Under the pieces are notes generated by a model. It had not been told where the DNA came from, did no database searches, and saw only the letters and a program-made list of their open reading frames with translations. A program made the translations under genes and the position numbers. From Acidihalobacter sp. (lineage in GTDB: Bacteria > Pseudomonadota > Gammaproteobacteria > DSM-5130 > Acidihalobacteraceae), in NCBI GenBank assembly GCA_027013225.1, contig JALUXU010000022.1, positions 1 to 64,000 on the forward strand: a stretch of DNA of 64,000 bases, read 5' to 3'. The first letter of the stretch is position 1; each line of letters starts with the position of its first letter. This document shows, one piece after another, positions 1 to 64,000 of the stretch.

Positions 1-119
1 GAGACCCCGTTGACCACCATCTCCATCAGCGCCAGCACCAAGGCCTGTTCAGCGCGTTGATGACGCTGAAAAATCTCCGTCGAAAACGAACCGTCCCGAA
101 ACTGCGGAACGCGCAGCAC
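1..119 (-). pseudogene. IS256-family transposase fragment
   Basis: Read on the minus strand from position 119 down to the window edge, an open frame encodes a segment resembling the middle of IS256 (mutator-type) transposases: a VPQFRDGSFSTEIF stretch, then QRAEQALVLALMEMVVNGV. It runs off the window, so how much lies outside is unknown. At its upstream end it stops abruptly where IS3-like coding begins on the other strand, so it is a truncated remnant here. The family call rests on remembered motifs and is fairly secure; activity is unlikely given the truncation. Confidence 0.7.
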
Positions 120-360
120 AAGCAGCCAGTCTTTGAGAACCGGGTCAAACGGAAGTTCGACATCGACCGGCCTGACCAAGCGTATGCCGCCGACATCACC
201 TACGTTTGGACCCAGGAGGGCTGGCTATATTTGGCCGCGGTGATTGATCTGTATACCCGGAAAGTAGTGGGCTGGAGCATGAGCCCAACGATTATGAACG
301 GCAACTAATGGCGAGGAAGAAAGCGGCTAAACTGAGGTGTAACAAAACCCTTGACCACGT
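106..360 (+). pseudogene. IS3-family OrfB (integrase core) remnant
   Basis: From about position 106 the plus strand encodes a piece of an IS3-type DDE integrase: DRPDQAYAADITYVWTQEGW followed by LAAVIDLYTRKVVGWSMS. Two catalytic aspartates are present (codons at 192 and 246). The reading frame then ends at 306-308. A +1 shift would continue as NDYERQLMARKKAA, which looks like an OrfB C-terminus, so the middle of the catalytic domain (including the final Glu) appears deleted and the two ends joined out of frame. The sequence ending near 360 (ttgaccacgtca) may be the element's terminal repeat. The first codons of the 57-308 open frame are antisense to the IS256 fragment and not IS3 sequence. 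Confidence 0.7.
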
Positions 361-415
361 CAAATGCATCCGGATGGGGAACATAGATACAGAACAAGCG
401 GCTGTGTAAGCGCAA

Positions 416-1213
416 TTATTCACATTTCCAAGCCGGGAGATTGAATATCTCGGCGCCCACTTGGGGTAAAGAAAATCTTTCTGGATATTGCACGCGTGTC
501 AGATACAATCCATCAGCCGGCGCAGTCACCCCGCCCTTCCGCCGATTCTTGAGTTGCAGAATTTGTCGAGGCCAATCTATGGGTTGATCTCCCTTTCCAA
601 CCGCAATCAGGACGCCCGCGATATTCCTGACCATATGGTGCAAAAATGCATTGGCATGCACATCGATATATACAAACTCGCCTGTCCTGCCAACAATCAA
701 GGAATATATCTCACGCACAGGGCTTTTCGCTTGACATGCCAAAGCCCTAAAGCTCGAAAAATCATGCCTGCCCACCAAGAACTGACCTGCCTCATGCATG
801 ACGGATGCGTTCAGCTCTCGATGCTCCCAGGTGACTCGTTTTCTGAGCAGGGAGGATTTTACCCATCGGTTCAAGATTACATAGCGATAATGCCGAGACA
901 ATGCGCTGAATCGGGCATCAAACTCCTCATCGACCGGCTTTGCCCATAAAATACGAACATCATCTGGCAAATGGGAGTTACCTCCCAATACCCAGGAGCG
1001 CGCCGACCTTTCGGCATGGGTATCAAAGTGCACCACCTGTTCTACCGCATGGACACCTGTGTCAGTTCTTCCTGCACATTTTACGCGGATATCTTGGGAC
1101 GCTACTTTTGACAAAGCCGCTTCTACGCTGGCTTGAACCGTCCTCACTTCTTCTTGCGTTTGCCATCCGGAAAAACCGCTTCCGTCATATTCAATGCCAA
1201 GGGCGATCCGCAT
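416..1213 (-). CDS. truA: tRNA pseudouridine(38-40) synthase TruA
   Basis: TruA converts uridines 38-40 in the anticodon stem-loop of many tRNAs to pseudouridine. The 265-residue protein has the family's normal length. It carries the catalytic GRTD motif (Asp51 within CAGRTDTGVHA), the N-terminal IEYDGSGFSGWQ strand and the C-terminal FLHHMVRNIAG motif. The open frame extends far upstream inside fimV in another frame; the ATG at 1213 is chosen because homology starts exactly at MRIALGIEYDG and GAG-type ribosome-binding bases precede it. It lies downstream of fimV in the same direction, as in Pseudomonas. A terminator-like hairpin (1279-1309) separates them, so truA may be read partly by readthrough. 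Confidence 0.95.
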   Translation of the reverse strand: MRIALGIEYDGSGFSGWQTQEEVRTVQASVEAALSKVASQDIRVKCAGRTDTGVHAVEQVVHFDTHAERSARSWVLGGNSHLPDDVRILWAKPVDEEFDARFSALSRHYRYVILNRWVKSSLLRKRVTWEHRELNASVMHEAGQFLVGRHDFSSFRALACQAKSPVREIYSLIVGRTGEFVYIDVHANAFLHHMVRNIAGVLIAVGKGDQPIDWPRQILQLKNRRKGGVTAPADGLYLTRVQYPERFSLPQVGAEIFNLPAWKCE

Positions 1214-1278
1214 TCGCTCTATTTCCAGAACCAGTACCACATAAAGAAAAAAAGGATTTTTATGCCGCTCTAGATAGC

Positions 1279-1309
1279 AAAAGCCGCACAGCGATATTGT
1301 GTGCGGCTT
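1279..1309 (-). terminator. Terminator or attenuator after fimV
   Basis: A 10-bp perfect stem (AAGCCGCACA / TGTGCGGCTT) with a 9-base loop is followed on the minus strand by TTTTG. It sits 20 bases past the fimV stop codon and upstream of truA. It could end fimV transcripts or lower truA expression. Confidence 0.65.
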
Positions 1310-1328
1310 CTCGCCTCTAACAATTTGA

Positions 1329-4205
1329 TTATTTGATTTTTTTGAGCAGTTCTTCTGCTTCTCTTTTCTGGGTTTCGGTACCTTCAGCCAAAACCTCTTC
1401 CAGAGCGCTCCTCGCCCCTTCATTATCACCCATGTCAATATACGCCTTCGCCAGATCCAGGTTGGTGTCCATCGTGTCGCCAGAGAGCAAATCGACACCT
1501 GAGGTGGTAGCAACCGTTTCTTCATCGTCGAATTCAAAATCCAGATCAGAGGAGGTTTTCCTCGCATCAAGCTGCGTTTCTTCGTCCTCACTCTCATTGA
1601 GCGATCCTTCTTTTTCCTCCATTTCAGGAAAGGCATCGAAATCCAGACCAAGGTCTAAATCGGAAAGCTCAGTATCTTCATTTAGGGCAAGTTCATCTGC
1701 CAAATCCCCGATATCCAGCTCATCCTCTTTTGACTCGGCCAATCGAGTATCCGAGTCGCCATGAACTTTCTCTAGTGATTCCAGGTCAAAGTCTAGAAGT
1801 GTTGTGTCTTCCGGAGTCTCTTTCTGCTGAGGCGTTTCTGATTGCTGCAACGCCGTCGCTTCATCATCCTCTGGATTCAACTCTTCATGCTCTATGGCAG
1901 CACCCTCATGTTCTTTCTTTTCTTCTGTATTGCCAGTAAATGCATCGGCATGCCTCTCTTCCTTGATTGATTCGGGCGCTTCGACGGAAGATTCAGCTTC
2001 CGCCTGAGACAAGACGGTTTCTCCTTCTTCTTGAGCTTCTTCCTGAACAAAGAGCTGTGTCTGCTCTTCATCCTCTTCGTCCATCTCTTCTAGGTTCAGA
2101 TCCTGGTCTCCCAGGTCGAGATCATCCAGTTCATCATTTACAGAAAGAATCTCGGAAGCCTTCAAGTCACCCGTGTCTGTTGCAGTGAACAAGGGATTAT
2201 CCGGCACCAGCTCCTTACCCATTGTGGCAACTCTGATCCAGAGTGGATCCTCTTCCGGGCGATCAATGGAATCATGCAAGGTTTGAGCTTCGCTTACAAA
2301 TTCGTCCTTGTTCTTTTCATTGAAATAGGTTTCCAGTAGTTTTGCCCGATAATCATTCCGCTCGGGAGATTCCTGCAAAGCTCTCTTGAGGATGTCTTCT
2401 GCTTGCTGAAAGAGTCCATAGGCAATATATACATCGGCTTCCGCCAATATGTCGTCCGTAGCCGAAACCTGTTCTTTGGCTTCCTCAAGGGCGTGCTCTT
2501 CGGTTTCGCTCCCTTTTTCACCATTGGCCTGAGGCGTTATGGGTGACGGCGGCAGAGGCGTGACTGTTTCCTCTTCGCCAATCGCTTGTACAGAAGAGGC
2601 GGTTATCCCCTCAACGGTTCCATTTTCTGCGGGCGTTTTTTCCTCTTTGGGTGGCCGTTCATTTCCAATGAGCGACTCGTCTTTTTGCGCGATTTCAGTA
2701 GGTTCCTTGGTCTTCCCTCCTCTTCGCAAGAGCAGCCACAGCAACACGAGCAAAAGTAATCCCGCGCCACCGACCGCCGGCCAGAAAAATGGGTAATTCA
2801 AGAAGGAACCGATCAGGCCAGGAGAAGTGGACACGGGTGGCTGAGGCGGCGGAACCGTTGTTTCACTCGGTTTGGGTGCGGACTGTTTCTCCGCGATATG
2901 ACTTGGGCTCGGAGAAGGGCTTTTTTCTACGGCGGTGGCCGCTGTCTTGCCGGTAGCCACCTTTGACGCTGTGGTAGTCACCGGGCCGATCGGCTTTGTT
3001 GGAAGTGGTTGCCCACCGCCAGCTCGTGCGACTTTAAGTTCTTTTTGCAATGACGCCAATTCAGTGTTTTTAAGCGCGATCAGTTTCTGTTGCTTTTCGA
3101 CGATGCCCTGCAACTTCTGCAATTTGGATTGCAGATCCATCAATTGTTGTTTATTCGAAACCGTGGCCTCTTGAATCAAAGACAGCTGCTTGTCGATTTG
3201 CGCTACTGAACCCGTATTGCTGCCGGGCATAGCCGAAGATGCGGACGGCGCCTGTCCCTTTTGCGTGCCCGTTTCCACACCCAGTATCTGAAGATGCCCG
3301 GCGGAAGGCCCAGTTTTCTGTCCCGCCTGTTCAGCTATCTTGATGGCTGGGGTCGCTCCATTTTTTGGCACTGCATTTGCTGCAGGCACATTCAAAGTGT
3401 TCCGGCCCGCCGTCTTGGCCTCATAAGCGCGCCACAGAGCATTTTGGCGCGCCACCTCTTTGCCCGCCTCAGAAGGCGGAATCGAAGCCATCGCGCTCCT
3501 CGAGGGAATCCTGAGCACATAACCCTGCATCAATCCGTTGATATTCCCGTTCACGAATGCCCTGGGATTGGCTTTAAGGATCGCCAGCATTTTTTGATAT
3601 ATGCCCGCTTTTCCACCAGAGATCCGACTCGCAATCTTGAAAAGTGTGTCTCCCCTCTTCACACGGTACTCGCGCAGATTGCCATTCTGCCGAATAGCCG
3701 ATGAGGCGGCCATTGACGCCTGAGCGCCGATTTCAGTCGTAGTAAGAATCGGCTTGTTTGCTACTTCGACTTGCGGAGTAGATACGGCCGTGCTGGGTTT
3801 GCCCTGCAAGTAATTGGGCGGGTTCAACAAGATGGTGTACTCACGCACCAAATGGCCGCCAGGCCAACTTACCTCCAAAAGGAAATCCAGAAAAGGCTGT
3901 TTGACCGGATTTTTTGTTGTTACTTCAATATAAGAGGCGCCCTTGGCGCCCTTCACAAGCTTGAAGTGAAGGCGACTGAGGTAGTCCGGGCGAGGAATGC
4001 CCACCTGTTCGAACAACTGAGGTGGAGCCAATTTCACCTTCAAGCCTTGCAATTCTGAAGGTGTCGCTCCGAATAACTTGATGTCAGCACGCAATGGCTG
4101 ATCCATAGTGGTTCCAACATCGATGCCACCCAGCCCGAGTGCCATTGATGCCGTAGGAGCCATCAAGGCGCCCATGATGGATAAGCTCAAGGTGAGTTTA
4201 CGCAC
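1329..4205 (-). CDS. fimV: FimV-like pilus assembly / polar hub protein
   Basis: FimV proteins are inner-membrane peptidoglycan-binding hubs that support type IV pilus secretin assembly and polar organisation. Visible here are a signal peptide with the characteristic ALGLGGIDV start of the mature protein, a LysM domain (about residues 180-234), a coiled coil (about 335-394), one transmembrane helix (about 472-495), a very acidic cytoplasmic region with TPR-like segments, and the short C-terminal FimV helix bundle (TNLDLAKAYIDMGDNEGA). The GTG at 4205 is chosen because GAGGGG lies 5-10 bases upstream and the signal peptide begins there; the longer frame to 4283 adds a non-signal-like extension. 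It has its own likely promoter and pairs functionally with pilSRA 10 kb away. Length is 958 residues. Confidence 0.9.
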   Translation of the reverse strand: MRKLTLSLSIMGALMAPTASMALGLGGIDVGTTMDQPLRADIKLFGATPSELQGLKVKLAPPQLFEQVGIPRPDYLSRLHFKLVKGAKGASYIEVTTKNPVKQPFLDFLLEVSWPGGHLVREYTILLNPPNYLQGKPSTAVSTPQVEVANKPILTTTEIGAQASMAASSAIRQNGNLREYRVKRGDTLFKIASRISGGKAGIYQKMLAILKANPRAFVNGNINGLMQGYVLRIPSRSAMASIPPSEAGKEVARQNALWRAYEAKTAGRNTLNVPAANAVPKNGATPAIKIAEQAGQKTGPSAGHLQILGVETGTQKGQAPSASSAMPGSNTGSVAQIDKQLSLIQEATVSNKQQLMDLQSKLQKLQGIVEKQQKLIALKNTELASLQKELKVARAGGGQPLPTKPIGPVTTTASKVATGKTAATAVEKSPSPSPSHIAEKQSAPKPSETTVPPPQPPVSTSPGLIGSFLNYPFFWPAVGGAGLLLLVLLWLLLRRGGKTKEPTEIAQKDESLIGNERPPKEEKTPAENGTVEGITASSVQAIGEEETVTPLPPSPITPQANGEKGSETEEHALEEAKEQVSATDDILAEADVYIAYGLFQQAEDILKRALQESPERNDYRAKLLETYFNEKNKDEFVSEAQTLHDSIDRPEEDPLWIRVATMGKELVPDNPLFTATDTGDLKASEILSVNDELDDLDLGDQDLNLEEMDEEDEEQTQLFVQEEAQEEGETVLSQAEAESSVEAPESIKEERHADAFTGNTEEKKEHEGAAIEHEELNPEDDEATALQQSETPQQKETPEDTTLLDFDLESLEKVHGDSDTRLAESKEDELDIGDLADELALNEDTELSDLDLGLDFDAFPEMEEKEGSLNESEDEETQLDARKTSSDLDFEFDDEETVATTSGVDLLSGDTMDTNLDLAKAYIDMGDNEGARSALEEVLAEGTETQKREAEELLKKIK

Positions 4206-4289
4206 GTTTTTCCCCTCAGAGTTGGTATGATTTTGGGATCTGTTCGCTGAACAACAAAAAACTGTCCATGTTTTCAAATTCAATCGTGG

Positions 4290-4338
4290 TCATAGGGTTC
4301 GTTTACCCAACAACCCATGAACCACTCGAACCCTATGA
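4290..4338. repeat. 12-bp perfect inverted repeat upstream of fimV
   Basis: TCATAGGGTTCG at 4290-4301 is matched by its exact reverse complement at 4327-4338, with a 25-base spacer. It lies between the predicted fimV promoter and the GTG start, in the presumed 5' leader. No T-run follows on either strand, so it does not look like a simple terminator; an operator or leader hairpin is possible. Confidence 0.6.
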
Positions 4339-4386
4339 AGCATGGCTTTTACACGGCTATTTCTAAGAATTTTTCAATTATCGCAA

Positions 4387-4415
4387 ACTATAGAATAAAC
4401 CCTTCTTTTTATCAA
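4387..4415 (-). promoter_or_regulatory. Predicted sigma-70 promoter for fimV
   Basis: On the minus strand TTGATA and TATAGT are separated by exactly 17 bases, close to the consensus. The site lies between the def stop and fimV, suggesting fimV is transcribed separately from the def operon. Confidence 0.55.
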
Positions 4416-4432
4416 AGAGCGAACCCTCTCAA

Positions 4433-4936
4433 TTATTTGGAAGTTTTCCTGCGAAAAACGTCGGAATGACGACTGACCACGCGATCGAGGAAGAGCAACC
4501 CCTCAAGATGGTCGATTTCATGCTGTACTGCTCTCGCCTCGAAACCTTCCATATCATATTCATGGATCGAGCCGTCGGCATCGGCGGCCTGCAGCCGGAT
4601 ACGTTCGGCACGCAAGACGTTCCCAGTGTAATCGGGCACTGACAGGCAGCCCTCGCGACCCAGAACATGACCTTCCCAGGCGAGTATTTCTGGATTGACC
4701 AGCACCAGATGACCGTGATTCGGAACCGGTTTACGAGTCTTTGAACAATCGACGATCACGACCCTCAATTGCCTCCCAACCTGGGGCGCAGCAATGCCTA
4801 CCGCGGCGGGTCCGGCGCGGCGGGTATCCTCCAGATCACGGATGAACGCCTTCAGCTCTTCATCGAATTCTTTCACTGGCAGCGATGGCTGTCGCAGCCG
4901 CGGGTCCGGCCAGCGCAGAATTTCCAGCACCGCCAT
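4433..4936 (-). CDS. def: Peptide deformylase
   Basis: Removes the formyl group from the N-terminal methionine of new proteins. The 167-residue protein has all three family motifs: GIAAPQVG (47-54), EGCLS (95-99) and HEIDH (139-143). Cys97, His139 and His143 are the expected metal ligands and Glu140 the catalytic base. It follows the gcvR-like gene by two bases in an operon with pgeF and rluD. It is not next to fmt (methionyl-tRNA formyltransferase), its frequent partner, so this may be one of several def copies; that cannot be tested here. Confidence 0.95.
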   Translation of the reverse strand: MAVLEILRWPDPRLRQPSLPVKEFDEELKAFIRDLEDTRRAGPAAVGIAAPQVGRQLRVVIVDCSKTRKPVPNHGHLVLVNPEILAWEGHVLGREGCLSVPDYTGNVLRAERIRLQAADADGSIHEYDMEGFEARAVQHEIDHLEGLLFLDRVVSRHSDVFRRKTSK

Positions 4937-4938
4937 GC

Positions 4939-5460
4939 TCAGCCCACCATGGTATCTATAGCTTCGACCCCGAGTTCGACACCGCGCCCGCGCAAGGGCT
5001 CCAGCGCCGCGGCCACCGCCTCCAGGCCGCTGGGAGCGACGCCCTCGATCTGTATCACATACCAGGGCGCATCATCGGCTCCGGCGACATCTGTATCCAG
5101 AGCCAGAATGTTGAAGCCGATATCCGCCAGCGCCTCGCTCACTTCAGCCACGATGCCGGCGCGGTCCGCCTCGTGCACCCGTATCCGGACTTCGGGCTGC
5201 ACATGCTGATGCAGTCTTCCTTCGATCGGATCCACATGCAAACGCAGATTCAAATCGGCGGACGCCGGCGCCAGACGCGCCTCCAGCGCCCGCGCATCGA
5301 GATCGGTGTGCACCATCAGCATGATGGTGAAATTCCCTCCAAGGCGTAGCATGGAAGCCTCACCCAGATTCGCGCCCAATGCAAACAGCTCACGCGCCAG
5401 ACGCGCCACGATGCCGGGCCTGTCAGCACCCACCACGGTCAACATGTACCATTTTTCCAT
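4939..5460 (-). CDS. gcvR: GcvR-like double ACT-domain regulator
   Basis: A 173-residue protein made of two ACT domains (about residues 4-78 and 90-168), each opening with a ligand-binding loop (VVGADRPGIVARLA and VHEADRAGIVAEVS). E. coli GcvR, with the same layout, binds glycine and restrains GcvA, the activator of the glycine cleavage genes. No gcvA or gcv genes are in the window, so the ligand and partner are inferred. It sits in the rluD-pgeF-gcvR-def run with tight spacing. The family assignment is firm; the exact role is less so. Confidence 0.8.
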   Translation of the reverse strand: MEKWYMLTVVGADRPGIVARLARELFALGANLGEASMLRLGGNFTIMLMVHTDLDARALEARLAPASADLNLRLHVDPIEGRLHQHVQPEVRIRVHEADRAGIVAEVSEALADIGFNILALDTDVAGADDAPWYVIQIEGVAPSGLEAVAAALEPLRGRGVELGVEAIDTMVG

Positions 5461-5470
5461 CAGTTAGCCT

Positions 5471-6247
5471 TTAAACCTCATGTTCATTCGAGATATCGTG
5501 CAGCCAGATCAAAGTCGCCATCCGGCCCGTTGCGCCGTCGCGGCGGTAGGAAAAAAAACGCGCCGGATCGCTATGGGTGCACAAACCGCCCCCGTACACG
5601 GCGTCAATGCCCAGCGCGGTCAGACGCAAGCGCGCCAGCGCATACAGATCTGCCAACCAGCGGCCGCCCGGCGAAGGGCGGAAGGCGCAAGCGGCGTCGG
5701 GCGAGTGTCCAAGGAAAGCCTCGCGCACCTCGCCGCCAACCTCGAAAGCCCGTGGGCCGATGGCCGGGCCGAGCCAGGCCAGGACATCCTGCGGCGGGGT
5801 TTCCAGCGCCGCCGCCGTAGCCTCCAGCACGCCGCCGGCCAGGCCGCGCCAACCGGCATGAGCCACGGCTACCCGGCTGCCTGCACGGTCGCAGAACAGC
5901 ACCGGCAGACAATCGGCGGTCAGCACCGCGCATACCACACCCGTCTCGGTGGTGACTGCCGCATCGGCACAGATTCCCGGGCGCGATTTGCAATCTAACC
6001 GCGCTACGGCTGTGCCATGCACCTGCTGCAACCAAACAGGCTCATTGGGCAGCCGCCCCCACTGTTTGAGCAGCTGGCGATTTTCCTGCACCTTCAGTGG
6101 ATCGTCACCCACATGAGCGCCCAGATTCATGCCGGCCCAGGCCTGTTCGCTAACCCCGCCCGCGCGCGTGGTGGTAAAAGCACGGACACGCAACGGCCCT
6201 GGCCAATTGGGAAGCACCCATTGGCACATGGGATCACTTGGCTTCAT
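5471..6247 (-). CDS. pgeF: YfiH/PgeF family laccase-domain protein (purine nucleoside / peptidoglycan-editing)
   Basis: Members are copper- or zinc-binding proteins reported as purine nucleoside phosphorylases/adenosine deaminases and, in E. coli, as a peptidoglycan editing factor. Conserved histidine and cysteine motifs are visible: QQVHG, TADCLPVLF and VAHAGWRGL, plus the C-terminal CTHSDPARFFSYRRDG. Start choice is uncertain: ATG at 6247 overlaps the rluD end by 14 bases, while ATG at 6229 (MCQWVLPNWP) aligns better with the E. coli N-terminus. Overlap with rluD implies translational coupling. Confidence 0.85.
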   Translation of the reverse strand: MKPSDPMCQWVLPNWPGPLRVRAFTTTRAGGVSEQAWAGMNLGAHVGDDPLKVQENRQLLKQWGRLPNEPVWLQQVHGTAVARLDCKSRPGICADAAVTTETGVVCAVLTADCLPVLFCDRAGSRVAVAHAGWRGLAGGVLEATAAALETPPQDVLAWLGPAIGPRAFEVGGEVREAFLGHSPDAACAFRPSPGGRWLADLYALARLRLTALGIDAVYGGGLCTHSDPARFFSYRRDGATGRMATLIWLHDISNEHEV

Positions 6248-7202
6248 GAGCCTTGGCCGCATGGGCGCGTAAGCCGCTTATCAGCATTTGCATGTCATCT
6301 GGCATGGCGGCTTCCCAGAACATCGCTTCACCGGTCGCAGGATGGTTCAAGTCAAGGCGGGTCGCGTGCAGCGCCTGGCGATTGAAGCCTCGCAGCAATT
6401 CGGTCAGCGACGCTCCTGCGGCAGGCGGCAGCCGTAATCGTCCGCCATAGACGGGATCGCCTACGATGGGATGGCGTAGGTGGGACATATGTACGCGAAT
6501 CTGATGGGTGCGCCCGGTCTCCAGACTCACTCGCAGCAAAGTGTGTCCGACAAACCGTTCCTCGATGCGGTAATGACTGACCGCGGGTTTCCCGCCGCTC
6601 ACCACAGCCATTCGCTTGCGGTCTTTAGGGTGCCTGCCGATGGGGGCCTCCACACACCCCCCGGCGATCAGCTCCCCTTGTACCAGGGCAAGATACTCAC
6701 GCCCTACTGCATGTTCAGCCAGAGCGGCCACCAGCTTCACGTGGGCGACGGGCGTTTTGGCCACCACCATCAGGCCGCTGGTGTCTTTGTCCAGCCGATG
6801 GACAATACCGGCACGAGGGAGCGCTGCCAGTTGTGGTGCATGATGCAAAAGGGCGTTGAGCACAGTTCCATCCCGATTACCGGCCGCGGGATGCACCACC
6901 CGTCCGGGCGGCTTGTTCAACACCAGGACATGCTCATCTTCATAGCGCACATCCAGCGCAATGACCTCGGGCTTGTCTTCAGTCAAGGATTCAGGCGCGG
7001 TTTCGATCTTCACCCTCTCGCCACCGTCCACTTTATGGCGCGGCTTTGGAATTATGCCATTAAGATGGATCCGCCCCGATTCAATCCATCCCTTGAGGCG
7101 ACTACGCGAATACTCGGGCAGCATCGCCGCCAATGCCTGATCAAGGCGCAAACCTGCCAGTTCATCAGGAATGAGTCGATCAACAAGATGCTTCTCAGAC
7201 AT
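6234..7202 (-). CDS. rluD: 23S rRNA pseudouridine synthase RluD
   Basis: Makes pseudouridines at 1911/1915/1917 in helix 69 of 23S rRNA. The 322-residue protein has an N-terminal S4 RNA-binding domain (about 14-70) and the RluA-class catalytic motif HRLDKDTSGL with catalytic Asp138. Later motifs (GRTHQIRVHM) are intact. It is divergent from bamD and first in the rluD-pgeF-gcvR-def operon, the same rluD-yfiH and bamD neighbourhood found in many gammaproteobacteria. Confidence 0.93.
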   Translation of the reverse strand: MSEKHLVDRLIPDELAGLRLDQALAAMLPEYSRSRLKGWIESGRIHLNGIIPKPRHKVDGGERVKIETAPESLTEDKPEVIALDVRYEDEHVLVLNKPPGRVVHPAAGNRDGTVLNALLHHAPQLAALPRAGIVHRLDKDTSGLMVVAKTPVAHVKLVAALAEHAVGREYLALVQGELIAGGCVEAPIGRHPKDRKRMAVVSGGKPAVSHYRIEERFVGHTLLRVSLETGRTHQIRVHMSHLRHPIVGDPVYGGRLRLPPAAGASLTELLRGFNRQALHATRLDLNHPATGEAMFWEAAMPDDMQMLISGLRAHAAKAHEAK

Positions 7203-7389
7203 TCGCTTTCATCCGGGAGAAACAGGCGTTTGAAATTCCGTCAAAATGGATCGACGAGTCATAAAAAACGCGACCAGGAAAGCACATGAACTTCATTGCG
7301 AATTGACCTCACTCATTCGTTTTGGCTTATTTCAACGGCGTATTGAGATATACTCGCCTCTTATTATTCCGACTCACCAGGAAACTGTC

Positions 7390-8142
7390 ATGCGTTTTTG
7401 GCGATACGTGGCCCCACTGATTTTGCTCACCACCCTGGCCGCTTGCGCCGGCAGCGGCAACCCGACTGCCGGCTGGTCGCCGGAACACCTTTATAGCGCG
7501 GGTAAAACGGCGCTCGATAAGGGAAATTACAACAAGGCCATCAATTACTTTCAAACCTTGCAGGGACGTTATCCTCTCGGCTATTACGCTCAGCAAGCAC
7601 AACTCGAAGTGGCCTACGCCTATTACAAGAACGGCGAACCCAAATCCGCCATCGCATCGGCGCAAGAATTTATCCGCGAACATCCCCGTTCCCCTGCCGC
7701 ACCCTATGCCTATTACCTCATCGGCCTCGCCGATTTCAAGGTGACCGGCGGCATTATCCCGCTGTTTCGGCCCGATATCGAATATCAGGTCGATGTACGG
7801 CCACTGCGCCGCTCATTCATGGCCTTCAAAACCCTGATCGAAAAATATCCATACAGCAAATACGCATCCGACGCGCGCCAGAGAATGATCTATCTTCGCA
7901 ACATGCTGGCGGCCCACGACCTCTATGTCGCCGATTACTACCTGCGCCGTGGCGCCTGGGCGGCAGTCATTGACCGTTGCGAAAATGTACTCACGGAATA
8001 TCCCGGCGCCGCCGGCACTCCCAAGGCATTGGTTATGATGGTCAAAGCCTATCGCAAACTGGATATGAAAACACTTGCCCGGCAAACGTATGAGGTGCTC
8101 AAGCTCAATTACCCCAAGCAGGCCGCAAAACTGGAGGGTTGA
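7390..8142 (+). CDS. bamD: Outer membrane assembly lipoprotein BamD
   Basis: BamD is the essential lipoprotein of the BAM complex that folds beta-barrel proteins into the outer membrane. The 250-residue protein has a signal peptide with lipobox LAAC (Cys19 lipidated) and successive TPR repeats (AGKTALDKGNYNKAINYFQ and onward). The ATG at 7390 is chosen over the upstream in-frame start at 7246 because AGGA precedes it and the lipoprotein signal begins there. A TATACT -10-like element lies at 7349-7354. The tetrapeptide after Cys19 is AGSG, with no Asp at +2, consistent with outer-membrane sorting. Confidence 0.95.
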   Translation: MRFWRYVAPLILLTTLAACAGSGNPTAGWSPEHLYSAGKTALDKGNYNKAINYFQTLQGRYPLGYYAQQAQLEVAYAYYKNGEPKSAIASAQEFIREHPRSPAAPYAYYLIGLADFKVTGGIIPLFRPDIEYQVDVRPLRRSFMAFKTLIEKYPYSKYASDARQRMIYLRNMLAAHDLYVADYYLRRGAWAAVIDRCENVLTEYPGAAGTPKALVMMVKAYRKLDMKTLARQTYEVLKLNYPKQAAKLEG

Positions 8143-8146
8143 CACC

Positions 8147-8665
8147 ATGACGGATTTCTTTGCCACCATACGCCGCCGCCACTCCGTACGTCATTACCAG
8201 GAGGACATGCCGGTCGAGGAGGAAAAACTCAATGCAGTGCTCGAAAGCGCCGTTGCTGCACCTTCGGCGGGCGATCTTCAAGCCTATCAGATCGTCGCCA
8301 TTCGTGATGCCGCCACCCGCGCTGCGCTGGCCAGAATCACCGACCAGACCTTCCTTGCCGAAGCGCCCGTGAGCCTGGTTTTTTGCACCGACGCCGAACG
8401 TTCCGCCAAAGCGTTCGGCGAACGCGGCCGCGAACTCTATGCCTTGCAGGACGCCACCATCGCCGCCTCCTACGCTCAGCTCGCCGCGGTAGCCGGCGGC
8501 CTCGGAAGCGCGTGGGTCGGCTATTTCGATGGCGGCGAAGTCGCACGCGCGCTGGATCTCCCGGCTGGGCTCACTCCGGTCGCCATACTCGCGCTCGGCT
8601 ACCCCGCCGAGCTACCCGAACCCACGCCTCGCCGGCGTCTCGACGAGGTGGTGACCATGCGTTGA
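8147..8665 (+). CDS. Nitroreductase-family flavoprotein
   Basis: FMN-dependent nitroreductase fold of 172 residues. Recognisable elements are the N-terminal RRRHSVRHYQ arginine-rich FMN phosphate site, APSAGDLQAYQ, and GGLGSAWVGYF near the C-terminus. Substrate cannot be told from sequence. The ATG at 8147 follows bamD by four bases with GGAGG overlapping the bamD end, so the two are probably cotranscribed. It is shorter than typical NfsB-type enzymes, which is normal for the compact subfamily. Confidence 0.85.
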   Translation: MTDFFATIRRRHSVRHYQEDMPVEEEKLNAVLESAVAAPSAGDLQAYQIVAIRDAATRAALARITDQTFLAEAPVSLVFCTDAERSAKAFGERGRELYALQDATIAASYAQLAAVAGGLGSAWVGYFDGGEVARALDLPAGLTPVAILALGYPAELPEPTPRRRLDEVVTMR

Positions 8666-8666
8666 C

Positions 8667-8690
8667 GGCCAACGCCGTCATATTGGCCTT

Positions 8691-8691
<1 letters not shown>
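8667..8691 (+). terminator. Weak terminator between convergent genes
   Basis: GGCCAA and TTGGCC form a 6-bp stem with a 10-base loop followed by TTT. It lies in the short gap between the convergent nitroreductase and glnB genes. Confidence 0.4.
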
Positions 8692-10672
<1,981 letters not shown>

Positions 10673-10721
10673 GGGATCACCCACCCGCGAACGGCAGGTC
10701 GCCTCAAAGCACACAAGGAAT

Positions 10722-11587
10722 TCACAGCAAAGCCGCCATGCGCGCGCCCATGTCGGCGGGCGAACGCACCACGTGTACGCCCGCCGCTTCCAGCGCGGCG
10801 AACTTCTGCTCCGCCGTGCCCTTGCCGCCGGCGATGATCGCTCCGGCATGGCCCATGCGCTTGCCCGGCGGCGCGGTCACTCCGGCGATGTAGGCCACCA
10901 CCGGCTTGTTGACCTGGGCATTGATATAGGCCGCGGCCTCTTCCTCGGCCTGGCCGCCTATCTCGCCGACCAAGATGATGCCCTCGGTCTGCGGATCGGC
11001 GTTGAACAGCGCCAGGCAATCGACGAAATTCATGCCCTGTATGGGGTCGCCGCCGATGCCCACGCAGGTGGACTGGCCCAGCCCCGCCTGAGTGGTCTGA
11101 TGCACCGCCTCGTAAGTGAGGGTGCCCGAGCGCGAGACGATGCCGACCCGTCCCGGGTGGTGGATATAACCGGGCATGATGCCGATCTTGCACTCACCCG
11201 GGGTGATCACGCCGGGGCAGTTGGGGCCGATCAGGCGCGCCTGCGGATAATCGGCCAGCGCCGCGCGCACCCGCAGCATGTCCAGCACCGGTATGCCCTC
11301 GGTGATGCACACGATGAGTTCCAGCCCCGCGTCGGCGGCCTCGAGGATGGCGTCGGCCGCGAACGGCGGCGGCACGTAGATCATCGTCGCCTGCGCGCCA
11401 GTTGCTTTTGCCGCCTCATGCACAGTGTCGAACACCGGCAGGCCGAGATGCGTCTGCCCGCCCTTGCCGGGCGTCACGCCGCCGACCAGTTTCGTGCCAT
11501 AGGCCAATGCCTGTTCGGAATGAAAACTTCCTTGCTTGCCGGTGAAGCCTTGGCATATCACCCGCGTATTCTTATCCACCAAAATAC

Positions 11588-11591
<4 letters not shown>
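10722..11591 (-). CDS. sucD: Succinyl-CoA synthetase alpha subunit
   Basis: Alpha subunit of the TCA-cycle enzyme that interconverts succinyl-CoA and succinate with ATP or GTP formation. At 289 residues it has normal length. The CoA-binding Rossmann domain opens with [16 protein letters not shown], and the phosphorylated histidine is His248 in [12 protein letters not shown]. Its ATG overlaps the sucC stop by four bases (11588-11591), indicating translational coupling. sucAB and the rest of the cycle are not in the window. Confidence 0.96.
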
Positions 11592-12760
<1,169 letters not shown>

Positions 12761-12851
12761 GGAACGCCCCTGTAAGATGCATGACGAAGGCGATTTGTTC
12801 ACCGCCCGAATTCGGATACGCTATTCTGCCCCATTTGGAGATTCGTTTGCC

Positions 12852-13076
12852 ATGGCCCGCCTGCTCGCCATCCTGCTCATTGCCGCGTTCGCTTGGTATC
12901 TATATCGTCGCTTGCAAGCGACGCATCCAGCCTCGCGCCCCGGCAGGCATACCGAAGACACCGTCAAATGCGCCCATTGCGGCGTCTATCTGCCAGCCCG
13001 CGACGCTCTGCATGAGGGCTCACGGGCATGGTGCTGCGAGGCGCACCACCGCCTCGATCAATCCCGACACGAGTGA
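12852..13076 (+). CDS. Small PP0621-type putative zinc-binding membrane protein
   Basis: A 74-residue protein with an N-terminal hydrophobic segment (MARLLAILLIAAFAWYLY) and a short cysteine/histidine cluster (CAHCGVYLPARDAL, then WCCEAHH) resembling a treble-clef or zinc-knuckle. It matches the PP0621-like uncharacterised family found upstream of pilS in other gammaproteobacteria; this recollection was not checked. Function unknown. It lies 22 bases before the pilS start and may share its transcript. Confidence 0.7.
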   Translation: MARLLAILLIAAFAWYLYRRLQATHPASRPGRHTEDTVKCAHCGVYLPARDALHEGSRAWCCEAHHRLDQSRHE

Positions 13077-13098
13077 ACGCGCGCGGGCCCAAGCGAGT

Positions 13099-14697
13099 AT
13101 GATGCGATATCCTGATTCATCGTCTGCCGCCTCGAACGCATGGCGGGCGCTGCAATTATTCAACATCTACCGCATTCTTGTCGCCCTGCTGTTCATCGGC
13201 CTGCTGCTGAGCAATTTGCGCAGCCGTTATCTGGGGCATACCTATCCTCGTTTGTATGCCTTCGACCTGCTCGGCTATCTGCTGGTGGCTATCTTTGCTC
13301 TGTTCACCGCCCGACTGCGCTCGCCGCCCTTCGCAATCCAGGCGGGCGCGCTCGCTGCACTCGACATCACTTTCGTCTTCCTGCTTCTGCATTCCAGTGG
13401 CGGTTTGGCCAGTGGCCTCGGCGTCCTTCTCATTCCGCCGGTGGCAGCCGTCGGCGTACTCATGCCCGGCATCTGGGCGCTGTTTGCGGCCGCCGTCGCT
13501 TCCCTGTTGCTCATCGGTGATCAGACGCTGCTGTTCTGGCAAGGCGTGGCCGACGATCGCGCCTATGCTTCTGCGGGCTTTCTCGGCCTGGCCTTGTTTG
13601 CCACCGCGATCATCAGCCAGTACCTTGGCAATCGCGCCCGTGCCGGAGAAGCCCTGGCCACCCGCCGCGGCATCGATCTTGCCAATCTCACCGAACTCAG
13701 CGAATACGTCATCGATCACTTGCAAAGCGGTCTGATCGTGATCGATTTGCAAGGCCGCTTGCATCTGATCAATCAGCGCGCAAAAGCCTTGCTCGGCCTC
13801 GGCACGCCCCCTGAGAGCCGCTATCTTGGCCGGATCTCCCCGCCGCTGATGGATCTTGCACGCGCCTGGCGGCGTCAAACGACCGGCCACGCGCCGACCC
13901 TGCGCCTGGAGGGACGGGAGAAGGATCTACGCGTCGAGTTCGCCGCCCTGCCCGGCGATTCCGGCGCGGTGATCATCACCCTGCATGATCAGGCCGAGCT
14001 GGTGGCCCGCATCCAGACGGCCAAACTGGCCTCCCTGGGCCGCCTGGGCGCCAGCATCGCGCATGAAATCCGCAATCCCTTGTCGAGCATCAGCCATGCG
14101 GCGCAATTGCTGCAGGAATCCGCCTCCCTCGACCCGAGCGACCGCCGTTTGCTGGACATCATCCGCGCTCAGAGCGACCGCATCGACCGCATCATCGCCG
14201 ACGTACTGCGTTTGGCGCGCAAGGAACCGCCCGCCACGGCGACCCTCGATCTCGCCCGCTGGCTGCCAGCGCGCGCCGACATCCTCAAACTATATGCCGG
14301 AAGCGATGCGCTCGTGCGCATTCATGCACACGATTCGCCGCTGCGGGTGAGCTTCGATGAAAACCAGCTGGAACAGATCCTTGCCGGCTTGTGTGAAAAT
14401 GCCGCCGTGCATGGACGTTCTGCCGACGGCCGGCTGGAAATCAGCCTCGAAGTCCGCCGTGATGCCGAAAGCGGAGCGATCGTGCTGGACGTATGCGACA
14501 AAGGCCCGGGCATTGCCCGCGAACACCTGGAGCATTTGTTCGAGCCTTTTTTCACTACTTCCGTCTCCGGCACCGGCCTTGGCCTCTATCTGGCACGCGA
14601 ACTGTGCCTGATCAACGGTGCCGAGATCATTTACGTCCCCACGCCCGGCGGTGCCTGTTTCCGTCTGCGCTTTTTACCGGCGGAGGGTTCGCTTTAG
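13099..14697 (+). CDS. pilS: PilS-like membrane sensor histidine kinase
   Basis: Sensor kinase of the PilS-PilR pair that tunes pilin expression. About six transmembrane helices fill residues 15-190, followed by a PAS-like segment (HLQSGLIVIDLQGRLHLIN), a HisKA domain with phospho-acceptor His322 (ASIAHEIRNPLSS), and an HATPase with DKGPGIA and GTGLGLYLA. PilS is known to sense pilin level in the membrane. Two adjacent ATGs (13099, 13102) are possible; neither has a strong ribosome site, consistent with coupling to the gene upstream. Length is 532 residues. Confidence 0.92.
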   Translation: MMRYPDSSSAASNAWRALQLFNIYRILVALLFIGLLLSNLRSRYLGHTYPRLYAFDLLGYLLVAIFALFTARLRSPPFAIQAGALAALDITFVFLLLHSSGGLASGLGVLLIPPVAAVGVLMPGIWALFAAAVASLLLIGDQTLLFWQGVADDRAYASAGFLGLALFATAIISQYLGNRARAGEALATRRGIDLANLTELSEYVIDHLQSGLIVIDLQGRLHLINQRAKALLGLGTPPESRYLGRISPPLMDLARAWRRQTTGHAPTLRLEGREKDLRVEFAALPGDSGAVIITLHDQAELVARIQTAKLASLGRLGASIAHEIRNPLSSISHAAQLLQESASLDPSDRRLLDIIRAQSDRIDRIIADVLRLARKEPPATATLDLARWLPARADILKLYAGSDALVRIHAHDSPLRVSFDENQLEQILAGLCENAAVHGRSADGRLEISLEVRRDAESGAIVLDVCDKGPGIAREHLEHLFEPFFTTSVSGTGLGLYLARELCLINGAEIIYVPTPGGACFRLRFLPAEGSL

Positions 14698-14817
14698 CAG
14701 GCTCTGAGACTGTTAAAATATCCTGACCCGGATGTTTCACAAATTCCCGCGATACCGGCACTAGTTATGGAACATTCGGGCTGATAATCCGCCAAAATGC
14801 CTCTTAAGGATTCGCCC

Positions 14818-16182
14818 ATGCCCAGCCGCAAGATTCTCGTCGTCGATGACGAACCCGACATCCGTGAACTGCTCGAAATCACTTTCATGCGCATGGGGCT
14901 GGAAACACGCGCCGCGGAGGCTCTGGCCGAGGCGCGCGCGCTCCTCGAAGCCGAAGACTTCGGCCTGTGCCTCACCGACCTGCGCTTGCCGGACGGCTCC
15001 GGCATCGATCTGGTCGAATACATACAACAACGCCACCCCGGACTCCCGGTGTCTGTCATCACCGCCTACGGCAGCATGGAAACCGCGATCGCCGCGCTCA
15101 AGGCCGGCGCCTTCGATTTTCTCGCCAAACCCATCGATGTGCCTCGCCTGCGAGTGCTGGTGCAATCCGCCCTCAAGGCCGGCGGCCCGCCGAAGGGCAC
15201 GCCTAACCGGCGCGCCAGCCGCCTGCTCGGCGACTCCCCCGCCATGCGGCGCATCCGCGAACTGGTCGCCAAGCTCGCGCGCAGCCAGGCGCCGGTGTTC
15301 ATCCACGGCGAATCCGGCACCGGCAAGGAACTCATCGCCCGCCAGATTCACGATCAGGGGCCGCGCCGCACCGCGCCGTTCGTGCCCGTCAACTGCGGCG
15401 CCATCCCCGCCGAGCTGGTGGAAAGCGAATTCTTCGGCCACCTCAAGGGCAGTTTCACCGGCGCCGCCGCCGACAAGCCCGGCCTGTTCCAGGCCGCCGA
15501 CGGCGGCACCTTGTTTCTCGACGAGGCCGCCGACCTACCGCTGGCGATGCAGGTCAAGCTGCTGCGCGCCCTGCAGGAAAGGAAGGTCAAGCCGGTCGGC
15601 GCCACTGCCGAGATTCCGGTGGACGTGCGCATTCTTTGCGCCTCGCACAAAGACCTGGCCGAAGAAGTCGCCGCCGGCCGCTTCCGCCAGGATCTGTACT
15701 ACCGCCTCAACGTGATCGAAATCGTCGCCCCGCCCCTGCGCGAACGGCGCGAAGACATTCCCCTGCTCGCCTCTCGCCTGCTCGAGCGCATCGGCGAGCG
15801 CTGGGGCCAGCCCGCGCCCACGCTGTCCGAAGACGCGCTGGAACGCCTGCAAAATTACGACTTTCCCGGCAACGTGCGCGAACTGGAAAACATCCTCGAA
15901 CGCGCCTCTACCTTATGTGAAGGCCGCCTCATTCGCGCCGCCGACCTCTCCTTGCCGATGAGGCACGCCGCGCCTTCGGGGCCACCGACCGCGGCGCCCG
16001 AGAAACCGCCCGCGAAAGCACAGGAAAACGCCCCCCTCGACACCCGCCTCGTCATGCAGCAGCGTGACATCATTTTGCGCGCGCTGGAAGACTGCCGCTG
16101 GAACCGCACCGCCGCCGCCGTCAAACTCGGCCTCAGCCTCCGTCAGCTCCGCTACCGTCTGAAAAAGCTGGGCATAGAATAA
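14818..16182 (+). CDS. pilR: PilR sigma-54-dependent response regulator
   Basis: NtrC-family activator with three domains: a receiver (phospho-Asp54 in CLTDLRLP), an AAA+ domain (Walker A GESGTGKE at 164-171; sigma-54 loop GSFTGA) and a C-terminal Fis-type helix-turn-helix ([20 protein letters not shown]). The GSFTGA variant in place of GAFTGA is also what I recall for Pseudomonas PilR. The ATG at 14818 is preferred because AAGGA lies seven bases upstream; an earlier in-frame ATG at 14797 lacks one. Its target is very likely the sigma-54 promoter just downstream at pilA. Length 454 residues. Confidence 0.95.
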
Positions 16183-16201
16183 AGCGGTGGCGGCAGGTTT
16201 C

Positions 16202-16236
16202 GACAAAATTTGTCACATTCCGACAATTCTCGTCAC
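16202..16236 (+). promoter_or_regulatory. Probable PilR binding region upstream of pilA
   Basis: A symmetric site GACAAAATTTGTC (16202-16214) is followed by further GACAA (16222-16226) and GTCAC (16232-16236) half-sites. PilR in Pseudomonas binds TGTC-type repeats upstream of pilA. The spacing to the -24 element (about 55-85 bases) suits an enhancer-type site. Inferred from motif and position only. Confidence 0.5.
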
Positions 16237-16288
16237 CCTCTTTGCCCGCGCCGCCGGCCGCAACTGCATTGGCGCGTGAACACGCGCC

Positions 16289-16303
16289 TGGCACGGATTT
16301 TGA
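16289..16303 (+). promoter_or_regulatory. Sigma-54 promoter of pilA
   Basis: TGGCACG-GATT-TTGA matches the -24/-12 sigma-54 consensus with exact spacing; only the last base of the TTGC block differs. It lies 62 bases upstream of the pilA ATG and just downstream of pilR. Confidence 0.82.
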
Positions 16304-16364
16304 AAGGCTATGCACAGCCGCAATAAAACGGCGCAAACCATACGAACCCATGGAGACCCCAATC

Positions 16365-16817
16365 ATGAAGAAAAATCTGCAACAAGGCTTCACCCTGATC
16401 GAACTGATGATCGTGGTGGCCATCATCGGCATACTCGCCGCCATCGCCATCCCGATGTATTCGAACTATGTCGTCAAGTCACAGGCCGCCGCCGGCCCGG
16501 TGCTCTCGGCCGGCGCACGCACCGCCGTCGCCGAGTGGTACGCCAGCCATGGTAACTTCACTATAGGCACAGCTACGCCCGCCAACGCTTCGCTCGGTCT
16601 GGCTGAGCCCGCCAGCATTGCCGGCAAGTACGTCAAGAGCGTCAGTGTCGCCGATTCTGGCCAGATCACCGTCACCTACAGCGACAAGACCAACACCGCG
16701 CTGTCCGGCAAAACGCTGGTCGAATCGCCCGTGGCCAACAACGGCTCGGTGCAGTGGAAATGCTCCAAAACCAGCACCGTCGACACCGCCAAATACCTCG
16801 GTTCCTTCTGCGGTTAA
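16365..16817 (+). CDS. pilA: Type IV major pilin PilA
   Basis: A 150-residue type IVa prepilin. The eight-residue leader MKKNLQQG is cleaved before Phe9, giving the [21 protein letters not shown]-terminal helix with the essential Glu5 of the mature form. The C-terminal region ends with a two-cysteine D-loop ([17 protein letters not shown]). The ATG at 16365 is fixed by the leader; GGAG lies about 10 bases upstream. It is monocistronic by appearance: sigma-54 promoter before and strong terminator after. The next gene may encode a pilin glycosyltransferase. Confidence 0.96.
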
Positions 16818-16888
16818 GCAGAAAACCAGGCGACGCTTGCGCCAACCGCCTCTAAGCACAAGCAGCAAGCGGCATGAGCCTGACTTCG

Positions 16889-16915
16889 CGCCCCGTCATC
16901 GACGGGGCGTTTTTT
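16889..16915 (+). terminator. Rho-independent terminator of pilA
   Basis: A perfect 9-bp GC-rich stem (CGCCCCGTC / GACGGGGCG) with a 3-base loop is followed by six Ts. Located about 70 bases after the pilA stop. Confidence 0.92.
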
Positions 16916-17011
16916 ATGGCCCGCCGCGCCGGCTCTGGCCGGCGCCGTGCCGTATAATCGCGTCGGCGCGCCCTTTGCGCTTCGACCCGAACCCGTATCC
17001 CAGGAATCTTT

Positions 17012-18976
17012 ATGCGTCAGACCCTGACTTTCGCCGCCGGCCTGCTCCTGGCTCTCGCCGTCACGGTGCTGATTTACTGGCCGGGGGTACACGGCCCCTT
17101 CCTGCTGGACGATTTCGCCAACATCGTCAACAACCCGGCGCTGAAAATCCATCGCCTGGACTACAGCGCGCTGATGGCGGCGGCCTTTTCCTCCGACGCC
17201 GGCCCCCTGCACCGTCCCATCGCCATGCTCAGCTTCGCGCTGAACGAATACTTCTTCGGCCCGGGAGCCGCATCCATGAAGGCGACCAACATCGTCATCC
17301 ACGCCGTCAACGGCGGGCTGGTGTATGCCTTCATGACCCGGCTGCTCACCGCCTACCGCCGGCGCTTCCGCCCCGAGCTGACGCGCGGCCAGGTGCTGGG
17401 CGCGGCGCTGGCTATCGCCTGCGCCTGGCTGGCGCTGCCCATCAACCTCACCGCCGTGCTCTACGTGGTGCAGCGCATGACCAGCCTGTCCGCCACCTTC
17501 GTGCTGATCGGGCTGATCTTCTACCTGTGGGGGCGGCTGCGCATGCTCGAAGGCCGCGCGGGGCTGTGGATGCTGTGGTTCGGCATCGCTTTTTTCGGCG
17601 CGCTGGCGGTGCTGACCAAGGAAGACGGCGCGCTGCTGCCGGTGTACACGCTGGTCATCGAATGGGCGCTGTTCGGCTTCGCCCGCGCCGGCGGCGGGCG
17701 CGACCGTAGGCTGTATGTGCTGTATGCCGCGCTGCTGCTCGCGCCGGGCGCGGCGGGGCTGGCCTGGCTGTGGCCCGGCGTCGCCGGCAGCTTCCATCAC
17801 TCCGGCCGGCCGTTCACCATGGCCGAGCGCCTGCTCACCGAGCCGCGCGTGTTCTTCGACTATATCTACTGGACGCTGGCGCCCAACCTGAACGCGCTGT
17901 CGCTGTATCACGACGATTATCCCATTTCTCGCGGCATTCTCTCGCCGCCGACCACGCTGCTTTCCATTCTCGGCGTGATTGCGCTGCTGGCCGTGGCGGT
18001 CTGGCAGCGGCGCAAGCGCCCGCTGCTGGCGCTGGGTATCGTCTGGTTCTTCGCCGGGCAACTGATGACCGGCACGATTTTCAATCTCGAACTGGTGTTC
18101 GAGCAGCGCAACTATCTGCCTGACCTGGGGTTGTTGCTGGCGCTGTTCGGAACGGTGCTGCTGGAGCCGCCGGTCGAATACCTGAAACTCGCCCGCCGCA
18201 CGCTGGTGGTGGCGCTCATCGCCCTGTACGCGCTGATCCTCGGCCTGCGCGTGCAGGAGTGGTCGAACGGCCTGCGCCTGGCCGAGATGCAGGCGGCCAT
18301 GCATCCGCACTCGCCGCGCGCCACCTATGCATTAGGGCGGATTCTGGGTGCGGCGGCCATCAGCGAACCGCACAACGCCAAACTCATCGAGACCGCCACC
18401 CGCGCGCTGGACGAGTCCGCTGCCATTCCCGGCTCCAGCCTGCTGGCCGATCAGGCGCTGCTGATCCTCTACGCGCAGGTGCACCGCCCCATCGACCCCA
18501 AGTGGTGGCGGCGCATTGATCACAAGCTGGAAGCCCAGCCTCTGTCGGCGCAGAACCAGGTGTCGCTGCAATATCTGGTGACTTGCGAGGTGGAAAAGCA
18601 TTGCCGGTTTTCCAACCGGCGGATGCAGAAAATGTTTTCCATCGCCCTGAAACGGTTTCCGGACAATCCGAATCTGCTCAGCATCTACGCCAACTGGGTG
18701 TTGAACGTGCGCCACGAACCGCTGGCCGCGCGCGCCCTGATGCGAAAGGCGGTCACGCTCGACCCGCGCCAGCCGCAATACTGGGTTAACCTGATCCGTC
18801 TGGATATCGCCTTGTACCGCTTCAAGGACGCCCGCGCCGAGATCGCGCAACTGGCGCGCTACAACCGCCTGGGCCAGCTCGACGATACCCTGCGTTCTTT
18901 GCGCCGGCAGCTGCAACAAGCCGAGGCGACTTTTTCCCGGCAGGTGAAAAAGGCCAAGGCGAAAGCGCCGCCGTGA
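17012..18976 (+). CDS. GT-C-type multi-pass membrane protein, possible pilin glycosyltransferase
   Basis: A 654-residue membrane protein with roughly ten to twelve predicted helices and a soluble C-terminal part that reads like degenerate TPR repeats (from about residue 430). The first periplasmic loop contains FLLDDFANIVNNPAL, resembling the acidic catalytic loop of GT-C enzymes (TMTC/ArnT-like), and LPINLTAVLYVVQRMTSLSA follows later. Position directly after pilA is where pilin O-oligosaccharyltransferases (PilO/TfpO, TfpW) often sit. That role is inference; lipid-linked sugar modification of other envelope targets is possible. Upstream is the pilA terminator, so it needs its own promoter, which I did not identify. 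Confidence 0.7.
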   Translation: MRQTLTFAAGLLLALAVTVLIYWPGVHGPFLLDDFANIVNNPALKIHRLDYSALMAAAFSSDAGPLHRPIAMLSFALNEYFFGPGAASMKATNIVIHAVNGGLVYAFMTRLLTAYRRRFRPELTRGQVLGAALAIACAWLALPINLTAVLYVVQRMTSLSATFVLIGLIFYLWGRLRMLEGRAGLWMLWFGIAFFGALAVLTKEDGALLPVYTLVIEWALFGFARAGGGRDRRLYVLYAALLLAPGAAGLAWLWPGVAGSFHHSGRPFTMAERLLTEPRVFFDYIYWTLAPNLNALSLYHDDYPISRGILSPPTTLLSILGVIALLAVAVWQRRKRPLLALGIVWFFAGQLMTGTIFNLELVFEQRNYLPDLGLLLALFGTVLLEPPVEYLKLARRTLVVALIALYALILGLRVQEWSNGLRLAEMQAAMHPHSPRATYALGRILGAAAISEPHNAKLIETATRALDESAAIPGSSLLADQALLILYAQVHRPIDPKWWRRIDHKLEAQPLSAQNQVSLQYLVTCEVEKHCRFSNRRMQKMFSIALKRFPDNPNLLSIYANWVLNVRHEPLAARALMRKAVTLDPRQPQYWVNLIRLDIALYRFKDARAEIAQLARYNRLGQLDDTLRSLRRQLQQAEATFSRQVKKAKAKAPP

Positions 18977-18997
18977 AAAGCGTTAATCAGCGCTTTT
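18976..18997. terminator. Bidirectional terminator between convergent genes
   Basis: AAAAGCG (18976-18982) and CGCTTTT (18991-18997) form a 7-bp stem with A and T tracts at its base, so it could act on both strands. It overlaps both stop codons of the convergent membrane-protein and glycerate kinase genes. Confidence 0.55.
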
Positions 18998-20215
18998 AAT
19001 GGCGATGACAAGATCCATGACATTGGTGCCGGTGGGCCCAGTGGTCACGAGATCGCCGCTCAAGGCGAGAAAAGCACCGGAATCCGCTTTGGCCAGAGCC
19101 TCGGCGGCGCTCATTCCTCCAGCCTCGCCCCGCGCCACGGTGCCGCCGTCAACAAGGGCGCCGGCGTCCGCCGTGGGACCGTCAGTGCCGTCGCTGCCGG
19201 CGGCCAGCAATACCACCGAGCGGCATCCCGCCAGCTCGATTGCGGCAGTGAGCGCGAAATGCTGGTTGCGCCCGCCACGTCCCGGGTTGGGTGGCAAGCG
19301 CAGTGTGGTTTCGCCGCCCCAGATCCAGGCGCCGGGTTGAGCGGTTTTCATAAAGCGGCCGATCTCTCTTGCGGTGACGGTGGTGTCGCCGAACAAGCGC
19401 TGCACGGGAAGATGGGCGACGAAACCGCGCGCCTTTGCGGTCTCGGCGGCCGCAAGCAGAGCATCATCCAGCCGCGCGACGATCTCATGGGGAACCGGTA
19501 AAGCCTTGGGGATGAAAGGCGGCGCGCGCTCGACCCATTCGCGCAGCCACGCCGGAAGCGGCGGCAAGTCGCCAGGCAACGGTTCGGCCAGCAGTCCCGA
19601 GCCGATGATGCGGATATCGTCACCGGCCACATCGGATATCTCCAGCACCCGAGCCGGCCTGTGGCCGAGCCAGGCACGCAGGCGACCGCCTTTGATCCTG
19701 GAAAAGCGCTGACGAATACGATTGACCGCCTCGATATCGAGGCCGCTCGCCAGTAGCCAGTCATTGATCTTTCGCAAGGCATTCAAGTCCATGCCCGGCG
19801 GCAGGACCTCGACCAGACTGGAAGCGCCTCCGGAAACAAGAAACAGCACAAAAGCCTCCGGCGGCAAGGACTCCAGGCAGCCAATCAGGGCTTCTCCCGC
19901 AGCCAGGCTGCCTGGCCCCGGAACCGGATGCTCGCCAATGCATGCCCGCCATTTTTGCGGCTCATGCAGATCTTTTGGCTCATAGCCTTGCTTGGTGACC
20001 AACAGGCCGTCGGCGAAGTCGCTTCCCAGCGCTTCTTCGGCACCCATCGCCATGGAAGCGGCCGCCTTGCCGATGGCGACGATATGCCGCTCACCGGCCG
20101 GCACGGGATGGGCCTGCAAAGCGCTGCGCACTGTGCGGCGCCCTTCCACGCGGCGCAAAGCGGCGTGAAATATTTCCAGCGCCTGGCGGCGAAGATCGGC
20201 CTCAGTCAAGGCCAC
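18983..20215 (-). CDS. Glycerate 2-kinase (MOFRL family)
   Basis: DUF4147/MOFRL-type glycerate kinase, 410 residues, which phosphorylates D-glycerate to 2-phosphoglycerate. Signature stretches include IVAIGKAAASMAMGAEEAL, LFLVSGGASSLVEV, ISDVAGDDIRIIGSGL and the MOFRL-domain AAGSDGTDGPTADAGA. Homologues are called GckA or TtuD. The start overlaps the metZ end by 14 bases, so the two are probably cotranscribed. The metabolic link between glycerate and methionine synthesis is not obvious; a serine or photorespiratory glycerate role is possible. Confidence 0.88.
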   Translation of the reverse strand: MALTEADLRRQALEIFHAALRRVEGRRTVRSALQAHPVPAGERHIVAIGKAAASMAMGAEEALGSDFADGLLVTKQGYEPKDLHEPQKWRACIGEHPVPGPGSLAAGEALIGCLESLPPEAFVLFLVSGGASSLVEVLPPGMDLNALRKINDWLLASGLDIEAVNRIRQRFSRIKGGRLRAWLGHRPARVLEISDVAGDDIRIIGSGLLAEPLPGDLPPLPAWLREWVERAPPFIPKALPVPHEIVARLDDALLAAAETAKARGFVAHLPVQRLFGDTTVTAREIGRFMKTAQPGAWIWGGETTLRLPPNPGRGGRNQHFALTAAIELAGCRSVVLLAAGSDGTDGPTADAGALVDGGTVARGEAGGMSAAEALAKADSGAFLALSGDLVTTGPTGTNVMDLVIAIKSAD

Positions 20216-21377
20216 GGCTCAGGTCGCGCATAATGTCGTTTACATTTTCAAGACCTACCGAAACGCGCAACAAGCCTTCGCGAATGCCAGCCGCCTCACG
20301 CTGTTCGGGGCTGAGACGTCCATGCGTGGTGGTGGCGGGATGGGTAATCGTGGTTTTGGTGTCGCCGAGATTGGAGGTGATGGACAGCATCCGCGTGGAG
20401 TCGATCACCCGCCAGGCCGCCTCCCGTCCGCCCTTGACTTCAAAAGAAACCACGCCGCCAGGCCCGGATTGCTGAGTCATCGCAAGCGCATGTTGAGCAT
20501 GACTGGCAAGACCGGGGAAATAGACCCGCTCCACCGCTGGATGGCTTTCAAGAAACTCGGCCAGAGCCTGGGCGTTGGCGCTGTGGGCGCGCATGCGCAG
20601 ATCGAGCGTTTCCAGTCCCTTTAGGAATACCCATGCGTTGAATGGGCTCATGGTGGGGCCTGCGGTGCGAAGAAAGCCGAACACCTCCTTGCCCACCTTT
20701 TCCGCATCACCCACCACCGCGCCGCCTACGCACCGTCCCTGGCCGTCGAGATATTTGGTGGCCGAATGGATCACCAGATCCGCGCCCAGCGCAAGCGGTT
20801 TTTGCAGGGCCGGAGTGCAAAAACAATTGTCCACCGCCAGCCAGGCGCCGTGGGCATGGGCCAGATCGACCAGCGCGCGGATATCGGCAAGTTCCATCAA
20901 GGGATTGGAAGGGGTTTCAGCGAACAGTAGACGAGTATTTGGCGAAATGGCCGCTTCCCATGCGGATACGCTGGTCTGATCGACGAAATCCACGCCGATG
21001 CCAAAGCGGCTGAGATAACGCTCGAAAAGGGTGATGGTGGAACCGAAGACGCCGCGCGAACAGACGATGTGATCGCCCTGGCTGAGCAGCGCGAGGCAAA
21101 CAGAGAGGATCGCTGCCATGCCCGAGGCGGTAGCGACGCAGGCTTCCCCGCCTTCCAGGGCCGCAAGGCGATCCTGGAAAGTGCGCACGCTGGGATTGGT
21201 GAAACGCGAATAGATATTCCCCTGCTTTTCTCCAGAGAAAACCGCTGCGGCTTCGGCGGCGCTTGAGAAGGTAAAACTCGAGGTGGTATAGATCGGCTCG
21301 GAATGTTCGTGCTCGATGCCACGCACCTGACCCGCGCGAACGGCGAGCGTTTCAAATCCAAAATCCTCATTATGCAT
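20202..21377 (-). CDS. metZ: O-succinylhomoserine sulfhydrylase MetZ
   Basis: PLP enzyme that makes homocysteine directly from O-succinylhomoserine and sulfide in methionine synthesis. The 391-residue protein is a Cys/Met metabolism PLP member: PLP lysine Lys208 in HSATKYLDG, the YSRFTNPS motif, and SNLGDTKTTITHPATTTH near the C-terminus. MetZ-specific identity is by overall resemblance; MetB or MetY are alternatives. It precedes the glycerate kinase gene with overlap and follows rlmB across a 96-base gap. Confidence 0.88.
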   Translation of the reverse strand: MHNEDFGFETLAVRAGQVRGIEHEHSEPIYTTSSFTFSSAAEAAAVFSGEKQGNIYSRFTNPSVRTFQDRLAALEGGEACVATASGMAAILSVCLALLSQGDHIVCSRGVFGSTITLFERYLSRFGIGVDFVDQTSVSAWEAAISPNTRLLFAETPSNPLMELADIRALVDLAHAHGAWLAVDNCFCTPALQKPLALGADLVIHSATKYLDGQGRCVGGAVVGDAEKVGKEVFGFLRTAGPTMSPFNAWVFLKGLETLDLRMRAHSANAQALAEFLESHPAVERVYFPGLASHAQHALAMTQQSGPGGVVSFEVKGGREAAWRVIDSTRMLSITSNLGDTKTTITHPATTTHGRLSPEQREAAGIREGLLRVSVGLENVNDIMRDLSRGLD

Positions 21378-21473
21378 GACATGACCCCCAAGGCGAATAG
21401 AGAAGAAACGGAAAACGGCAGGATAGCCGAGTCAGGAGCCGCATTCCAGAGGCATGTATAGCGGAAAATGGGC

Positions 21474-22220
21474 TCACGAAAGGCGTTGGCGCACAGTTTC
21501 GAACAGGCAGATTCCGGCGGCCACGGATACGTTCAGGCTTTCCATGCTCGGATCAATGGGAATGCGCACGCGCAGGTCACATGCCTTTGCTGTCAGCCGC
21601 CGCAAGCCGGCGCCTTCCGCTCCCAGCACCCACACCAGCGGAACCCGCAAATCCTGTGCGTACAGGCTTTCCTTGGCCGAGCCATCGGCGCCGATGACCC
21701 ATAGGCCGGATTTTTTCAAGGCTTCCAGAGCACGCACCAGATTGGTCACGCTGAAAAAAGGGACAATATCGGCCGCGCCGGAAGCCGCTTTGCGCGCCAC
21801 GGGAGTCAAGGTGGCCGCACGATCGCGCGGCGCGATCACTGCCAGCGCGCCTGCCGCCGCCGCGGTACGCAAACAGGCGCCAAGGTTGCGTGGATCGGTG
21901 ACGCCATCCAGAGCCAGCAGCAGGGGTGATCGGGCGGCTTCGACCCGTTCGAGCAACTCGGATTCACCAAGCGGCGGCAATGGGCGGTATTCGGCAACAA
22001 CGCCCTGGTGACGGCCATCGGCAACGCGCTTGTCCAACGCCTTGCGCGACCCGCTCTGCACGGACACGCCCTGGCTTCTCGCCTGTTCCGCCAGGGCTTG
22101 CAAGCGTTGATCGTTGCGGCCCGCGTCGATCATCACGCTGAGTACGCGCTCGGGCTCATGCGCAAGGGCCGCCTCGACCGCGTGAATGCCATGCAGCCAG
22201 ATCGTATGCTTGCCGCTCAT
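21474..22220 (-). CDS. rlmB: 23S rRNA (guanosine-2'-O)-methyltransferase RlmB
   Basis: SPOUT-family methyltransferase that methylates Gm2251 of 23S rRNA. The 248-residue protein starts IWLHGIHAVEAALAHEPERV (substrate-binding domain). It carries the knotted SAM site motifs LALDGVTDPRNLGACLRTA, PLVWVLGAEGAGLRRL and ESLNVSVAAGICLFE. It overlaps rnr by four bases (22217-22220), the classic rnr-rlmB arrangement. Confidence 0.95.
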   Translation of the reverse strand: MSGKHTIWLHGIHAVEAALAHEPERVLSVMIDAGRNDQRLQALAEQARSQGVSVQSGSRKALDKRVADGRHQGVVAEYRPLPPLGESELLERVEAARSPLLLALDGVTDPRNLGACLRTAAAAGALAVIAPRDRAATLTPVARKAASGAADIVPFFSVTNLVRALEALKKSGLWVIGADGSAKESLYAQDLRVPLVWVLGAEGAGLRRLTAKACDLRVRIPIDPSMESLNVSVAAGICLFETVRQRLS

Positions 22221-24487
22221 GCCTTTTTCCGCCGCTTACGGCTTGCGCCGCGCTTGCGTCTTGAATTGCTCTTTTTCGAAGTGGGCGATAACCGTTCTTC
22301 CCCTTCTTCCACCGGCACGAAATCGATTTTGCGTTCATCGAGATCGACTCTCGCCACTTGTACCCGTAAAGGATCGCCGAGCCGGTACACGCGTCCGCTG
22401 CGTTCGCCGCGCAAGCATTGGCCGATGGGGTCGAATTGATAGTAATCGTTGCGCAGCGCCGTCACATGCACCAGCCCTTCCACGTAAATGTCTTTTAACT
22501 GCACGAACAGGCCAAAGCTGGTAACAGTGCTGATAAGGCCGTCGAATTCACCGCCGAGTTTGTCTTGCATGTATTCGCACTTGAGCCAGTCGACCACATC
22601 GCGCACGGCTTCGTCGGCACGCCGCTCAGTCATGGAACAGTGTTCTCCGAGAGACACCATTTCGGCCTGGGTATAGTCGAATTCGGCCGGCTTGCGGCCG
22701 CTCAGGGCGTGGTAGATCCCGCGATGCACAAGAAGATCGGGATATCGCCGTATCGGCGAGGTGAAATGCGCGTAGGCCGGATGCGCGAGGCCGAAGTGGC
22801 CACTATTGTCCGGCGAATACACCGCTTGCTGTAAAGAGCGCATCAGCATCGTCTGGATCAGTTCCGCGTCAGGGCGGCCCTTTATCTGGCGCATCAAGGC
22901 GGCATAATCCTTCGGTGTGGGTGAATCGCCTCCTCCCAGGGTCAAGCCCATTCCGCCCAGAAAAGCGCGCAGTTTTTCCAGCCGCTCGATCGTGGGGCCT
23001 TCGTGGATGCGATACAGCGTGGGTATCTTGCGCCGGCCGAGGAATCGGGCGGCGGCCACATTGGCCACGATCATGCATTCTTCAATGAGTCGGTGGGCGT
23101 CGTTTCGCACCACCGGGACGATGCGTTCGATTTTCTGCTCTTCCCCGAAGACGATACGCGTTTCCTGAGTATCGAAATCTATCGCTCCGCGCCGGCGACG
23201 AGCGCGTGCCAGCGCTTTATAGAGCGCATACAAATCTTCCAGATGCGGCACCAGCGTCTCGCGGCGGCGTCGGGCGGGCAAACTGCGATCGACCAGGATT
23301 TCGGCCACTTCGGTATAGGTCAGGCGCGCGGCCGAGCGAATCACCGCAGGATAGAATTCATGAGTTTTCAGTGCACCGCCCTTGGAGATCTGCATGTCGG
23401 CCACCACCGCAAGGCGGTCGACCTCAGGATTGAGGGAACACAAACCGTTTGACAGAGCTTCGGGCAGCATGGGGATCACGCGGTTGGGAAAATAGACCGA
23501 GGTGCCCCGCTTGGCCGCTTCTTCATCGAGAGCGCTATCCTTGCGCACATAATGACTCACGTCGGCAATCGCCACCACAAGACGCCAGCCACCCTCTGGC
23601 AAGGGTTCACAATAAACGGCATCGTCGAAATCGCGGGCATCCTCGCCATCGATGGTAACCAGCGGCAACGCCCGAAGATCCACCCTTCCCCGCTTGTCTT
23701 CTTCAGCCACTTCGCTGTCCAAGGCGTGCGCCACGTCCTCGACGATTTCCGGCCATTCGAACGGCAGCTCGAAACTGCGCACGGCGATATCCACCTCCAT
23801 TCCGGGCGCCATGTGATCACCCAGGATCTCTACAACGCGCCCGATGGGCTGCTTGTGCTTGCTCGGCTGTTCAACGATCGCCGCCAGCACGATTTGACCG
23901 TTGCGCGCTCCCATCGTGGCTTCAGGCGGAATCAGCACGTCCAAAGTGAGACGCTTGTTGTCGGGAGAGACGTAGGCCACGCCATGCTCTTCGAAAAAAC
24001 GCCCCACCACTTGATGGGTGTTGCGTTCCAGCACCTCAATTACGGCGCCTTCCTGGCGTCCGCGATGATCGACGCCCATGATGCGCACCACCGCCCGATC
24101 GCCATGAAAAAGCCTTCTCATTTGCCGGGGAGCGAGAAACACGTCATCACCGCCTTCATCCGGCGACAAAAACCCGAAACCATCGGGATGAGCGATCACC
24201 CGCCCGCGCACCAACCCCTTCTCGCTTACCGGAAGGAAAGCCCCCTTGCGGTTGCGCACCACTTGCCCATCCCGCTGCATGGCGCGCAAGCGCCTGTCCA
24301 GCGCTTCCAGATCCACCGGCTCGCTCAAAGCCAAGGTCTCGGCAAGAGATTCGAAATCCAGCGGCCCTTCAGCCTCGTCGAGCACCTGAAGGATCATTTC
24401 GCGACTGGGTATGGGACGCGCATATTTGGAAGCCTCGCGCTCGGCATGAGGATCTCTTGGTGTTTCCCTCGTTTTCTGCTTTTTCAT
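22217..24487 (-). CDS. rnr: Ribonuclease R
   Basis: 3'-5' exoribonuclease able to degrade structured RNA. The 756-residue protein has a winged-helix N-terminus, cold-shock domains (RGRVIAHPDGFGFL), the RNB catalytic motif DGEDARDFDDAVYCEP (about 280-295, metal-binding Asp residues intact), an S1 domain (GLFVQLKDIYVEGLVHV) and a lysine/arginine-rich tail (RRKRGASRKRRKKA). ATG at 24487 follows an AAAGGAA ribosome site. It is first in the rnr-rlmB unit with a probable promoter at 24531-24558. Confidence 0.96.
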   Translation of the reverse strand: MKKQKTRETPRDPHAEREASKYARPIPSREMILQVLDEAEGPLDFESLAETLALSEPVDLEALDRRLRAMQRDGQVVRNRKGAFLPVSEKGLVRGRVIAHPDGFGFLSPDEGGDDVFLAPRQMRRLFHGDRAVVRIMGVDHRGRQEGAVIEVLERNTHQVVGRFFEEHGVAYVSPDNKRLTLDVLIPPEATMGARNGQIVLAAIVEQPSKHKQPIGRVVEILGDHMAPGMEVDIAVRSFELPFEWPEIVEDVAHALDSEVAEEDKRGRVDLRALPLVTIDGEDARDFDDAVYCEPLPEGGWRLVVAIADVSHYVRKDSALDEEAAKRGTSVYFPNRVIPMLPEALSNGLCSLNPEVDRLAVVADMQISKGGALKTHEFYPAVIRSAARLTYTEVAEILVDRSLPARRRRETLVPHLEDLYALYKALARARRRRGAIDFDTQETRIVFGEEQKIERIVPVVRNDAHRLIEECMIVANVAAARFLGRRKIPTLYRIHEGPTIERLEKLRAFLGGMGLTLGGGDSPTPKDYAALMRQIKGRPDAELIQTMLMRSLQQAVYSPDNSGHFGLAHPAYAHFTSPIRRYPDLLVHRGIYHALSGRKPAEFDYTQAEMVSLGEHCSMTERRADEAVRDVVDWLKCEYMQDKLGGEFDGLISTVTSFGLFVQLKDIYVEGLVHVTALRNDYYQFDPIGQCLRGERSGRVYRLGDPLRVQVARVDLDERKIDFVPVEEGEERLSPTSKKSNSRRKRGASRKRRKKA

Positions 24488-24530
24488 ATAAATTCCTTTA
24501 ATTGATTATTCCATCTGTATGTATTCAAAC

Positions 24531-24558
24531 GTTATATTCGGATCAATCGTCATAACAA
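24531..24558 (-). promoter_or_regulatory. Predicted sigma-70 promoter for rnr
   Basis: Minus-strand TTGTTA and TATAAC are separated by 16 bases, about 45 bases before the rnr ATG. Confidence 0.45.
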
Positions 24559-24733
24559 CGCTTCTGGACAAGTGGAAAAACGCTCCGCTCTCCGCTTGCT
24601 GAAGTCGCGCTCGTCCGGGCATTGCCCGCAGACTTGATAGGTTTCGTTGCTCACTGTGTGACTGCTCACACACGAATAGGTTCGTTATAGTTTTTCAAGA
24701 TAGCCATTGGTTGAATAACGACATGATAACGAA
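24559..24733. other. Intergenic region between rnr and tRNA-Leu
   Basis: No open frame of note. A small hairpin TGTGTG-actgct-CACACA is present near 24655-24675. The rest shows nothing I recognise. Confidence 0.5.
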
Positions 24734-24762
24734 TTGACAAGTGCAAAGGGACATTGTAAATT
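24734..24762 (+). promoter_or_regulatory. Promoter of tRNA-Leu(CAG)
   Basis: TTGACA and TAAATT are spaced by 17 bases, with the -10 ending 15 bases before the mature tRNA. The GC-rich discriminator that follows (gcgcg) is typical of stringently controlled stable-RNA promoters. Confidence 0.75.
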
Positions 24763-24777
24763 GCGCGTCTTGGCACT

Positions 24778-24864
24778 GCCGAGGTGGCGGAATTGGTAGA
24801 CGCGCTAGCTTCAGGTGCTAGTGGGGGAAACCCCGTGGAGGTTCAAGTCCTCTCCTCGGCACCA
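24778..24864 (+). tRNA. tRNA-Leu(CAG)
   Basis: An 87-base cloverleaf including encoded CCA. The acceptor stem GCCGAGG/CCTCGGC is complementary, the D-arm GGCGGAATTGGTAGACGCGC is standard for leucine tRNA, the anticodon loop reads CAG, a long variable arm (GTGGGGGAAACCCCGT) marks a class II tRNA, and GTTCAAGTCC forms the T-arm. The final A of CCA is the first base of an ATG that opens the frame of the next gene, but that gene's start is more likely at 24897. Confidence 0.97.
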
Positions 24865-24896
24865 TGCAATCAAGACTTTTCTTCGCAGCCCGCCCA

Positions 24897-25421
24897 ATGC
24901 CTTTCCTGTACCGCGAATCCCTGGCCACTCCCATCGGCAATGTGGAAATCATCACCGATGACAAAGAACGAGTGGTTTCCATCGATTTCGAGCAACCACT
25001 CGAATCCGCGAGTTATCCGCCACGCCCATCGGCCTCTAGTGCAATGCGGGCGCTCGTGTGGTATTTCAATGGTGCTCTGGATGTACTGCAGGAAGATTTT
25101 ACCTTTGCACCCTGCGGCACATCGTTCCAGAACACTATCTGGCGCGCGTTACAGGAAATTCCCGCCGGTCAAACAATCAGCTACGCTGAACTGGCTAGGC
25201 GCGCCGGCAAGCCACGAGCGGCGCGCGCCGCTGGCCTGGCCAATGGCGCCAACCCGTTCCCCATTCTGATCCCCTGCCATCGCGTGATCAGGGCGGATGG
25301 GGGGCTGGGAGGCTACAGCAGCGGCGTCGAACGAAAACGTTGGCTGCTACGACATGAAGGTGTCGAATTTGACGGCAACGACATCCTGCGATCCAAATCC
25401 AATCCATCAAAACAATCGTAA
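24897..25421 (+). CDS. ogt: Methylated-DNA-protein cysteine methyltransferase (Ogt/MGMT)
   Basis: Suicide repair enzyme that moves an alkyl group from O6-alkylguanine to its own cysteine. The 174-residue protein has the active-site PCHRV motif (Cys127) and the helix-turn-helix GQTISYAELARRAGKPRAAR. The start at 24897 (MPFLYRESLATPIGNVEI) is chosen by homology; the alternative ATG at 24864 shares a base with tRNA-Leu. Only five bases separate it from the acetyltransferase gene, so the two are probably cotranscribed. Confidence 0.9.
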   Translation: MPFLYRESLATPIGNVEIITDDKERVVSIDFEQPLESASYPPRPSASSAMRALVWYFNGALDVLQEDFTFAPCGTSFQNTIWRALQEIPAGQTISYAELARRAGKPRAARAAGLANGANPFPILIPCHRVIRADGGLGGYSSGVERKRWLLRHEGVEFDGNDILRSKSNPSKQS

Positions 25422-25426
25422 CCCCC

Positions 25427-25912
25427 TTGATACGGGCAGCCGTAAAATCCGATGTGGACAGGATCGCGGCGATCTATAACTTCTATGTCCAAAATACGAC
25501 AATCACCTTCGAAGAACTTGAAATAGATGCCGCGCAGATGGCATCGCGAATCACTGCCGTGAGCCAGGCTAATCTTCCATGGCTGGTGGCCACTGAAGGC
25601 TCAAAACTCTTGGGTTATGCCTACGCAGCACCCTGGCATTCGCGCTCCGCATACCGTTTCACGGTCGAGAGCACCATCTATCTGGCGCCCGGTTCTATTG
25701 GTTGCGGTCTGGGCACCACCCTCTACCATGCATTGTTCGCGTATCTGCGAAAATGCGGCGTTCATACCGTCATCGCCAGCATCGCCTTACCCAATGCCGC
25801 AAGCGTCAACTTGCATGAAAAATTCGGAATGAAAAAGACTGGTTGTTTCCGTGAGGCCGGATATAAATTCGGACGTTGGATTGATGTGGGCTATTGGCAA
25901 ATTTTGCTTTAG
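25427..25912 (+). CDS. GNAT acetyltransferase, phosphinothricin-acetyltransferase-like
   Basis: A 161-residue GNAT protein similar to the Bar/Pat/YncA group: IRAAVKSDVDRIAAIYNFYV at the start, then TFEELEID, GYAYAAPWHSRSAYRFTVE, and the acetyl-CoA loop GCGLGTTLYHALF. The family acetylates amino-acid analogues such as phosphinothricin or methionine sulfoximine; the true substrate is unknown. The start is TTG (25427), five bases after the ogt stop, since no ATG gives the conserved N-terminus. Confidence 0.85.
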   Translation: MIRAAVKSDVDRIAAIYNFYVQNTTITFEELEIDAAQMASRITAVSQANLPWLVATEGSKLLGYAYAAPWHSRSAYRFTVESTIYLAPGSIGCGLGTTLYHALFAYLRKCGVHTVIASIALPNAASVNLHEKFGMKKTGCFREAGYKFGRWIDVGYWQILL

Positions 25913-25960
25913 CAATGCATTGCAACGATGTTCACGAAAATCCAATTCAAGGAAAATATC

Positions 25961-27154
25961 ATGTTCGCACACGTCAAACCCTATGAGGGCGACCCTATCC
26001 TCAGCCTCATGGAGCGATTCCTCCTCGACCGCAGACCGCACAAAATCAATCTTTCCATTGGCTATTATTACGATGAGAACGGCCAGGTGCCTCCGTTCAA
26101 GGCCGTGGCCGCAGCGAGCGAATCTTTGCGCGAAGCATGGCGGAATGCTTCTCTTTATCTACCCATGGAAGGGCTGCCCGCTTACCGCGACGGTGTACAG
26201 CGTCTGCTGTTCGGGTATGACGCAAAAGCAACAGAACATGAGCGTATCGCCACAATCCAGACGGTAGGTGGTTCCGGGGCGCTCAGGATCGGCGCTGACT
26301 TCCTCAAGCGGCATTTTCCCCAGTCAGGCGTGTGGGTGAGCGACCCGACCTGGGAAAACCATGTGGGTATTTTTTCCGCCGCAGGGTTCGATGTAAACAA
26401 CTATCCCTACTTCGATCAGCGAACACGGAACGTGAATGCCCAGGCAATGCTCGAGACGATTTCCGGCTTGCCACCGCGCAGCATTCTCTTGCTTCACCCC
26501 TGTTGTCACAATCCTACCGGAGCCGACCTCACGAAAAGCCAATGGGATCAAGTCATTGACATCATCGAAGAACGCCACTTAATCGCCTTCCTGGATATAG
26601 CCTATCAGGGATTTGGCGAGGGACTTGAAGAGGACGCCTATGCCATCCGTGCCCTGGCCGAGCGCGATCTGCCGTTTCTGGTCGCAAATTCTTTTTCGAA
26701 AATATTTTCTTTGTATGGAGAACGTGTCGGCGGGCTGTCTGTTTTTTGCGAAAACAGTGCCTCCGCTGAAAAGGTTCTAGGGCAGCTGAAATACGCCGTA
26801 CGCTGCATTTACTCCAGTCCACCTCGTCACGGTGCAGAAATTGTGACGATGATACTCTCTGACCAAGCTCTTTACGCCAATTGGACAGACGAACTCGAAG
26901 GTATGCGCCTGCGCCTGCTGAAAATGCGTACTCAGCTTGCCCAACTGCTCAGCGAGCGCGTGCCCGAGCAGAACTTCGACTATCTGGTGCGCCAACGCGG
27001 GCTGTTCAGTTATACCGGACTTGCTACCGAACAAGTCGAGCGTCTCCAGGAAGAGTTCGGAATCTACGTGCTTTCCAGCGGTCGGCTTTGCGTGGGCGGT
27101 ATCAACCAGGGCAATATCGCACGCGTGGCCGATGCCCTCGCGGCCGTGATGTGA
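25961..27154 (+). CDS. Aromatic/aspartate aminotransferase (class I, TyrB/AspC-like)
   Basis: PLP-dependent aminotransferase of 397 residues, the length of E. coli TyrB and AspC. It matches them through the N-terminal [20 protein letters not shown], the [12 protein letters not shown] loop and the PLP-lysine region [15 protein letters not shown]. Whether it prefers aspartate or aromatic substrates cannot be decided from sequence. The ATG at 25961 follows AAGGA by eight bases; a longer frame starting at 25928 adds nothing conserved. Confidence 0.9.
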
Positions 27155-27205
27155 AAGACGGCTACTACGGAGAATAATCGGTGAAAATCGTTTTCGATCA
27201 ATTAT

Positions 27206-27857
27206 ATGATTTTAATAACACTATCAACCATCGTTGCCGCGATAAGCATGATCGAAAACAGTGTCAGCGCAGTTATTGGCGCAATGGTGATCGCGCCTTT
27301 ACTCGACCCCAATGTGGCGCTAGCCTTTGGTTCTTCCCTTGGGGGGATCTTAAATTGATGCGCAAAGCCGCATTTTCACTGCTGGCTGGCCTCTCTCTAG
27401 CCATCGTCCTTAGCGCACTAATCGGACTGGCTTGACCCTATCCTCTGAATAGTCATGAGTTGCTTTCCCGTATCACACCAAATTACGAAGCTATCGCTCT
27501 GGCGCTCGCATCTGGCGCCGCGGCCGCCCCCTCTCGTTGACCACAGGCCTTTCCAGCGTGATGGTCGGCGTTATGGTGGCCGTTGCCTTGCTTCCTCCAG
27601 CATCGGCGCTCGGCTTGTTTCTGGGCGCGCATGAGTTCGCCTTTGCCAGCGCCGCCACTTTATTGCGGGCCGTGAATGCGGTTTGTGTCAATCTAGCCTG
27701 TAAACTCGTTTTCCTAGCCAAAACCATTCTCCCCCGAACGTGGGTCGAGAAAGAACGCGCCAAACGATCTACCTTGATCTATTTTATCGTCTGGAGCGTC
27801 ACCCTTGGCTTGCTTATTCTTATCATCTTTTTCAGGAACAAGACATTGCATGGATGA
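27206..27857 (+). pseudogene. DUF389-family membrane protein, frameshifted remnant
   Basis: Joined across frames, the region reads like a DUF389 membrane protein: AVIGAMVIAPLLDPNVALAF (frame 1), then KLMRKAAFSLLAGLSLAIV (frame 2), then ELLSRITPNYEAIALALASG, then TTGLSSVMVGVMVAVALLPP and a final helix. At least three lesions are visible: a shift near 27343 (run of Gs), an in-frame TGA at 27433-27435, and a shift near 27527 (run of Cs in gccgcccc). The usual N-terminal domain is also missing. Family members are inner-membrane proteins of unknown function. It is unlikely to be functional unless the indels are sequencing errors. Confidence 0.8.
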
Positions 27858-27995
27858 CGCCATCGCGCGTTGCTGACTGCTAAGGCGCCCTGCAATATTC
27901 CCAGGATTTCTTCAGGCATGAGCACAGATTTTCGCGCCTCCGAGTTTTCTGAGGCTGTTATAATCGATCGGTGCGGAGACGGCTCGCTAAAAGAT

Positions 27996-28021
27996 AAAAA
28001 AAAGGGCGCATATGCGCCCTT
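27996..28021 (-). terminator. Minus-strand terminator-like hairpin
   Basis: AAGGGCGCATATGCGCCCTT is a perfect palindrome, followed on the minus strand by eight Ts. It lies 550 bases beyond the last liv gene and could be a back-up terminator for that operon; it faces the convergent DUF389 remnant. Confidence 0.6.
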
Positions 28022-28436
28022 AAGCAGGAGGAGTCGACCAGGATCACAGAGAGACACTTTGAGATCCCAATCTTAATAATGCAGGAGCCGTGCCATGATG
28101 GAAATGTCCGGCCCGATTTTTTATTCGGTTGCCGACAAAACCCAATAACTTCTTGAATAACAGATATATTTTTGTATATTCTAAAATGGAAGCCAATCCA
28201 GCAAACATTGCTGGCACTCTCATACCGATTTAGCCGCCCTCAAGATTATATAGTGTATTATCAATAGGTTGTCTCGATAAGGCCGGCAGCTACCCGAGGA
28301 TCCCATTACAACATGACCATTGATCCCCGAGAATAAAACATTCTGGCTTGAGATGTGGCGAATTGTGCATGCCAAGCGATCATGCACCAAAATTGCCCAC
28401 AGGTATGAAGAAACATTTGGGTGGAGTTTTATCTAG
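28022..28436. other. Intergenic region downstream of the liv operon
   Basis: No coding frame I would support. It contains a 7-bp hairpin GTGCATG...CATGCAC (28365-28387) and the 13-mer TATTATCAATAGG (28256-28268), which recurs at 36354-36366. AT-rich from about 28130 to 28270. Confidence 0.4.
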
Positions 28437-28460
28437 AGAAAACCCGGGGTTGCCCCCGGG
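28437..28460 (-). terminator. Terminator of the liv operon
   Basis: CCCGGGG-gcaa-CCCCGGG followed by TTTTCT on the minus strand, 110 bases after the last liv gene stop. Confidence 0.7.
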
Positions 28461-28569
28461 GCATTACAATTTCCAAACTGAGTGACCTGTCAGATTCAGG
28501 GAGAATCGAATCAACCATAGTGAAGAATTGTCGCTACGCTCCCCAAATCCGGCAGGCTCTTGGAAAGAC

Positions 28570-29841
28570 TTATTTCAAACCAAGTTCTTTGGTGATTTTG
28601 GCAATTTGCCCGGGCGACATTGTTTCAACATCCACGATCTTGCCTTTCTTCACCCGCCACACGACTTCCGGTCCGGTCACGTCACCATACTTGTTGAACT
28701 GCAAGGTACCTGAGGCTCCAATATAACGGATGGGCTTTCCTTCGGCTAACAACATCCGGGCCTTTTTGAACCCCTTGATGCTTGCCAAAATCGGCGTGCC
28801 TTTGGGGTTCTCGGTCACGTCCCGGATGTGATCCTTGATGCATGTGCCAGTACTGCATTTGCCCGCTTCCATGGCCAACGCGATGACGGCCACGGCATCG
28901 TATGTGTTGGTGTCATAGGGCTGGGTAAAGCCATGGCCATACATACGCTTGAAGGCGGCTTTGACCAGCGGCAGGCTCTTCGTTTTAGTGCTCCCAGGAA
29001 CGGTCCCCCAGACATGGCCGTCGAGGTATTTGGCGCCCACATTGTTAACGAACTGAGGTGAATTCAATGCGTCGGGAAACAGGTAAGTATTGGCGCCGCC
29101 ATTGCTGATCCATTCCCGCATGATAGTCGCGCCTTCAGTGGGATAGCCCACCAGGAACAAGGCCTGCGGATTACCTTGTAAAGCCTGAGTCACCTCAGAG
29201 CGATAGGAAGGTTGCTTTGGATTGTAAGGGACCATGGCGGTTACAGTATCACCGTAGGCGGTAAAAGCCTGCTTGAATCGATTGGCCAGGCCGATGCCAT
29301 AGGGATTGTTCAGATAAATGACTGCCACGCGCTTGAGCTTGGCCTGGGAGTGGGCGACATACGCCATGGCGACGCCCTGCAACGCATCCGAAGGCGCAGT
29401 ACGGAACCAGTAACCGCCAGTTTTCCCTTCCTTGGCAAGCTGAGTGAAGGCCGGCGAAGTGGAGCCGGGGGAAATCTGCACTACCTTGCTGGGTGCGGTT
29501 ACGGAAGTAAGAATGGCCATGGACACGCCGCTGGACAGGGCACCGACAATCGCCGGAACATGCGAAATGTCGACCAGCTTCTTGGCGGCATCGACCGCGA
29601 TCGCAGGCTGTGTCTGGGAATCGGCAATCTTGAGCTGCAAGGTGCAGCCATTGATTCCCCCCGCCTTGTTAAATTGAGCGGCCGCCAGTTGGGCTGTCTT
29701 GACGTTTTCCTGCCCCAGAACGCCCAGAGAGCCGGTAAGTGGCATGACGACGCCAATCGGGCTGGTGCATGCGGCATGAGCGGCCAAAGGCATGGCGCCC
29801 AGAGCGACGCTAACTGCCAAACCAAGATAAGTTTTGCGCAT
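28570..29841 (-). CDS. Branched-chain amino-acid ABC transporter substrate-binding protein (copy 1)
   Basis: Periplasmic LivK/LivJ-type (type I fold) binding protein of 423 residues. A signal peptide (MRKTYLGLAVSVALGAMPLAAHA) precedes the mature CTSPIGVVMPLTGSLGVLGQ. Binding-lobe motifs VPAIVGALSSGVSMAILTSV and ISPGSTSPAFT are clear. The ATG at 29841 is preceded by GGAGGA. It is the last gene of the operon and a tandem paralogue of the gene at 30106-31374; the two share long near-identical stretches (e.g. EGKTGGYWFRTAPSDALQ). The ligand may be a branched-chain amino acid, but relatives also bind amides or urea. Confidence 0.88.
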   Translation of the reverse strand: MRKTYLGLAVSVALGAMPLAAHAACTSPIGVVMPLTGSLGVLGQENVKTAQLAAAQFNKAGGINGCTLQLKIADSQTQPAIAVDAAKKLVDISHVPAIVGALSSGVSMAILTSVTAPSKVVQISPGSTSPAFTQLAKEGKTGGYWFRTAPSDALQGVAMAYVAHSQAKLKRVAVIYLNNPYGIGLANRFKQAFTAYGDTVTAMVPYNPKQPSYRSEVTQALQGNPQALFLVGYPTEGATIMREWISNGGANTYLFPDALNSPQFVNNVGAKYLDGHVWGTVPGSTKTKSLPLVKAAFKRMYGHGFTQPYDTNTYDAVAVIALAMEAGKCSTGTCIKDHIRDVTENPKGTPILASIKGFKKARMLLAEGKPIRYIGASGTLQFNKYGDVTGPEVVWRVKKGKIVDVETMSPGQIAKITKELGLK

Positions 29842-30056
29842 AGTATTTCCTCCGCGGATAACTGTGTGGTGAGATTCCTGGCGATGGAGTCGGGTCGTTG
29901 GCTTTGGCAAACAAACAAAAACCTCAGCCACAACTCAAACGTGTAGTCCCCTTCACTCAGAACAAACAAATCCAGCAAACATGCATACTGGATTCTTCAT
30001 TCGCCAACTGACTGACGAATTGAAGAGCTTCTGCATCATCAAGCAAACACACCAAA

Positions 30057-30091
30057 CCATCGGCCGTGTCCATGTTCACCACAGCCGATGG
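30057..30091 (-). repeat. Hairpin between the two binding-protein genes
   Basis: CCATCGGC (30057-30064) pairs with GCCGATGG (30084-30091), and the loop has further weak pairing. On the minus strand a TTT follows. It lies just past the stop of the upstream binding protein, where it could act as a partial terminator or mRNA stabiliser. Confidence 0.5.
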
Positions 30092-30105
30092 GAGGCGTCG
30101 CTAGC

Positions 30106-31374
30106 TCAATGGCCGTATTTTTTGATGATGGCATCGATTTCCTTGACGCTCATCATACCCGTCTGCTCGACTTTGCCGTTTTTGACTGTCCAGATTGCCA
30201 TCGGCCCTGAGACATCCCCGTATTTATCGAAGGTCAAGGGGCCTGTGGCGCCTACATAATGGAAGGTTTTCCCTTCCTTGATAAGTCGCGCGGCTTTCTC
30301 AAAACCTTTGACACCGGCGTACACCGGCTCGCCAGCCATTCCAGTTACCTGGCGGATGTTGTCTTTGATGACATTTGCCGATGTTCCATGGCCTTTTTCC
30401 ATCGCCAGCGCAATCACCATCACGGCGTCATACGCATTTGTCATGTAAGCCTGGGTCGGGTAGTTACCATATTTGGCCTTGAAATCATTCTTGAAAATGG
30501 TGAGCGACGGTGTCTTCACGGAACCTCCCGCGGTACCGATCACCTTCTTCATATAACGAGGACCGACATCATTGACGAACTTCTGTGATTCCAGCCCATC
30601 CGGCAAAAGAAACACTTGCGGGCCACCGGCCGAGATCCATTCACGCGCCACTGTGGTGCCGTCTCCGGGATAACCGATCAGAAAAACTGCCTGTGGATCG
30701 CCTTGCAAGGCGCTGCTCACTTCAGACCGATATGAAGGCTGATTGGGATTGTAAGGCACCGATGCCGTAACTTCCCCTCCCATTTTTTTGAAATAACTGG
30801 AAAATTCACCAGCCAAGCCTTCGCCATAGGGATTCTTGACATAAATGACGGCCACACGCTTCAACCCATTGGCGCGGGCTTCTTTTGCCATCGCCACACT
30901 CTGCAGGGCATCTGAAGGCGCGGTCCGAAACCAATAGCCACCGGTTTTACCTTCTTTCGCTAACTCAGTGAAAGAAGGTGAAGTGGATGAGGGCGAAATC
31001 TGAACTACATGGCTAGGGGCAGTCACCGACGTCAGGATGGCCATGCTCACGCCACTGGACAAAGCGCCGACGATGGCTGGCACGTGATTGATGTCAACCA
31101 GCTGTTTAGCCGCGGCAACACCCACGGCGGGATTGGTCTGGTCATCCCGAAGATTCATTTTCAGCGTGCATCCATTGACCCCGCCCGCCTTGTTGACGGT
31201 ATCCACTGCCAGCTCGGCACCTTTGGCAATGGATTGCCCCAGAGCGCCCAAAGAGCCGGTCAAGGCCATCACGCTGCCAATGGTAGTAGTACAGGCCTGC
31301 GCCGCCATGGGAGCAAACGACAAAGCGCTAATTACCGCCGAAGCGACCAAGGTTTTTTTCAAGTGCTTTTGCAT
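30106..31374 (-). CDS. Branched-chain amino-acid ABC transporter substrate-binding protein (copy 2)
   Basis: Second LivK-type periplasmic binding protein, 422 residues. Signal peptide ends near MAAQA, mature protein CTTTIGSVMALTGSLGALGQ. It keeps the same binding-lobe motifs as its downstream paralogue (HVPAIVGALSSGVSMAIL). AAGGAG lies upstream of the ATG. The adjacent duplicate suggests a local gene duplication with divergence, perhaps widening substrate range of one permease. A 71-base gap separates it from livM. Confidence 0.88.
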   Translation of the reverse strand: MQKHLKKTLVASAVISALSFAPMAAQACTTTIGSVMALTGSLGALGQSIAKGAELAVDTVNKAGGVNGCTLKMNLRDDQTNPAVGVAAAKQLVDINHVPAIVGALSSGVSMAILTSVTAPSHVVQISPSSTSPSFTELAKEGKTGGYWFRTAPSDALQSVAMAKEARANGLKRVAVIYVKNPYGEGLAGEFSSYFKKMGGEVTASVPYNPNQPSYRSEVSSALQGDPQAVFLIGYPGDGTTVAREWISAGGPQVFLLPDGLESQKFVNDVGPRYMKKVIGTAGGSVKTPSLTIFKNDFKAKYGNYPTQAYMTNAYDAVMVIALAMEKGHGTSANVIKDNIRQVTGMAGEPVYAGVKGFEKAARLIKEGKTFHYVGATGPLTFDKYGDVSGPMAIWTVKNGKVEQTGMMSVKEIDAIIKKYGH

Positions 31375-31445
31375 ATCCCGGTACTCCTTAAAAAAGAAAA
31401 CGCAATAGACGCGCTAAACGCGCCTGTTTATGACTACCAATGCCA

Positions 31446-32414
31446 TCATTGGATATTGGATATCTTACTCTTGGTCTCCTCGGCCGCAACCTCCTTGCGC
31501 TCTCCCAAAAGACCCCGCGGCCGAAACAGCAAAGCCAACATGAGAACCAAACCGATCACGATGATTTGAATCGCCCCGCCTTTCACTTGTATATCGGCAG
31601 GTAAGAGCCACTGCACGACCGTTCCGCTGCCCGTCCACAGGGCCCAGACCAGAACGGCCCCTACAATCGCGCCCAGGTTGCTCCCACTGCCACCGACAAT
31701 CAGCATTGCCCAAACCTGGAATGTCAAGATCGGCATAAACAGAGTGGGGCTGATGTACTTGATGAAACTGGCATACAAGGCCCCGGACAAACCCATCAAT
31801 ACAGCGCCAATCACAAACGATTGCAAGCGATAGCTAAAGGCATTCTTACCTACCGAACCGGCCGCGGTTTCGTCTTCCCGAATGGCCATCAAAACTCGTC
31901 CCCAGGGCGAATTCACCATTCTTTCCAGTCCCACATAGACCAGCACCAGGATGAACATCATCATGCCGAGAAAAAACAGATTGTAGCCAAGATTACTGCT
32001 GAAATAATTCGCCAGCGGCTGAGGAATATTGTAGATACCTTGAGGCCCGCCAGTCAGCCAACTCAGATTATTGGCGATAAGCTGAATGCTAACCGCGATA
32101 CCGATGGTGGCGATGGCCAGGTAGTCATCGCGCAGGCGTAAAGTGGGGACCCCCACAATGAGCGCCACGATCCCCGACATAACCATGGCACCGAGAAGAG
32201 CCAATAGAAAAGGCCAGTTGTACCCGCCCAAGTGCCCTACCTGATCGGGCGTCGCAAGGATCGAAAAGGTGTAGGCTCCGACGGCAAAGAAGCCCACGAT
32301 GCCGATATTGAACAGTCCCGTGTAACCCCATTGAAGATTCAATCCCAGGGCCATAATGGCGTAGATCGAAGCTAGAATTAGGAAAAAAACGATATACGAA
32401 ATCCATCCGATCAT
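31446..32414 (-). CDS. livM: Branched-chain amino-acid ABC transporter permease LivM
   Basis: A 322-residue inner-membrane permease with about eight to ten helices. The LivM hallmark region GLNLQWGYTGLFNIGIVGFFAVGAY is near the N-terminus and ALMAIREDETAAGSVGKN in the cytoplasmic coupling loop contacts the ATPases. It overlaps livH by four bases (32411-32414). Confidence 0.92.
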   Translation of the reverse strand: MIGWISYIVFFLILASIYAIMALGLNLQWGYTGLFNIGIVGFFAVGAYTFSILATPDQVGHLGGYNWPFLLALLGAMVMSGIVALIVGVPTLRLRDDYLAIATIGIAVSIQLIANNLSWLTGGPQGIYNIPQPLANYFSSNLGYNLFFLGMMMFILVLVYVGLERMVNSPWGRVLMAIREDETAAGSVGKNAFSYRLQSFVIGAVLMGLSGALYASFIKYISPTLFMPILTFQVWAMLIVGGSGSNLGAIVGAVLVWALWTGSGTVVQWLLPADIQVKGGAIQIIVIGLVLMLALLFRPRGLLGERKEVAAEETKSKISNIQ

Positions 32415-33313
32415 CGGGTTTTTTCTCCAAGTATGCCGCTGGGACGAATCAGCAGAACCAATATCATAAGGGTGAAGGCTACCGCCGGTTTGTAGGCCGG
32501 AGAAATAAACAGGACGGACAGGTCCGCCGCGATACCAATCACCATACCGCCAAGGATGGCGCCATAGATGCTGCCGACCCCGCCGAGAATGGCCGCTGCG
32601 AATAGGAACAGCAGGAGATTGAAGCCCATTTCAGGCAGAATTTGAACGGTCAAGCCAAAGAAAACGCCGGCGACGGCGGCCAGAGAAGCCCCCACAATCC
32701 ATGTCCAGCGAACAATGTTGTTTATGTTGATGCCAGTGACCTGAGCAAGCGAGGTATTGTCTGCCGTTGCTCGCATCGCCTTGCCGAGTTTGGTACGGGT
32801 CATGAAAAGATGCAGCAGGATTACCAGAATGATACTCAGGCAAACCACGAAAATCTGATCTGGCGTTACCCGTACGCCTGGAAAGATCTCACGGGCGATC
32901 TGGATGTTTTCAGAGTAGTACTGAGGTTCCGGGCCGAAAATCACCACCACCAGATTGCGCAACAACAAAGACGCGCCGAAGGATGCGATGACCAGGGAAA
33001 CCTGGATATTGGTCTTGCGTAGGATCCGGAAAACCAGCCAATCGACGATGATGGCGAGAATCGATGTCATCACGGCCGTGAAAAGCAGCGCCACTACGAG
33101 CGGCCAACCGAACGACAAGGGACCGAAGGTCGCCCCTTGTACGCCACCAAAAGCCACGACGATGATCCAGGCGAAATAGGCGCCCCAAGTCAATAGCGAT
33201 CCATGGGCAAAGTTAGCGAAATTCAATATGTTATAAGTCAATGTTAAACCAATTGCTCCGAGTGCGAGCGTCGAGCCGAGAATAATTCCATCAGCCAGAT
33301 ATTGTCCAAACAT
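32411..33313 (-). CDS. livH: Branched-chain amino-acid ABC transporter permease LivH
   Basis: A 300-residue permease. It opens with GIILGSTLALGAIGLTLTYNILNFANFAHG, characteristic of LivH, and later has the coupling loop KLGKAMRATADNTSLAQVTGIN. The ATG shares its last base with the livF stop region (33313), so the two are coupled. It pairs with LivM to form the channel. Confidence 0.93.
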   Translation of the reverse strand: MFGQYLADGIILGSTLALGAIGLTLTYNILNFANFAHGSLLTWGAYFAWIIVVAFGGVQGATFGPLSFGWPLVVALLFTAVMTSILAIIVDWLVFRILRKTNIQVSLVIASFGASLLLRNLVVVIFGPEPQYYSENIQIAREIFPGVRVTPDQIFVVCLSIILVILLHLFMTRTKLGKAMRATADNTSLAQVTGININNIVRWTWIVGASLAAVAGVFFGLTVQILPEMGFNLLLFLFAAAILGGVGSIYGAILGGMVIGIAADLSVLFISPAYKPAVAFTLMILVLLIRPSGILGEKTR

Positions 33314-34053
33314 CAGAGCAGTCCCCCTTTGGAGCCCAAATAGAGTTCACCCACCTCTGGATTTTTCAGCAAGGCGTCGGCGCGGTCTTCGATTTGCTCC
33401 CTGCCTTCGGCCAGAACGTAGCCGCGATCCGAAATCATCAAGCCCGCCTTGGCGTTCTGCTCCACCATCAAAATGGTGACACCGGAATCTCGCACTTGCT
33501 GCACATTCTCGAATACCATCCCGACCAGTTTGGGTGACAAGCCGGCCGAAGGTTCGTCGAGCATTAGCAGTTTCGGTTCAACCATGAGCGCCCGCCCGAA
33601 AGCCACCATCTGACGCTGGCCGCCGGAAAGTTTACCTGCCGGAAGATGACGCAATCGGGCCAGATCCGGGAAAAGTGCATAAGTCGCTTCGATTCTTTCG
33701 GCAACCCCTGTTTTGCGGGTGTATGCCCCCATTTCAAGATTTTCTTCGACCGTCAGCTTTGCGAATACATTGTTTACCTGTGGGACGTAGCCGATGCCTT
33801 CTGTCACCATGCGGTGCGGCTTGATGCCGGTAATGTCCCGCCCCATCAACTCCACCTTGCCCCCAAAGACAGGCACAAGGCCAGCGATTGTTTTGATGAG
33901 AGTCGATTTGCCCGCGCCATTGGGGCCCAACACAGTGACGATCTCTCCAGCGTGGACAATCACATTGGCCCCGCGGAGAATCGGCACACCCGGCGTATAG
34001 CCAGCCTCCAGCTGCGTGGTGCGGAGCACCACTTCCCGGTGCGGTTCGCTCAT
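33313..34053 (-). CDS. livF: Branched-chain amino-acid ABC transporter ATPase LivF
   Basis: ABC ATPase of 246 residues with Walker A GPNGAGKSTL, signature LSGGQRQMVAFGRAL, Walker B LLMLDEPSAGLSP and a switch His replaced by Gln in MVEQNA, as is normal for LivF. The ATG at 34053 overlaps the livG stop by four bases. The longer frame to 34179 is inside livG and not used. Confidence 0.93.
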   Translation of the reverse strand: MSEPHREVVLRTTQLEAGYTPGVPILRGANVIVHAGEIVTVLGPNGAGKSTLIKTIAGLVPVFGGKVELMGRDITGIKPHRMVTEGIGYVPQVNNVFAKLTVEENLEMGAYTRKTGVAERIEATYALFPDLARLRHLPAGKLSGGQRQMVAFGRALMVEPKLLMLDEPSAGLSPKLVGMVFENVQQVRDSGVTILMVEQNAKAGLMISDRGYVLAEGREQIEDRADALLKNPEVGELYLGSKGGLL

Positions 34054-34823
34054 GATGCCTCCTCCACTTCGGGTTCGCCGCCAAGATAAGCATCCAGAAC
34101 ACGAGGATCGGTGCGTACCTGGTTGGCATTCCCTTCCATGAGAAGCTGGCCGTTGGCCATCACCAGGATGGGATCGCACAGTCGCATCACCATATCCATA
34201 TTGTGTTCAATCAAAAGAAAAGTGATTCCACGGGCATGCAATTCGATAATGCGTTCGATAATCTCGGCCAAAAGACTGGGGTTGACTCCGGCGCCGGGTT
34301 CGTCCAGCAGGATCATATCCGGATCCGCCATCAAGGCGCGGCCGATCTCCACCAGTTTTTGCTGACCACCTGAAAGATTCTTGGTTTGTAGATGCAATAC
34401 CCTGGAGAGATTCAGAAATTCAGCAATTTCACTGGCTTTTGCTCGCAATGCACGCTCTTCTTCTCGTACTTTGCCAGGCCGAAACCAGTTGTTCCAGAAA
34501 TGCTCGCCGCTCTGTCCGGCAGGAACGACCATCAAATTTTCGAGCACCGTCATATCTGGAAACGGCCTGGGAATCTGGAAGGTACGAACCAATCCTTTGT
34601 GGAAAATCTTGTACGGAGGCAAGCCCTCAATGTGCTCACCCTTGAACAAAATTTCTCCCCGCGTAGGTGCGTAAACTCCCGCCATGGTGTTGAAGAGTGT
34701 GGTTTTGCCGGCCCCATTGGGCCCTATCAGGCCAGTGATCGTATTTTTTCTTATCTCGAATGTTACGCCATCGATCGCTTTGAGCCCACCGAACTCCTTG
34801 CTGAGATCCCTGACTTCAAGCAT
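34050..34823 (-). CDS. livG: Branched-chain amino-acid ABC transporter ATPase LivG
   Basis: ABC ATPase of 257 residues, first gene of the operon. Walker A GPNGAGKTTLFNTMAG, LivG-type insert VRTFQIPRPFPDMTVLENLMV, signature LSGGQQKLVEIGRAL, Walker B MILLDEPGAGVNP and switch LIEHNMDMV. The gene order G-F-H-M-K-K differs from the E. coli order (K-H-M-G-F). AGGACAG precedes the ATG. Confidence 0.93.
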   Translation of the reverse strand: MLEVRDLSKEFGGLKAIDGVTFEIRKNTITGLIGPNGAGKTTLFNTMAGVYAPTRGEILFKGEHIEGLPPYKIFHKGLVRTFQIPRPFPDMTVLENLMVVPAGQSGEHFWNNWFRPGKVREEERALRAKASEIAEFLNLSRVLHLQTKNLSGGQQKLVEIGRALMADPDMILLDEPGAGVNPSLLAEIIERIIELHARGITFLLIEHNMDMVMRLCDPILVMANGQLLMEGNANQVRTDPRVLDAYLGGEPEVEEAS

Positions 34824-35148
34824 GGTGTATTCTGTCCTGTTATGAAAATCGCATTCTGCGGTTGCAAGTTGTTTTTACTGCACGATCAACGCCGCCACGT
34901 CCGAGCCAAGCGTTTTTTTAGAGCCCGGGTGCCTTTCAGATTTACAAGAGCTTAGCAGGGTGAATGTGGATTAGATACCCATTTTACAGTCATTGGCAAC
35001 AAAATACTGGTTCCCTGATGAGTTGAGTTCCAAACCCGCCTGATTCCCTTCGACACTGTAAATTTCACCCTAATCCATAAGACTCTTTGAGAAATTTGCG
35101 ACTGACTTATATCAGATTACGAGGGCATATTCCATCATTGATTCCAGA
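34824..35148. other. Divergent intergenic region upstream of livG
   Basis: About 320 bases without a supportable gene, between divergent livG and the methyltransferase gene. It should hold the liv promoter; a TTGCAA-17-CATAAC pair at 34839-34867 on the minus strand is too close to the ATG to be convincing. Confidence 0.4.
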
Positions 35149-35174
35149 TCGCCTTATATTAAGGCGAGATTTTT
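35149..35174 (+). terminator. Terminator-like hairpin upstream of methyltransferase gene
   Basis: TCGCCTTA-tat-TAAGGCGA followed by GATTTTT. No gene on the plus strand ends nearby, so it may instead be a regulatory hairpin in the leader or promoter region of the gene at 35242. Confidence 0.45.
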
Positions 35175-35241
35175 ATCCCTTGAAACCACCCTTCTGGCAC
35201 TTTTTGATATCATCCGCACACATTTGAAGGACACCAATCCT

Positions 35242-36150
35242 ATGGCGAAATCACCTCGGGTTTGCGATTACGAAAATTCCAAATACCGCTCAGAATTCTG
35301 GGAGGGACAGGGGCGGGAATATGAAGACCAGGTGGAACGAATCGCCTTGCACCGCTTGATGCCGCCCAAAGGAGCCACTCTTATCGAGATCGGCGCCGGC
35401 TTCGGCCGTCTGGCGAACGAATACAAAGGCTACGACAAAGTCGTTTTGTTTGACTACTCCCGCTCCCTTTTGCGTGAGGCGCAGGCGCATCTTGGCGATG
35501 ATCACCGCTATTTATATGTGGCGGGAAACTTTTATCAATTGCCATTTGTGAGCGGCTTGTTCGATACCATTGTTCAAGTCAGGTCCCTGCATCACGCCTC
35601 AGACCCTGAAACCCTGTTTCAACAAGTCTCCAGAGTTGCTCGCCCAAAAGGTCATTACATTCTCGAATATGCCAACAAACGCAACCTCAAGGCTATTCTC
35701 CGCTATGCTCTGATGCGCCAGAAATGGTCTCCTTTCGAGTTGGAGCCTTATGAATTTCTACCCGTACATTTCGACTTTCATCCAAAATGGATTGATAAGC
35801 AATTGAAAGCGTACGGATTCCAAAACCAAGCCTCCATCCCCGTCTCCTTTTTCAGAATCGCTCTGCTGAAACGATCAATTCCCCTCCCCTGGCTAGTAGG
35901 CTTGGACGGCCTCATGCAACACTTGGGCAGACTGGGACTGTTTTCTCCCAGCGTATTCACCTGCAATAGGTTCAAGGAAGAAGGAGTTATATCCAAATCG
36001 GACACTTTTTTCGCCTGCCCTCAATGCGCCACGCCTATAGAAGATAACGATTCGCTGTTGGTTTGTTCAAAATGCAAGACAGGTTGGCGAAAACATGATG
36101 GATTGTATGATTTCAAAGAACCCATCGCGATCGAAGAGCGTAGGGCTTGA
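35242..36150 (+). CDS. Class I SAM-dependent methyltransferase with C-terminal zinc ribbon
   Basis: A 302-residue protein. The N-terminal two-thirds is a class I methyltransferase: motif I LIEIGAGFGRLANEY, an acidic end of strand 2 (VVLFDYS) and motif with FDTIVQVRSLHH, which fits the Methyltransf_11 group. The C-terminus has a Trm112-like zinc ribbon with CPQC and CSKC pairs (about residues 262-285). Substrate unknown; ribbon-bearing methyltransferases can act on quinones, RNA or lipids. ATG at 35242 follows GAAGGA by about 10 bases; an upstream TTG at 35224 is possible. It stands alone, divergent from the liv operon. Confidence 0.75.
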   Translation: MAKSPRVCDYENSKYRSEFWEGQGREYEDQVERIALHRLMPPKGATLIEIGAGFGRLANEYKGYDKVVLFDYSRSLLREAQAHLGDDHRYLYVAGNFYQLPFVSGLFDTIVQVRSLHHASDPETLFQQVSRVARPKGHYILEYANKRNLKAILRYALMRQKWSPFELEPYEFLPVHFDFHPKWIDKQLKAYGFQNQASIPVSFFRIALLKRSIPLPWLVGLDGLMQHLGRLGLFSPSVFTCNRFKEEGVISKSDTFFACPQCATPIEDNDSLLVCSKCKTGWRKHDGLYDFKEPIAIEERRA

Positions 36151-36175
36151 TGGGCGAGATGAACTGCGTCGCGCT

Positions 36176-36557
36176 GTAAAGCCCCCGAAATACTGGACAC
36201 TCCCCTGGCTACACTCTGGGGCTCATCAAGCGGTCATCAATAGCCTGCCTCAGGTAAATGCCAGAAATACCATGAGCGCACCGATTTACCTCCCATGCCA
36301 TCGCCATTCTTGTGATTAATCGCGCCAGAAAATGCCATTGATGATGCAGATGATATTATCAATAGGATTAATTTAATTGTTATTAATCAATGTGTTATAA
36401 ATTCACGCCACTCCCACTCTATTATCAATAAGCCTTTTTGTCTTTTATATTCAATGACTTATTTTCCTGCCAAACAATAATACCAGGAAAAATACCATGC
36501 TCAGAAAATCCTTCAAAATGCTCGAAATGTGCCGATTGAGCGCAACCAGACAGCACC
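36176..36557. other. Non-coding, AT-rich region with possible IS end
   Basis: No gene I can support. TGTAAAGCCCCCGAAATACTGGACA (36175-36199) resembles an IS3-type terminal repeat, with no transposase next to it. From about 36340 the sequence is strongly AT-rich and carries two copies of TATTATCAATA (36354, 36420). Confidence 0.35.
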
Positions 36558-36885
36558 TTAGGCGGCCTTCCGGGCTTTGACTTCCAGATGTATCCCTTCC
36601 TGCTCCTGCAGACAACCGATCACCGCAAACAGATTACTCGCCTGGGGGGGTCCCTTTTGGCCCGAACATGCGCATGAGGCTCTTGCTCGACTTTTCGAAA
36701 ACCCGGGACAGTTCTTCGAACCCGATTGTCGCGTTGATGTAGTCACGCAGCACCGCCTTGCCGGTATCGACGTCACCGGAAAGCAGGCATTCGACCCCTT
36801 CTTGCAACAGGGCCTTGCGAAACGCTGGATCCCGTTGGGCGCGTGCCTGAATGGTGTCCTTAAAATCTTTCGTCAGAGCCATCAT
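36558..36885 (-). pseudogene. Antitoxin of a HigBA-like module, frameshifted
   Basis: The first 80 codons encode an addiction-module antidote (HigA-like): FKDTIQARAQRDPAFRKALL, then GKAVLRDYINATIGFEELSR and SKSLMRMFGPKG. A run of seven Cs (plus-strand G at 36644-36650) then shifts the frame, giving an early stop at 36634. The expected C-terminus (QASNLFAVIGCLQEQEGIHL) continues in another frame to 36558. One base change in the homopolymer would restore the full protein, so this is either a recent inactivation, a phase-variable tract or a sequencing error. Its ATG overlaps the stop of the toxin remnant by the typical ATGA. Confidence 0.8.
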
Positions 36886-37120
36886 GTCACCTCTTGCCGT
36901 TTCCGGCGCTTATAGTCGCGCCAATGCCCTTTCGCGGCAGCAATATCTGCATCCTGGCGCCACCCGCGAGCAATATCACCACCCGATCCACGTCCTTGCC
37001 AAAGTAGATCCGATAGCCAGGGCCAAAATCAATCCGGTACTCATAGACGCCGGCTGCGCCCCGCCCACAGCGCCGGACGCCAGTAAAAAACGATCCGGTT
37101 GACCGGGCTTGGGTCAATAG
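36882..37120 (-). pseudogene. Toxin of a HigBA/RelE-like module, decayed
   Basis: The core GVYEYRIDFGPGYRIYFGKD is the hallmark of the RelE/HigB-like addiction killer family. It should continue into DIAAAKGHWRDYKRRKRQEV, and it does, but only after a frame shift near 36945. Upstream, QAR and VNRI-like pieces lie in other frames and the true N-terminus is missing. At least two to three indels are needed to read it, so it is a remnant. The ancestral stop TGA (36882-36884) overlaps the antitoxin ATG, confirming the original two-gene layout. Confidence 0.75.
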
Positions 37121-37174
37121 CGGTGGGGTTTGAAGGCTTGCAATGCAAGAGTCTCTTCGATCTGTCCTATTGAA

Positions 37175-38221
37175 TCAAACATTCAAATCCTGCTCTTTAT
37201 TAGCCAGCGCATCCAATGCCTTGAATGCCGCTTGCCAAGTGGCCTGCTTTCGCAATTGATTCATTTGTGGATGTCTGCGGTGACGATGAAATCTGGCTAA
37301 ACGAGAACCAGCCACGGGATCGTACTCGCTCGGCAAAGTATCGAGTATCGTTGCCGCGCCTTCCGGATGGTTGCAAACCAGCACCATATCACAACCCGCA
37401 TCTAACGCAGCGCGAGCTCGGTCAGGGTAAGTTCCAAGAGATTCGGCGCCTGCCATGCTCAGATCATCACTGAATATAGCGCCTTGGAACCGCAATTTTT
37501 CTCGCAAAATCTCTTGCAACCAAAAAGAAGAAAAACCGGCCGGCAATTCATCGACCTGAGTATAGCGAACGTGGGCAGGCATAATTCCAGCAAGGGTGTC
37601 ATTCGCCAAATCGACGAAAGGAAGCACATCCTCCTTTAGCAGTACATCCAGAGGACGTCCGTCTTCTGGCAAGGTGAGATGGGAATCCTCACGAACACCT
37701 CCATGGCCGGGAAAATGCTTGCCAACCGCCTCCATACCCGCTTTTCTCATGCCACGCACATACGCTTTTCCCAATGCAATGACACCGTGAGGGGTGCGAT
37801 GAAAAGCGCGATCGCCAATTACCCCACTGACACCATGGTTTATATCCAGTACCGGAGCGAAACTGAAATCTATTCCTACCGCGCGAAGTTCGGACGCCAT
37901 TATCCACCCAGCCTGCTCAGCCAGCTTCTCGCCATTCGCTTTGTCTTGATCATAAACCTCACCTATCGCTGCGGATGATGGGAGGCGAGTAAAACCATCT
38001 CGAAACCTCTGAACCCGCCCACCCTCATGATCAACCGCAACCAGAAGATGCGGCTCTCGGATCGAGTGAATGGAATCAACCAAGGCAGCAATCTGTTCGA
38101 CAGATTCAAAATTACGAGTAAAGAGAATCACCCCACCCGCTTGGGGATGGCGCAACATTTCATATTCCTGAGGCGACAATTCCACGCCTTCCAGATCCAG
38201 CATTACCTGACCAGGTCCCAC
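37175..38221 (-). CDS. nagZ: Beta-N-acetylhexosaminidase NagZ
   Basis: Cytoplasmic GH3 enzyme of cell-wall recycling that removes GlcNAc from anhydro-muropeptides. The 348-residue protein has the flexible-loop general acid motif KHFPGHGGVREDSH and the nucleophile Asp in FSDDLSMAGAES. N-terminus GPGQVMLDLEG matches the family, and LLVAVDHEGGRVQRFR is intact. No ampD or ampG is present in the window. ATG at 38221 is the frame's natural start. Confidence 0.93.
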   Translation of the reverse strand: MGPGQVMLDLEGVELSPQEYEMLRHPQAGGVILFTRNFESVEQIAALVDSIHSIREPHLLVAVDHEGGRVQRFRDGFTRLPSSAAIGEVYDQDKANGEKLAEQAGWIMASELRAVGIDFSFAPVLDINHGVSGVIGDRAFHRTPHGVIALGKAYVRGMRKAGMEAVGKHFPGHGGVREDSHLTLPEDGRPLDVLLKEDVLPFVDLANDTLAGIMPAHVRYTQVDELPAGFSSFWLQEILREKLRFQGAIFSDDLSMAGAESLGTYPDRARAALDAGCDMVLVCNHPEGAATILDTLPSEYDPVAGSRLARFHRHRRHPQMNQLRKQATWQAAFKALDALANKEQDLNV

Positions 38222-38428
38222 GCGATATTCCTCAAGATATTGCGATAGAAAACAATTTCCCTTTTTGCAAGGCAGATATAATCTTTTCAGTGATGTGCTG
38301 AGTTGTTAGAAGCGGATCCAAAGAATTGGTCAGCATGATAAGTGAAGCCCCTCCTTTTGACGGCCAGACGGGCGATCCAGAGTTATTACATGCGTCAGAT
38401 CAATCAGTCAATTCCAAACCACCAGCTC

Positions 38429-39682
38429 CTAACCATACCTCTCAAGAGTTAAACCCTCCATATCGATAGCTGGGGCCTTGGCTGAAACGATATCAGCCAG
38501 CACACGTGCAGAGCCGCAACTCAATGTCCATCCGAGGGTGCCATGGCCTGTATTGAGATACAAATTCTGGTATGGCGTAGAGCCGATAATGGGTGGACCA
38601 TCCGGGGTCATAGGACGAAATCCGCACCACCAGTCTATATTGGAGTAATCAGCCGCATTAGGGAACAATTCCTGTACGGCACGGGCTACCACCTGATAAT
38701 TTTTGGGTTGCAGCGAGAGATCGAATCCTGTGAACTCTGCAATTCCTGCCGCTCTAAGCTTACTACCCAGACGCGTAATGGCAACCTTGCGATTCTCATC
38801 CATAAGAGTGGATTTTGGTGCTTGGGATGCATCCACGATAGGTGCCGTCATGGAATAACCTTTGACCGGATAAATGGGGATATCCATCCCAAGCGGTCTT
38901 AACAAATCGGACGAGTAACTTCCTGCCGCAATTACATAAGCATCCGCTTCAATTGCTCCTTGCTCGGTTTCAAAAGCAGTGATGCGACCATTTTTTTTCG
39001 CCAATCGCTCGACTGTGATTCCAAAGTTGAATGAAACGCCTTCTTCGGCCGCTAGCTCCGAAAGTCTTTGTGTAAACAACTGGCAATTTCCAGATTCGTC
39101 TCCAGGGAAATATATGCCGCCCACAAAAACATCTCTGCCAGCGTCAAGACCAGGTTCGACTTTTAGACAACCCTCCAAATCAAGTCGTTCAGCCGGGATC
39201 CCATTGGCCGCATAGATTTCAAGCTCACGGTCCACATGATCAAGATCTTTTTTCTCACGTATGATTTCGAGTAGTCCGCCCGGACCTCGTTCATAATCAA
39301 AATCCATCAGTTGACGAATTTCAGACAGCATTTGATAACTATATAGCCCCAACCTTAATAGTATCGATTTGTTTTTTTTGTAGGTTGCCGGAGCGGCGTT
39401 TACAAGCATCCTGATCAAAAATCGCCACATCCTATAATCGGCCTGGAAATGAAGCCGCAAGGGAGAATTCGGATCAAACTGCCAACTGATGAGCTTGCCT
39501 ATTACTCCTGGTGAAGCCCAAGGAGTGGCATAACCCCAGGATACCTGCCCACCATTGGCGTAACTCGTTTCGAGCGCTGGACCGGGCTCTCTTTCCACCA
39601 CAATGACATCGTGACCCGCCCGCATAAGATACCAGGCGCTTGTGACGCCGACCACGCCAGCGCCAAGGATTGCAACTTTCAT
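38429..39682 (-). CDS. dadA: D-amino acid dehydrogenase small subunit
   Basis: FAD-dependent membrane-associated enzyme that oxidises D-amino acids (mainly D-alanine) to keto acids and ammonia. The 417-residue protein begins MKVAILGAGVVGVTSAWYLM (dinucleotide-binding fold) and has the DadA motifs YANGGQVSWGYATPWASPG and NTGHGTLGWTLSCGSARVLAD. The usual partner dadX (alanine racemase) is absent. An ISL3-type element ends about 70 bases upstream of its start and may affect its expression. Confidence 0.92.
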   Translation of the reverse strand: MKVAILGAGVVGVTSAWYLMRAGHDVIVVEREPGPALETSYANGGQVSWGYATPWASPGVIGKLISWQFDPNSPLRLHFQADYRMWRFLIRMLVNAAPATYKKNKSILLRLGLYSYQMLSEIRQLMDFDYERGPGGLLEIIREKKDLDHVDRELEIYAANGIPAERLDLEGCLKVEPGLDAGRDVFVGGIYFPGDESGNCQLFTQRLSELAAEEGVSFNFGITVERLAKKNGRITAFETEQGAIEADAYVIAAGSYSSDLLRPLGMDIPIYPVKGYSMTAPIVDASQAPKSTLMDENRKVAITRLGSKLRAAGIAEFTGFDLSLQPKNYQVVARAVQELFPNAADYSNIDWWCGFRPMTPDGPPIIGSTPYQNLYLNTGHGTLGWTLSCGSARVLADIVSAKAPAIDMEGLTLERYG

Positions 39683-39762
39683 AATTGATCTCGAATGGTT
39701 GCAGAAATAATATTAGTGAATGACAAGCTAAAACCACTTTAGTAAAAAAGGTCTTCCCCCGA

Positions 39763-40929
39763 TCAGGTGGGTAAACCCTGCTGACTAACCCCGGCCGGGT
39801 AGAGATCCAGCCCACCGAGGTGGAAGTAAATCGCATTGCGGAAGCGTTCCTTGTTGCGGAAGCCCCGGCTGCGCACTTTGATCATCTTGATTCGGCTGTT
39901 GATACTTTCCGCGCCGCCATTGTCGGCCTTGAGCACCACGGCATTGATGATGCCCCACAGGTGGGCCTTGATCGTTCGGGCGACTTTCTTCACAGGCCCC
40001 AGCCGGCTTCGGGTCACCCAGGCCAGCCAGCGTTGCCAGCCTTTCTCCGTCCAGGTGCGGCGGCTGTAGTGCCACAGGCTCATGCCGAACTCCTTGATGG
40101 CCCAGGCCCGTGCGGTCTTCAGTGTGCTTTCCCGTAGCGCCTTGAATCCGCGCCACTGCTGGCGACTCATGTTCTGCGGGTTCATCAGCCAGCGGTGTTT
40201 GATCCGTGTCAGGTCCTCCCGACCCTCCGCCCGTAACGCGCGGTGCTCGGCGCGGCGCACCTTGTCCACGGCCTTACCGAGGTACTTGACCACATGGAAC
40301 TTGTCGAAGGCGATCTTCGTGCGCGCGTCCGGTACGGCATCCAGGGTCGCCCGGATATAGGCCGGCCACATGTCCATGGCGATACTCTCGATGCCCCCTT
40401 TCTGGGCTTCGGAGAGCGTGTCGTAATAGCCCCCCAAGCTCTCCAGGCTGCGGTCATCTGCCACATGCAGTACCGTGCCGTTGTCCTGATCCGAGACCAC
40501 CGTGACATAGTCATGGCGTTTACGGAACGCGGTTTCATCGACCCCGATACGGGTTGGCGAAACGGCCTCGCGCCACGCCAGGCCGCGCTGCACCGCCCAC
40601 TGCATGATCCCGTCGATGGCGTTCCAGCTCAGCCCCAGCCGCCGCGACACCGCTGCCACCGAGGCCTCTCGTAGCCAGTCGATCACCAGCGCCTCGAACA
40701 ATGCCGCCGTCTCCAGCACAGCCGCGAACTTGTCTACCGAGTTCCATCCCGCCGGCGTTGCGCCCCCATCTGGCAGAAGACGCCCCTCTGCCCGGGCCCC
40801 CTTGCGCCAGTTGTACAGGGTCGCCTCGCTGATCCCTTCCTCCCGGGCGATCTCTTTGATCGTCTTGTTCGCAGGCGGCAGCATCTTCTTCAGAACCGCT
40901 TCTTTTCGTTCAGGTGAATAACGCATCAT
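39763..40929 (-). CDS. Chimeric transposase: IS3-type OrfA N-terminus fused to ISL3 catalytic domain
   Basis: A 388-residue open frame. Residues 1-75 (MMRYSPERKEAVLKKMLPP, helix-turn-helix EIAREEGISEATLYNWRKGA, KFAAVLETA) look like the OrfA DNA-binding subunit of an IS3/IS2-type element. From residue 76 (ALFEALVIDWLREASVAAVS) it is an ISL3-family transposase with the DDE positions preserved (IGVDETAFRKR, AMDMWPAYI, NGGAESINSRIK). The normal ISL3 N-terminal zinc finger is missing here but survives as a separate fragment upstream. The fusion is in frame with no stops. Whether the chimera is expressed or active is unknown. Confidence 0.8.
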   Translation of the reverse strand: MMRYSPERKEAVLKKMLPPANKTIKEIAREEGISEATLYNWRKGARAEGRLLPDGGATPAGWNSVDKFAAVLETAALFEALVIDWLREASVAAVSRRLGLSWNAIDGIMQWAVQRGLAWREAVSPTRIGVDETAFRKRHDYVTVVSDQDNGTVLHVADDRSLESLGGYYDTLSEAQKGGIESIAMDMWPAYIRATLDAVPDARTKIAFDKFHVVKYLGKAVDKVRRAEHRALRAEGREDLTRIKHRWLMNPQNMSRQQWRGFKALRESTLKTARAWAIKEFGMSLWHYSRRTWTEKGWQRWLAWVTRSRLGPVKKVARTIKAHLWGIINAVVLKADNGGAESINSRIKMIKVRSRGFRNKERFRNAIYFHLGGLDLYPAGVSQQGLPT

Positions 40930-40994
40930 GCCTCTCTCTTGCCCCCTCGGGATCCCCCTTAGAATCCCAAACTTCTGACGGGGCTTCTATCATG

Positions 40995-41152
40995 ACAGAG
41001 GGGGCCCACACTTCGGACAGCACTGCTCACCGCCGGGCTGCCGTGCAACGTGCAACCTTGACCTCGCCCGCATCCACCGACAACTCAACATCGGTCACCT
41101 GCCAGTGCGTACGAATACCCAGGATCTGGGTGTATAGCTCTTTGTCTCTCAT
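40995..41152 (-). pseudogene. ISL3 transposase N-terminal fragment
   Basis: MRDKELYTQILGIRTHWQVT followed by DVELSVDAGEVKVA is the start of an ISL3 transposase. The frame stops at about 41030, but a zinc-finger piece CCPKCG continues in another frame to about 40995, where IS3-like sequence takes over. It is the missing N-terminus of the transposase at 39763-40929. Confidence 0.75.
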
Positions 41153-41255
41153 GCCCCGTACGGTAATCCACCCACTCGATTCGGGAAGAGCCAGCAAATA
41201 AACTAATACATTTATTCAATAAAAACATACACCTTTTAAAAAAAAGACATCTTAT

Positions 41256-42092
41256 TCAACCGAAACGTCCGGTAATATAATCTTCTGTTTGTTTGCTTTC
41301 TGGATTGGTAAATAAAATATTTGTTTCGTTGAATTCGATCAGCTTTCCCAAATACATAAAAGCCGTGTAATCAGATACGCGAGCGGCTTGTTGCATATTG
41401 TGAGTTACTATCACGATAGTGTAATCGCTTTTAAGCTCATAAATAAGCTCTTCAATTTTCAAGGTGGAAATTGGATCTAGAGCAGAGGCCGGTTCGTCCA
41501 GGAGGAGCACCTCCGGCTTTACCGCCACCCCCCTGGCTATACAGAGCCGTTGCTGCTGACCACCCGACAATTGCATGCCGCTTTGCCGCAATTTATCTTT
41601 AACTTCATCCCATAGAGCTGCCTTCCGCAATGCCCATTCTACCCGTTCATCCATTTGCGATTTTGAAAGGTGCTCATACAATTTCACACCAAAGGCGATA
41701 TTGTCATAGATAGACATTGGAAAAGGGGTCGGCTTTTGAAAGACCATGCCAACACGAGCCCTCAATAAATTTAGATCCTCTTTTGGGCTCAGAATATTAC
41801 GACCATCTAAAATAATTTCTCCGGTTGCCTTTTGATCTGGATAAAGGTTATAAATCCTGTTGAAGGTTCGCAGCAGAGTTGACTTCCCGCATCCTGAAGG
41901 CCCGATAAATGCAGTAACCTTGCGATCCGATATCTGCATATTAATGTTATGCAAGGCATGATACTTACCATAAAAGAAATCCATGCCTTTAACTTCTATT
42001 TTAGGGTTTGGTACATTGGATATACCCGCAACAAACATTTCATATGTTTCATCATGCACCTTATCGGTTGTATTTGAGATCTGTCCGCTCAT
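41256..42092 (-). CDS. pstB: Phosphate ABC transporter ATPase PstB, orphan
   Basis: A 278-residue ATPase of the high-affinity phosphate importer. Walker [18 protein letters not shown], the PstB-specific [20 protein letters not shown], signature [14 protein letters not shown], Walker [14 protein letters not shown] and switch [21 protein letters not shown] are all present. No pstS, pstC, pstA or phoU lies nearby; the expected phoU position is taken by the ISL3 element. The gene is AT-rich compared with most of the window. The leader contains a 15-base symmetric site. Confidence 0.93.
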
Positions 42093-42266
42093 AGGTTATT
42101 TGCTCAAATTCATCATAACAGGGTAACAGGAAAGTTAGTCCGTTTAGGAACTCTCGGCCTCGGAGGGTAATGGGAAGCAAGAAAATAAAGTGAATTAATA
42201 GTTCATCTGCACATTAATAACCTTTTAACGTGATTAACTCAATATTATAGACTCTTAATATTTCAT

Positions 42267-42281
42267 TTTCTTGACAAGAAA
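42267..42281. repeat. 15-base symmetric site upstream of pstB
   Basis: TTTCTTGACAAGAAA is a perfect 7+1+7 palindrome, 175 bases before the pstB start and just after the ppiD stop. No T-run follows on the minus strand. It could be an operator. It does not match the Pho box. Confidence 0.5.
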
Positions 42282-42308
42282 TATTTTATCTGCGGTTTAC
42301 CAACGCAC

Positions 42309-44198
42309 TCAATAGTTCAAGTGGTTTGGATAAAGCTTTATAGAGGCATTTTGCTCCAAGGCAAGTATTGCAGATTGCAATTGAATCTGTTCTTCTTTCT
42401 TGGTTATCCCCCGAATGGCTAAAAACTCTTCATTTTTTGAAGTGCGGCCATGTCGTATTTTATCTATTTGATATACAATATATTTATTACCATCCTTCCA
42501 GATTCCTGTAGATGGGCGCTCTTTGCTTGGCGCCGGGCTATTGAATATTGCTAGAGATAAAGCTGGTGAAATAGCCTTATTACCGCCTCTACCTATCCAT
42601 CCAATGGGCTCAAATAAAATCCCGTGGTTTTTTCTAACTACTCCCAAATTATTTTTTCCTCGCAAATATTTTAGTATTTCATTTGCTTTTTTCAACGCAA
42701 TTAATTCAGCTTTTTTATCAACTAAAATAGTTTTTATCTGATCGCTTACCTCAGACAAAGGTTTTTCAATGGGTGGATGCTTGCCGATGACTCTAAACAC
42801 TACTGTTTTTTCACCATCAATCGTAAATAGTTGACTGTTGAGACCTTTATCGAAAACCGCTTGCGAAAATGCGGCATGAACGATATTTGATTGGTTTAGA
42901 ATTGACGGGAAGTTATTTTTCCCAATCCAACCAGTTTTAACTATAGTCAAATCTAATACCTTTGAAATTGGTTCAAGTGAGGCCGGATTTTGATAGTTCA
43001 GTGACTGAATTTTCTGTATCAACCTATTATATTCGCTCTGAGCCTTGGTGCGAATGTATATTTCTTTAACCTGTGACTCTGCTATTTTAAATGGCTCTAT
43101 TTTGGCCGATGTTTTTTTTACAAGTTCAAAACGATAGACCTTTCCACCCACTAATATCGGCGGACTGACTTCACCTTTATTTAAAGAAAAGACCACACTG
43201 GCAACCTGATGAGGAAGTTGATTGCGTGTCACCCACCCCATTGCGCCGCCTTCAACTGCATTTACTGATTCTGAATAACGCTTAGCTAATTCGAAAAAAG
43301 ACACTCCTTTAGAAAGACCTTTGGAAATTTCTTTCAATCGCTGTTTTGAAGACGCTTCATTCTTGGAGTTGATATTAATGACTATCTCTCTTACAAAGGC
43401 TTTTTCTGGTTGTGAGAATAAGCTCTTATGTTCTTTATAATAATTTTTCAACTCACCTAATGTAGGATTAATCCTTTTTTCAAGATCACTCAATCCGACT
43501 TCTACATATGCAAGCTTTATCATCTGCGGCGTCATAAATTTCTTTTTGTTTTTATCGTAGTAATTTTTGATTTCTTGCCGAGATACCTTTACCTTAGAGA
43601 AATATTTATTTATTGGAATGGATAGGATAAAAACTTCACGCTGCTCATTTGCCAATTTTAGAAAATTATGCGCTTGTTGAGAGGTTGCAAATGCCGAATT
43701 TTGAATCCCCTTTTTTAATTGATTAATCACCAAAGATTGGCGCAACTCGCTTTCAAATACTTCTGGACTCAGACCCTGAGACATCAATACTTGCAGATAG
43801 CGAGTTTTAGAAAATTTCCCACCTTCCGAAAATACCGGATATTCTTTTAATTGTTTTAATAGCTCGTCATTAGTGATTTTATAACCTGCACGGTTGACCT
43901 CATGCATTAGAACTGCATTCTGAATCATTTGATTGAGCACTATTTGCTTGAGACCATTGAGTGTCAGACTAGCAGGCAGTTTCCCTCCATATACCTGTTC
44001 AAGTCGACTGCGCTCATTGCGATAAGTAATCGAAAATCTCTGGATCGAGATGGGATGGCCATCAACGACAGCAACAGATTGCTTCCCTTGGCCATTAAAA
44101 TAGTTATTAACGCCCCATAATAAGAATGGTATGCTTATAAGAAAAATGATTACATAGGCTGTCCAGCCGGAAGCTCGATCACGTATGCTTTGCAGCAT
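42309..44198 (-). CDS. ppiD: Periplasmic folding chaperone PpiD (SurA-like peptidyl-prolyl isomerase)
   Basis: Inner-membrane-anchored chaperone at the Sec exit site. The 629-residue protein has one N-terminal transmembrane helix (about 13-32), a SurA-type N domain (KQSVAVVDGHPISIQRFSI to about 160), and a parvulin PPIase domain (about 260-365, with GGAMGWVTRNQLPHQVASVV). A second, degenerate parvulin-like part follows. It is strongly AT-rich with many AAA/ATT/TTA codons, unlike lon and clpX upstream. It is last in the tig-clp-lon-hupB run and beyond the tRNA terminator, so it may need its own promoter. Confidence 0.9.
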   Translation of the reverse strand: MLQSIRDRASGWTAYVIIFLISIPFLLWGVNNYFNGQGKQSVAVVDGHPISIQRFSITYRNERSRLEQVYGGKLPASLTLNGLKQIVLNQMIQNAVLMHEVNRAGYKITNDELLKQLKEYPVFSEGGKFSKTRYLQVLMSQGLSPEVFESELRQSLVINQLKKGIQNSAFATSQQAHNFLKLANEQREVFILSIPINKYFSKVKVSRQEIKNYYDKNKKKFMTPQMIKLAYVEVGLSDLEKRINPTLGELKNYYKEHKSLFSQPEKAFVREIVININSKNEASSKQRLKEISKGLSKGVSFFELAKRYSESVNAVEGGAMGWVTRNQLPHQVASVVFSLNKGEVSPPILVGGKVYRFELVKKTSAKIEPFKIAESQVKEIYIRTKAQSEYNRLIQKIQSLNYQNPASLEPISKVLDLTIVKTGWIGKNNFPSILNQSNIVHAAFSQAVFDKGLNSQLFTIDGEKTVVFRVIGKHPPIEKPLSEVSDQIKTILVDKKAELIALKKANEILKYLRGKNNLGVVRKNHGILFEPIGWIGRGGNKAISPALSLAIFNSPAPSKERPSTGIWKDGNKYIVYQIDKIRHGRTSKNEEFLAIRGITKKEEQIQLQSAILALEQNASIKLYPNHLNY

Positions 44199-44243
44199 AG
44201 ATTAACCTCATCTAAAAATAATGACAGAATCTGTATCTATCAT

Positions 44244-44266
44244 AAAAAAAGGCGCCTTATGGCGCC
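44244..44266 (-). terminator. Terminator after tRNA-Asp
   Basis: GGCGCC-ataa-GGCGCC followed by seven Ts on the minus strand, 17 bases past the tRNA-Asp CCA end. Confidence 0.85.
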
Positions 44267-44283
44267 CTTTATTAAAATATTAA

Positions 44284-44360
44284 TGGCGGAGTGGACGGGA
44301 CTCGAACCCGCGACCCCCGGCGTGACAGGCCGGTATTCTAACCATCTGAACTACCACTCC
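44284..44360 (-). tRNA. tRNA-Asp(GTC)
   Basis: A 77-base tRNA including CCA. The acceptor stem GGAGTGG/CCACTCC is perfect, the anticodon loop CTGTCAC contains GTC, and the T-arm GCGGGTTCGAGTCCCGT is standard. It is downstream of tRNA-Val in the hupB-ppiD gap. Confidence 0.97.
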
Positions 44361-44373
44361 ATAATTCAATTTC

Positions 44374-44449
44374 TGGTGGGTGCTGAGGGAGTCGAACCCC
44401 CGACATTCGCCTTGTAAGGGCGACGCTCTACCAGCTGAGCTAAGCACCC
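44374..44449 (-). tRNA. tRNA-Val(TAC)
   Basis: A 76-base tRNA including CCA. Acceptor GGGTGCT/AGCACCC, D-arm GCTCAGCTGGTAGAGC, anticodon loop CTTACAA with TAC, T-arm GGGGGTTCGACTCCC. It lies 10 bases past the hupB stop and is probably cotranscribed with hupB. Confidence 0.97.
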
Positions 44450-44459
44450 TAGAAAGGGC

Positions 44460-44732
44460 TCAGTTTACAGCATCCTTAAGTCCCTTTCCAGGCTTAAATG
44501 CAGGCAATTTCGATGCTGGAATATTAATCGTTTCTCCAGTCCGCGGATTGCGTCCGGTGCGCGCCTCACGGTTACGCAAAGTAAAAGTTCCAAACCCAAC
44601 TATTGTGACCTGATCGCCATTCTTCAGGGACTCTGTAACCGCCTCGACAAACCCCTCCAATGCCTTGGCCGCGGAAGACTTAGTTAGATTAGATTTGGCG
44701 GCAATTGCATCTATCAATTCTGATTTATTCAT
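44460..44732 (-). CDS. hupB: DNA-binding protein HU-beta
   Basis: Nucleoid-associated DNA-bending protein, 90 residues. MNKSELIDAIAAKSNLTKSS, the GFGTFTLRNREARTGRNPRT arm with the conserved Pro, and GKGLKDAVN at the end are diagnostic. It follows lon as in most gammaproteobacteria and has a strong promoter of its own. Confidence 0.97.
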   Translation of the reverse strand: MNKSELIDAIAAKSNLTKSSAAKALEGFVEAVTESLKNGDQVTIVGFGTFTLRNREARTGRNPRTGETINIPASKLPAFKPGKGLKDAVN

Positions 44733-44879
44733 TGGTTTACCCCAATTTGTTAGAAATATTCAAGTCAATCCGATATCCAGATCAACTAAACGTTGTGAGC
44801 AACCTTACCGTACATATAAGTTTGCTCATTTCTCAAGCCCGGCGGCAGTTGAATACATTCTCCGCCCGTTAAAGGGCGT

Positions 44880-44909
44880 TTTATAGCAACCGAGACCTAT
44901 TGGTGTCAA
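44880..44909 (-). promoter_or_regulatory. Predicted sigma-70 promoter of hupB
   Basis: Minus-strand TTGACA, an 18-base spacer and TATAAA. The site is in the lon-hupB gap, about 150 bases before the hupB ATG. Confidence 0.65.
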
Positions 44910-44932
44910 TAGAATGGGCAACGATAGATTGC

Positions 44933-47386
44933 TCAATGTGAATTCATCCCAAAGCCCTTCTGTGTCTCTGTTTTGCTCTTTCCTTGAGTTACTTCTTGCA
45001 TGCTTAACTTACCAAAGGATTCTCCCACGGGCTTCCCCTTCAAAGCGTATTCAAGAACCTCATCTATCCATCGCACCAACTTTATATTCAATTTCTGTTG
45101 GATATCTCTGGGAATGTCCGCAAGATCCTTCTCGTTCTCGTATGGAATCAATACCGTCTCTATGCCACCTCGGTGAGCCGCCAATAACTTTTCCTTGAGA
45201 CCACCAATAGGGAGCACCTCACCTCGCAAAGTGATTTCACCGGTCATAGCGACATTTGCTCGCACCGGGACGCCTGTAATCGCTGAAACAAGCGCTGTAC
45301 ACATGGCTATTCCTGCGCTAGGGCCATCTTTGGGTGTAGCACCTTCGGGAACATGGATATGGATATCATGTTTCTCGAAATAGTCATCCGCTATCCCTAA
45401 AACATGGGCACGTGATCTAACCACAGATCGCGCGGCCTCGATCGACTCCTTCATGACATCGCCAAGTTGGCCTGTTCGTATTATGATCCCTTTTCCTGGC
45501 ATCGTAGTCGCCTCGATCGTCAGAAGATCTCCGCCGACCTCCGTCCATGCCAAACCTGTCACCTGCCCTATTCGATCTTCCTCATCGGCAACCCCATAAC
45601 GGAATTGCCTTACACCAAGATACTTTTCAATGTTTTTTGAAGTTACGTGGCTTGCGCGTGAGATTTGTTTTTCCAAGCCGTGTTGCATGACAACCTTCCG
45701 ACATATTTTTGCGATTTCACGCTCCAGATTTCTGACTCCTGCCTCACGAGTATAATGTCTGATTATATCTCGGATTGCTTCCTCGCTAAGCTTGACCTCA
45801 TCATCGCGCAAGCCGTTGTTCTTGAGCTGCTTCGGGAACAAATAACTTTTCGCAATGTGCAGTTTTTCTTCTTCTGTATAGCCTGGAAGACGAATCACCT
45901 CCATCCTGTCCAGCAAGGGGCCAGGAATATTCATGCTGTTGGCGGTCGCCACGAACATGACTTCAGACAAATCAAATTCCACCTCGAGGTAGTGGTCAGA
46001 AAAACTGTTGTTTTGTTCCGGATCGAGAACCTCCAACAAAGCGGATGCGGGATCCCCTCGAAAATCCATTGCCATTTTGTCTATTTCATCTAAGAGGAAC
46101 AATGGGTTGCGCGTTCCTATTCGAGACAAATTCTGAATGATCTTACCCGGAAGAGCTCCGATGTAAGTCCTGCGATGTCCTCGAATTTCGGCTTCATCCC
46201 GAACACCACCCAAGGCCATTCTAGTAAATTTACGGTTTGTAGCGCGCGCAATCGATTGCCCCAATGAAGTTTTTCCTACGCCAGGCGCTCCGACCAAACA
46301 AAGTATGGGCCCCTTTACTTTCTTTACTCGCTGCTGAACAGCCAGATATTCAAGTATTCTTTCTTTTACCTTCTCAAGTCCATAGTGGTCTTGGTTCAAA
46401 ATATCTCGCGCTGCTTCCAGGTCGAGGCGGGTTCGAGTCCGTTTTTTCCACGGAACCCCTACCAACCAATCGATGTAGCTCCTGACCACCGTCGCTTCGG
46501 CTGACATCGGCGACATCATTTTGAGTTTATTGAGCTCCATTTCGGCCTTTTTCTTGGCCTCTTGGGGCATTCCTGCTTTATGAATTTTATTGGCCAATTC
46601 TTCTAGCTCATTGGGTGCATCCTCAAGCTCACCGAGCTCTTTTTGAATGGCCTTCATTTGCTCATTCAAATAATATTCCCGCTGACTTTTTTCCATTTGC
46701 TGCTTGACCCGACCGCGAATGCGCTTTTCGATTTGAAGCAGATCGATTTCGCCTTCGATGAGACCCATGACATGCTCGAGACGAGCACGCGGATCCAGAA
46801 TCTCGAGTACGTTTTGCTTCTCTTCCAACTTAAGCGACATGTGTGCCGCAATAGTATCCGCTAAGCGCGCCGCATCATCGATACTCGCAAGAGAAGTCAA
46901 TATTTCAGGGGGGATCTTTTTGTTCAACTTCACATATTGATCGAAGAGATTGAGGACAGTTCTACTCAACACTTCAAGTTCACGATCATCTTCCAAAGTC
47001 TCTTGCTCAAACTTTTTGATATGTGCAAAAAAAGTCCCATCCTTCTCTTCCATATCCATTATTTGTGCGCGTTCAGCCCCCTCCACCAAGACTTTGATGG
47101 TTCCATCCGGAAGCTTGAGAAGTTGTAAAACAGAGGAAAGCGTGCCGATCCTGTATATATCGTTCACACTTGGATCGTCCATCTCAGCACTACGTTGAGC
47201 GACCAAAACTATTTTCTTGTTATCGGCCATTGCCCGGTCCAGAGCTTTGATCGATTTGTCTCTACCAACGAAAAGCGGTATCACCATATGTGGATAAACC
47301 ACCACATCGCGCAAAGGCAATACTGGCACCACTAAATCTGGTTCATCGTTGCCCTGTTGTAAATAACTGGAATGATGTTTGTCCAT
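44933..47386 (-). CDS. lon: ATP-dependent protease Lon
   Basis: Cytoplasmic AAA+ serine protease of 817 residues that degrades misfolded and regulatory proteins. It has the LON N-terminal domain ([20 protein letters not shown]), Walker A GAPGVGKT, and the protease dyad Ser690 (PKDGPSAG) and Lys733 ([10 protein letters not shown]). The ATG at 47386 follows AGAGGA and gives the usual start; a further in-frame ATG at 47416 is less likely. It follows clpX, and a sigma-32-like promoter lies 120-150 bases upstream. Confidence 0.97.
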
Positions 47387-47416
47387 TGAATCCTCTTGAA
47401 TCAAAGCGCATGACAC

Positions 47417-47733
47417 GCCGAATGTTTTTCAATCTTATCGAGGTTGAGAATTATGTTTTTCGGTAACGGCAGGTATGAGATTATCTTCGATGACTTTTGG
47501 ATAGATAGTGGCCAAAGGCGTTCATTTCAAGGGGCGCCTTAACAACCTTGACGGGATGACGCTGATCAATCAATGCCCAATCACTCGGGCATCCTGCTTA
47601 GACTCGAGAACTATAGGCAATCATCTATTAACGCGTAACGCGCCAAATCTTCCAAACCTTTTGCGCATTCATTCGTTGTGGATGCAAATCCGCGAGCCTA
47701 GGGAAATGGCCAATTACCCAGCCCCAAGTGGGG
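47417..47733. other. clpX-lon intergenic region
   Basis: About 320 bases without a gene. It holds the candidate heat-shock promoter (47504-47534) and a short palindrome CCCCAAGTGGGG (47722-47733) immediately after the clpX stop, which lacks a T-run. Confidence 0.5.
47504..47534 (-). promoter_or_regulatory. Candidate sigma-32 heat-shock promoter for lon
   Basis: Minus strand CCCCTTGAAA (matching the CTTGAAA -35), 13 bases, then CCACTATC, a partial match to the CCCCATNT -10. Position and gene (lon is a classic heat-shock gene) fit. The -10 is imperfect. Confidence 0.45.
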
Positions 47734-49008
47734 TCAATCGGACACCGCCCGTTGATATTCGTCACTTTCATAGATGAGGTAGGGGTTTGCTTCGCCTTTG
47801 ATGACTGACTCGTCGATAATGACTTTAGTTACATTTTCCAGGGAGGGAAGGTCATACATCGTGTCGAGTAGCACCTGCTCGATGATCGTTCTTAACCCGC
47901 GCGCACCCGTTTTCCTTTCCATGGCCTTTCTAGCTACGGCGCGCAAAGCATCATCACGAAACTCAAGTTCCACATTTTCCATTTCAAACAACTTGCGATA
48001 TTGTTTGACTAATGAGTTCTTGGGTTCGACCAGAATTGTGACAAGCGCATCCTCATCCAGTTCCTCCAAGGTAGCAACTACAGGAAGCCGTCCTACAAAT
48101 TCAGGAATCAATCCAAAACGGATAAGGTCCTCTGGCTCGACTTCATAAAGTAATTCTCCAGTAGGCCGCTCTGTTCCTTTACTTTGAACATGGGCGGCAA
48201 ACCCAATCCCTGATTTAGTCGATCTATTCTGGATGATTTTCTCGAGTCCTGAAAATGCCCCGCCTACGATAAAGAGTATGTTCTTGGTATCGACTTGTAG
48301 GAATTCCTGCTGGGGATGCTTACGTCCTCCTTGCGGGGGAACCGAAGCCACCGTTCCCTCAATCAGCTTCAGCAAAGCCTGCTGTACACCTTCGCCAGAT
48401 ACATCACGGGTTATTGAAGGATTATCAGATTTCCGGGATATCTTATCGATTTCGTCGATATATACGATGCCAGTCTGTGCCTTTTCAACGTCATAGTCAC
48501 ATTTTTGTAATAGCTTTTGAATGATGTTTTCCACGTCCTCGCCGACATAGCCTGCCTCGGTCAATGTCGTCGCATCAGCTATTGTGAACGGCACATTAAG
48601 CAAGCGCGCTAGAGTTTCTGCCAAAAGCGTCTTGCCCGATCCAGTCGGCCCGATAAGAAGTATGTTGCTCTTTGAAAGTTCGACATCTTCCTTGTTCGGC
48701 CTGACATTCAAACGCTTATAATGATTATAAACAGCCACTGAGAGCACCTTTTTTGCCCGTTCCTGGCCAATGACATAATCATCTAGTATCTGCTTTATCT
48801 CGTGCGGCTTAGGCAGCTCTTTGCCACCCAATGGACTTTGCTCGCCCATTTCCTCACGAATGATGTCATTACACAATTCGACGCATTCATCGCAAATAAA
48901 AACCGAGGGGCCTGCAATTAATTTCTTGACTTCGTTCTGGCTTTTTCCGCAAAACGAACAATACAACAATTTGCCACTCCCTGTATCGTTTAACTTATCG
49001 TCTCTCAT
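47734..49008 (-). CDS. clpX: ATP-dependent Clp protease ATP-binding subunit ClpX
   Basis: AAA+ unfoldase of 424 residues that feeds ClpP. N-terminal zinc-binding domain ([14 protein letters not shown], then [10 protein letters not shown]), Walker [16 protein letters not shown], Walker [14 protein letters not shown], the pore loop GYVGEDVE and an IGF-like region (SGIGFAAHV) for ClpP docking. It lies 94 bases after clpP in the standard order. Confidence 0.97.
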
Positions 49009-49102
49009 CTATCGCTCTCGAATGATGGTCAAACACATGGAAATACCTTGCCCGGTTTAATCACGATATGCAAGCCAAAGCCAGAACCTTATCAAAGCCT
49101 AC

Positions 49103-49729
49103 TCAGCGAGTCTGCATCATTTTATCAACCAATCCATACTCGACCGCTTCCTCTGGACTGAGGAACCTGTCTCTTTCCGTGTCTTCGCGTATCCTCTCAA
49201 CACTCTGACCGGTATGTTTGGCGAGGATCTGATTGAGCTGTTCTCGAATCTTGAGAATTTCTCGCGCATGGATATCGATATCGGTTGCTTGGCCCTGGAA
49301 CCCTCCCAAGGGCTGATGAATCATGACTCGTGAATGCGGGAGACAAAATCGTTTCCCTTTGGCACCGCCTGCCAGCAGAATCGCCCCCATGCTGGCTGCC
49401 TGTCCAATGCACACGGTGCTTACCTCAGGCTTGATGAATTGCATGGTGTCATAAATCGCCATACCCGCCGTTACCGCGCCACCAGGTGAATTGATATATA
49501 AATTGATCTCCTTATCCGGATTCTCCGACTCAAGGAACAATAACTGGGCCACAATGACATTGGCCATGTAATCCTCGATAGGGCCGACCGCGAACACGAT
49601 GCGTTCCTTCAAGAGGCGCGAATAGATGTCATAGGCCCGCTCCCCTCTAGAGGTTTGCTCAACAACCATAGGCACCAGATTCAGTGCGCTCACATCCAAT
49701 CCATTCGCAGTATCATTAAGCGTCTTCAT
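49103..49729 (-). CDS. clpP: ATP-dependent Clp protease proteolytic subunit ClpP
   Basis: Serine protease of 208 residues. Catalytic Ser113 ([11 protein letters not shown]) and His138 ([13 protein letters not shown]) are present, with the Asp further on in the family's usual place. A short N-terminal propeptide (before about residue 15) is likely. It is four bases downstream of tig. Confidence 0.97.
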
Positions 49730-49733
49730 TGCA

Positions 49734-51032
49734 TCAGGCCTTCTTCGCTGGATTCATGACTTGATCAAAACTCATGGTTTCATCCTTGACTTTCGCCTTC
49801 TCAAGGATCCGGTCGATGACTTGATCCTCTAGAACCAGAGCCTCGATGTTCGCCATCGCATCCTGATTTTGCTGATAGTACTTTATCACCTGCTCAGGAT
49901 TCTCGTACCCCTCCGCCAGATTGCGCAATGTTTCTTCTAGCCGGTGCGGATCAACCTTGATTTTTTCAGAACGCACCAATTCAGCGATGATCAGACCGAG
50001 AGCCGCACGTTTTCTCGCCTGATCTTCAAACAGTTTATCAGGCAAGGCGGCTCGAGCCTGCGAATCCATGGCTTCACCAACCTGAGATCGCATCCGCTGT
50101 ATTTCTCGTTGCACCAATGACTTGGGCAACTCGATTGGATTGCGCTCGAACAAGGCGTCCATGACCTGACTTTTGACCCTTTCCTTCAAGGCATTCCCGA
50201 GTTCGCGCTCCATGTTCTTTCGAACCTCTTCGCGTAATACCTCTATTCCGCCCTTATCGATTCCCAATGACCGAACAAATTCTTCATCGATCTCGGGTAA
50301 CACCGGCACGTTCACTTCTTTTATCTTGATCTCGAACTCCGCGGTTTTACCGGCCAGGTCTTGGGCATGATAATCTGAAGGAAAACTCACCTCTATCTTC
50401 TTTTCATCACCAGCCGACACCCCCATCAGCTGGGTTTCGAAATCGTTTATCAATCGTCCTTCGCCCAGCACCACCTCATAACCTACGGCCTCTCCTCCCT
50501 CGAAAGGCTCTCCGTTCAAAGTGCCCTTGAAATCCATGACAATCTGATCGCCCTCTTGAGCCGCTCCGTCACCTGGCTTCCACTCGCGTCGTTGCTTACG
50601 CAATGTTTCGATCATCGCGTCAACGTCGGCGTCGTTCACTTCAGCAACCGGGCGAGAAACATCCAGCTCCCCGAGTGGGCTTAACTCAATTTCTGGATAG
50701 ATTTCAAAGGTTGCCGTATAGGTTAATTCCTCGCTGTCCTGAGACGCTGGAAGCTCTATTTCAGGACTACCTGCAGGTGCCAGCTTTTCCTGGGCCAACG
50801 CTTCATGCAAGGTTGATTGCACGACTTCGCCGACTACGTCCTGATAAACACTGTTGCCATATCGTTGCTGTACTAGCTTGAATGGAACCTTCCCCGGTCG
50901 AAAGCCGTCCAGTTTGACCCGCTTACTTAAATCGCGTAAACGTTTCTGCACTTCCGCATCAATACGTTCGGATGGAACGCGCACTGTCATCTTGCGCTCC
51001 AGATTGCCCGTTGATTCGATCGAAACCTGCAT
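49734..51032 (-). CDS. tig: Trigger factor
   Basis: Ribosome-bound chaperone of 432 residues. N-terminal ribosome-binding domain with the signature [17 protein letters not shown], a FKBP-type PPIase domain (about 150-240, [20 protein letters not shown]), and a long helical C-terminal domain. First protein gene in tig-clpP-clpX-lon, preceded by tRNA-Leu(TAG) in the same direction. Confidence 0.96.
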
Positions 51033-51089
51033 TTAAGAACCACCTTTTTGGTTAAGGTGCGCCCATTGGACGCATTCAATTGGATTTTA

Positions 51090-51932
<843 letters not shown>

Positions 51933-52988
51933 ATGATGAACTCAACCGAAGACCAGGAAGCCTGGCAGGAAAATCTGCTGTTGGGCGTTTCACGCACCTT
52001 CGCTCTCACGATTCCGCAGCTACCGCCCGAGCTTCGCGGTGTCGTAGGCAATGCCTACTTGTTATGCCGTCTTGTGGATACCATTGAAGACGAACCCGCC
52101 TTGAGTATCGACGAAAAACACCGTTATTGCGCCACGTTTGCTGCCGTGGTTGCCGGACAAGCCGATCCCGCCGAGCTCTCATCCGAGCTTGCTCCCAAGC
52201 TTTCTCCAGCAACCTTGGAAGCCGAACATGAACTGGTGCGGGAAATGCCGCGAGTCATTGCCATCACCCGGACTTATCGTCCGGCGCAACAACAAGCGAT
52301 CGAACGTTGCGTTAGAATCATGTCGGACGGGATGGCTCGGTTTCAGGACAAGGCGAGTTTGGCTGGTCTCGAGGATCAGGCTGAGCTCGACCATTACTGT
52401 TATTACGTCGCCGGCGTAGTCGGAGAAATGCTAACCGAGCTCTTTTGTGAATACTCGCCATCGATCGCCCGCCACCGGGACCAAATGATTCGCCTTTCGA
52501 TTTCTTTTGGTCAGGGCCTGCAGATGACAAACATCCTTAAAGACATATGGGAAGATCGGCGGCGCGGCGTTTGCTGGCTTCCACAATCCACGTTTAGCCC
52601 CCGCGGCATTGATCTGAAGAAGCTAGAGGATGCCGACCCGAAGGCTTTCGCCGATGGCCTCGAGGAATTACTGGGCATTGCACGCCAACATTTGCGCAAT
52701 GCCTTAAGCTACACCCTCACGTTACCACGAGAGGAAACCGGCATTCGCAATTTCTGCCTGTGGGCGCTTGGCATGGCCGTATTGACCTTGCGACGCATTC
52801 ATCGCAATCCCGATTTTCGCACCGGGACTGAAGTCAAGATTTCTCGCCGCAGCGTCCGCATGACAATTGCTGCATTGCGAATTGCCGCCTCCCGAGACCA
52901 TGTTCTCAAGCTCCTGTTTTCCCTGGCCGCCCACAGCCTGCCAAAAACCTCTGCAGACGTTATGCCGCAGCTCAATACGCCGAGCTAA
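51933..52988 (+). CDS. Squalene synthase (farnesyl-diphosphate farnesyltransferase)
   Basis: Trans-isoprenyl diphosphate synthase fold, 351 residues. First aspartate-rich motif DTIED (residues 49-53) and second (NILKDIWEDRRRG) bind Mg-diphosphate. The overall form (SRTFALTIPQLPPELRGVVG) resembles the one-enzyme squalene synthases of Methylococcus and eukaryotes more than the HpnC/HpnD pair. Together with no hpnC, hpnD or hpnE in view, this suggests squalene is made in a single NADPH-dependent enzyme. Start: GTG 51921 or ATG 51933/51936; ATG 51933 used. It feeds the cyclase encoded next. Confidence 0.85.
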   Translation: MMNSTEDQEAWQENLLLGVSRTFALTIPQLPPELRGVVGNAYLLCRLVDTIEDEPALSIDEKHRYCATFAAVVAGQADPAELSSELAPKLSPATLEAEHELVREMPRVIAITRTYRPAQQQAIERCVRIMSDGMARFQDKASLAGLEDQAELDHYCYYVAGVVGEMLTELFCEYSPSIARHRDQMIRLSISFGQGLQMTNILKDIWEDRRRGVCWLPQSTFSPRGIDLKKLEDADPKAFADGLEELLGIARQHLRNALSYTLTLPREETGIRNFCLWALGMAVLTLRRIHRNPDFRTGTEVKISRRSVRMTIAALRIAASRDHVLKLLFSLAAHSLPKTSADVMPQLNTPS

Positions 52989-53036
52989 CAAAATCCCCTT
53001 TGCCCGACACACCACCATGAGTAGCGAAGTCTTCCT

Positions 53037-54995
53037 ATGAAAGCCGAGCATATTGATCCTGACTCCATTATCCAAGAACTCCCAAGCCGTCATAGCACGA
53101 TGGAAATTTCGAGTCAGCGCCTGGATGCGGGAATCGAGCGCGCCCGTGATGCATTGCTGGCCGACCAGCATGCTGAGGGCTATTGGTGTTACGAACTCGA
53201 AGCCGATTGCACCATCCCCGCGGAATACATTTTGATGATGCATTTCATGGACGAAATCGATGCGCATCTGCAAGCACGGCTGGCCCGTTATTTGCGCCGA
53301 CATCAGAACGATGAGGGAGGTTGGCCCTTGTTCTACGGAGGGAAAGCGGATATCAGTTGCTCGGTCAAGGCGTACTATGCGCTCAAATTGGCGGGCGACT
53401 CGCCAGATGAACCTCATATGCAGCGTGCCCGCGACTATATTCTGTCAGCCGGCGGTGCCGCCCGCGCCAATGTGTTCACCCGCATCGCGCTAGCTCAATT
53501 TGGTCAGGTTCCTTGGCGCGCAGTGCCTGTCATGCCGGTGGAAATCATGTTTTTTCCGCGATGGTTCCCGTTTCATCTCAGCAAGATCGCCTACTGGTCG
53601 CGGACCGTCATGGTGCCCTTGCTGATTTTGTGCTCTCTTAAGCGTATGGCGCGAAATCCGAGCGGCATCGGTATTCGTGAACTTTTCGTCACTCCTCCCG
53701 AACAGGAAAAACATTACTTTCCTGTTCGCTCAAAGATGAACCGCGTTCTGATCGGGCTCGATGCTGTAGGTCGGCGGCTCGAACCATTCATTCCGAAATG
53801 GATACGCAAGCGCGCCGTTGCCCGCGCCGAAGCTTGGTTTGTCGCACGTCTGAACGGTGATGGGGGGCTAGGAGCCATTTTTCCTGCGATGGTTAATGCT
53901 TACGAAGCGCTTGACTGCTTAGGCTACCCGCCTGATCACCCCTACCGGCGCATCGCCAAAAAATCTATCGATCTTCTGCTCGTTGAACACGGCGATGAAG
54001 CTTACTGCCAGCCTTGCGTGTCTCCGGTTTGGGATTCGGTGCTGGCGGCGCTGGCGTTACAGGAAACGGGTGATGCAAAAAGCACGGAATCAGCGACCAA
54101 CGCCTTACACTGGCTTAAAGGCAAACAACTTCTCGATGAGCCCGGTGACTGGCGCGACACCCACCCCACTCTGCCGGGAGGTGGCTGGGCCTTTCAATTC
54201 AAAAATGACTACTATCCGGATCTCGATGATACGGGCGCGGTAGGCTGGGCAATGTATCGCAGTAAAGATGAAGCTTATGGCGAATCGCGCGCACGTGCAG
54301 CACGCTGGATAGCCGGAATGCAATCATCCAATGGCGGTTTTGGAGCCTTCGATTCCGATAATACCTATTATTATCTCAATGAAATCCCCTTCGCCGATCA
54401 TGGGGCGCTGCTTGATCCACCTACAGAAGATGTATCCGCCCGGTGCGCCATCTTGCTGCATTATGCCAGCGAGGAGAACCCTGCTTACGAAGAGCCCTTG
54501 CGCCGGGTTCTTGGCTACCTTTTCTCTACGCAAGATGCTGACGGCGCATGGTTTGGACGCTGGGGAACCAATTACATTTATGGCACATGGTCGGTGTTGG
54601 CCGCTCTTGAAATCTGCGGCATCGCCCCTCATCACCCCGCGATGAAGCGCGCAGCCAACTGGCTTAAACGCATGCAGCGCTCCGATGGCGGCTGGGGCGA
54701 AACCAATCAGAGCTATTCCGATCCTGCATTGCGCGGCCAGGCAGAAACCAGTACTTCATTCCAAACCGCCTGGGCCTTGCTGGCCTTGATGGCGGCAGGC
54801 GAAGCCCGCTCGCCTGAGGTTCGCCGAGGCATTGATTATTTGCTGTCCACTCAGGGCGAAGCGGGCCGCTGGCAAGAACCAGAATTTCCTGCGCCTGGCT
54901 TTCCCAAGGTCTTTTATCTCAAATACCACGGCTATAGTCAGTATTTTCCGCTCTGGGCGCTGGCGCGCTATCGTAATTTGAACACCACTCAATGA
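53037..54995 (+). CDS. shc: Squalene-hopene cyclase
   Basis: Membrane-associated cyclase that turns squalene into hopene/hopanol in one step. The 652-residue protein has the catalytic DXDD motif (Asp395-Leu-Asp-Asp398 in YPDLDDTG) and several QW repeats (QNDEGGWPLFYGG, QDADGAWFGRWG, QRSDGGWGETNQSY). The ATG overlaps nothing upstream but follows squalene synthase by 48 bases. Its stop overlaps the hpnG ATG by four bases, so the genes are translationally coupled. Confidence 0.95.
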   Translation: MKAEHIDPDSIIQELPSRHSTMEISSQRLDAGIERARDALLADQHAEGYWCYELEADCTIPAEYILMMHFMDEIDAHLQARLARYLRRHQNDEGGWPLFYGGKADISCSVKAYYALKLAGDSPDEPHMQRARDYILSAGGAARANVFTRIALAQFGQVPWRAVPVMPVEIMFFPRWFPFHLSKIAYWSRTVMVPLLILCSLKRMARNPSGIGIRELFVTPPEQEKHYFPVRSKMNRVLIGLDAVGRRLEPFIPKWIRKRAVARAEAWFVARLNGDGGLGAIFPAMVNAYEALDCLGYPPDHPYRRIAKKSIDLLLVEHGDEAYCQPCVSPVWDSVLAALALQETGDAKSTESATNALHWLKGKQLLDEPGDWRDTHPTLPGGGWAFQFKNDYYPDLDDTGAVGWAMYRSKDEAYGESRARAARWIAGMQSSNGGFGAFDSDNTYYYLNEIPFADHGALLDPPTEDVSARCAILLHYASEENPAYEEPLRRVLGYLFSTQDADGAWFGRWGTNYIYGTWSVLAALEICGIAPHHPAMKRAANWLKRMQRSDGGWGETNQSYSDPALRGQAETSTSFQTAWALLALMAAGEARSPEVRRGIDYLLSTQGEAGRWQEPEFPAPGFPKVFYLKYHGYSQYFPLWALARYRNLNTTQ

Positions 54996-55759
54996 CGAAC
55001 GTCGGTATCATTGGCGCCACCGTAGAGGAATTGCGGATGTTTGCGACCGACGGAAACCTCCGGGTCGGCTTCCCTCGGCAGATTGGCGAACATGTCTGGA
55101 TCGTCCGCGCCGGAATGGGAGCGGCCCGCGCCGGGATTGCCGTGGAAAGACTACTCGAAACCGCCGGCCCCATGCCGCTGATCAGCTGGGGAACGGCAGG
55201 AGCGCTGAATGACTCGCTTCACCCCGGTGATATACTTTTGCCAAGCCAAGTCATCGAAGTGGCCTCCGGCCATGCGCTGGAAACGGAGGCCAGCTGGCGA
55301 AGCGCCATTATGTCGATGTGCGGCAACGCCTTCCGCATCAACTCATCTCCTCTTTTGCAAACAGATGGCATCATCGCCCACCCCAAACAAAAGCGTGCCT
55401 TACTGGAAACCCATGAGGCAGCGGGCATCGATATGGAAAGCGCGGCAATAGCCGCGGCCGCCAAAAACCACGGCCTTCCGTTTCTGACACTTCGCGTCAT
55501 CGTAGATGCCGCCGGCGACAGGATCCCCATCGCGGCCAATGCCGGTGTTGATGATGAAGGCAATGTTCACCCACTCCGCATTGCCCGCGCCCTCATGCGC
55601 TACCCGTATGAGCTGCCTGCCCTGCTTGCCCTTGGCCGTAATTTCTCTATGGCGCGCCATACCCTGCGAAAATTGGCTCGGCTAGCCCTAGAAGGGAAAC
55701 TGGCGCCGACTTCTTCATTGTCCTCATGCCTTTCATCTAAAACCCACGCCACGCACTGA
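54992..55759 (+). CDS. hpnG: Adenosylhopane nucleosidase/phosphorylase HpnG
   Basis: Nucleoside phosphorylase-fold enzyme of 255 residues that releases adenine from adenosylhopane on the way to ribosylhopane and bacteriohopanetetrol. Motifs: GATVEEL at the start, ISWGTAGALNDSLHPGDILL, and ESAAIAAAAKNHGLPFLTLR (phosphorylase family). Its presence implies extended hopanoids, but HpnH, the radical-SAM enzyme that makes adenosylhopane, is not in the window. Confidence 0.85.
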   Translation: MTNVGIIGATVEELRMFATDGNLRVGFPRQIGEHVWIVRAGMGAARAGIAVERLLETAGPMPLISWGTAGALNDSLHPGDILLPSQVIEVASGHALETEASWRSAIMSMCGNAFRINSSPLLQTDGIIAHPKQKRALLETHEAAGIDMESAAIAAAAKNHGLPFLTLRVIVDAAGDRIPIAANAGVDDEGNVHPLRIARALMRYPYELPALLALGRNFSMARHTLRKLARLALEGKLAPTSSLSSCLSSKTHATH

Positions 55760-55760
55760 C

Positions 55761-56798
55761 ATGCCTCGAGATCAATCCTCCGCAGACCAAGCAACTTCGC
55801 AGCCTCCATGCACGCTGGTCACAGGAGCCACTGGCTTCGTGGGATCAGCTGTGGCGCGCGAGCTATTGAATCATGGACATCGTGTGCGTGTCCTGGTTCG
55901 CGCCAATGCCAATCGGCGCAACCTTGACGGTTTGCCGTTGGAACTCGCTATCGGCGATCTGAGCGATGCCGATTCACTCGCTCACGCACTAAAAGGATGC
56001 AATGCCCTTTTTCATGTAGCCGCCGCCTATCGTTTATGGGCACCTGACCCCTCCGATCTCTATCGCAGCAATGTAGAAGGCACGCGCCGGCTTATGCACG
56101 CCGCCTTGGCAGAGGGAGTAGAGCGCATCGTCTACACCAGCAGTGTAGCCACGCTGGGGCTCAATGCCGATGGCACTCCGGCCGATGAAGAGACGCCAGT
56201 GATTCTGAACGACATGATCGGTCACTACAAACGTTCCAAATTCCTGGCCGAAGAACTCGTGCGAGACATGGTGCGTAATCACGGTCTGCCAGCAGTGATC
56301 GTCAACCCATCCACTCCTGTCGGCCCACGCGACATCAAACCGACTCCCACGGGAAGATTGATTCGCGACGCCGCTCTCGGGCGCATGCCGGCTTACGTTG
56401 AGACGGGTCTCAACATCGTCCATGTCGACGATGTGGCGGCCGGTCATCGGCTGGCTTTCGAGCGGGGCAAGCCTGGGGAACGATACATTCTGGGAGGCGA
56501 CAACCTCAGCTTGCAGCAAATTCTGACCGAAATCGCCCGTCTCACGGGCCGCAAGCCCCCTCGCCTGCGATTGCCGCACGGTTTGGTTTTGCCTCTAGCC
56601 TATCTGGCCGAACGCTGGGCAAATCTTATCGGCAGAAGTGAAGATTTGCAGTTGACCGTGGATGGCGTGCATCTTGCTAAGAAATTGATGTACTTCACCA
56701 GCGAAAAAGCCGAGAAGTTTTTAGGATATACTCATCGACCGGCTATTTTGGCACTGACCGATGCCGTGAACTGGTATCTGACCGAGACTCGCAAATGA
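55761..56798 (+). CDS. hpnA: Hopanoid-associated sugar epimerase HpnA
   Basis: Extended short-chain dehydrogenase/reductase of 345 residues, NAD(P)-binding: VTGATGFVGSAVARELL near the N-terminus, then VYTSSVATLG and a YKRSK catalytic Tyr-Lys pair. HpnA homologues are regular members of hopanoid clusters, though their exact reaction is not settled. The ATG at 55761 follows hpnG by one base. Its stop overlaps the next ATG by four bases. Confidence 0.85.
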   Translation: MPRDQSSADQATSQPPCTLVTGATGFVGSAVARELLNHGHRVRVLVRANANRRNLDGLPLELAIGDLSDADSLAHALKGCNALFHVAAAYRLWAPDPSDLYRSNVEGTRRLMHAALAEGVERIVYTSSVATLGLNADGTPADEETPVILNDMIGHYKRSKFLAEELVRDMVRNHGLPAVIVNPSTPVGPRDIKPTPTGRLIRDAALGRMPAYVETGLNIVHVDDVAAGHRLAFERGKPGERYILGGDNLSLQQILTEIARLTGRKPPRLRLPHGLVLPLAYLAERWANLIGRSEDLQLTVDGVHLAKKLMYFTSEKAEKFLGYTHRPAILALTDAVNWYLTETRK

Positions 56799-57913
56799 TC
56801 GACGCTGTATCACCGCAATGGACGATTCAAGAACAGGGCGGCACGCTCCTGGTGCGTCTGAAAGGCGTATGGAAACTCATGCTATTGCATGAAGAAAGGC
56901 AAAAGATCGAAAAGAAACTCGCCGCGGATCTTGACTCAAAACGCGCCATCTGGGATCTCAATGATGTCCAGGCTATCGATAGCGCTGGAGCACAATTGCT
57001 GTGGCGGCTTTGGCGCAATCACCCTCCATTGCGCCTGGATTGCAGTCCCGAACACAAACGTTGGTTCGAGAGGCTGGACACACTCGATCTTCCTCCCCGC
57101 CCGCCACGCCCTCTGTGGTGGCCGCTGATCGAACTCGGCAAATTTCTCGCTGAGTTCGCGCGCGACACCGGCAGGGCCTTCCTGCTCATCGGGCAGCTCA
57201 TCGTCGATCTGATCTACAGCCTTCGCCACCCCCGGCGCATGCCCTGGAAGGAAATCTCGGCCAGCATTTACCATACCGGCGCCACCGCAATCCCCCTGCT
57301 CGGCCTGGTGTCCTTCCTGGTAGGCATCGTCATGACCATTCAGCTCGCTGTGGAACTGGAAAAATTCGGCCAGAACCTGCTTATCGTCCAAACTCTGGGC
57401 CTTGCCATCCTGCGTGAACTCGGTCCTGTCATCACCGGTCTGATTGTGGTCGGCCGCACCGGCTCGACCATTGCAGCGAGCATTGCCAGCATGCATCTCA
57501 CCGAGGAAACCAAAGCCTTGCGCGTTTACGGCAACACGCCCAGCCAACGCATCGTATTGCCGAACGTGATCGGTATGGCGATCAGTATCCCCCTGTTAGT
57601 GGTGTGGGCGGATTTTCTCGGTATCGTCGGCGGGATGATCACGGCCAAGGTCCGCCTTGGCATCAGCTATGAGTTGTTTCTTGAACGACTTCCGGTGGCC
57701 GTTCCTTGGATCAATTTCTGGATCGGCATGGGCAAGGGTATGCTGTTCGGCCTGATCATCGCCACCGTGGCCAGTCACTTCGGTCTCAAGGCCAAGCCCA
57801 ACACTCAAAGCCTGCAACAGGAAACCACTAACTCCGTGGTGACCAGCCTCGCGCTGATCCTGCTGCTCGACTCGCTCATGGGCGCACTTATGACCAATAT
57901 CGGCCTCAGTTAA
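56795..57913 (+). CDS. mlaE: MlaE-type lipid ABC permease with N-terminal STAS domain
   Basis: A 372-residue protein. Residues about 5-95 form a STAS-like domain (IWDLNDVQAIDSAGAQLLWRL) and the rest is an MlaE permease with about five helices (SFLVGIVMTIQLAVELEKFG, ELGPVITGLIVVGRTGSTIAA). In E. coli the STAS partner MlaB is separate; here it is fused. Mla systems move phospholipids between membranes. It is the first gene of an MlaE-F-D block coupled to hpnA by an ATGA overlap. Confidence 0.88.
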   Translation: MIDAVSPQWTIQEQGGTLLVRLKGVWKLMLLHEERQKIEKKLAADLDSKRAIWDLNDVQAIDSAGAQLLWRLWRNHPPLRLDCSPEHKRWFERLDTLDLPPRPPRPLWWPLIELGKFLAEFARDTGRAFLLIGQLIVDLIYSLRHPRRMPWKEISASIYHTGATAIPLLGLVSFLVGIVMTIQLAVELEKFGQNLLIVQTLGLAILRELGPVITGLIVVGRTGSTIAASIASMHLTEETKALRVYGNTPSQRIVLPNVIGMAISIPLLVVWADFLGIVGGMITAKVRLGISYELFLERLPVAVPWINFWIGMGKGMLFGLIIATVASHFGLKAKPNTQSLQQETTNSVVTSLALILLLDSLMGALMTNIGLS

Positions 57914-57915
57914 AT

Positions 57916-58713
57916 ATGGACGAAGTACAGAAAAATAAAAATATCATCGCTGTAAAAAAGCTCACCACCCGTTTTGGAAGGCGCATTATCCATCGCGATC
58001 TCGACCTGGAAGTTCGCCGTGGCGAAGTCATGGGGCTGATCGGCAGCAGTGGCGGCGGCAAGACCGTGTTGATGCAGCACATCATGGGGCTGCTCAAGCC
58101 AGCATCGGGAAGCATCGAACTGTTCGGCGAAGCCATCGAAGAAATGACGTCCGAAGAATTCCGCCATATCGCCCTGCGCTGGGGGGTTTTATTTCAGCAG
58201 GGCGCCCTGTTCAGTGCAATGACGGTATTCGATAACATCGCATTTCCTTTCCGCGAACTCAAAAAATACGGCGAAGGCGTGGACGATGAAACGATGCGGC
58301 AACTGGTTTTCCTGAAACTCAAAATGGCCGGTTTAGAAGCAGAAGACGCATGGAAATATCCCGCGGAACTTTCTGGAGGCATGGTCAAGCGCGCCGCCCT
58401 GGCCCGGGCGCTGGCCTTGGATGCGGAGCTTTTGTTTCTGGATGAACCCACCTCTGGGCTGGATCCCATACGCTCGGCTGAATTCGATTCATTGCTGTTG
58501 GAGCTACGTCAGGAAATGCAGCTCAGCGCCCTGCTGGTAACTCACGATCTCGAAAGTCTGGCCCTGCTATGCGACCGTATCGCCATCCTCGATGAAGGCA
58601 AAGTGCTTGCTACAGGCACACTGGAAGAAGTCGCTCGCCTGGATCACCCTTTTGTCAAGAAATTTTTCGAAACCCGACCGGGCGAAAAACGCCTGCGATC
58701 CATTCAACACTAG
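57916..58713 (+). CDS. mlaF: MlaF-type lipid ABC ATPase
   Basis: ABC ATPase of 265 residues, two bases after mlaE. Walker A GSSGGGKTVL, a Q-loop LFQQGALFSAMTVFDNIAFP that is typical of MlaF, signature LSGGMVKRAALARAL, Walker B LLFLDEPTSGLDP and switch VTHDLESL. Confidence 0.93.
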   Translation: MDEVQKNKNIIAVKKLTTRFGRRIIHRDLDLEVRRGEVMGLIGSSGGGKTVLMQHIMGLLKPASGSIELFGEAIEEMTSEEFRHIALRWGVLFQQGALFSAMTVFDNIAFPFRELKKYGEGVDDETMRQLVFLKLKMAGLEAEDAWKYPAELSGGMVKRAALARALALDAELLFLDEPTSGLDPIRSAEFDSLLLELRQEMQLSALLVTHDLESLALLCDRIAILDEGKVLATGTLEEVARLDHPFVKKFFETRPGEKRLRSIQH

Positions 58714-58727
58714 AGAGAGCCTCCGCC

Positions 58728-59648
58728 ATGGAAGACCGTTCCCACGCACTCATCGCACTCGCCTTCCTCATCGTCTTCGGCATCGGCTCAGTAGCGCTGT
58801 TTATGACGATGACACACCACAAGAAGGAGGATCGCTATTACGAGATCGTTACCTCACAAAACGTAGGTGGCGTTCAGCCCCAGGCTGGCGTTTATTTCAA
58901 GGGGCTTCCTGTCGGTACCGTCAAAAGCATCCATTTCGACCCCCAAAATCCACGCAAGGTCGTCATCCTGTTCGCCGTCTATCACGATGCCTACATCAGC
59001 CATGCCACCTATGCGACTTTGAGTTTCGCCGGTTTGACGGGAATGAGTAATATCGACTTGCATCTTGACCCCACTCTACCCGACACCCCTTTACCGACAT
59101 CTCGCAAGCACCCAGCCAAAATCCCCTTACGGCAGGGCATGCTCGCTTCGCTCGAAAAATCGGGAAAAGGGCTAATCAATCGCCTCAACAGTATTCTCGA
59201 TCGGGCGGATGATCTGCTCAACAACAACAATCGCCAACAGATCTCTCAACTGCTTGCGCACCTCAACAAAGCCAGCGCCAAACTGACCACACTCGAGACG
59301 CAGCTCGAACCCACCCTGAAGAAACTGCCCGCCTTGAGTAATCAGATCAGCGAAGTGCTGGCTTCGACCAAACGACTGGAAGCGCGCGCCGGCACGACGC
59401 TCAACGCCGCCACCAAAACAGCCAACAGCATCACCCGACTGAGCGAAACTGGGCAGCAAACCTTACAAGGCGCAAAACAGCTCGAACCCCAGTTGGCGAC
59501 CACCGTGCAGCAACTCAACACCACCTTGCGCGAGATAGACCAACTTACGCGCAAACTCGATTCCCAACCGCAAAGCCTGATATTCGGGCCCCCCCCCCAA
59601 CGCCCGGGTCCGGGCGAACCAGGCTTCCACCCCCCTCAGGAGCACTGA
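58728..59648 (+). CDS. mlaD: MlaD/MCE-domain lipid-binding protein
   Basis: A 306-residue inner-membrane protein with one N-terminal helix (about 9-27), an MCE domain (about 38-118: YEIVTSQNVGGVQPQAGVYF, AGLTGMSNIDLHLDP) and a long C-terminal coiled-coil region (LNKASAKLTTLETQLEPTL). It is longer than E. coli MlaD and lacks its short tail, more like PqiB/Rv-type MCE proteins with helical extensions. Forms the periplasmic hexamer ring with MlaE/F. Confidence 0.9.
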   Translation: MEDRSHALIALAFLIVFGIGSVALFMTMTHHKKEDRYYEIVTSQNVGGVQPQAGVYFKGLPVGTVKSIHFDPQNPRKVVILFAVYHDAYISHATYATLSFAGLTGMSNIDLHLDPTLPDTPLPTSRKHPAKIPLRQGMLASLEKSGKGLINRLNSILDRADDLLNNNNRQQISQLLAHLNKASAKLTTLETQLEPTLKKLPALSNQISEVLASTKRLEARAGTTLNAATKTANSITRLSETGQQTLQGAKQLEPQLATTVQQLNTTLREIDQLTRKLDSQPQSLIFGPPPQRPGPGEPGFHPPQEH

Positions 59649-59651
59649 GAC

Positions 59652-60281
59652 ATGCACCCAATCACCAAACGCCTGACAGTCTTCGCCCTGCCGATCGCGC
59701 TGGCGCTGGGCGGCTGTGCCCTCAACCCTGCCCATCCGTGGACGGACTATGGCCTAACGCTCGCTAAAACATCCTCTCCTGCGCAAACAGCCACCCTCCC
59801 TTTCATCTTGCGCGTAGATGCCATCAATGCACCTGACTGGCTGGAGAGCCGCAATTTTTATTATCGACTCGACTATGCCGATTCCCAGAAAATCTTCGCT
59901 TATAGCGAAGCGCGCTGGCTCACGGCACCGCCAACCATGCTGCATACCCTGTTGACAGAACGCTTGGTCCGAAGTGGATTGTTTAAGGCCGTGATCGCCC
60001 CCGGCAATACCGCCGAGGCCAATTACGACTTGCGTCTGAGCTTGCAGGCATTCGAGCAAGACTTCAAAACCCTGAAGTCGAGTACCGCCATTGTGCGCCT
60101 ACGCGCCTCTTTGATCGATGAAGCCAACGGCAGCGTCACCGCCCAAAAACAGTTCGCTATTCGTGTACCCGCGGGGCAGGATGCTCAATCCGGCGCAGCC
60201 GCTTTGAACTACGCCGCCAATGAGCTTACCAATGAGTTGGAAGACTGGATTGCGGATACGCTTGATCACGCCAAACGATAA
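59652..60281 (+). CDS. ABC-type transport auxiliary lipoprotein (PqiC-like)
   Basis: A 209-residue lipoprotein: signal peptide with lipobox LGGC (Cys22), then a domain of the ABC_trans_aux type (FLRVDAINAPDWLESRNFYYR, ERLVRSGLFKAVIAPGNTAE) found in PqiC and similar partners of MCE transporters. It probably sits in the outer membrane or periplasm and links the MCE ring to it, in place of an MlaA/MlaC pair. Confidence 0.85.
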   Translation: MHPITKRLTVFALPIALALGGCALNPAHPWTDYGLTLAKTSSPAQTATLPFILRVDAINAPDWLESRNFYYRLDYADSQKIFAYSEARWLTAPPTMLHTLLTERLVRSGLFKAVIAPGNTAEANYDLRLSLQAFEQDFKTLKSSTAIVRLRASLIDEANGSVTAQKQFAIRVPAGQDAQSGAAALNYAANELTNELEDWIADTLDHAKR

Positions 60282-60294
60282 TGCAACACATTCG

Positions 60295-61677
60295 ATGAAT
60301 GGATTTTCGCAACGCGACCCTGCTTCAGCGGCCCATCCCTTATCGCGCGATACCCGCGATACCAAGGCCGCAAACCTCCGTCTAGCCGATACTGAGACGG
60401 GCGATGTAGAACCAAAGCTCGGTCGGGCGGAGCCAGAATCCTCCCCGCCACCGGATAACGGTCCTTCGACTGGCCTGCGTTACTGGGGCGGAGCGATCCT
60501 GGGCACTCTGATCGTCCGCAGCGTTCAAGCCGCCTTGAAGATAGAAGTGCTTGGCAAGGAGCATCTATGTCATGCCCGCGGAGCATTGGTGGTTTCGAAC
60601 CACCGCCGGGACACCGATGGCCCGATAGTCGGTGGCATACTGCTTCAGCCCAAAGGATTACGTTTCCATGGGCAGGAACCCTTCTATGTAGCCCGAGAAG
60701 ATCTATTCCGGCCGGGCTTCCTCGGGCAATACCTGCAGGACTTCCCGAAACCCTTGCGTATTCTTAGACATATCCCGATCGCAAGGGCTCTTAATGCGAT
60801 GCAGCTACGTCCCCTGCGTCGCATTCCCGAATACACCTTTGGCGAGCTCCTCGAGGATTTTCTACTGCAATTCGGAGATATGCCACTGAGCGAGGTGCTA
60901 AAACCGAAATGGGTTGATCTTTTCGCCAAAACCTTGCAACGACCGGCAGAAGATCTACGCCTATCGGACGCATTGAAAGCGCCACCCGAGCTTCGTCACC
61001 GCACACACGTTTTCCGCCGGTTGCAACGCCAGGCGTTTCGCCGAATCCTGCCCTATCAACGCCAGGTCATCACCCAGCAACTAAACCACCTGGCTGAGAT
61101 TCTCGATCTCGGTCAAAGCCTGTTCTTGGCTCCGGAAGGTGGTATCTCCCTAGATGGTTATTTTCACAAGCCACGTAAATCATTACATTTTCTGATAAAT
61201 GCATGCCGCAAACCCCCGCATGTCTTGCCGATGGGTATCAGTTACGATCCCATGCGCCATGGCAGAACCCGAGTCCTCGTGCGCATCGGGGAACCTTTGC
61301 GCGATTTAGCGGGGCTGAGCCGCAAGGAAACGGACGAACGCGTCAGCCGCGCCATTTTACGCCTATGGTCGATCAATGCCAGTCAGCTGGCGGCGCATTA
61401 TGCCTTGAAACTTCCCACCGGCATTGACAGAAAAATGCTTGCTGAACGCCTTTATGATTACTTCTCGATGGTCGTCGGGCACGCTGTGAAACGAGCGCTC
61501 CCGCTTGATCCTTTGTTGCTCGATGAAGCAGGACGGCGCAAGCGCGCGCTGCAGTGCGCGAATTGGATACGACGTCATCCTTGTTGCCGAGAAAAACTCA
61601 TCTATCTCGATCGTGAGCTGGGCGTCTTGCTGTCGGATCATCCTGAAATACTGGCTATCCATCCTGCATCCGGTTAG
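60295..61677 (+). CDS. PlsC-like acyltransferase
   Basis: A 460-residue protein with a glycerolipid acyltransferase-like domain: NHRRDTD (NHX4D, about 107-113), then GLRFHGQEPFYV and a FLAPEGGISLDG block (EGG in place of the common EGT/EGS). The N-terminal 60 residues are low-complexity and not conserved. The C-terminal third (from about 330) is not recognised. ATG 60295 lies 13 bases after the lipoprotein stop; an in-frame ATG upstream at 60220 overlaps it. Possible role: acylating a lipid exported by the adjacent Mla-like system. Substrate unknown. Confidence 0.7.
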   Translation: MNGFSQRDPASAAHPLSRDTRDTKAANLRLADTETGDVEPKLGRAEPESSPPPDNGPSTGLRYWGGAILGTLIVRSVQAALKIEVLGKEHLCHARGALVVSNHRRDTDGPIVGGILLQPKGLRFHGQEPFYVAREDLFRPGFLGQYLQDFPKPLRILRHIPIARALNAMQLRPLRRIPEYTFGELLEDFLLQFGDMPLSEVLKPKWVDLFAKTLQRPAEDLRLSDALKAPPELRHRTHVFRRLQRQAFRRILPYQRQVITQQLNHLAEILDLGQSLFLAPEGGISLDGYFHKPRKSLHFLINACRKPPHVLPMGISYDPMRHGRTRVLVRIGEPLRDLAGLSRKETDERVSRAILRLWSINASQLAAHYALKLPTGIDRKMLAERLYDYFSMVVGHAVKRALPLDPLLLDEAGRRKRALQCANWIRRHPCCREKLIYLDRELGVLLSDHPEILAIHPASG

Positions 61678-61681
61678 TGGC

Positions 61682-62638
61682 TTGAAAGCGCTCTTTCAGT
61701 ATCTCAACCGGCCGAAGATCTTCGTGCCCCTGTTGCTAATGGCCGCCTTCCTCGCTGCCGCGCTAGCCCTGTCCAATATCGGCCTGGTATTCGACCGCAT
61801 CGGTGCCATTCCCCTGCGACTCTTGGCACTGACTACATTGTTCGCCGCCCTTTACCTCGTTTTCAAAGGATTGCAATTCTATTTTTTTCTGCGCGACATC
61901 GGCCTCCAGCCTGGCTGGCGCGACCTGACTCTGGCCTATGCCGTAGGCGAGCTCACTCTGGCATTACCCATGGGTATTTACGCGCAAAACTACGTGCTTC
62001 TGCGCCTGGAAGGTTCACAGCCTTCGCGTTCAGCGGCCGCAACCACCGTAATGTTGTTATTGGAGATTGCAATTCTGTTTCTCACCTTGGCAGCCGTCGG
62101 TGTGAAAGGTTGGCCGTGGGTGCAACCCTTGGCCATAGCAAGCTTTTTCGGTCTAGCCGGTTTTGTCGCCCTAGTGACGCGCTGGAATCAGTTGCGGCGA
62201 ATCATTGCCAAAACCTTGCAGCATCTGAAGCTTTCGCCGCGTCCTTACCTTCATTTCGTTAGCAGTCTCGATCTACTTACCGGCGGCCACTCATTGTTGC
62301 GACATGGCTGGTTGAGCGTTCTCTATCTCGCAGCCTTGTTTGCCGCCTTCGATGCAGTCGCCCATGGAGTAGGCGCCCCGCTTACCATGCATCAAAGCGT
62401 ATCCATCTATGCATTTTCTCTCAGCGCGGCTTTGCTATTCGGTTCTCTCACCACGCAGGTCGGACTTACCGAGGTCGCAGGCATGGGCGCCGCCCATGCG
62501 CTTGGTTTCGATTACACCCAGGGCCTTGCCATGCTGCTCGGCTTTCGCCTGGTCTGGACGGCATGCATCTGGCTCATTTGCCTGCCCGTGGTGATAGCCT
62601 TGAAGAGTCAGCTCGACCAGAGATCACGCCCGAAATAG
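61682..62638 (+). CDS. UPF0104-type flippase-like membrane protein
   Basis: A 318-residue integral membrane protein with about eight helices, resembling the lysylphosphatidylglycerol-synthase TM (AglD/UPF0104) family: YAVGELTLALPMGIYAQNYV, and FGSLTTQVGLTEVAGMGAAHALG. Relatives flip or transfer polar lipids. No ATG matches the conserved start; TTG at 61682 is five bases after the acyltransferase stop. Last gene of the plus-strand operon. Confidence 0.7.
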   Translation: MKALFQYLNRPKIFVPLLLMAAFLAAALALSNIGLVFDRIGAIPLRLLALTTLFAALYLVFKGLQFYFFLRDIGLQPGWRDLTLAYAVGELTLALPMGIYAQNYVLLRLEGSQPSRSAAATTVMLLLEIAILFLTLAAVGVKGWPWVQPLAIASFFGLAGFVALVTRWNQLRRIIAKTLQHLKLSPRPYLHFVSSLDLLTGGHSLLRHGWLSVLYLAALFAAFDAVAHGVGAPLTMHQSVSIYAFSLSAALLFGSLTTQVGLTEVAGMGAAHALGFDYTQGLAMLLGFRLVWTACIWLICLPVVIALKSQLDQRSRPK

Positions 62639-62672
62639 CCTTACTGCTGTATTCCCGCCTCCGCTACACGCT

Positions 62673-63746
62673 TCAATTCGTAACGATATCGAGGAATCGA
62701 TGTATTGTCTCCCGAGTCGGCCTTACTTTGGGTTGTCCAGAGGTCTTTTCCGCCAGCGGCACATCCCGCAACAGGTCGAGTTGAGGTTGACGCACCGCAT
62801 GGGCATAACCCTTGGCGTGGTGATAATCCGCCAGATATTCCTGTTCGCTCTGCCCCACGGTGGGCACCAGTAGTGAGCGCTTCCCCAGCTCTGCCAATTC
62901 CATCAAAGTGGTATAACCCGAGCGGGTGACAACTAGCTGGGCCCGGTTGAGCATATTCTGCTGCTTTGTGCGGTCCAGGTAGGTGTGAATTGTTGCGCCA
63001 CCGAATTTCCACTGGCGGTAAGGCATATCTGGGCGACCCAGGGTCACAACCACTTTGCGCGGTGCCAATCCTGCCACCTGGGCGAGAATTTTCTGTTCGA
63101 AATAACTGCGCTGAGGTTCGGCGCCGGAAATACTGATAAAAACATCGATGTCTTCTTGGACGTCCTGTTTTTCGATACTTGAAAGGATGCCGATGTAAGT
63201 TGCACGCCCACTCCAGTCACAGTCTGTTTCGTGGCATAAGCGACCGGCGATGCCCCCGTTCTCTTCATCGGGCACCAGGATCTGCCGGGCTTGCGCCATC
63301 AATTCCCGCTGATTGCGCTCCACAGCCGGCCCGAACAGGCGCAAGGGACGGGGCATGATCTGCCTGAGGGAATGAAAAATGTAGTAACTTGGCACTTCGG
63401 TCGATACCACGCCCATGCGGCTGTCTGAAACCACCCGATCGAAACCGCGCTCCTGGCACAGACGACGCGTATGTTCGCGTTCCAGGCGGAAACGGCGAAA
63501 CACGGCGGGCATACTCAGGGTCATGCGCACGTAAAATCCGAATGCAGTTCGACCCAACGGCTTGGGAATGTCTGGATACTCAATGAATTCACAGCGTTCA
63601 CCCAGCTCTTGGCGCAAGAGTATCAATGCCCGCCCAGTGGTCAGCACAGTCACATCATGGCCTTCATCCAACAACGCGCGTATGAGCAGCAAATCACGCG
63701 TCGCGTGCCCAAGTCCCCAATCATGGACGGCAAACAAGAATTTCAT
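62673..63746 (-). CDS. Glycosyltransferase, MurG/GT28-like
   Basis: A 357-residue cytoplasmic protein of GT-B type: N-terminal AVHDWGLGHATRDLLLIRAL and LTTGRALILL, and C-terminal VVTRSGYTTLMELAELGKRS with a sugar-nucleotide type SEQEYLADYHHAKGYA. Similar proteins are often labelled hypothetical glycosyltransferases; the acceptor is unknown. It is convergent with the flippase-like gene and, with the next partial gene, may add sugars to hopanoids or other lipids. Confidence 0.7.
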   Translation of the reverse strand: MKFLFAVHDWGLGHATRDLLLIRALLDEGHDVTVLTTGRALILLRQELGERCEFIEYPDIPKPLGRTAFGFYVRMTLSMPAVFRRFRLEREHTRRLCQERGFDRVVSDSRMGVVSTEVPSYYIFHSLRQIMPRPLRLFGPAVERNQRELMAQARQILVPDEENGGIAGRLCHETDCDWSGRATYIGILSSIEKQDVQEDIDVFISISGAEPQRSYFEQKILAQVAGLAPRKVVVTLGRPDMPYRQWKFGGATIHTYLDRTKQQNMLNRAQLVVTRSGYTTLMELAELGKRSLLVPTVGQSEQEYLADYHHAKGYAHAVRQPQLDLLRDVPLAEKTSGQPKVRPTRETIHRFLDIVTN

Positions 63747-63880
63747 ATTTTTTACTCCAGCTAACGCTCAAGGTAGTTATATTTGATGCTCTTGCACCCA
63801 TTCGGACTGAAGAGGTTCAATCCTAAGCGTAACTCTCAATTAATATCGGAAAAAAATTGATCAGCGCTAAATCCGTGTCC

Positions 63881-64000
63881 TTACAGGCGCTCATAGATGC
63901 GGCCTTTCCATTCTGAACGGGTGCCTCGCCAGTAACCCCAGGCGGAACTCCAGGTCATGGCAAGATAGAGGGTTCCAATCGCGGGTAATGCCAACGCCCA
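63881..64000 (-). CDS. Probable hopanoid-associated glycosyltransferase HpnB, C-terminal end (partial)
   Basis: Open frame running in from the right edge, ending at the stop codon 63881-63883. The 39 visible residues (LPAIGTLYLAMTWSSAWGYW, then RGTRSEWKGRIYERL) contain a membrane helix and an RG...WKGR tail that I associate with HpnB-type glycosyltransferases. Neighbouring hopanoid genes support this. Only the tail is seen, so the assignment is tentative. Confidence 0.5.
   Translation of the reverse strand, partial: WALALPAIGTLYLAMTWSSAWGYWRGTRSEWKGRIYERL

Follow-up and report, generated by a model that had tools for sequence, protein, structure and literature searches.

Does a reading frame that carries the DNA-binding head of one transposase family on the catalytic body of another encode a working chimera, or is it an accidental product of decay? 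The question is raised by a locus in a 64,000-nucleotide stretch of an Acidihalobacter sp. genome assembly (the window). An initial annotation, made from the letters of this DNA alone, had recognized there an uninterrupted 388-codon frame joining about 75 residues of an IS3/IS2 OrfA helix-turn-helix to the catalytic region of an ISL3 transposase. With a probability of roughly 0.8, the locus is a decayed nested insertion sequence: an IS3 element would have inserted into the tnpA gene of an ISL3 element, and a short-homology deletion would have left an accidental in-frame fusion, most likely inactive. The features of the locus are listed in Table 1.

Table 1. Features of the fused transposase locus (window coordinates)
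Feature	Coordinates	Strand	Basis
ISL3-type insertion sequence, whole, between terminal repeats GGCTCTTCCC... at 41192 and GGTCTTCCCCC... at 39750	39750..41192	-	Repeats and DNA match to L033
ISL3 left end with what remains of the tnpA start (41152-41005): some 49 codons reaching the first Cys pair (CCPKCG), one extra base, stop at 41029-41027	41005..41192	-	Alignment and translation against L033, L015, L107 and others
IS3-type left end (CCCCCTCTGTCATGATAG...) and orfA leader	40930..41004	-	Motif in relatives; first base placed to within a few bases
Fused open reading frame, 388 codons plus stop	39763..40929	-	ORF translation
IS3-type OrfA head, 75 residues with helix-turn-helix	40705..40929	-	Pfam HTH_Tnp_1; 68% identity to L155 OrfA, residues 1-88
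Fusion junction, several bases and the frame common to IS3 and ISL3 relatives	40698..40713	-	Sequences of both sets of relatives
ISL3 body: HTH_Tnp_ISL3 profile 15-47 of 51 and complete DDE_Tnp_ISL3	39763..40704	-	Pfam against intact L033

Domain composition of the fused frame

The single open frame and its two-family make-up were borne out by translation and by profile searches. Counted from stop to stop, the frame spans 407 codons. Its first part matches the Pfam profile HTH_Tnp_1, the helix-turn-helix of IS3 family OrfA (residues 3-53, 43.6 bits against a cut-off of 24.1), and residues 128-367 match the catalytic domain of the ISL3 family, DDE_Tnp_ISL3, over the whole profile (positions 1-240 of 240, 228.2 bits). 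Between the two lies a match to HTH_Tnp_ISL3 (residues 77-109) that covers only profile positions 15-47 of 51. The NCBIfam model for the whole ISL3 protein (NF033550) gives 238.6 bits, above its cut-off of 180, despite a match limited to profile positions 74-370. Neither Zn_ribbon_ISL3, the zinc ribbon of ISL3, nor rve, found in IS3 OrfB, has a Pfam match in the fused protein, and the element leaves no room for an OrfB, the remainder of its length being ISL3 sequence. The assignment to IS2 was not upheld: the one OrfB tested scored 23 bits with the IS2 TnpB model, for which the cut-off is 597.

The intact transposase of the relative L033 has 416 residues, with Zn_ribbon_ISL3 at 43-86, a complete HTH_Tnp_ISL3 at 91-141 (profile positions 1-51) and the DDE domain at 156-395. 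The zinc ribbon is present in this protein and in the plasmid copy L197, but absent in the fusion. The window element thus shares the catalytic body and the terminal repeats with the ISL3 family (NF033550, PF01610), but it is without the zinc ribbon, its HTH_Tnp_ISL3 match is shortened, its N-terminus is an IS3-type OrfA piece, and the original start frame is shifted. With the IS3 family (OrfA, PF01527; NF033516) it shares the left end, the leader and the first 75 OrfA residues, but not the rest of OrfA, OrfB (rve) or the right end.

The ISL3 element and its genomic site

The initial annotation had drawn the element too small, as the ISL3 terminal inverted repeats lie outside the extent given there. 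Their common pattern, GGNTCTTCCC, occurs at both ends of the window element and also at both ends of L033, L038 and L125. Identity to L033 at the DNA level is 82% over 39750-40706 and 79% over 41005-41193.

The element is flanked by pstB (41256-42092) on one side and by a dadA-like gene (38429-39682) on the other, both named from a reading of their translations, without a family search. In G002 and G003, which belong to the same family as the window genome, matches to the two genes lie 101 and 129 bases apart, respectively, without the element. The element is therefore read by us as an insertion into a short pstB/dadA-like gap, the empty site resting on these two more distant relatives. In G001, the one genome of the same genus that was searched, about 83 kb separate the same two genes, and in G005 a match was obtained for pstB alone. 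The target duplication of the ISL3 family is 8 bp. The flanks of the window element agree at 4 of 8 bases, or at 6 of 8 with the right end shifted by one base, which makes no convincing duplication. A gap of 67 bases (39683-39749) separates the element from the start of the dadA-like gene, whose expression it may alter.

A nested IS3-type left end

The ISL3 zinc finger had been described as surviving out of frame just upstream. This holds for the part up to the first Cys pair, which is kept behind a frameshift, but the rest of the zinc ribbon is gone. Compared with L033, the frame that opens at the ISL3 start codon (41152) has gained one base, and it ends at a TGA. The piece encoding CCPKCG shares its frame with the fusion, from which it is separated by two stops in the IS3 leader. 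Similarity to ISL3 breaks off at 41005, immediately behind the first Cys pair. From the point matching 41005 to that matching 40706, L033 carries about 160 bp, most of its zinc ribbon, that are missing from the window element, and IS3 sequence occupies their place.

This IS3-type sequence starts at about 41004, inside the zinc-ribbon coding region and directly against ISL3 sequence (41004/41005). Judged by eye, the left-end motif is found at the same distance and clearly in 9 of 15 relatives (L155, L156, L017, L016, L181, L006, L157, L160 and L182); it is partial in L178 and L027 and absent from L159, L179, L180 and L020. Enough downstream sequence for an inverted-repeat test was available in 8 of 11 relatives. 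In L181, 19 of 24 bases of the motif recur as an inverted repeat 1.5 kb downstream from where OrfA starts, against at most 17 in 20 shuffles; L179 has an inverted repeat of 18 of 24 bases (best of shuffles 16), and the other six testable relatives were at chance.

The OrfA start in the window is at 40929, and the closest OrfA found is that of L155. The OrfA relatives belong to IS3 elements: with the NCBIfam IS3 model (NF033516, cut-off 160), the L179 OrfB, which has the rve core, scores 209.5 bits, and the single-frame OrfAB of L158 scores 213 bits. The OrfB reading frame of L155 itself is short and scores 38.2 bits, under the cut-off. In the window everything after OrfA codon 75 (the rest of OrfA, OrfB and the right end) is missing, and no IS3 right end or other IS3 remnant was seen within the element.

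The junction and the proposed history

Alignment to both families placed the join at fused residues 75-78 (approximately 40703-40698), in agreement with the position near 40704 that had been proposed. In MAFFT alignments the OrfA heads did not line up with the fused head; one of these alignments included a row (L126) on a strand that reads as junk. At approximately 40713-40691 the window reads GAGACGGCGGCATTGTTCGAGGC, where IS3 relatives resemble L155, GAGAGCGCGGCGATGAACGAGGC, and ISL3 relatives resemble L033, TTTACGGCCTTGTTCGAGGC. In protein terms, the IS3 relatives mostly have E-(S/T)-A-x-(L/M)-x-E-A at the join and the ISL3 relatives F-T-A-(L/M)-F-E-A. Because several bases, and also the frame, are common to both families at this point, a deletion here would keep the frame. 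With the two elements in matched orientation, about one in three deletions between two coding stretches would be expected to keep the frame.

We propose that an ISL3-type insertion sequence came to lie between pstB and the dadA-like gene, and that an IS3-type element would then have inserted, in the same orientation, into the zinc-ribbon part of its transposase gene. A later deletion at the short shared sequence would have removed the rest of the IS3 element together with about 160 bp of ISL3, by chance leaving OrfA codon 75 and the ISL3 body in one common frame. Having lost the zinc ribbon and some of the ISL3 HTH match, the product would probably be unable to bind ISL3 ends, which would leave the element most likely inactive.

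The 5' IS3 piece could instead have been brought in alone by a direct illegitimate join (template switch or capture), without a prior full IS3 insertion. The shared bases at the junction and the lack of any IS3 right end or other remnant within the element fit such an event, and because no right end was seen, insertion followed by deletion is indistinguishable from a single join of this kind. However, the IS3 piece begins at approximately its natural left terminus, as a real insertion would give, and we consider a direct join unlikely.

Constraint on the ISL3 body

The closest ISL3 body found, among the best 80 of 178 relatives, is that of L033 (a Halomonas MAG), with 81% amino-acid identity over residues 76-388. 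When the changes since the split from L033 were assigned with outgroups, the window branch received 13 amino-acid changes and that of L033 received 14, with 31 unassigned; synonymous changes number 33 and 29, respectively (19 unassigned). The dN/dS is 0.18. Conserved columns were derived from 74 distinct sequences, found at 86 loci whose matches span 271 residues or more; shorter matches were dropped. The window keeps 38 of the 39 body columns conserved at 90% or more, residue 294 being the one that departs. Among the columns kept are the VDE, DMW and AESINS stretches, which we take to hold the catalytic residues, and the claim that these are intact agrees with this result.

A body without excess decay fits a recent fusion and also continued function. 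Most of its change probably predates the fusion, and for this reason the branch changes and the conserved columns neither prove decay nor show function. Coding constraint cannot separate the time before the fusion from the time after it because there is only one fused copy.

A working chimera or a remnant

The fused frame is present in one copy in its own genome assembly, where several would mark a functional chimera. Eight of the nine PF01610 matches in this assembly, those other than the window, are partial, and no other full-length match is present. Since the zinc ribbon is lost, the fusion is single-copy and the assembly has no further PF01610 match of full length, an inactive remnant is most likely. 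Together with the nested IS3 left end, the short shared sequence at the join and the lack of a second fusion among the matches examined, the single copy and the loss of most of the zinc ribbon support the accidental fusion that the initial annotation had offered as one of two readings.

Its other reading was a functional domain-swapped transposase, in which the IS3-type helix-turn-helix replaces the zinc ribbon and targets the ISL3 catalytic domain to ends that are new or of IS3 type. The positive evidence for it consists of the unbroken frame with a helix-turn-helix and a complete DDE profile, the conserved body columns, amino-acid changes that are not in excess on the window branch, and the retention of the IS3-type leader and of both ISL3 terminal repeats. 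Against it stand the single copy, the lack of a second fusion among the matches examined, the lack of a visible IS3 right end, and the loss of the zinc ribbon with the shortening of the ISL3 HTH match. Residues 111 and 119, moreover, are tryptophan in the window but arginine in 63 and 59, respectively, of the 74 relatives. No sigma-70-type promoter match was found in 40800-41300 (a weak point, 0.4 being expected by chance). A domain swap of this kind is improbable. Even less credence is due to the specific version in which the fused protein would be made from the IS3 leader, bind an IS3-type end via the swapped helix-turn-helix and move DNA with the ISL3 catalytic domain. If the fused protein did work, end recognition by transposases would be swappable between families in nature.

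Misassembly of two different elements, conceivable in a draft genome of 73 contigs with several ISL3 pieces, is highly improbable, since the few shared bases at the join were judged too short to mislead an assembler and no near-identical piece occurs elsewhere in the genome, where the other eight DNA matches are 72-87% identical over 45-213 bases.

As a decayed nested element, the locus would illustrate how nested insertion sequences and a deletion can give rise to an open frame that scores above the NCBIfam ISL3 cut-off despite the loss of the zinc ribbon. Automatic annotation would probably call such a fusion intact for this reason.

Three further loci of the same genome were noted. L006 (C30:59953-60122), the only other head match in the genome, is a truncated piece of this IS3 type, with the left end and an OrfA that breaks off at about 32 residues. 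L003 (C69:59953-60583) is another ISL3 remnant, about 630 bp long, in which both ends are retained; it is 72-80% identical to the window element and is without the stretch matching 39946-40614. L118 (448-1863 on C57) has a 471-residue frame with an ISL3-domain match, one of the eight partial PF01610 matches; by eye it reads like a fatty-acid desaturase, and the match resembles the NCBIfam DesA/ISL3 tail domain.

Searches for other fusions

Other copies of the fused frame, the absence of which had been named in advance, together with a lack of expression, as a ground for refutation, were not found as far as the searches reached. Matches were obtained in 13 of 185 genomes by DNA, in 104 of 369 genomes of the class by protein, and in 28 of 398 genomes of the phylum with a 130-residue query of the head and join; the three samples overlap and each includes the genome of the window. 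Among the matches listed from these 185, 369 and 398 genomes, the only join of head and body is that of the window. Head matches end by residue 123 or, by DNA, 22 bases past the join (L017), and the other listed matches are to the body or ISL3 ends, from about residue 69 onwards, or fall within the ISL3 left end.

In genome contigs, none of the best 80 of 178 relatives is a fusion, and none of their matches starts before residue 73. No fusion was present among the 30 plasmid records listed of 3833, which start at residue 77, except two at 51. The plasmid hit ranked best, K. pneumoniae H1, matches residues 51-376, a span shared by H2; H1 proved to be a normal ISL3 transposase that has its zinc ribbon. 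The 10 phage records listed of 41 contained no fusion, and no record covers 80% of the query. A single locus was found in viral contigs; it starts at residue 77 and is not a fusion. A degenerate junction pattern gave two matches in viral contigs, both unrelated sequence by eye. No such fusion appeared in the titles of the literature searched, which carries little weight.

Four head matches, which extend far or belong to long frames, were inspected. By family score, G298 is an IS3 transposase encoded in a single frame; inspection by eye identifies G075 and G363 as IS3 genes and G539 as a divergent IS3 OrfA. The G539 locus (L200, 1145-2425) has an in-frame join of its own, in which, by eye, a broken IS3-type OrfB piece runs into OrfA; chance fusions of transposase pieces therefore occur elsewhere too.
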